Shown here: positions 1-24,129 of the stretch, piece after piece
Numbering within the stretch: the first letter of the stretch is position 1
Layout of the letters: the number at the start of each line of letters is the position of its first letter
DNA from: a virus
Virus record (IMG/VR): IMGVR_UViG_3300040801_003223
Coordinates: 1 to 24,129 of that record
DNA: 24,129 bases
Reading direction: 5' to 3' (one strand)
Program-made: the position numbers and the translations under genes
The notes under the pieces: generated by a model
The model's input: the letters and a program-made list of their open reading frames with translations, nothing else
The model's database searches: none
What the model was told of the DNA's origin: nothing

Positions 1-1
1 C

Positions 2-223
2 GGCGATACAATGACAGGCTTCTTAACGTTGCACGCCTCACCAACCGACGCGAACCATGCCGCGACAAAACAATATGTTGATACGTCAGCGTCCGGGAAA
101 GTGAATCGTGCTGGCGATACGATGACAAACTTCTTAACGTTGCACGCAGACCCAACAGCAAATCTACATGCTGCAACAAAACAATACGTTGATACAGAAG
201 TAGCATCAGTTGTCCCTGCAACA
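2..223 (+). repeat. 111-nt tandem repeat coding for fibre shaft unit
   Basis: The sequence beginning GGCGATAC at base 2 recurs at base 113, a period of 111 nt (37 codons). The first 33 bases of each copy are nearly identical. The middle part, coding for the linker before AATKQYVDT, has diverged. The same peptide unit reappears in the fibre genes around 2590, 3070 and 5720. The right edge of the second copy is approximate because it fades into unique sequence. Confidence 0.7.
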
Positions 224-616
224 GGAAACGTAATAATGTTGGCTTCTGGTCAAGCTGTTACTGTCCCTTCTAACTCGAACGTGTGGAATACAGTTACAGC
301 ACCAGCAGGGGTTCCAACAGGTGCGACTGCTGTGATTCTCGTTGGTACTAACCCATCGATGGCAAACGCCCTGGGTGATGCAGGGACAGAATATTATGAA
401 GCGTCGTGGGGTTTTAGAAGAGATTCGACTGGGACAATATTCTATACCGCGTTGGGGTATTCATTTTCGTCAGGGTTCGGTATCGGCGGTTTGCGAGGGT
501 TTAGTACTATTATCGTCCCCCTAACTGCTGCAAAAACTTTCCAAGCTAATAGAGTAATTCAAATATATACGTACGATCAACCAGGGTCGTTAACCGCAAT
601 CGGTTACGTGGCGTGA
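2..616 (+). CDS. Tail fibre protein, 5' end outside the window
   Basis: This is the C-terminal part of a phage tail fibre or adhesin-carrying fibre. The open frame runs to the left edge without a stop, so the gene begins upstream; the first internal ATG at 11 lies within a repeat and is not the real start. Two copies of a 37-residue unit, with GDTMT at its start and AATKQYVDT near its end, occupy bases 2-112 and 113 to about 200. This unit is common in trimeric fibre shafts of T4-like and marine myoviruses. A non-repetitive domain of about 130 residues follows, rich in Gly, Ala and Thr, and probably forms the distal tip. The frame ends in TGA, 7 bases before the next gene, whose product probably belongs to the same fibre. 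The fibre role is well supported; the receptor cannot be read from sequence. Confidence 0.8.
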   Translation, partial: GDTMTGFLTLHASPTDANHAATKQYVDTSASGKVNRAGDTMTNFLTLHADPTANLHAATKQYVDTEVASVVPATGNVIMLASGQAVTVPSNSNVWNTVTAPAGVPTGATAVILVGTNPSMANALGDAGTEYYEASWGFRRDSTGTIFYTALGYSFSSGFGIGGLRGFSTIIVPLTAAKTFQANRVIQIYTYDQPGSLTAIGYVA

Positions 617-623
617 GGGTAAT

Positions 624-1244
624 ATGGCATCAATAACAATAACAGTTGACAATACAGAAGTTTATCTCGAAGGACGTTTGGACCTTTTAGCGCAGTTTGC
701 GGGAGCAACACAAGAGCAAGCATATGAATCTGTGTATGATGTTGCTAATGAAACATTTTCTGTCGAAGGAGTAACTGCAGAAGATTTACAAAATGCATAT
801 GACAATTTTCCAGCGCTCCATACGCAATGGAAAACGACAAATGGATTTGGTCCAATCGCGTTAGAAGATTATAAAGCGAGAGCAAAAAACATAATTGATC
901 AATATGCTGGAGCAACCCGATTAAAATTTATCACGTCCGTTCCGGGACAAGAAATGACATACCAAGAAAAAGCGGAAGAGGCAACAGATTATGTTGCAGC
1001 AGGATACCCTGCAGATCTGAGCGGATATCCTTTCGTTGCAGCAGAAGCTACAGCAACTGGGGCAACTGCAACTGAAGTGGCGGATGCTATTATTGCCCAG
1101 CGTTCAGCGTGGGTTGTCATCGGCGCCGAAATAGAACAATATCGAATTGGTGGAAAGTTTCAAGTTGAAAATGCAGAATCGCAAACGGAAGTTGACGGCA
1201 TCGTGAATAGCACGAAATTAATGCTTGATTCTGTCGGAACTTAA
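624..1244 (+). CDS. Fibre-associated protein, paralogue of 4174-4794
   Basis: This 206-residue protein is not assigned to a named family. Its C-terminal half (about residues 90-200) aligns by eye with the same part of the 206-residue protein at 4174-4794. Both have a helix with A..RxxxIT, then GQ...Y..K...A, then AGY or SGY, then A(E)A.A.G.TA.E.AD.II....W..I...IE..R...K. This alanine-rich helical region is often seen in proteins encoded next to phage tail fibres, where they act as tip domains or assembly factors. The start is ATG 624 behind GAGGGT. The stop TAA overlaps the next ATG by one base. A fibre-linked role is inferred from paralogy and position; whether it is structural or a chaperone is unknown. 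Confidence 0.55.
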   Translation: MASITITVDNTEVYLEGRLDLLAQFAGATQEQAYESVYDVANETFSVEGVTAEDLQNAYDNFPALHTQWKTTNGFGPIALEDYKARAKNIIDQYAGATRLKFITSVPGQEMTYQEKAEEATDYVAAGYPADLSGYPFVAAEATATGATATEVADAIIAQRSAWVVIGAEIEQYRIGGKFQVENAESQTEVDGIVNSTKLMLDSVGT

Positions 1245-1828
1245 TGGTTGAGATTCTTTCTATAGACATACCTGATAAGTTAACAACATTCGTTCGACAG
1301 GTATTGGACGAACCGGAACGTTTTTGTGCATCCGCTTGCAAACGACAAGATTCTGTTGACCCATATACGCCTTCCCTACCGATATTATCGGACGATTTTA
1401 TTCGATCACGCGACAAGAACCTAGAGGGATGGAACGGTGTGTCGTTAACAACCGCTCGGTTTAAACACGTCTGCCAAATACCTATCCCACCGATGCGTGT
1501 TATGGTTCCAGTAATACATCAATTGGAAACCATACTAACAACCTCAATGCAACAAATTAGAGGAAATTTCTTTTACCCTGAAGGTGGGTATATGGGATGG
1601 CACACAAATTCGGATCTACCTGGAACGCGCGTGTATATGTCCTATGCGGAGCAAGAAAACCAATCATATTTTAAATACGTCAACGATGATTCCATTATTA
1701 TCTCTCCTGATGTGAAAGGGTGGACAGTAAGAAAATTTGTAGTAGGAAACACCGATGATACCAGATTATGGCACTGTATTAGTGCGCATGGTTGTCGGCG
1801 AATAAGTTTCGGTTTCCTGTTTAAATAG
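1244..1828 (+). CDS. 2OG-Fe(II) oxygenase-like protein
   Basis: This 194-residue protein has the layout of a small phage 2-oxoglutarate/Fe(II)-dependent oxygenase. The region from about residue 108 reads GGYMGWHTNSDLPG, with H120 as the first metal ligand and N122 or D124 in the place of the usual Asp. A strand-rich stretch follows, then LWHCISAHGCRRISFGF near the C-terminus, where H177 or H182 would be the distal ligand and R185 or R186 the 2-oxoglutarate-binding arginine. Such enzymes are common beside tail-fibre genes in T4-like marine phages and probably hydroxylate virion or host proteins. The first acid of the HxD triad is not clear, so activity is uncertain. The gene starts on the last base of the upstream stop (TAATG) and ends in a genuine TAG. 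Confidence 0.6.
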   Translation: MVEILSIDIPDKLTTFVRQVLDEPERFCASACKRQDSVDPYTPSLPILSDDFIRSRDKNLEGWNGVSLTTARFKHVCQIPIPPMRVMVPVIHQLETILTTSMQQIRGNFFYPEGGYMGWHTNSDLPGTRVYMSYAEQENQSYFKYVNDDSIIISPDVKGWTVRKFVVGNTDDTRLWHCISAHGCRRISFGFLFK

Positions 1829-1841
1829 ACGGAACACCAAA

Positions 1842-1849
1842 CATAAATA
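1842..1849 (+). promoter_or_regulatory. Late-promoter-like element (CATAAATA)
   Basis: CATAAATA differs at one position from the T4 late promoter consensus TATAAATA. It lies in the 55-base gap between the oxygenase and the 513-residue fibre, 34 bases before the fibre ATG. T4 late promoters are recognised by the phage sigma factor gp55 through this element alone, so its position is meaningful even without a -35 box. Confidence 0.5.
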
Positions 1850-1883
1850 GAATAAATGATACAAATGGCGGAGAAATTCAACA

Positions 1884-3425
1884 ATGGCTAGCGTTTTCCA
1901 CATAATAAACACCACAGGAACATCAATTGCAGCGCTGCAACCAGGTGCATTGAACGGTCCTGGTGCAGAAAGAGATACAGACCTATACTTGTATGGTATG
2001 GGTAGAACAGATTGGGGAATTGGCGTTGATACAAACGTTGTTCGTCTTGCTGAAAACTTTGCATGTCCCCAGAAAATTGATGGCGATAACCTTCCTGAAT
2101 ACATGGGCGGAACTGGACCATATCCCAATGGCGATTTTGTCGTTGCGACTCATGGCATCGTTCCAAAAGATGAAACTGATGCTTCGGTCGGTGATTGGAC
2201 CAAACGAATCGGAGGTGGAGTTAATCAACCATTAAAAGGTCAATTGTGGTTCAATACTAGCGACGAATCATTGTATATGTGGAACGGATCGGTGTGGGAT
2301 GATATAGGGAATAGCAGCCTTACCGTAAGTCCAACCGCTCCAGCATTGCCACAAGTAGGTCATTTGTGGTATGACACCTCTGCCAATCAGCTGAAGATTT
2401 ACGTCGGCGGATCTCCTCCATGGCAATCGATTGTTGGAGATTATATGCCATTGGACGGATCTGCTGTGATGACAGGAACGTTTGATATGGGAACATACGG
2501 CATAATAAACCTTGCCGACCCCATAAACCTACAAGATGCAGCAACAAAAAATTATGTCGATAATGCCACATCAGGAAAGGTAAATCGTTCTGGTGATACG
2601 ATGACAAATACGTTAACCATCGACTCAGCGCCGAGTAATAACTTTACCGGAACTGGTGGATTAATTGTCCGGTCTGTTGGTGGTCCAGCAATCAAATTAT
2701 TCACAGACGCAACAACCGTTAGCACGTCCGTTCCTCCAGCAATTCAATGGTACAATCCTGATAATGACGATACAGTTGCAGGATCAACAGGCCGCTACCC
2801 ATACTTGCGCCTTTGTAACAGAGATGGTGCAATTTTACGGTTCGAAGCTGACTTGGACGATACAGGATCCGTCGAAAGCGGTAACACATACCATGTGCTT
2901 GAGATTAAACAAGCGGATGCGGTTGATAGTGGAACCATGTTGTTTTACGGCGCCCCAAGTTCGACTGTTCCTGTTATTAGAACACCAAACGCCACAATTG
3001 CGAATATAAATGCAAACAGCAAGAACTTGACAACAAAGGAATATGTTGATCAACGCGTTTATCGATCGGGCGACACGATGACAGGTTTGTTGACTGTACA
3101 GACCACAGCAGCACCTAACACAGCACTTGGGAACCAAGCAGGAATCCCTGTTCTCGACTTATCGTTGTCGAACTTCTTCACCATGACAGTCACAGGAAAT
3201 ATCACGAGTTGGACATTTACAAACGTGCCTGCTGCTGGTGTAACTGTTGTCACGCTTTTGATTGCAGATGGTGGTGATTATGCAGTTGCATGGCCTGGAT
3301 CAGTTAAGTGGCCTGCTGGCACAGCACCAACATTAGCATCTGGTGGCACCGATTTACTAACTCTTGTTACGCTCAACGGTGGCTTGACGTGGAATGGCGT
3401 TAAAGTGATGGGAGATCTCTCATGA
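1884..3425 (+). CDS. Tail fibre protein (513 residues)
   Basis: This is a long phage fibre. The N-terminal part contains LYGMG....G..V..N.VRLAENFACP, which resembles LYGKA....G..IQENLLHLLENFA in the fibre at 4867, suggesting a shared attachment domain. Two QLWFNT / HLWYDTSANQLKIY segments follow (about residues 118-180); these are typical of T4-like structural proteins of marine phages. Two GDTMT units with AATKNYVD or TTKEYVD linkers are at about residues 215-240 and 380-405. The last 90 residues form a Gly, Thr and Val-rich domain. The start ATG 1884 is preceded by GGAG at about 1868. The end overlaps the next gene by four bases (ATGA), which implies translational coupling with the glycine-rich adhesin. 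Confidence 0.8.
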   Translation: MASVFHIINTTGTSIAALQPGALNGPGAERDTDLYLYGMGRTDWGIGVDTNVVRLAENFACPQKIDGDNLPEYMGGTGPYPNGDFVVATHGIVPKDETDASVGDWTKRIGGGVNQPLKGQLWFNTSDESLYMWNGSVWDDIGNSSLTVSPTAPALPQVGHLWYDTSANQLKIYVGGSPPWQSIVGDYMPLDGSAVMTGTFDMGTYGIINLADPINLQDAATKNYVDNATSGKVNRSGDTMTNTLTIDSAPSNNFTGTGGLIVRSVGGPAIKLFTDATTVSTSVPPAIQWYNPDNDDTVAGSTGRYPYLRLCNRDGAILRFEADLDDTGSVESGNTYHVLEIKQADAVDSGTMLFYGAPSSTVPVIRTPNATIANINANSKNLTTKEYVDQRVYRSGDTMTGLLTVQTTAAPNTALGNQAGIPVLDLSLSNFFTMTVTGNITSWTFTNVPAAGVTVVTLLIADGGDYAVAWPGSVKWPAGTAPTLASGGTDLLTLVTLNGGLTWNGVKVMGDLS

Positions 3426-4174
3426 CGATGCCGTCACAACAAATGTTGGTCGGAGGTGGTATAGAAGCTCCTCCAGGGCAACTCGTATTCACATCTTCCA
3501 CGACGTGGGTTGTTCCCGAAGGCATCTACTCTGTCTGTGTGCTCTGCGTTGGTAGCGGCAACGGTGACAATGGGCATTCGATTTTTGATAACACCATTTA
3601 TGCATATGGTAGTAACCAAAACATAGGAGGTGGATATGCCGGTGGTGATGGCGGCGGAAATGGCGGAAATGGGTCATCTCGAATAGATTGCGCTCATTGG
3701 CAATACGGCAACTGCGGCGGCGCCGCTGGATACACTGGGAATGGTGGTAATGCTGCTCCAACGTCTTGTGGAGCTTTCACTGATGGTTCGCCTGGAACAG
3801 GTGGTGGAGGCGGTGGCGGCGGCGAAGCTGGTGATTATAATTCCAGCGGCGGTGGTGGCGTTGGGTTGCTCGGTCAAGGAACAAGTGGTGCCGGCGGCGT
3901 TGCTGGGGCAGGCGGCCAAGGCGGTTCTGGTGGAACTGACGGAGGAACTTGCTGGGCAGGCAATTGTGGCTCTGAAGGTCTTGGTGGCCTTTATGGAGGA
4001 GGAAATAGGGTCATCTATCCTATGCTAGGGTGTGGTGGCGGCGGCCTCTGCTGGAAAAACGATTACCCCGTCACCGCAGGCCAATCGATACCTATAGTTG
4101 TTAGCGGCAATGGTGCAATCCGAATAATGTGGGGCGGCGGCCGTTCATACCCAAATAATGCAGGAGATTTATAA
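3422..4174 (+). CDS. Glycine-rich adhesin-like protein (gp38-like)
   Basis: This 250-residue protein begins with a short beta-rich domain containing QLVFTSSTTWVVPEGI.SVCVLCVGSG, the usual opening of phage glycine-rich tip proteins. A low-complexity core follows (about residues 65-215) dominated by Gly, with GGGGGGGG at its centre. It ends with QSIPIVVSGNGAIRIMWGG. T-even-like gp38 adhesins fold such glycine runs into a polyglycine II sandwich whose loops bind the host receptor, so this is the best candidate for the receptor-binding tip of the upstream fibre. Seven or more cysteines interrupt the glycine core (IDCAHW, GNCGG, TSCGA, GTCWAGNCG, LGCGG, LCW), unusual for such tips and possibly stabilising. 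The match is by composition and layout, not by close identity to T2 or S16 gp38. Confidence 0.6.
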   Translation: MTMPSQQMLVGGGIEAPPGQLVFTSSTTWVVPEGIYSVCVLCVGSGNGDNGHSIFDNTIYAYGSNQNIGGGYAGGDGGGNGGNGSSRIDCAHWQYGNCGGAAGYTGNGGNAAPTSCGAFTDGSPGTGGGGGGGGEAGDYNSSGGGGVGLLGQGTSGAGGVAGAGGQGGSGGTDGGTCWAGNCGSEGLGGLYGGGNRVIYPMLGCGGGGLCWKNDYPVTAGQSIPIVVSGNGAIRIMWGGGRSYPNNAGDL

Positions 4175-4794
4175 TGAATTATTGTTACGTAGAAGATGGT
4201 GTAATTGTTAATTTACCCCAGCCGTTACCAAAGTCGTGGAGGAACATATCAGGGCTTAATAACCTTGACTCAACTACGTTAATTTCGATGGGTTGGCTTC
4301 CTGTTGTTTACGTTGATTCTGGTGGTGATGTGTTAATTAGCGAAACTACAGAAGTGTTGCCTACAGAAGTGAGAATTACCAAAGTATATCGATCATACAC
4401 TACAGAAGAACAAAATTCTATTCTAGCCTCTGCTAAACTAACAGCGAAGCAACAAATTGATGATGCGGCAGGAGAAGCAAGATCAAGGTACATAACTGTG
4501 TCGAGCGGTCAAGATGCTGTCTACATTATGAAAGAACAACAAGCACGCGCCTATAAAGATTCTGGCTATACTGGTCCTGTCCCTGCTTTGATCCAATCTG
4601 ATGCAGAAGCGTACGGCACAACAGCCCAACAAGCCGCTGACGCAATTATAACGTTATCTGACACATGGATTGATATTGCTGCTGCGATTGAAAAACAACG
4701 GTTAATATCCAAAAAGCAAATTGCCGACTCAAGCGATGCTGCAGAAATCAAGTCGATTGCAAACGCCGCCATCCTACAGCTGCAGCTATTGTGA
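4174..4794 (+). CDS. Fibre-associated protein, paralogue of 624-1244
   Basis: This 206-residue protein has an N-terminal half of about 85 residues, starting MNYCYVEDGVIVN and containing ISGLNNL, LGWLPVV-like SMGWLPVVYVDS and VRITKVYRSYT. That layout is typical of tail-fibre assembly or fibre-tip-associated proteins that report a short variable segment ahead of a helical tail. The C-terminal half is helical and alanine-rich and matches that of 624-1244. It starts on the last base of the adhesin stop codon (TAATG) and so is probably translated with it. A gene of this type after an adhesin often codes for a chaperone or tip component; which of the two is unclear. Confidence 0.55.
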   Translation: MNYCYVEDGVIVNLPQPLPKSWRNISGLNNLDSTTLISMGWLPVVYVDSGGDVLISETTEVLPTEVRITKVYRSYTTEEQNSILASAKLTAKQQIDDAAGEARSRYITVSSGQDAVYIMKEQQARAYKDSGYTGPVPALIQSDAEAYGTTAQQAADAIITLSDTWIDIAAAIEKQRLISKKQIADSSDAAEIKSIANAAILQLQLL

Positions 4795-4809
4795 TTTTTT
4801 TGTCCAATT

Positions 4810-4853
4810 TGTTGCCGAGCATCAAGCATAAATAGGCAAGATGCTCGGCAATA
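4810..4853 (+). promoter_or_regulatory. 14-bp hairpin with a late promoter in its loop, ahead of a fibre gene
   Basis: Bases 4812-4823 (TTGCCGAGCATC) pair perfectly with 4840-4851 (GATGCTCGGCAA), and a G-T and a T-A pair extend the stem to 14 bp. The 16-base loop contains CATAAATA (4827-4834), one mismatch from the T4 late promoter. The ribosome site AGGAAG (4855-4860) of the 726-residue fibre starts one base after the stem. Transcripts reading in from upstream would fold the hairpin against the ribosome site. Transcripts started in the loop (expected near 4840) would lack the left arm. No U-run follows the stem, so it is not a rho-independent terminator. Confidence 0.6.
4827..4834 (+). promoter_or_regulatory. 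Late-promoter-like element (CATAAATA) in hairpin loop
   Basis: This is the same CATAAATA variant as at 1842. It lies 33 bases before ATG 4867, close to the 35-base spacing at 1842. Both variants precede the two fibre genes that share an N-terminal domain. Confidence 0.5.
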
Positions 4854-4866
4854 TAGGAAGAATTCG

Positions 4867-7047
4867 ATGTCCACAATAGTGTATAAATTTGATTTTACGG
4901 ACCAAAATCCAAATCGGAGTTTTTCTGTTGCTCCATATACCACAAACGGTCCTCAAACACCAAACACACCTTTTCCTGATGCGCGTGCAACATCAGCAGC
5001 CACAACATTGCTGCTTTACGGTAAAGCATCGTTGGATTATGGTGAACGAATTCAAGAAAACCTTCTACACTTACTTGAAAATTTTGCAAGCGGCAGCGAA
5101 CCTGTGTATCCGATTGGAGGGCAAATTTGGTTAGACCGTTCGCAGACTCCTCACCATCTGCGAGTATTTAATACAAGTGGGTATGAGATAAAAGTTGATG
5201 TTGGTCATGCTGGCAACAATTCGTGGTTTGCCATAACCCCAAGAACATCTAGTGATGAAGCGGATCTTCTCACTCGCCTTGTGCAAAACTTTTCGATACG
5301 AATATTTAACGACACCACTGGTGCACAGGAAAACTATATAATTGTAGCGGACTCATCAACGAACGGTGCTGGAGATGTTGCGTTTCAAGTTACCCCTTCT
5401 GTTAATTCACCAAGAGCTACGGGTGAGTGGCACCTTGGTTCGTGGGAATATATTCTCCAGAATAACACATCATTGCGTTCTGACTTGGATGGCGGCAACG
5501 TTTGGACGATTAAAAACATACCCGATCCTGTCGACGGAACCGACCCTGCAACCAAAGATTATGTTGATACGCAAATAGCGTCCAACCTTTCTGGCAAAGA
5601 TGAACTAGTTGAACTCAACGACGTCAATATAGTCAGCCCACAGGTTAACGAGTTCTTGGCTTATAACGGGGTGAATTGGGTTAATGTTAACGGCGGAACG
5701 TTGTTTGTTAAACGGGATGGTTCGACGACGATGACGGGTTCGTTGAATATGACAGGAAACACTATCAACAACCTGCAGAATCCGCCTCCTAATGATCTCA
5801 GTGCAGCTACTAAATTATACGTTGACACGGAAATTGCGGCAGTTGTTACTGGATCTATTAGCAATCTAAACGACTTAGCAGACGTTACGTTTGGAACTCC
5901 TATCGCACCTTCTTCCCTGATGACGTACACAGGATCAATATGGACGGATATAAGCGCAAGCACATTCATATCAAACAACAATATACTGTTGAGAACTGGC
6001 GGAACAATGGTGGGGAGTTTGTATCTTGCCTCTGCACCAGTTGTCGGAAATGAAGCAGCAACCAAAGATTATGTTGATATTCAAATAGCATCGAGCGTTG
6101 GTGGTGATGTTGTTCATACAATTAACAACCCGCAAACTACTCCATCTTTCGTGGAAGCCGAAGGGCTGTTATGGGAAGAATTGTTTGGTACATCAACAGA
6201 ATACCCAACGCTTCCTATTTCTGACCTATTCCGAGAGTTAAATCTCCGTCTTGGTGCTTGGCACGCGCCGAGGAAACGCACAGTGTTTACCGCAAACGGT
6301 AACGGGACCATATATCTCGGAGATACGTCTAGTGGAGCGCAACCTGATCAAATGAATCCAACAGGGGCGTTGGATATGACATATGTTGTCGGTTCAAATG
6401 ATATTGAAGTTTACGTTAATGGTGTAAAGCAAATAGCTTCCGAAACAGGGTTCGCTGTTCTTTCGGCTATTGTAGGAAGCGGGTCGCCTTTCACACCGTA
6501 TAGAATGTGGCCGAGCGACGATTCGGCGTTGTTAGCAGGCAATGCATATGATTTCGAAATAAACGTAAACGGTCAAGGGTTCGTTCTAGTATCAATTGCC
6601 CCCACAGGAGGACCAATCATTAGATTGGGTACTGTCATAGAACTGATTAATGAAGTCGCAGATTCAATGTATTGGGGAAGTCCAGGAGGCGCGCCACCCG
6701 GTTCGCCGCCAGATCCGCGGTATGCGTTTGGTGTTAAGTTATGGGATGGAAAGATCGTATTTTATTCTGGACTGCCAGGTACAGGTTCTTCGATACAACT
6801 AAGAAATGTCACAGGAAGTCCTGACACAAATTTACTCTCGAAAATAGGCGACGTTTTCTCACTGCAGGATCCTACAACAGCATCAACCAACCCAGTGAAC
6901 TATTTGCCGGCAGATAGAGCATACAATGAAGTTGGTCGCTGGAACCGTCGTTCAGGTAAAATTGAATTTAACTCAGGATCTGAACCTCCAAATGGGTCAA
7001 CCGTCGAAGTTATCATCGGGCGTGAAATTCTAGGCGATCCGTTCTAA
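4867..7047 (+). CDS. Large tail fibre protein (726 residues)
   Basis: This is the largest protein of the window and a structural fibre. Its N-terminal 110 residues contain LYGKASLDYGERIQENLLHL followed by ENFA and GGQIWLD, an attachment-type domain also seen at 1884. The middle carries at least three units ending in DPATKDYVDTQIAS, AATKLYVDTEIA or AATKDYVDIQIAS, with SGSLNMTG or GGTMVGSLYL in the GDTMT position (about residues 215-410). The C-terminal 300 residues are non-repetitive and beta-rich, with FTANGNGTIYL and EVYVNGVKQ, and are probably the tip domain. The start ATG 4867 follows AGGAAG. It is separated from the next gene by 85 bases that hold no clear terminator. Confidence 0.8.
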   Translation: MSTIVYKFDFTDQNPNRSFSVAPYTTNGPQTPNTPFPDARATSAATTLLLYGKASLDYGERIQENLLHLLENFASGSEPVYPIGGQIWLDRSQTPHHLRVFNTSGYEIKVDVGHAGNNSWFAITPRTSSDEADLLTRLVQNFSIRIFNDTTGAQENYIIVADSSTNGAGDVAFQVTPSVNSPRATGEWHLGSWEYILQNNTSLRSDLDGGNVWTIKNIPDPVDGTDPATKDYVDTQIASNLSGKDELVELNDVNIVSPQVNEFLAYNGVNWVNVNGGTLFVKRDGSTTMTGSLNMTGNTINNLQNPPPNDLSAATKLYVDTEIAAVVTGSISNLNDLADVTFGTPIAPSSLMTYTGSIWTDISASTFISNNNILLRTGGTMVGSLYLASAPVVGNEAATKDYVDIQIASSVGGDVVHTINNPQTTPSFVEAEGLLWEELFGTSTEYPTLPISDLFRELNLRLGAWHAPRKRTVFTANGNGTIYLGDTSSGAQPDQMNPTGALDMTYVVGSNDIEVYVNGVKQIASETGFAVLSAIVGSGSPFTPYRMWPSDDSALLAGNAYDFEINVNGQGFVLVSIAPTGGPIIRLGTVIELINEVADSMYWGSPGGAPPGSPPDPRYAFGVKLWDGKIVFYSGLPGTGSSIQLRNVTGSPDTNLLSKIGDVFSLQDPTTASTNPVNYLPADRAYNEVGRWNRRSGKIEFNSGSEPPNGSTVEVIIGREILGDPF

Positions 7048-7132
7048 TGATTGGGGTCGACATATCCGGCGTGAACCAATTTTTTCTACCCGTGACAACA
7101 TTTAACGTAACAATTTTTAGCTGGAGATAATA

Positions 7133-7504
7133 ATGGCACAACCTAAAGTCGATCCTACGCAAATTGATGTTGCAAACATTGATATCGCTGACCTATCAGG
7201 AACAGTCACTGTCGGTCAAGTTGCAAGCATAGACGTATCTGACCTGTCGGGAACAGTCACTGTCGGTCAAGTTGCAAGCATAGACGTATCTGACCTGTCG
7301 GGAACGATTACACTTAGTCAGCTAGGGTCCTTAGGTGTAGACTTAGGAGAATACCTGCTAGCAAATCTACCCGACCCTACAACATACCCAAATTGTTGGG
7401 CCCTCGTAACTGACGCAGGTGGTTCTCCTGTGGTACGAACAGTTGTGCGCAGCGACGGAACAGATTGGCGAGTGATTGCAACCGAAGGCGCTATCGTATC
7501 TTGA
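7133..7504 (+). CDS. Small repeat-containing protein, probable fibre component
   Basis: This 123-residue protein is unrecognised. Residues 20-53 are two exact peptide copies of the 17-residue unit DLSGTVTVGQVASIDVS, followed by a partial third (DLSGTITLSQLGSLGVD). The regular spacing of T-V and I-D pairs suggests a beta-helix or trimeric shaft segment. The C-terminal 45 residues include NCWALVTDAGG....V.RSDGTDWRVI, a short motif frequent at the end of phage fibre or neck proteins. The start ATG 7133 has GGAG 7 bases upstream. Position at the end of the fibre block supports a structural role. Confidence 0.55.
   Translation: MAQPKVDPTQIDVANIDIADLSGTVTVGQVASIDVSDLSGTVTVGQVASIDVSDLSGTITLSQLGSLGVDLGEYLLANLPDPTTYPNCWALVTDAGGSPVVRTVVRSDGTDWRVIATEGAIVS
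7190..7291 (+). repeat. 51-nt tandem repeat, two full copies plus a partial third
   Basis: Bases 7190-7240 and 7241-7291 are the same 51-base unit, differing at only two third-codon positions in the first eleven bases. A third copy starts at 7292 and diverges after about 14 bases. Such near identity points to a recent duplication by slippage or recombination inside a shaft-coding gene. Confidence 0.9.
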
Positions 7505-7529
7505 TTTGCAGCTAACAACAATGTATCAT
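7501..7529 (+). promoter_or_regulatory. Sigma70-like promoter for the DnaE-like gene, possibly leaderless
   Basis: TTGATT (7501-7506) and TATCAT (7524-7529) are separated by 17 bases. They match the -35 and -10 consensus at four and five of six positions. The expected start of transcription is 7536-7537, which is the A of the next ATG. No Shine-Dalgarno sequence precedes that ATG. The -10 box also lies in a small perfect hairpin (ACAATG 7518-7523 with CATTGT 7527-7532). Confidence 0.45.
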
Positions 7530-7536
7530 TGTCTGT

Positions 7537-8112
7537 ATGGATGTTGATATTGATCTTCGCACAGACTTTGACCCATTGAAATACTTTCCAGAGGCTGTTC
7601 GCGCGTCTCGTGTGCAGAGTGGTGAACTAAAACCACATGCTGCTGGTGTGTATTTTCAGTCTATATCAAAAGACAAAATCACAGGTCTTGCAGCGATTCC
7701 GTATGAACAGGCCGAAGAATTAGGATATTTTAAGATCGATTTTCTTCACCTATCATTTCTGGATAACTTCGAAAGCAAAGAAGAAGTTCGTGCTTTGCTG
7801 AAAAAAGAACCCAATTGGGTACTATTGCAAAGTTCAGAAGCCGTCAGTAAGCTGTTTCAGCTGCATAACCATTTCGAACTGGTGTCACAAGTCAAACCAC
7901 AGTCTGTACAAGAACTAGCAGACTGTATAGCGTTAATTAGGCCAGGAAAACGGTACTTACTGAAACCATACTTAAAAGACCGAAACGCAATTCGCAATGA
8001 GCTATATACCGCTCCAGAAGACGGACGAGCGTGGTTCAAAAAACCTCATGCCGTTGCCTATGCACTAACAACCGTCCTCCAACTGCATTTAATCGAAGCT
8101 AAAATACTATAA
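7537..8112 (+). CDS. DnaE palm-like mini protein
   Basis: This 191-residue protein resembles scattered conserved parts of the catalytic palm of bacterial DNA polymerase III alpha (C family). VDIDL near the start corresponds to the PDxDxDF motif with the two catalytic aspartates (here D4 and D6). PHAAGVYF (33-40) corresponds to the HAxGVV segment. LGYFKIDFLHLSFL corresponds to the K-x-D-F-L-x-L motif with the third aspartate (K66, D68). LADCIALIRPG (128-137) corresponds to VALYRPG. DnaE is about 1100 residues; PHP, fingers, clamp-binding and OB regions are absent. Related mini-DnaE genes occur in T4-like marine phages with no known function. ATG 7537 is the only in-frame start after the TAA at 7513. 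Confidence 0.6.
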   Translation: MDVDIDLRTDFDPLKYFPEAVRASRVQSGELKPHAAGVYFQSISKDKITGLAAIPYEQAEELGYFKIDFLHLSFLDNFESKEEVRALLKKEPNWVLLQSSEAVSKLFQLHNHFELVSQVKPQSVQELADCIALIRPGKRYLLKPYLKDRNAIRNELYTAPEDGRAWFKKPHAVAYALTTVLQLHLIEAKIL

Positions 8113-8115
8113 ATA
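8108..8115 (+). promoter_or_regulatory. T4-type late promoter (TATAAATA)
   Basis: A perfect TATAAATA, followed by CTCC, overlaps the stop codon TAA (8110-8112) of the DnaE-like gene. Transcription should start near 8121, leaving a leader of about 15 bases with AGGAG for the next gene. Confidence 0.8.
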
Positions 8116-8137
8116 CTCCTACATTTAGGAGATTATG

Positions 8138-8608
8138 ATGCGCGTACTGAACACAATCCACTTATCTGACTTTCAAAAGAAAGTCCTCGCGATCACAAAA
8201 GCAGCACCAACGCCACAAGTTGCTTTTGAAGAACTACGAAACCAACCTCAAGACGAACAACGAAACATAGTTGGAGCGCGTGATATCCTTCAAAAACTTG
8301 GGCTTCTTGAAGTTACCGACAGCACTATCGAAGTAACCGAAAAAGGCGAACAAGTGATGGCAGATGAGTATCTAATCGATGAAACAGGCGAGTTGACTGC
8401 CGAAGCCCAAAAATATCTGGGCGGCGCCAGTGGCAACCAAGCAGCACAACAACAGCAGCCCGAAATGGGAGGCGAGCAAGACATGGAAGGCGGCGAAGAC
8501 CTTGATTTAGACGCCGATATGGATCTCGAATCCCCAGAGAAAAATCCGTTTGAATCTTTAGATTTGCTGTGTGATATCCACCACCGATCCAAATTTCTAA
8601 AGGGCTAA
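8138..8608 (+). CDS. Winged-helix-like protein with acidic tail
   Basis: This protein has about 156 residues. The first 75 form a plausible winged helix: three helices (FQKKVLAITKAA; AFEELRNQP; VGARDILQKLGLLEV) followed by a hairpin (STIEVTEKGEQVM). The second half is low complexity, with QQQQ and an acidic run of Asp, Glu and Gly (about residues 100-135), then a short basic C-terminus. It could be a DNA-binding or virion-associated protein. ATG codons occur at 8135 and 8138; AGGAG (8127-8131) is 3 bases from the first and 6 from the second, so 8138 is preferred. The stop overlaps the stop of the minus-strand gene. Function is unknown. Confidence 0.6.
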   Translation: MRVLNTIHLSDFQKKVLAITKAAPTPQVAFEELRNQPQDEQRNIVGARDILQKLGLLEVTDSTIEVTEKGEQVMADEYLIDETGELTAEAQKYLGGASGNQAAQQQQPEMGGEQDMEGGEDLDLDADMDLESPEKNPFESLDLLCDIHHRSKFLKG

Positions 8609-9057
8609 ACAGGTAGAATGTGAACTTTCTTGTGGACTTCCATTCCTTCAGGAATAGCTTTCCGTTTGCGTCGCTTAACACTAACAACTTCTGTCATATC
8701 GAATCTCGGCAAAGGCCCAATAACTCGTTTAACGAACTCTACGTTAAACGTCTTATAAATCTTGCTGCTTTCTGCTGAAACACCAAGACGAGAGAACTCA
8801 AATGATATAGGAAAACGTTCACGTCTATGTTCCCACCACATTGCTGCTATATCGACGATAAATTTTTCATTAACACCTTCGGGACCACACCAATCTAGCA
8901 CAAACGCATGTATGTTTTTATCATCAGCATTGTCGACGATCGTCAATAGGTGATCATCTCGGTATTTCACCAACGTTATAAATGGATACCCATTGTAGTT
9001 CGCTGGATGGCTTTCGACAATTAACGGTAGTGGATTTCCTCGTGTTCGTTTCTTCAT
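8605..9057 (-). CDS. Conserved T4-like hypothetical protein, the only minus-strand gene
   Basis: This 150-residue protein reads well as a soluble protein, with RGNPLPLIVES, YNGYPFITLVKYRDDHLLTI, VLDWCGPEGV, FEFSRLGVSAESSKIY and EFVKRVIGPLPRF, and ends in a basic KRRKRK segment. Proteins of this kind are recalled from T4-like marine phages without an assigned function. AGGA precedes the ATG at 9057, and a perfect late promoter on the same strand lies 27 bases upstream. It ends in TAG, and its last codon overlaps the stop of the converging gene. Gene status is secure from promoter, ribosome site and composition; function is not known. Confidence 0.75.
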   Translation of the reverse strand: MKKRTRGNPLPLIVESHPANYNGYPFITLVKYRDDHLLTIVDNADDKNIHAFVLDWCGPEGVNEKFIVDIAAMWWEHRRERFPISFEFSRLGVSAESSKIYKTFNVEFVKRVIGPLPRFDMTEVVSVKRRKRKAIPEGMEVHKKVHILPV

Positions 9058-9083
9058 AGTTTATATCCTGTTGTTCTTTACAA

Positions 9084-9091
9084 TATTTATA
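9084..9091 (-). promoter_or_regulatory. T4-type late promoter on the minus strand
   Basis: TATTTATA on the + strand reads TATAAATA on the minus strand and points at the gene ending at 8605. It is back to back with the plus-strand element at 9114, with 22 bases between them. Confidence 0.8.
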
Positions 9092-9099
9092 GTACACAG

Positions 9100-9111
9100 A
9101 TTCGCGCGAAT
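9100..9111. promoter_or_regulatory. 12-bp perfect palindrome between divergent late promoters
   Basis: ATTCGCGCGAAT is its own reverse complement. It sits between the two back-to-back TATAAATA elements and could be a dimer binding site controlling both, or simply chance in a short A/T and CG-alternating sequence. No second copy was noticed. Confidence 0.4.
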
Positions 9112-9113
9112 AA

Positions 9114-9121
9114 TATAAATA
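9114..9121 (+). promoter_or_regulatory. T4-type late promoter (TATAAATA)
   Basis: A perfect TATAAATA. Transcription would begin near 9127. The ATG at 9123 would then be outside the transcript, which moves the start of the following gene to ATG 9141. Confidence 0.8.
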
Positions 9122-9140
9122 CATGAAACTGAGGTTATAT

Positions 9141-10616
9141 ATGGCTAACGAAAAACTGTGTTCAAAAAACTATCTGCAGTGTCAAGATGATAAACTTCTA
9201 ACAAAAACACGTAAGAAAGTGAACGCAAAATCACATAAGAAAAGAGTGTACGGCACGGATCATGGATATTTCCCATCTGCGCTTGGCGGAGATGGAATTG
9301 GAGAAAGCATGTCAAAAATTAACGAAATGCACAATGGAGTTATACCAGGGACGTTTTCGTCGAACGTATTTGCACATATGTCGGCAACATCAAACGACAA
9401 AGATATGAAACGAGAAAACCGCCGAAGCGCACCTCGCAAGCGTTCTTTTGCTGAATTTCTTCAGTGGAGAAACCGTGCTGAGGAAGAAGAAAATACAATC
9501 GACCCAGATGAATGGAATGCAGCATTTTCAAAAGATGCTTATTATCCATCCGAAGAGGATATGGATTTTGATTTTCCGTTTGATCCATACGTAGATGATC
9601 CGACAGCGGAATTTAACCCAAATACAGAATATGATGACTTTCCGTTTGATCCATACGTAGATGACGATCAACGATATCCAGAAAATGAAGAACAGCATCG
9701 TCGATTTGGTAGTTTTGACGATGAATTCGATGATGAAGATGATGAATTCGAAGACGATGACGAATTTAACGAGTTCGAAGATGACGATGATGAATTCAAT
9801 GACGATGAGTTCGACGATGATCCTGAAGAATTCGACGACTTTGATGCCGAGAGAGAGCTGAATTTTGATGACGAATACCAGTTCGATGGGTACGAAGACG
9901 ACGAATATGACAACATGGGAGGTATGACAGGACAACTGGTTAACTTCTACCGGTTAGACAACCGATCGTCAATTAGAGGCGAAGAAGAACAAGAAGCGAC
10001 TGGCCCTGGTGGATTTACGCCGGGTCAAGCGGCAGGACAACCTGCAGCTTCTAGCGGAAATATACAAGCACCTAAAATTGACCGTGCTCGAATCTTATTC
10101 CAGCAGTTAATTAACCGCCCCGATTCCTCGAGACGTTACATAATCGATCAGTTTATTCAGCGCCTAGATGTAACTGAATCAACAGCAGTTTCGTATTACG
10201 AACGTATAGCAAAAGAATTCGGTTTAACAAAACATGACGATGACGATGTTGGTGGCGAGTTAGACATGGGAATGGGCGATGAAGACATCTCTAGTGCGTC
10301 CTCGCCTGAGACACCAGAAGTAGAGATGTCGCAAGAAGAACTCGATCAACAGGAACCTAATCAACAGGGAATTATTCGTCGTGTTGAGGGAGCTCACCTC
10401 GTCTATAAACGACAAATGGAGGATGGCGGTTTCGAAGAGCTGTGGGTATATAATATCGGCGATACAATGAAAGATTCTCTAGATATTCGCCGAGCGATTC
10501 TAGCAGGTACGGACATTCCTCGAGGACACACACGTTCGGATGATGGTCAACAGTCGTATACATTAACGACTATGGGTAATGCACAGTTACTCCATATTAC
10601 AGGGCTCCACAACTAA
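9141..10616 (+). CDS. Large acidic protein with a small helical module
   Basis: The product has 491 residues. The N-terminus (about 1-110) is basic and includes SHKKRVYGTDHGYFPSALGG. The middle (about 120-260) is extremely acidic, with repeated DEFDDDDEFN-type runs and two copies of FPFDPYVDD. Around residues 315-365 is a helical module (ARILFQQLINR...SRRYIIDQFIQRL.VTESTAVSYYERIAKEFG) that resembles the two modules of the protein at 18134. The C-terminal 90 residues (IIRRVEGAHLVYKRQ...GGFEELWVYNIG) look like a compact domain. Acidic phage proteins can be DNA mimics or chaperones; nothing decides here. ATG 9141 is chosen over 9123 because it has GAGG upstream and lies inside the expected transcript. 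Confidence 0.6.
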   Translation: MANEKLCSKNYLQCQDDKLLTKTRKKVNAKSHKKRVYGTDHGYFPSALGGDGIGESMSKINEMHNGVIPGTFSSNVFAHMSATSNDKDMKRENRRSAPRKRSFAEFLQWRNRAEEEENTIDPDEWNAAFSKDAYYPSEEDMDFDFPFDPYVDDPTAEFNPNTEYDDFPFDPYVDDDQRYPENEEQHRRFGSFDDEFDDEDDEFEDDDEFNEFEDDDDEFNDDEFDDDPEEFDDFDAERELNFDDEYQFDGYEDDEYDNMGGMTGQLVNFYRLDNRSSIRGEEEQEATGPGGFTPGQAAGQPAASSGNIQAPKIDRARILFQQLINRPDSSRRYIIDQFIQRLDVTESTAVSYYERIAKEFGLTKHDDDDVGGELDMGMGDEDISSASSPETPEVEMSQEELDQQEPNQQGIIRRVEGAHLVYKRQMEDGGFEELWVYNIGDTMKDSLDIRRAILAGTDIPRGHTRSDDGQQSYTLTTMGNAQLLHITGLHN

Positions 10617-10620
10617 TCTG

Positions 10621-10649
10621 TTGAAGTTTTTAGTTATGTCCTCGATAAT
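10621..10649 (+). promoter_or_regulatory. Sigma70-like promoter
   Basis: TTGAAG (10621-10626) and GATAAT (10644-10649) are separated by exactly 17 bases, matching four and five consensus positions. The expected start is about 10656, directly before the ribosome site of the next gene. Confidence 0.55.
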
Positions 10650-10664
10650 TTAAACAGGAGGACA
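10637..10664 (+). promoter_or_regulatory. Hairpin sequestering the AGGAGG ribosome site
   Basis: TGTCCTC (10637-10643) pairs with GAGGACA (10658-10664). The right arm covers most of the Shine-Dalgarno sequence AGGAGG (10656-10661) of the gene at 10670. The -10 box of the local promoter is at the start of the loop, so mRNA begun there lacks the left arm and leaves the site open, whereas readthrough mRNA from upstream can hide it. Confidence 0.5.
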
Positions 10665-10669
10665 AGACC

Positions 10670-10945
10670 ATGTCAAATTATAAAGATTGGGAGGGCGCCG
10701 TTCCTGTTAATGGTAATATCACGCCTATTACACGCCGCCCCATAGAACAAATTGACTCTTCAACGTGGGAAAAACTCTCAACATCAGAGCTTATCGATCA
10801 GCGAAACGCGTTAATCGAACGGATGAACATCGCTCGATCAATGGGTAATGCAAACATGATCGCAACAATGCAACAGGGGTTGATGTACATAGATGCTTTG
10901 TTGCAAGAACGGGAGAGTAATGGCGATGGATCGCGTTTAGTATGA
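10670..10945 (+). CDS. Small helical protein of unknown function
   Basis: This 91-residue protein is unrecognised. About residues 35-80 are strongly helical (LSTSELIDQRNALIERMNIA, then MGNANMIATMQQGLMYIDAL). Similar small proteins with a QRN.L.ERM...MGN..MI pattern occur in T4-like marine phages and may be virion or regulatory components. A strong AGGAGG lies 8 bases before the ATG. It overlaps the next gene by four bases (ATGA). Confidence 0.55.
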   Translation: MSNYKDWEGAVPVNGNITPITRRPIEQIDSSTWEKLSTSELIDQRNALIERMNIARSMGNANMIATMQQGLMYIDALLQERESNGDGSRLV

Positions 10946-11364
10946 CCAACATGCTGCGTTTTACTCGCGGAGAGTTAAAAAGACGAGCGACTCAACGAAA
11001 TCTGTTAAAAGAGATCGTGTTCATGTCAGATCGTCCAGCCGATGCTCGTGATATTGAAATTATTACATTAAAACAACGATTACGAGATCAAGCGATGTCT
11101 GAAGCCTGGGACATAACACCCGACGCAACTTCTGTCGACCAAACCATTCAGACATTATTAAACACAAAATTTTCATCTGCAAAAGAATTTGTAGAAATCG
11201 AAAACCATCACATCACTGTTGGCATCAACACGCCAATAGTAGATGATGCGGCGATTGATAGAGCGTTGATGCTATTAATACAAGTTGACGATATCACAAA
11301 AACATCATACATTGAATTTGGGGATGCAATAAAAATATATGGAACTCGATATAAGCCAATCTGA
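10942..11364 (+). CDS. Hypothetical protein (140 residues)
   Basis: This protein is not recognised. It begins with a basic helix (FTRGELKRRATQRNLLKEIV) and has no cysteines or transmembrane segment. Translation probably couples to the upstream gene through the ATGA overlap, because no good Shine-Dalgarno sequence is present. Its last 26 bases overlap the nucleotidyltransferase gene in another frame, a long overlap even for a phage. Confidence 0.55.
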   Translation: MTNMLRFTRGELKRRATQRNLLKEIVFMSDRPADARDIEIITLKQRLRDQAMSEAWDITPDATSVDQTIQTLLNTKFSSAKEFVEIENHHITVGINTPIVDDAAIDRALMLLIQVDDITKTSYIEFGDAIKIYGTRYKPI

Positions 11365-11989
11365 AGACATGATTCGTGTCTTATCGCTATTACATCAAGC
11401 AGGCCACACAACGGCAATTATTGCAGGTGGTGCTATTCGCGACAGATTCCACGGGGTGGAAGTTTCTGACATAGATGTGTATATACAGTACACTCCAAAC
11501 ACTCTGTCGCCATTTCCACGACAGAAGTATTCTGGGCCAGAATGGTTAACCTACTGGACTTCGGTGTTGAAACTCCAGACAACAGGGTACCGAGCTTTGG
11601 CTGACGCGGTTGACTACTACTACTCCACGTATGCAGACGAAGAAGATTCTAACGCCAATCGAGTGGTTGCTGTGTGGAACGTGTGGAAAAATTATATCAA
11701 ATACCAAATAATTCTTACATCCCTCTCTCCAATCGACTACGTTGAACGACATTTTGACTTTGGTATTTGCAAAGCGTATTGTGATGGTACTAAAGTAAGG
11801 CTAACACGCGATTTCATCACCGACTCACAGAAGAAATCTATAACGTTGGTGGGTAAGAATTTAAGCCGCACCCAATGCATTTACGCTGTAGAAGATCACC
11901 TACCAAGAATCCAGGCCAAGTACCCTAACCACCAATTTAAGGTTGCGCCTTGGAATGAGGGTATTTTAGCTGCCGAAAAACAAATGTAG
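11339..11989 (+). CDS. Nucleotidyltransferase-fold protein
   Basis: This 216-residue protein has the signature of the DNA polymerase beta-type nucleotidyltransferase superfamily near its N-terminus. IIAGGAIRDRFHG has the Gly-Gly pair at 30-31 and R34-D35, and SDIDVYI supplies the two metal-binding aspartates D44 and D46. The spacing matches tRNA nucleotidyltransferase and poly(A) polymerase heads. The rest lacks the RNA-binding domains of those enzymes, so the substrate is unknown. Similar stand-alone proteins occur in T4-like phages. The gene starts inside the upstream gene without a clear ribosome site and ends in TAG. Confidence 0.65.
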   Translation: MELDISQSEDMIRVLSLLHQAGHTTAIIAGGAIRDRFHGVEVSDIDVYIQYTPNTLSPFPRQKYSGPEWLTYWTSVLKLQTTGYRALADAVDYYYSTYADEEDSNANRVVAVWNVWKNYIKYQIILTSLSPIDYVERHFDFGICKAYCDGTKVRLTRDFITDSQKKSITLVGKNLSRTQCIYAVEDHLPRIQAKYPNHQFKVAPWNEGILAAEKQM

Positions 11990-12042
11990 CCTAAAAACTA
12001 GGTTTGTGGTAAAATAATATATAATTGATACGGGAATAACAT

Positions 12043-12648
12043 ATGGCACTAGTAGCAATCAGCGGATCGCAAGGGTCTGGCAAATCAACAATTATCAGCA
12101 AAATTCAGGAGCTGGGGTTTAATATCATAGAACGAAAAACCTCTCGGTCAATACTGTCTGAATGGGGCGTTTCGCTCCAACAGGTCAATAATGACCCAAA
12201 TCTGACTCTCAAGTTCCAAGAAGAGATCACTCGCCGGAAATTCAACGACGAACGGGCTGCAATTCTTGATACGCAGCGGTTGTATTTCACTGAACGCACG
12301 CATGCTGACCTATTCACCTACGCTTTGGTTTCTCTCGGAAAGGATAACCATCACAGCGAATGGTTGGATCGGTATTACAGAACGTGCATGGAATATAACC
12401 AGTGGTATGCTAGTGTATACTATCTCCGCGCCGGTCACTTTAATATAGAACACGACGGAACGCGTGGATCTAATATGCATTACTCACGCATGGTCGATTT
12501 GACTATGCTTGACATAACACAACAAATGGTGCATACTTCTAAATTGACTGTGATCGAAACACCCGATCTTATTCAACGGGTAAACATTATTACGATGCAA
12601 TCGCGGGGTTTGGCGCCGCTATCAGATTCAGACTATCAAGGAGAATAA
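12043..12648 (+). CDS. P-loop NTPase/kinase (AAA_28-like)
   Basis: This 201-residue protein opens with ALVAISGSQGSGKSTI, a textbook Walker A (G8 to T16). EERTH-like FTERTHADLFTYAL at about residues 85-100 resembles the segment after the catalytic Asp/Glu in NadR-type and deoxynucleoside kinase-like ATPases. SRMVDLTMLDI and an Arg-rich tail follow. The length fits a single kinase domain. A nucleotide or nucleoside kinase role is likely from the fold, but the substrate cannot be read. A perfect TATAAT at 12020-12025 lies upstream without a credible -35 box. Confidence 0.6.
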   Translation: MALVAISGSQGSGKSTIISKIQELGFNIIERKTSRSILSEWGVSLQQVNNDPNLTLKFQEEITRRKFNDERAAILDTQRLYFTERTHADLFTYALVSLGKDNHHSEWLDRYYRTCMEYNQWYASVYYLRAGHFNIEHDGTRGSNMHYSRMVDLTMLDITQQMVHTSKLTVIETPDLIQRVNIITMQSRGLAPLSDSDYQGE

Positions 12649-12654
12649 TAACAC

Positions 12655-13746
12655 ATGTCCGGACATTGCAAAGACGAAAAGTGTGGTTGTGGGGATCATC
12701 AAGCCCCAACCGGTGAGTACAATTACACCAATTACGACGAAAAAATGCCTGAGCTAATTTTCAGGTATGACAAAGATTTTTATCCGTTGGATGAAACATT
12801 ACCTGACCCTCAAGTTGACCCAATCATTCCAGGGAAACGTGTTCCGCTGGATAAAGTTGGAATTGCACCAGTTGATCTACCGATCAAAGTATATCGTCGC
12901 GATGGTGGAGTGCAAGAATTACAAGCACAGGCGTCCTTGTATTGTTCGTTAGATGATAGCAATGCAAAAGGATTAAACCTCAGCCGGTTGTATCTTCTAA
13001 TGCACGAAACGATTAAAGACCATCTATCGATTGATGGTATTAAAGGTGCTTTGAAGGAAATGGCGGAAAAACAAGGTGCTCGCAAGGCATTTTGTAAGTT
13101 GCGGTTCAAATACCCATGGACACAGAAGGCGTTACGCTCTCGTCAACCTCTTGATGAATACGAGATGGAAAATGGTTTGTATGAAAAACTAGGTAACGGC
13201 GAAAGGATCAGTCTAAAAAAACTCGAGGGACACATCGCATATAATGTTGTTCTCGAGGGTCGGTATGAGATGCTCGACTATGGCGATGGGCCATATCCAA
13301 CGTATCAGTTCTTCCTTACTGTCGATTACGTGTACAGTTCAACATGTCCATGTAGTTTTGAACTGGCACATAACGCTACTGAATTACGCAACGCAGCAGC
13401 GAATGCTCATAGTCAACGTAGCATCATGACAACAACCGTTCAGTTTGATCCTAACCAAATGGTGTGGATTGAAGACCTCGTCGAATTACACCGACAACAT
13501 ATTCCAACAGAGGTTCAGGTTGTTGTTAAGCGCCGTGATGAACAGGCTTTTGCTGAACTGAACGGTTCTAACCTTCTGTTCAGTGAGGATGCAGTGCGAC
13601 TAATGTACGCTGCACTGGATGAGTGGTATGACCTGGGACGAATTGCTAACTTTACAATCAGCACAGCACACCAAGAATCGCTGCACCCCTGGGATGCAAT
13701 AGCTGTGGTAAGTAAGCATTCAGACTGCGCCCCAAGCAGACGATAA
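12655..13746 (+). CDS. folE2: GTP cyclohydrolase FolE2 (type IB)
   Basis: This 363-residue protein carries FolE2 signatures: STCPCSFEL (the metal and catalytic cysteine region, C231 and C233), AHSQRS about 20 residues later, and ESLHPWDAIAVV near the C-terminus. FolE2 converts GTP to dihydroneopterin triphosphate, the first step of folate and of 7-deazaguanine (preQ0, queuosine) synthesis. It replaces the zinc enzyme FolE when zinc is short, and can use other metals. An extra Cys/His-rich head (GHCKDEKCGCGDH) is present. It lies 6 bases after the kinase gene, with GGAG before the ATG. The QueD-like and DpdA-like genes further on support a deazaguanine role. Confidence 0.85.
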   Translation: MSGHCKDEKCGCGDHQAPTGEYNYTNYDEKMPELIFRYDKDFYPLDETLPDPQVDPIIPGKRVPLDKVGIAPVDLPIKVYRRDGGVQELQAQASLYCSLDDSNAKGLNLSRLYLLMHETIKDHLSIDGIKGALKEMAEKQGARKAFCKLRFKYPWTQKALRSRQPLDEYEMENGLYEKLGNGERISLKKLEGHIAYNVVLEGRYEMLDYGDGPYPTYQFFLTVDYVYSSTCPCSFELAHNATELRNAAANAHSQRSIMTTTVQFDPNQMVWIEDLVELHRQHIPTEVQVVVKRRDEQAFAELNGSNLLFSEDAVRLMYAALDEWYDLGRIANFTISTAHQESLHPWDAIAVVSKHSDCAPSRR

Positions 13747-13797
13747 CAACCAAGGTCGAACGGCCTTAATAATTACATAAAATATAGGAGAAATAAA

Positions 13798-14007
13798 ATG
13801 CAACATGTTTTAACAATCGGCCCAAATAACGGGGTTAAAGTATACAAGTCACTACGCTCAGCATCGAGAGCACTTAGCGGTAACGGAACCGACGGTCTTC
13901 GTCGTACAATCGCTCGTCGTCTTGATGTTGGCGGTGGTTTTGTAGGCAGCGTTTGGGTACAAGCGTCAAATTACCCCGTAGGTAACGCAACTTCAACAAC
14001 ATTCTGA
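13798..14007 (+). CDS. Small NUMOD1-like protein
   Basis: This 69-residue protein contains VKVYKSLRSASRALSG, which resembles the opening of the NUMOD1 DNA-binding module of homing endonucleases (V.VY.S...A...L), followed by RRTIARRL. It might be a free-standing helix-turn-helix regulator or a remnant of an endonuclease. ATG 13798 has AGGAG upstream, and a strong terminator follows the stop. The 51-base gap before it contains a weak 6-bp hairpin (13752-13767). Confidence 0.5.
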   Translation: MQHVLTIGPNNGVKVYKSLRSASRALSGNGTDGLRRTIARRLDVGGGFVGSVWVQASNYPVGNATSTTF

Positions 14008-14031
14008 TCACATTCTTAATGTGACAAATAG

Positions 14032-14062
14032 AAGGCGGATCACTTGATCCGCCTTTATTTTT
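14032..14062 (+). terminator. Rho-independent terminator
   Basis: AAGGCGGATCA (14032-14042) pairs perfectly with TGATCCGCCTT (14045-14055), with a two-base gap that opens to a normal loop. TATTTTT follows. A second smaller hairpin (TCACATT 14008-14014 with AATGTGA 14018-14024) lies just before it. This is the only convincing intrinsic terminator in the window and closes the folE2 block. Confidence 0.9.
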
Positions 14063-14090
14063 CTATGCATACTAAAAAGTATTAAATAAG

Positions 14091-14098
14091 AATAAATA
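14091..14098 (+). promoter_or_regulatory. Late-promoter-like element (AATAAATA)
   Basis: AATAAATA differs from TATAAATA at the first base and lies between the terminator and the ATG at 14128. It could start the GGDEF-EAL transcript late in infection. Confidence 0.4.
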
Positions 14099-14127
14099 CC
14101 CAAAATTAAAAATAGGAAATTTGTTTG

Positions 14128-14424
14128 ATGGTTGGCAACACAAAATTAAGAGTTATAGGAAAAAACATTCAACTCTCGATAGCAGAAAAGGAGTGGCTAG
14201 GCGTAATGAAACGCCAATTTGGTTGCACGGAACAAGAGGCTCTTGAAGAAATTATTATGTATAAACGCGAACAAGCGTTTGGTTATCAGCAACAAGGAAA
14301 TATAGATCTCGCCCGGATGCTTCTACAAGAAATTGATGAGTGGGATGATACACGCGAGGCTGAATATAAAGAAGCAAAAGACCGTATCGAACAATTTAAC
14401 AACACAATAATAACACACATTTGA
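14128..14424 (+). CDS. Small hypothetical protein (98 residues)
   Basis: This protein is unrecognised, highly charged and helical, with LSIAEKEWLGVMKRQFGCTE and a C-terminal helix rich in Glu, Lys and Asp. TTG 14125 and ATG 14128 are adjacent; AGGA at about 14114 fits ATG 14128. It precedes the cyclic-di-GMP gene by 18 bases and is probably co-transcribed with it. Confidence 0.5.
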   Translation: MVGNTKLRVIGKNIQLSIAEKEWLGVMKRQFGCTEQEALEEIIMYKREQAFGYQQQGNIDLARMLLQEIDEWDDTREAEYKEAKDRIEQFNNTIITHI

Positions 14425-14442
14425 TCAGGGAGAGATTAACTA

Positions 14443-16248
14443 GTGTTAAACAGGATGCGAGAAATTGGTCGCTGTATTAGCCAATGCTTAAACAGCGCGA
14501 CAAAAGAATACGACCCCCACCTCGAAGGCAACTTCCGAGCGCTATATAAATCCGTTCCGGTCGGCTTCGCTATAACATCAGCGGATACAGGAGTGTTCCT
14601 TCGTGTTAACCCAGCATTCTGCGAAATCGTCGGATACGCAGAAGAAGAGCTGCTGCGCATGACTTACTGGGATCTTACCCCTGCTTCATATAGGCCCGAA
14701 GAGTTTGAACAAATAGAACATCTCAGAAGGGAAGGCGGATACGGTCCATACGAAAAGGAATATATCTGTAAAAATGGACAAAACGTTCCTGTGTTGCTAA
14801 GCGGCGTGGCGCTAACGAGCACGTCGGGAAAAGAAATTGTTTGGTCAGTCATTCAAGACATCTCAAAACGAAAAGAAGCAGAGGCAGCAGTATACCGACT
14901 AGCATATTATGATTCGTTGACAACATTACCTAACCGAACTTACTTCGGTGAAGCGTCAATTAACATGCTAAGGCGAGCACAAAAAAACCACACGCAGTGC
15001 GCGATGATGGTTATTGATATAGACGGGTTTAAACGAATCAATGATTCGTTGGGACATACGTTTGGCGACAAGTTGTTGTTTGCGATTGCTCATCGGTTAG
15101 AGATGTTTATCAAAAATCGTTGCGACCATGACTTAGACACGGAACACTTAGCGTGTAGCACCGACGCACCGTGTGAATGTTTTTGCTCTCGTCTTGGTGG
15201 TGATGAATTCGCATTAATGTTTGAACGTGTTGTTGGAACAGCTGAAGCTCATAAAATTGGAGATGAATTGCTAAACGAGTTCGATAGTGTATTTGATATT
15301 GAAGGCCGACAAATCGATATTTCGGTTAGTATTGGGATAAGCATGTACCCAAAAGACGGCGAAGACATATCAACAATGTTACGGTCTGCTGACTTAGCGT
15401 TGTATGCTGCAAAATCAGAAGGCAAAAACCGATATGTGTTTCACCACGACTCGATGACAACTCGTGTGTCGGAATATGTTCATTACGAAAATGCATTAAG
15501 ATGGTTTATTGAAACAGAGCAATTCGAAATGTTTTTCCAGCCTATATTCAGTATAGACCGCGAGCGAATAGAAATGGTTGAAACGTTATTCAGAGGCAAC
15601 CCTGATCAATTTGGGCCGTTGAACCTAGATAAGTTGTTTGGTGTAGCCGAAGAATCTGGTTTGATTATCGCTCTAGGTGCAAAGATTTTCAAAAAAGCGT
15701 GCGAATATTGTGTCCAATGTGTCAAGCTAGGTCCAACAAGAAAGGTTTCTATTAACATTTCGCCACGACAACTTGAACAAGACGATTTTGTTGAAATGTA
15801 TTCTACAATCATGGAAGAAACTGGGATTAATCCATCGAACGTTGCTTTAGAGATCACTGAATCAGCGTTAATGGAGGATTTCAATACGTCAAACGAAAAA
15901 CTGTTGGCGTTGCAACAAAAAGGTGTAACTGTTGTCATTGATGATTTTGGTAAAGGATACTCATCGATGATGTACCTTAAACGGTTACCTGCTCGTAAGT
16001 TAAAAATAGATATGAGCTTTACGCGCGACGTTGTAACTGATCGGACAACATACGAAATCGTTAAAGGCATAACGTTGTTAGCTCATGCAATAGACATGCG
16101 TGTCTGTGCTGAGGGCGTTGAAACGGAAGAACAACTCACTGCTCTAAAGCAGTTGGGGGTTGATGAGATACAAGGTTACTTAATCGCCCGGCCAATGCCA
16201 TTTGACCATTTTAGAACATTTGTTACGGAGTATCTCGAAGATGAGTGA
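14443..16248 (+). CDS. PAS-GGDEF-EAL cyclic-di-GMP protein
   Basis: This 601-residue cytoplasmic protein has a PAS domain (about 30-145), GGDEF (about 150-335) and EAL (about 345-595). It has no transmembrane segment. The cyclase half keeps [23 protein letters not shown] and an intact LGGDEF (252-256); the RxxD inhibitory site is absent. A cysteine-rich insert (residues about 226-248; Cys 227, 238, 244, 246 and 248) sits before the GGDEF loop. The phosphodiesterase half has ETL (380-382) for EAL but keeps the Glu, then [24 protein letters not shown] (D500, D501), LKID, AEGVET and IQGYL, so all usual metal and catalytic residues are present. It could make or degrade cyclic-di-GMP. The start is GTG 14443, 8 bases after GGGAGAG. 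The end overlaps erpA by 8 bases. Confidence 0.9.
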
Positions 16249-16576
16249 TATTAAAGTTTCAGAAGCAGTATATGATAAACTTGCAGAATTGCTAATACAA
16301 GAAAACGACGAAAGTATTCTGGGGTTGCGAATTTATATCCAGGGCGGCGGATGTTCTGGATTCCAATATGGGTTTCAGTTCGCTGATACTATAAACGAAG
16401 ACGATACCATTATTGAAAGCGCCGAAGGATTGAAAATCGTCGTTGATCCAATGAGCATGATGTACTTAGAAGGTGCAGAAATCGATTACGTAAAAACGCT
16501 TGCGGGGGAACAATTCTCCATCCGGAACCCTAATGCAACTACTACTTGTGGTTGCGGTAGCAGCTTCGGTGCGTAG
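16241..16576 (+). CDS. erpA: A-type iron-sulfur carrier ErpA
   Basis: This 111-residue protein is a full-length A-type carrier. [11 protein letters not shown] holds the first ligand cysteine (C38), and [10 protein letters not shown] holds the C-terminal pair (C103, C105). [17 protein letters not shown] is the usual central segment. [10 protein letters not shown] and the length fit ErpA better than IscA. The protein receives Fe-S clusters from the IscU scaffold and passes them to apo-enzymes. ATG 16241 inside the end of the GGDEF-EAL gene, with GGAG 10 bases upstream, is the start; upstream in-frame codons lack homology. The stop is TAG. Confidence 0.9.
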
Positions 16577-16627
16577 CAAATAACCACACGTTTTGTCTGT
16601 TGATTATTCGTCTCTCCTGATATAGAC

Positions 16628-16635
16628 TATAAATA
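16628..16635 (+). promoter_or_regulatory. T4-type late promoter (TATAAATA)
   Basis: A perfect TATAAATA, followed by CCTTAG, lies in the 104-base gap between erpA and the HNH gene. It would start the HNH-iscU transcript near 16641. Confidence 0.8.
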
Positions 16636-16680
16636 CCTTAGCAAAGTCCTAAGAAAAAGAGTTTGCATGTGGGAGCACCA

Positions 16681-17286
16681 ATGGCAATATGTGAATTTTG
16701 TGGACAAGAATTTGACCCAAGGCCTCGGTTTCAGCGGTTTTGTTCAACACCATGTAAAAATCCGCGGAATAGACCAGGACATTCCGCCTGGAATAAGGGA
16801 CTGACCAAGGAGGATCCTAGGGTTCAAAAGAATATATCGAGCCCGAACAGAGTCATGAAATGCTCTGGTTGGAATAAGGGTAATATCTCAGAGCGTGCTA
16901 AGCAGGTGGCTAAACAGTCATCTGTGAGAATGAGGAAGGATAATCCCAACAAGAATGGGTATTTCAACAAACAACGGAAAGTTTTTCAGCGATTGGATGG
17001 ATGGGCAGAGTATGTCAGACAAGTTCGTAAATTCACTATGCGCACAAAACGACGAATACAGAAGCGATCTAATATCCAATTTGGCAAGCATAAAAACGAT
17101 TGGCAAATGGACCACGTTATTCCTATCGAGCAGGGGTTTGAATTAAACATACCGCCATACATCATTGGAAGCACAATGAATTGTCAGGTATTGAAACAGC
17201 ACTTAAACAGAAAAAAGTGGAATAAGAAGCAGCCCAGTGAAATGGTTGAGATGATTATAGAAAGTTTCATGGGAGAATATAAATGA
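16681..17286 (+). CDS. HNH homing-type endonuclease with NUMOD3 motifs
   Basis: This 201-residue protein has three parts. An N-terminal zinc-finger-like segment has C4, C7, C21 and C25 (CEFCGQEF, then RFCSTPC). Two NUMOD3-like DNA-binding motifs centre on WNKG at about 37-40 and 64-67. The C-terminal nuclease has MDHVIPIEQGF with D144-H145, then N167 and N176 (HNH fold). Free-standing phage genes of this type are homing endonucleases that cut a related genome lacking the gene and drive their own spread, usually next to their target. It overlaps the ATG of iscU by four bases and provides the iscU ribosome site. The in-frame TTG at 16663 is passed over; ATG 16681 has GGGAG 5 bases upstream. Confidence 0.8.
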   Translation: MAICEFCGQEFDPRPRFQRFCSTPCKNPRNRPGHSAWNKGLTKEDPRVQKNISSPNRVMKCSGWNKGNISERAKQVAKQSSVRMRKDNPNKNGYFNKQRKVFQRLDGWAEYVRQVRKFTMRTKRRIQKRSNIQFGKHKNDWQMDHVIPIEQGFELNIPPYIIGSTMNCQVLKQHLNRKKWNKKQPSEMVEMIIESFMGEYK

Positions 17287-17672
17287 GTTACAGTGATGCT
17301 GTTATTGACCATTATGAGAATCCTCGTAATGTCGGAACGTTAGATAAGGAGGACCCGCACGTTGGGACCGGCATGGTCGGCGCCCCAGCGTGCGGTTAGC
17401 TAGGTGACGTAATGCGCCTTCAAATACAGGTTGATGACAATGGAACGATCATCGACGCTAAGTTCAAGACTTATGGTTGCGGGTCTGCTATTGCATCGTC
17501 AAGCCTACTTACAGAGTGGGTCAAAGGACGAACCTTAGAAGAAGCGCAACAAATCAAGAACACAGAGATAGCTGAAGAGTTGGCTTTGCCACCAGTAAAA
17601 ATACATTGCTCTGTTTTAGCAGAAGATGCAATCAAGGCAGCTATTGTTGACCTAAAGTCAAAGGAGAAGTAA
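17283..17672 (+). CDS. iscU: Iron-sulfur scaffold IscU, interrupted by an in-frame TAG within a 9-base insertion
   Basis: This gene reads as IscU from end to end. Codons 1-38 give MSYSDAVIDHYENPRN..., ending GMVGAPACG with the active cysteine C37. TAG CTA GGT follows (17397-17405), then DVMRLQI and the rest, with TYGCGSAIASSS and PPVKIHCS holding the other two ligand cysteines. IscU normally has D directly after ACG, so 9 bases are extra. Without them the product is 126 residues (E. coli IscU is 128). IscU assembles 2Fe-2S clusters from cysteine sulfur and iron. Decay looks unlikely because frame and all other residues are intact. Candidate outcomes are ribosome hopping from GGT to GGT, readthrough adding three residues, reinitiation at ATG 17412, true inactivation or a sequence error. 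Confidence 0.85.
17355..17395 (+). promoter_or_regulatory. 12-bp hairpin ending at the codon before the iscU stop
   Basis: CCGCACGTTGGG (17355-17366) pairs with CCCAGCGTGCGG (17384-17395), giving eleven Watson-Crick pairs and one G-U. The 17-base loop can add a short inner stem (ACC with GGT). The right arm ends on the first two bases of GGT 17394-17396, the glycine codon directly before TAG. The stretch uses GC-rich codons (CCG, GGG, ACC, GCC, GCG) unlike the rest of the window. Confidence 0.8.
17394..17405 (+). other. Putative short bypass element: GGT-TAG-CTA-GGT in the IscU active site
   Basis: A 9-base addition lies between the codons for G38 and D39 of IscU. It is bounded by two identical GGT codons and contains an immediate UAG. 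Frame +1 meets TAG at 17401 and frame +2 meets TGA at 17405, so every forward frame is closed within about 14 bases and frameshifting cannot rescue the protein. A peptidyl-tRNA hop from the first GGT to the second restores the conserved ACGDVM exactly. AGGTGA (17402-17407) could also act as a ribosome site for ATG 17412. The mechanism is inferred; the sequence facts are direct. Confidence 0.6.
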
Positions 17673-17673
17673 G

Positions 17674-18069
17674 ATGTTTGCAGATTTAAAAATTCCATTT
17701 GACGTTAAAATGCTTTTTAATGTTGTAAAATTAAAGCCAGGATATACTATTGAAGACGCTGAACTCGCAATGGGTGAAATGTGCAACGTCGTCAAAAACA
17801 CTTACCGTGATGAAGGCGGATTTGTTGCTGGACAGGTGTTCAAGTCGGCGGGATTTGTGTCCGAAGAAGGAACATTAGGAGCGGGGTCATCTGTATCAGG
17901 ACTAGACGAAGATCATATTGCAATAGTCACGTACTGGAGATCGTTTGACCAACACGAAACATCGCATGCAGATCATACATTCAAGGAAAAGTTTGATGCA
18001 CTTAAAGCGATGTGCGATGATACGTTTGAAATTGGGTATGATCTGTTGTGGCAGGGTGAACCTGAATAA
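17674..18069 (+). CDS. Small alpha/beta-barrel (ABM-like) protein
   Basis: This 131-residue protein is not firmly recognised. It has the pattern of dimeric alpha/beta-barrel monooxygenase-like proteins. A strand (MLFNVVKLKPGY) is followed by a helix (DAELAMGEMCNVVKN), a strand (GFVAGQVFKS), IAIVTYWRSFDQHETSHADH and a final helix (FKEKFDALKAMCDD). The W-R-S-x-x-x-H-E-x-x-H region is typical of such folds. The fold is used by heme- and quinone-active enzymes as well as non-enzymes. It starts one base after the iscU stop with AAGGAG upstream, so it is probably co-expressed with iscU. No function is claimed. Confidence 0.5.
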   Translation: MFADLKIPFDVKMLFNVVKLKPGYTIEDAELAMGEMCNVVKNTYRDEGGFVAGQVFKSAGFVSEEGTLGAGSSVSGLDEDHIAIVTYWRSFDQHETSHADHTFKEKFDALKAMCDDTFEIGYDLLWQGEPE

Positions 18070-18077
18070 AAGGTTCG

Positions 18078-18106
18078 TTGTTTTATTCGTGTGTTTGCTG
18101 TAATAT
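18078..18106 (+). promoter_or_regulatory. Weak sigma70-like promoter
   Basis: TTGTTT (18078-18083) and TAATAT (18101-18106) are 17 bases apart. The match is moderate (three and four positions). The location between genes supports it, but A/T-rich sequence gives such pairs by chance. Confidence 0.3.
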
Positions 18107-18133
18107 TCTTCACACATAGGAGAGTAAGTTATT

Positions 18134-18910
18134 ATGCAAACACCACTTGAAATCATTGGCGCGTACGGCGTTTCAACAACATCGTTCATTAAGGCTATTC
18201 AGGAATTTAACGATCCTGAACGCCCAATCTTCCTATCAAAGACCCAATATGAACGTGGAATTGCCAACATTATAGGTGGCGATCATCCGCCGTTGTATGC
18301 AAACGAGAAAGAAGCTCGAATATACTTCCTTTACGTCATTCAGGAAACAATCCGTGCGTTCCAGCACGGAATTCCCGAAATGGATCAAGTGTGGGAAGAG
18401 GCGCAACGACGAGCGAAAGCGATGATCGAACGTCAACCGTGGGCAGTCAAAGACTACAACACAACAGAAGACGGCGAACCAAAGATGGACGCTGTAGGCA
18501 ATCCCAAGAAACGAAAAGGAGCAAAAAAAGAGGAAGCAGAGGCGTTGTTCAGGCAAATGAACGACGGCACCAACTCTCGAACGACAATCATTGCAGCATT
18601 GGTTGATGAAATAGGGATGTCTAAGGCCGGTGCAACAACATACTTCCATAACCTGAAGAAGCAATATGGGTTTAAGGGGCCAAAAGAAGTTAAGCCCGTA
18701 AAACAGGCGTCAACTGAACCTAGACAACCAAAACCAAAAATTGTCAAGGCCAAAAAGACGACGAAAGCGGATATTGCTAGACAAGTGTTTGTTGAGTTAA
18801 AAGACAAGCCGAAAGACGTTATCATTGAAGCCATCATCGAGAAAACAGGAACAACTCGTGCAGGCGCAAACACATATTACTGTGGTTGCAAAAAGGAATT
18901 TGGGGTATAA
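18134..18910 (+). CDS. Protein with two copies of a small helical module
   Basis: This 258-residue protein has a helical N-terminal region of about 120 residues and two copies of a module of about 45 residues. One is at about 138-180 (SRTTIIAALVDEIGMSKAGA, then TTYFHNLKKQYGF). The other is at about 213-257 (PKDVIIEAIIEKTGTTRAGA, then NTYYCGCKKEFGV). A Lys/Pro-rich linker separates them. The S/T-x-A-G-A-x-T-Y-[FY] pattern looks like a helix-turn-helix recognition helix. A related copy is in the acidic protein at 9141. This module is frequent in large T4-like phages, and DNA or RNA binding is a reasonable guess. The stop TAA is inside a late promoter. Confidence 0.6.
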   Translation: MQTPLEIIGAYGVSTTSFIKAIQEFNDPERPIFLSKTQYERGIANIIGGDHPPLYANEKEARIYFLYVIQETIRAFQHGIPEMDQVWEEAQRRAKAMIERQPWAVKDYNTTEDGEPKMDAVGNPKKRKGAKKEEAEALFRQMNDGTNSRTTIIAALVDEIGMSKAGATTYFHNLKKQYGFKGPKEVKPVKQASTEPRQPKPKIVKAKKTTKADIARQVFVELKDKPKDVIIEAIIEKTGTTRAGANTYYCGCKKEFGV

Positions 18911-18913
18911 ATA
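18906..18913 (+). promoter_or_regulatory. T4-type late promoter (TATAAATA)
   Basis: A perfect TATAAATA contains the stop codon TAA (18908-18910) of the upstream gene. Expected start is near 18919, giving a leader of about 17 bases with AAGGAGA. Confidence 0.8.
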
Positions 18914-18935
18914 TTCTCATCAAAGGAGAATTAAC

Positions 18936-19322
18936 TTGAAGCTGTTAGAGATTTACAACACGGAACCGAGGTTTGCTTGGCTTGAACCAAGCAGCGGCCC
19001 AGAAGACATTATGGGTGTTCGTTTAGCATTCCTCGAACCGGTTGTTCCCCGACTCGATTCGCAGATCGAAGATGCCCGCACCAAAAAGGATCATAAGCGC
19101 GAAGAAATGTTCCGCCTACGAAAGGACAACTACGTTAAGCAGGGTCAAAAGTTTTTCACCCCGGATTTGGGATGGTGGATGAGCGAAATTGATTTCCACG
19201 GAGGAAAACCAGGGTTTAACGGAAAAACTAAGGGGAACATATTTCAGAAATATCCCGACTTAAAAATATTCCCTTCGCGAGAAGCGGCAATCAAAGCTGC
19301 TGAAAAGGCAGGACTATTTTAA
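18936..19322 (+). CDS. Hypothetical protein with a TTG start (128 residues)
   Basis: This protein is unrecognised. It begins KLLEIYNTEPRFAWLEPSSG and has a charged helix (LDSQIEDARTKKDHKREEMF) and an aromatic stretch (FFTPDLGWWMSEIDFHGG). The C-terminus, IFPSREAAIKAAEKAGLF, is helical. TTG 18936 is chosen because AAGGAGA (18923-18929) lies 6 bases upstream and the late promoter at 18906 would start the mRNA just before. Upstream codons in this frame overlap the preceding gene and make no sense. No ATG occurs near the N-terminus. Confidence 0.6.
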   Translation: MKLLEIYNTEPRFAWLEPSSGPEDIMGVRLAFLEPVVPRLDSQIEDARTKKDHKREEMFRLRKDNYVKQGQKFFTPDLGWWMSEIDFHGGKPGFNGKTKGNIFQKYPDLKIFPSREAAIKAAEKAGLF

Positions 19323-19325
19323 TAG

Positions 19326-19354
19326 TTGACTTTTGTGTTTTGCCGAAGTATATT
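19326..19354 (+). promoter_or_regulatory. Strong sigma70 promoter, probable early promoter
   Basis: TTGACT (19326-19331) and TATATT (19349-19354) are 17 bases apart and match five of six consensus positions each. The next gene begins at 19378 with AGGAGA. This is the best host-type promoter in the window and heads a run of closely packed genes to the right edge, consistent with an early operon. Confidence 0.75.
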
Positions 19355-19377
19355 TCTCTTACTAATAGGAGAAAAAT

Positions 19378-19758
19378 ATGCTTGGTTCCATCCAACAACG
19401 AACAGTAGAAGTGTTCTGTACTCTTCAACTAGAAGGGATTCATAATTGGCCCGGATGTCCATTTCCGGAAGTTGATTATCTTCGCGACCCCCATCGTCAC
19501 GTCTTTCATATCAAAGCACACAAAATTGTCACTCATAACGACCGCGATGTTGAATTTATTATTCTAAAGCACGCAGTTCAACAACATCTACTCGACCAGT
19601 ACTGGGATGAGAAGTATAAGTGTTTGATGTTTGGAGCACGGTCATGTGAGATGATAGCTGAAGAACTAATTTCAAAATTTGACTTATCTAAATGTGAAGT
19701 TAGTGAAGATGGCGAAAACGGAGCAATCGTAACAGTAACTATGGTAGAGGATATCTAA
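19378..19758 (+). CDS. QueD/PTPS-like protein
   Basis: This 126-residue protein shows a degenerate 6-pyruvoyl-tetrahydropterin synthase/QueD layout. GIHNW (H22) sits in the place of AAHRL. PHRHVFHIK (H39, H41) sits in the place of LHGHSFMV. DVEFIILK corresponds to the DFxxLK segment, SCEMIAEEL to PTSExxAxW, and CEVSEDGENGA to VxVxETxxxG. The three histidines would bind zinc. The catalytic cysteine before HGH is absent, so activity may differ. QueD makes 6-carboxytetrahydropterin on the way to preQ0. FolE2 earlier and a DpdA-like gene directly after it support this reading; without them the assignment would be weak. Confidence 0.45.
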   Translation: MLGSIQQRTVEVFCTLQLEGIHNWPGCPFPEVDYLRDPHRHVFHIKAHKIVTHNDRDVEFIILKHAVQQHLLDQYWDEKYKCLMFGARSCEMIAEELISKFDLSKCEVSEDGENGAIVTVTMVEDI

Positions 19759-20559
19759 ATGTTAAAAAGGAATGCCAACCCACAATTCTGCATCATTACA
19801 CCAACCGCATATCTTGATCGTTATGCATCGCAGTCGTCAATGCATCTCGTATTAGCTCATCTCGTCGATATGGACGAAAAGTATGCATCATTTTATGCAA
19901 CACGAGACGAATTTAAAATTATGGACAATGGTGCATTTGAGTTAGGAGAGAGTTACGCCCCTGACCGTTTAATCGAGTTGGGCCGAAAATGTCATGCGCA
20001 AGCAATCGTTCTTCCTGATTATCCGTTCCAGCCTGCGCAAAAAACAATCGACGCTGCAGACCTTGCAGCAGATGTTCGTGCAGCAGGGTTTTACACTATG
20101 TTCGTTCCTCAATCAAAAGTTGGCGATCTTGAAGATTGGATCCGATCATATGAATGGGCCGCTGCAAGCGAGACGGTTGATATTATAGGTATGTCGATCC
20201 TTGGCATTCCTAACGCTCTACCTCATATCCCTCGTGCATATGCTCGTGTGGTTATGACACAGTTGTTGATCGACCGTGGAATCTTCAACTTCAACAAGTA
20301 TCATCATTACCTCGGATTGAACGCTGGTCCTAACCTTGAGATTCCGCCTCTGATTGCAATGAACGCGTTGGATAGCTGTGACAGTTCCAATCCAGTATGG
20401 GCAGGAATTTGCGGACAAATGTATAGCTTAATGGCAGATAGTTTCTTAATGACTCGAAAGATCGATAAACATGTCGACTTCAATTACCCAATGACAAAAA
20501 GCGAGTTTGTTCATTCCGCTATACAAACGAATATTGACATGACGTTAGGATTGTTGTAA
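19759..20559 (+). CDS. DpdA/TGT-like transglycosylase
   Basis: This 266-residue protein resembles tRNA-guanine transglycosylases and their phage DpdA relatives, which swap guanine for a 7-deazaguanine. FKIMDNGAFELGE (D56) parallels the TDSGGFQ active-site segment. AQAIVLPDYPF (D87) forms a barrel strand end. ALDSCDSSNPVWAGI (D205, D208) is where the nucleophilic aspartate is expected. The barrel-like repeating strand pattern fits (IIGMSILGIP; YHHYLGL). It is shorter than bacterial Tgt (about 375), as phage DpdA proteins can be. The start follows the QueD-like stop immediately. Target (tRNA or DNA) is not decided by sequence; DNA is the better guess for a phage. Confidence 0.55.
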   Translation: MLKRNANPQFCIITPTAYLDRYASQSSMHLVLAHLVDMDEKYASFYATRDEFKIMDNGAFELGESYAPDRLIELGRKCHAQAIVLPDYPFQPAQKTIDAADLAADVRAAGFYTMFVPQSKVGDLEDWIRSYEWAAASETVDIIGMSILGIPNALPHIPRAYARVVMTQLLIDRGIFNFNKYHHYLGLNAGPNLEIPPLIAMNALDSCDSSNPVWAGICGQMYSLMADSFLMTRKIDKHVDFNYPMTKSEFVHSAIQTNIDMTLGLL

Positions 20560-20560
20560 T

Positions 20561-20737
20561 ATGGACACCATACGCAAGCATGAATTAAAACAACTCTTAT
20601 CTCAAGCGAACCTCCTATTGCGAGGTGAAGTAACCAACGAGCAAGAAACAAACGAGATTTGGATTTTATTAAAAGAGATTGAACTCACGCTGCGTACAAC
20701 AGCTAAACCAAAAGTAATAACAACTAACAATGACTGA
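20561..20737 (+). CDS. Small charged helical protein (58 residues)
   Basis: ATG 20561 opens a 58-codon frame starting MDTIRKHELKQLLSQANLLL and ending in TTNND before TGA. It lies one base after the transglycosylase stop and its end overlaps the next ATG by 8 bases, so it closes an otherwise empty 170-base gap in a tightly packed operon. It is predicted to be helical, with no known family. Confidence 0.5.
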   Translation: MDTIRKHELKQLLSQANLLLRGEVTNEQETNEIWILLKEIELTLRTTAKPKVITTNND

Positions 20738-20948
20738 GAATAATTGGAGAACATGCGTTCCGTTTAATATGCATCGCACCTACCTAGAAGGCGAGAAAGC
20801 ATATTGTCTGAAAGAAACGGAGCAATTCTATGCATGCGATCCCCACGACTACAACCGCAAAGAACAACTACGCCAGATTGTGTTGAGCAAGCGTCAAGAG
20901 TTTTTAAACATCTGGTTGCGAGAACATAAAGGAGATAATAATGGATAA
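20730..20948 (+). CDS. Small hypothetical protein (72 residues)
   Basis: This protein is unrecognised. It contains [20 protein letters not shown] and two cysteines near the middle, followed by a basic helix ([20 protein letters not shown]). It overlaps genes on both sides by 8 bases, which suggests coupled translation with the Acb2-like gene. Confidence 0.5.
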
Positions 20949-21165
20949 CCAACATAAACAAATTAAAGGGTATCGCGATCTTTCACAAGAAGAAATTGAC
21001 TTGATGAATGAAGGAAAAGAACTGGCCGAACAAGTTGGTGCTTTTGTCGCAAAACTTCAGTGTACTGACACATTGGATCAGCGCTGGGTTGCTATAGGCA
21101 AGACTGATCTACAGAAGGGGTTCATGGCAATCATTCGCGGAATTGCACAACCAACAACATTCTAA
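20941..21165 (+). CDS. acb2: Acb2-like cyclic-nucleotide sponge (anti-CBASS)
   Basis: This 74-residue protein matches the Acb2 (T4 Vs.4) family pattern. The hairpin-forming [20 protein letters not shown] is at the N-terminus, and [19 protein letters not shown] followed by [11 protein letters not shown] is at the C-terminus. Known Acb2 proteins are hexameric and bind CBASS cyclic di- and trinucleotides (and Thoeris signals), which blocks abortive defence. The length is a little below T4 Acb2, mainly in the middle loop. It has GGAG 7 bases before its ATG and lies in the early operon, when such a protein is needed. Recognition is by recalled motifs and was not confirmed by a search. Confidence 0.7.
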
Positions 21166-21166
21166 T

Positions 21167-21799
21167 ATGAAACTTGGTGAATTAACAGAAACTATTAGCA
21201 CCGTCCCTCTTTCAAGTCGCCCCGTCAAAGCGTGGATAGATTTTTTAACTACCAACGGAAAGGCATGGACAGATGCTCCTGGTGGTAGAAAAATTGTTAA
21301 AGCAACATACGATGGTATTGATGGGTACGGGTTAGTAGACGTTAGTGGTGACATCGTGTCAATAGCAACACTGAAACGTGTAGTCATACAAGGCAAGCAT
21401 TTTTACCAACTGCACATTATCTCAACATCGGAAACAACTGGAGGAAATTTTTATCCTCAGTTGACGTTGCTGTGGACCATAAAGGAACACATAGGTCTTC
21501 CGTTAATTGATTATGGAGCGCAATCCGAACAAGGAACTAGATTTGTGCGAGCACTCAGCAAGACCAAAAGGTTCAACCTGTACTGGTTTAATATAGAAAC
21601 AGGTGACACCGCCGAATATAACGAGGCGAATGATTCACACGAAGATAATTTACCGTACCGTGGATCACAATTAACGCCATGGAGGGTGGTGGTTGAACAT
21701 TCTGAGGCTCCATCGTTTCCTAAAATAGTGTCGGAAAGTATACTAAACCATTCTATGGTATTTGAAATATTCGAACAAGAGGATAATAAATGTTTATAA
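21167..21799 (+). CDS. Hypothetical protein (210 residues)
   Basis: This protein is unrecognised. It starts MKLGELTETISTVPL and has a beta-rich body (KATYDGIDGYGLVDVSGDIV; HFYQLHIISTS; RFNLYWFNIETGD) and an acidic end. ATG 21167 is preferred over a codon 24 bases upstream because it follows the Acb2 stop directly (TAATATG). Its last 10 bases overlap the next gene. Confidence 0.55.
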   Translation: MKLGELTETISTVPLSSRPVKAWIDFLTTNGKAWTDAPGGRKIVKATYDGIDGYGLVDVSGDIVSIATLKRVVIQGKHFYQLHIISTSETTGGNFYPQLTLLWTIKEHIGLPLIDYGAQSEQGTRFVRALSKTKRFNLYWFNIETGDTAEYNEANDSHEDNLPYRGSQLTPWRVVVEHSEAPSFPKIVSESILNHSMVFEIFEQEDNKCL

Positions 21800-22311
21800 A
21801 CCCAAAAACAGCCATCGCGGAAGGATGGATCACAGGAATTACTGATATGGAAAAACAAGTGCAACCGAACGCAATTGATTTTACGTTGGATCGGTTGTTC
21901 AATATCACTTTCACAGGTTTCCATATTTCGGAGCAAGGAAAACAAATGCGTGGTGGGAAAGAGATGACTCCTACCCACGATCGCCGAGAAAATATGGACT
22001 ACTGGCGGCTGGAACCAAATAGTGTGTATGATGGAATGAGCAATGTTTATGTGACGCTACCAGAAGGTGTTGCTGCAATGTTGATCATCCGTTCGACACT
22101 TAACCGAAATGGGATCTTTTTAACGTCCGGACTTTATGATTCGTCGTTTTGTGGGAACATTGGGTTTGCTCTTCACAATCGCTCGTCATACGCATATATC
22201 GCACCAGGTACTCGCGTTGGACAAATTATTTTCGTGACTAGTGATAGTGCCGGCGCCTATGCGGGTGGGTATAACACAACCGAAGGGCAACATTGGTCTG
22301 AAAAAGACTAA
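21790..22311 (+). CDS. dCTP deaminase/dUTPase-fold protein
   Basis: This 173-residue protein has the conserved segments of the Dcd/dUTPase family. VQPNAIDFTLD (about 24-34) is the N-terminal motif. RSTLNRNGIF (101-110) corresponds to RSSxARxG of Dcd. SGLYDSSFCGNIGFALHNRS (113-132) corresponds to the G-x-x-D-x-x-x-x-G active loop. YIAPGTRVGQIIFV (136-149) is the last core strand. RSTLNRNG favours a Dcd-like or bifunctional role making dUMP or dTTP precursors. Such enzymes supply thymidylate or keep uracil out of phage DNA. It overlaps the preceding gene by 10 bases. Confidence 0.75.
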   Translation: MFINPKTAIAEGWITGITDMEKQVQPNAIDFTLDRLFNITFTGFHISEQGKQMRGGKEMTPTHDRRENMDYWRLEPNSVYDGMSNVYVTLPEGVAAMLIIRSTLNRNGIFLTSGLYDSSFCGNIGFALHNRSSYAYIAPGTRVGQIIFVTSDSAGAYAGGYNTTEGQHWSEKD

Positions 22312-22354
22312 ACATATTTGAACTGATTTCCAGGTATGCAGGAAAAATATAAAC

Positions 22355-23014
22355 ATGGCTACTCCCAAAAACGCTCCTCGTGGGTACTTTGAATATGCAT
22401 TAGCTGTTGATTGCGAAACAACAGGATTGTGCTATAAAAATTACAACAATGACGAAAACCCTGTTTACAACCCAACGACAGGAGAACGTCATCAGGCATT
22501 ATCATGGGGTGTTGCTGTTGTTCGTGTTGAAGACTTTTCGATCGTTGAAGAGTTATACGTTGAGATCAAATGGAACGAAGATAGTTTGAAACAACGGCTA
22601 GGGAATCCTGAGTTTGGTAAGAGCGCTGAGAAAATTCATGGTATGACAATGGAGTATCTTGAAGAGAATGGCGTTTCAGAAGAAGAAGCTGTTACCCTGA
22701 TAGGAGATCTAATTCTCCGGTACTTTGGTCCAGACAATCCTATTAAGTTGATTGGGCACAATGTTCATTTGTTTGACTTAGCATTTTTGAGAGATATGTT
22801 TAAACGTCACGGTATCATTCTCTCATTTGGTAACCGACACTATGATTCGAACAGCGCTGCCCTAATGACTTTTGGAACATGGAATAGCGACGACCTGTTC
22901 AGCATGATCGGGTTTGAAGCTCGTGGTGAGCACAATGCTTTGGCAGACATAAAAATGACGGTGGAAGCATGTCGTATAATTCAGATGATCTTTAAGAAAG
23001 CATTGGAAGATTGA
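22355..23014 (+). CDS. DEDDh 3'-5' exonuclease
   Basis: This 219-residue protein shows the DnaQ-like exonuclease motifs. LAVDCETTGL has D19 and E21. IGHNVHLFDLAFL has H135 and D141. EHNALADIKMT has H193 and D198. The H-x4-D spacing makes it DEDDh. KIHGMT at about 94-98 is the usual helper motif. It may act like T4 DexA, oligoribonuclease or DnaQ; residues decide the fold and chemistry but not the substrate. Its stop overlaps the next start by one base (TGATG). Confidence 0.8.
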   Translation: MATPKNAPRGYFEYALAVDCETTGLCYKNYNNDENPVYNPTTGERHQALSWGVAVVRVEDFSIVEELYVEIKWNEDSLKQRLGNPEFGKSAEKIHGMTMEYLEENGVSEEEAVTLIGDLILRYFGPDNPIKLIGHNVHLFDLAFLRDMFKRHGIILSFGNRHYDSNSAALMTFGTWNSDDLFSMIGFEARGEHNALADIKMTVEACRIIQMIFKKALED

Positions 23015-23625
23015 TGAAACTAACGGAAATACACCTTGTTGGTAATCACGATACCAAGCGTTACACATATAGCGACTTCGACGTTGCTGATTCAACTGAC
23101 ATCGGTTTCAGCGAAGGTGGAACGATAATCCGCAAGTCGGTTAACACTAAAGATCAGCGAATAATCATGTATAGTCTTCATGACAAAAACAGTGAATTGT
23201 TATCGAGCGTCGTTGGCTATTTCTACCCACATGCTGGTGTTGAGTATTTTGTTGTTTTGGATGTGTTCACCATCGATATTCACAGACGCAAAGGGTATGC
23301 GACTGCGCTTTATGTTTCCTTAGTTAAAAAGTACGGCGTAAAGTTGATGAGCGACAAACACCAAACAGAAGGTGGAAAGCGCTTATGGGATAATATTAAC
23401 AACGTGCTAAACGTTAACGTACTTGACGTAGCAACAGGAAACAAAATCCCCCGCGCAGAAATTTCAGACCAGGAAATTTATTTGGACCATGCGGACAGTT
23501 ACTTGTTGATAGCAGAACATGTACCTTCAATCATTGAAAGTGTCGGTCGTCCTTTAGCTGGTGATGGTATAGTAGACGATTACCTGGTATTCACCCACCC
23601 TGATAATGACGGGAAATATGAATAA
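23014..23625 (+). CDS. GNAT-like acetyltransferase
   Basis: This 203-residue protein has a GNAT motif A-like segment, DVFTIDIHRRKGYATALY, in which R-R-K-G-Y-A would bind the acetyl-CoA pyrophosphate. VKLMSDKHQTEGGKRLWDNI follows, a pattern seen in phage GNAT-like proteins. The substrate is unknown, and the C-terminal 70 residues are not recognised. ATG 23014 is taken because it overlaps the exonuclease stop. Confidence 0.6.
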   Translation: MKLTEIHLVGNHDTKRYTYSDFDVADSTDIGFSEGGTIIRKSVNTKDQRIIMYSLHDKNSELLSSVVGYFYPHAGVEYFVVLDVFTIDIHRRKGYATALYVSLVKKYGVKLMSDKHQTEGGKRLWDNINNVLNVNVLDVATGNKIPRAEISDQEIYLDHADSYLLIAEHVPSIIESVGRPLAGDGIVDDYLVFTHPDNDGKYE

Positions 23626-23636
23626 AGGAAATAACA

Positions 23637-23828
23637 ATGTGTGATAGAACTAAAACAGAAGTGCTCGCTCGTGAGTTAGCAATTCAGCGATTTATAGGGT
23701 TTCGCCAAGGAACGATGGAAGCAAAACCATTCGAAGGTAGCGTTGAAACTTATGTTGAGCAGCATTGGAAGATGTGGGAGAATGCTGCAAAAGACATATT
23801 AGAAATACTGGAGCATCATAAACCATGA
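23637..23828 (+). CDS. Small hypothetical protein (63 residues)
   Basis: This helical protein is unrecognised, with LARELAIQRFIGFRQGTMEA and a Trp-rich VEQHWKMWENAAKDI. AAGGAAA precedes the ATG. It overlaps the next gene by four bases (ATGA). Confidence 0.5.
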   Translation: MCDRTKTEVLARELAIQRFIGFRQGTMEAKPFEGSVETYVEQHWKMWENAAKDILEILEHHKP

Positions 23829-24037
23829 TACCGAATGATTTTAAAATGGAGTTACAACAACTAATCAACAAGCATTCGCTTGAGGGAATGTGCGATATGC
23901 CCGATTTTATCATGGCGGCTGCTGTGTGTGATTTCCTTGATACCCTATCCGCTGCAGTCGTTCGTCGTGATGCGTGGTTTGATATTACCCCTTTCAATAC
24001 TACCACTGAACTAAGCCAGGAGAACGTTGATGTTTAA
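23825..24037 (+). CDS. Small hypothetical protein (70 residues)
   Basis: This protein is unrecognised. A helical N-terminus (FKMELQQLINKHSLEG) is followed by MPDFIMAAAVCDFLDTLSAA. It is coupled to the preceding gene by ATGA overlap and overlaps the lipoprotein start by 8 bases. The Cys, Ala and Met-rich middle is not long enough for a certain membrane segment. Confidence 0.5.
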   Translation: MIPNDFKMELQQLINKHSLEGMCDMPDFIMAAAVCDFLDTLSAAVVRRDAWFDITPFNTTTELSQENVDV

Positions 24038-24129
24038 CCATAAAGTAATTTTACCAGCAACGCTTTTGCTTCTATCTGCCTCCTTTATTACAGGGTGCGG
24101 ACGAGATGCTCAGATAGCATCACATAACA
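24030..24129 (+). CDS. Lipoprotein, 3' end outside the window
   Basis: ATG 24030 opens a frame that runs off the right edge. The N-terminus is a lipoprotein signal peptide: a basic start (MFNHK), a hydrophobic run (VILPATLLLLSASF) and a lipobox ITGC, with the cysteine to be acylated at residue 20. Phage lipoproteins include outer spanins and superinfection-exclusion proteins. CCAGGAG precedes the start. Too little is visible to choose between them. Confidence 0.7.
   Translation, partial: MFNHKVILPATLLLLSASFITGCGRDAQIASHN

Follow-up and report, generated by a model that had tools for sequence, protein, structure and literature searches.

In 7-deazaguanine synthesis, FolE2 catalyzes the first pathway step, converting GTP to dihydroneopterin triphosphate. 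DpdL, reportedly predicted by Cui et al. in 2023 to be a 7-carboxy-7-deazaguanine decarboxylase, is said to occur in the company of FolE, QueD, QueE and DpdA without QueC. The enzymes FolE, QueD and QueE lead to 7-carboxy-7-deazaguanine (CDG) (PMC6884629, PMC13329287). Phage phi38:2 is described as having 7-deazaguanine-modified DNA (PMC11515303).

The window studied herein is a 24,129-nucleotide stretch of viral DNA (IMG/VR record IMGVR_UViG_3300040801_003223). It encodes a FolE2-type GTP cyclohydrolase and, further downstream, a QueD-like protein next to a small DpdA/TGT-type protein (Table 1). The QueD-like family, a candidate for DpdL, is likened to it by expected role and gene company rather than by sequence, and it is found here with FolE2. 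The pathway type is already known; what is unusual at this locus is FolE2 as the first enzyme and a QueD relative that has shed the original catalytic residues. We consider it highly probable that the locus belongs to a phage 7-deazaguanine DNA-modification pathway, a reading proposed in the initial annotation and now supported by the protein folds, by residue conservation and by the genes found alongside in many phages.

Table 1. Features of the window and the evidence for their assignment
Feature	Coordinates	Strand	Evidence
CCA-adding/poly(A) polymerase head domain, weak match	11339-11989	+	E 0.005 (Pfam), 1e-4 (NCBIfam)
P-loop kinase-like (thymidylate-kinase-like) gene	12043-12648	+	PHROG thymidylate kinase, E 6.7e-8
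FolE2-type GTP cyclohydrolase	12655-13746	+	Pfam GCHY-1, E 1.5e-57; CPCS, AHSQRS and ESLH motifs
PAS-GGDEF-EAL protein (c-di-GMP turnover)	14443-16248	+	
ErpA-type Fe-S carrier	16202-16576	+	
HNH-like gene	16663-17286	+	
iscU, interrupted frame	17284-17672	+	
iscU hairpin	about 17356-17394		
QueD-paralog T-fold protein, candidate DpdL (7-carboxy-7-deazaguanine decarboxylase)	19378-19758	+	AF2, Foldseek, VIA-align, alignment, hhalign
Small DpdA/TGT-family transglycosylase, TIM barrel	19759-20559	+	AF2, Foldseek, VIA-align, hhalign

Structure and conservation of the gene pair

The two ORFs (126 and 266 aa) lie end to end on the same strand with no gap. Both have homologs in three related loci (L001-L003) at 55-67% protein identity, with substitutions mostly at the third codon position (0.61-0.67, versus 0.20-0.34 at positions 1 and 2); both are therefore real genes under protein constraint. 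The initial annotation had called them QueD-like and DpdA-like from motifs. When this call was checked against the PTPS and DpdA families, curated models did not bear it out: Pfam, NCBIfam and PADLOC profiles, including Pfam PTPS and Pfam TGT, gave no match to either ORF, and PHROGs assigned them to families of unknown function only (17812 for the QueD-like ORF, 20335 for the DpdA-like ORF). Profiles built from the families, together with predicted structures, recovered both folds.

The AlphaFold (AF2) model of the QueD-like protein has a pLDDT of 94.5. Its top Foldseek matches in the PDB are all QueD/PTPS proteins, the best being E. coli QueD (4ntk), with which it aligns at Z 11.8 and rmsd 2.2 over 106 residues (VIA-align). 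Searched against PDB sequences, a profile built from 40 homologs has PTPS proteins as its top, though weak, match (E 0.0067), and hhalign connects the family profile to the true phage QueD of the same loci (E 5.1e-7). The family shares with E. coli QueD/PTPS the T-fold, the three zinc histidines, the substrate-anchoring glutamate and a similar length. The zinc triad H22/H39/H41 is conserved in 40/40 homologs, and the anchoring glutamate, E110, is invariant as well.

Despite this common architecture, the family departs from E. coli QueD at the catalytic residues and receives no score from PF01242 (QueD/PTPS). The initial annotation had observed that the catalytic cysteine is missing from the window protein; its position is occupied by L35, and leucine is found there throughout the 40 homologs. 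The Asp-His pair of QueD shows no conservation in the same alignment, whereas the true QueD proteins encoded in these loci have the catalytic cysteine and the Asp-His pair in 16 of 16 cases. With these residues lost, the paralog cannot run the QueD reaction in the known way. Assignment as QueD proper was dropped on account of the lost residues and the unmatched PF01242 model. The QueD-like gene often has a true QueD in its own locus, and a separate intact QueD occurs in 30 of the 48 whole records carrying the QueD-like protein or its DpdA partner, which fits the earlier suggestion that the protein may do another step.

Alternatively, a protein that lacks the known catalytic residues could be a non-catalytic, or a folate- or pterin-directed, relative that lies beside DpdA by chance. 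We regard this as very improbable, as the alignment of 40 homologs contains ten invariant columns, the zinc triad among them, and FolE/FolE2, QueD, QueE and TGT-type company recurs across 113 loci. Further invariant residues that are new with respect to QueD are R56, E59, S89, C90 and E91.

The small DpdA-type protein is modeled as a TIM barrel (AF2, pLDDT 90.6). The best Foldseek match is a TGT, with DpdA 7ui4 (DNA preQ0 insertase) also among the matches, and VIA-align places the model on tRNA-guanine transglycosylase at Z 18.2 and rmsd 3.1 over 235 residues. Matching viral structure models include a phiST protein and viral queuine transferases. By hhalign, the family profile matches that of the phi38:2 transglycosylases (E 8.6e-7); a second phage family (E 1.2e-4) links it in turn to E. 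coli TGT (E 4.8e-9). These links arise only with family profiles as targets; single TGT or 9g sequences gave no link, and a PDB sequence-profile search returned nothing relevant. Residues D56, D87, Q118, G144 and D208 are invariant in 18/18 sequences and keep the order of the TGT active-site motifs, their equivalence being drawn from profile alignment and motif order rather than superposed coordinates. The Pfam TGT model PF01702 does not match the protein, but it also misses the accepted DpdA of phage 9g and is thus not a fair test for phage DpdA.

The window protein shares the TIM barrel and TGT-type catalytic motifs with the phage DpdA proteins of 9g and phi38:2 and with 7ui4, and a FolE, QueD and QueE neighbourhood with the two phage proteins. 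It is shorter, belongs to a separate PHROG, and its family has DNG/DNS as the first motif in place of DSGG. Phage phi38:2 encodes QueC and QueF, and a homolog of the QueD-like protein was not found there, so this phage bears on the DpdA-type protein only.

We infer from homology and context that the DpdA-type protein is DNA-specific. It is improbable that the pair instead acts in queuosine-type tRNA modification or in the host's own queuosine metabolism, even though the closest solved fold is a TGT and every enzyme of the pathway is also used in queuosine synthesis. The protein is a profile homolog of the transglycosylase from a phage with modified DNA, the pair sits among phage DNA metabolism genes, and QueF, QueA and QueG are not annotated in the inspected clusters. 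It is also small, and its family has no cysteine among the invariant columns, which implies that a TGT-type zinc site is absent.

Genomic context of the pair

The FolE2 call stands, with 195.5 bits against PF02649 (GCHY-1; Pfam cut-off 25) and 213.9 bits against the NCBIfam FolE2 model, just below its cut-off of 215. The gene lies 5.6 kb upstream of the QueD-like ORF, and the window FolE2 has no relatives among 50,697 phage records. Directly upstream of it is the kinase-like gene, an arrangement kept in L002 and L003; whether this gene is part of the deazaguanine pathway is uncertain.

Of the 113 loci that carry the QueD-like protein, 91 have FolE or FolE2 but never both, 86 have a TGT-type protein, 67 have QueE and 58 have QueD. 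Among loci of at least 20 kb, these proportions are 40/41 for FolE or FolE2 and 36/41 for the TGT-type protein; the loci are often related to one another, and the counts are not independent events. The window itself holds only FolE2 and DpdA of this expected company, the remainder being seen in relatives. QueC is absent from 45 of the 48 whole records with the QueD-like protein or its DpdA partner and weak or partial in the other three, the strongest being the annotated QueC-like protein of Vibrio phage D479. Its absence from the window is therefore expected, and an incomplete pathway, considered because the window is free of QueC, was dropped as an explanation.

A QueE profile detected QueE in 10 of the 14 records searched. 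In many loci the gene lies close to QueD, and in phiST, Ahp1 and some other phages it lies near the pair. Using tblastn, homologs of the pair were found adjacent or a few kb apart in Vibrio phages D479 and Bakedbeans, Rhizobium phage RHph_I1_18, Aeromonas phage Ahp1 and Cellulophaga phage phiST. The phiST row (gp036-gp042) reads QueD, QueE, FolE, MazG, QueD-like homolog (gp040), kinase and DpdA-type homolog (gp042). It resembles the window in the pair, the kinase and the lack of QueC, and differs in having FolE and MazG where the window has FolE2.

A FolE2 cassette is common to L002, L003, L039-L067 and L121. In both L002 and L003 the genes run kinase, FolE2, QueD-like, DpdA-type, dCTP deaminase and exonuclease, and L003 holds FolE2, both genes of the pair, QueE and QueD within 17 kb. 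A compact form, QueE-QueD-FolE2-DpdL-DpdA, is seen in the 5.3-kb contig L121, in that order, and in the L039-L067 group. QueE of L003 starts 1.7 kb past the exonuclease, followed by QueD, whereas the window stops 1.1 kb past its own exonuclease, so QueE could sit just outside. The window phage probably encodes QueE and QueD shortly beyond the end of its contig; in some relatives the host probably supplies them. Two large records, G001 (244 kb) and G002 (118 kb), contain FolE2, DpdL and DpdA; QueD and QueE were not found in their sequence, which makes these systems host-fed or incomplete.

Loci with the QueD-like protein fall into two classes. In 35, the partner is a small DpdA of the window type; in 68, it is a larger TGT-type and/or a glycosyltransferase-like protein, and no locus has both. 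A separate set of 25 genome contigs, counted in these totals, showed the same split. Nearly all loci with FolE2 (18/19) belong to the window's class, class II, of which phiST is an example. The class I DpdL loci (L006-L081, L098 and L103-L125) have as partners a glycosyltransferase-like gene of about 340 aa (Acidovorax ACP17 ASD50404 family), which accompanies the QueD-like gene in most of them, and the larger TGT-type protein (ASD50403, PHROG 10773). The assignment as a glycosyltransferase has weak to moderate support (best Pfam E 1.5e-5, under the cut-off), and the label is tentative because the E-x7-E motif expected of GT4 is present in just 7 of 48 proteins. One class I locus, L112, lies on a 147-kb contig of Aurantimonas sp. 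VKM B-3413, a genome without a MAG label, and carries the QueD-like, TGT-type and glycosyltransferase-like genes; it is possibly a prophage and a culturable source.

Proposed pathway

The best explanation of the whole, which we hold to be reasonably probable, is that the pair performs the final steps of a pathway that puts a 7-deazaguanine in place of guanine in phage DNA. In this pathway, the phage FolE2 would make the pterin precursor, and QueD and QueE, whether from another part of the phage genome or from the host, would convert it to CDG. In the absence of QueC the pathway stops at CDG unless this is altered, and the QueD-like protein is the sole extra conserved enzyme. This protein, which retains the zinc T-fold pocket and the glutamate predicted to hold a guanine-like ring, would strip CDG of its carboxyl group and so yield 7-deazaguanine (the DpdL step). 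We think this predicted decarboxylation somewhat better than an even prospect. The DpdA-type transglycosylase would then exchange guanine in DNA for 7-deazaguanine, and the modified base would probably hide sites from restriction enzymes. This two-step route, decarboxylation and then exchange by DpdA, is the simplest and agrees with the DpdL prediction attributed to Cui et al.

Two observations count against this explanation. Plain 7-deazaguanine, with a bare C7, does not explain the glycosyltransferase-like partner of class I, and G001 and G002 need host supply or are incomplete. The same DNA pathway might operate with the QueD-like protein altering CDG in some other way or channeling it, the base then being dCDG or a new C7-substituted deazaguanine. 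The invariant R56, E59 and C90, new features with no known role, would suit such chemistry, and the glycosyltransferase-like gene that accompanies most class I loci hints that the base in those phages bears an attachable group. We nevertheless judge it an unlikely, if serious, alternative, for the window's class has the glycosyltransferase-like gene in 0/35 loci, QueC lies outside the cassette, and QueF or an amidotransferase is not annotated in the inspected clusters, leaving few other routes from CDG evident.

A bolder and still less likely proposal is that the QueD-like family makes a non-plain deazaguanine by undescribed chemistry, with two mutually exclusive systems around it. One system would use the small DpdA, as in the window. 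The other could use the larger TGT-type protein and the glycosyltransferase-like protein, the latter decorating the base to yield a sugar-bearing deazaguanine in phage DNA.

Other features of the window

Between FolE2 and the QueD-like gene, the window carries several genes of other kinds in a phage contig. This intervening stretch, which holds the PAS-GGDEF-EAL gene, is about 4.8 kb longer than its counterpart in L003. The window has both an ErpA-type gene and iscU, and the two also co-occur in the DpdL loci L051 and L054; they may support QueE, a 4Fe-4S radical enzyme. An HNH-like gene without a Pfam match is joined by a start-stop overlap directly upstream of iscU. Its homologs also precede iscU at L174:1769-2398, where iscU is interrupted, and at L130:1713-2399, where it is intact.

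The iscU frame of the window is interrupted after a glycine codon (GGT TAG CTA GGT). A pattern scan of viral contigs found at least 119 interrupted iscU genes including that of the window, at least 72 of them distinct; those among the matches listed are in the window, L174, L190 and L206-L325. In the matches listed, a stop (TGA, TAG or TAA) directly follows the glycine codon of the PACG motif and begins a gap of 3-7 nt, after which comes a second glycine codon, with coding intact on both sides; the flanking glycine codons are identical in 28/72. In 71 of the 72 distinct genes listed, a hairpin is formed by the 48 nt 5' of the stop. Its ten-pair outer stem is paired in 71/71 of these, and at third codon positions the pairs are of several types, indicating covariation. 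Mean folding energy is -25.1 kcal/mol for the interrupted genes listed, whereas intact phage iscU averages -12.1 and synonymous recodings average -12.9; the sequences used to derive the hairpin are also those in which it was counted, and the intact genes and recodings serve as controls. Where leucine rather than methionine follows the gap, 11 of the 14 genes among the matches listed lack an in-frame ATG, GTG or TTG for at least 99 nt, which speaks against simple re-initiation.

T4 gene 60 combines a take-off codon, an adjacent stop, a stem-loop and a landing codon (PMC5009743). The interrupted iscU genes have a similar layout of codons, stop and stem-loop; T4 gene 60 has matching take-off and landing codons and a 50 nt gap (PMC5009743), in contrast to the 3-7 nt of iscU. 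By this analogy, the arrangement resembles translational bypassing of the T4 gene 60 type, or may represent a split IscU. The sole complete named phage checked, C48C1, has iscU annotated as an uninterrupted gene.

Implications

The locus extends phage deazaguanine pathways to a FolE2-based form and turns PHROGs 17812 and 20335, annotated as of unknown function, into testable enzymes. If the favored reading is right, deazaguanine DNA would occur in many uncultured phages, affecting their restriction, cloning and sequencing.
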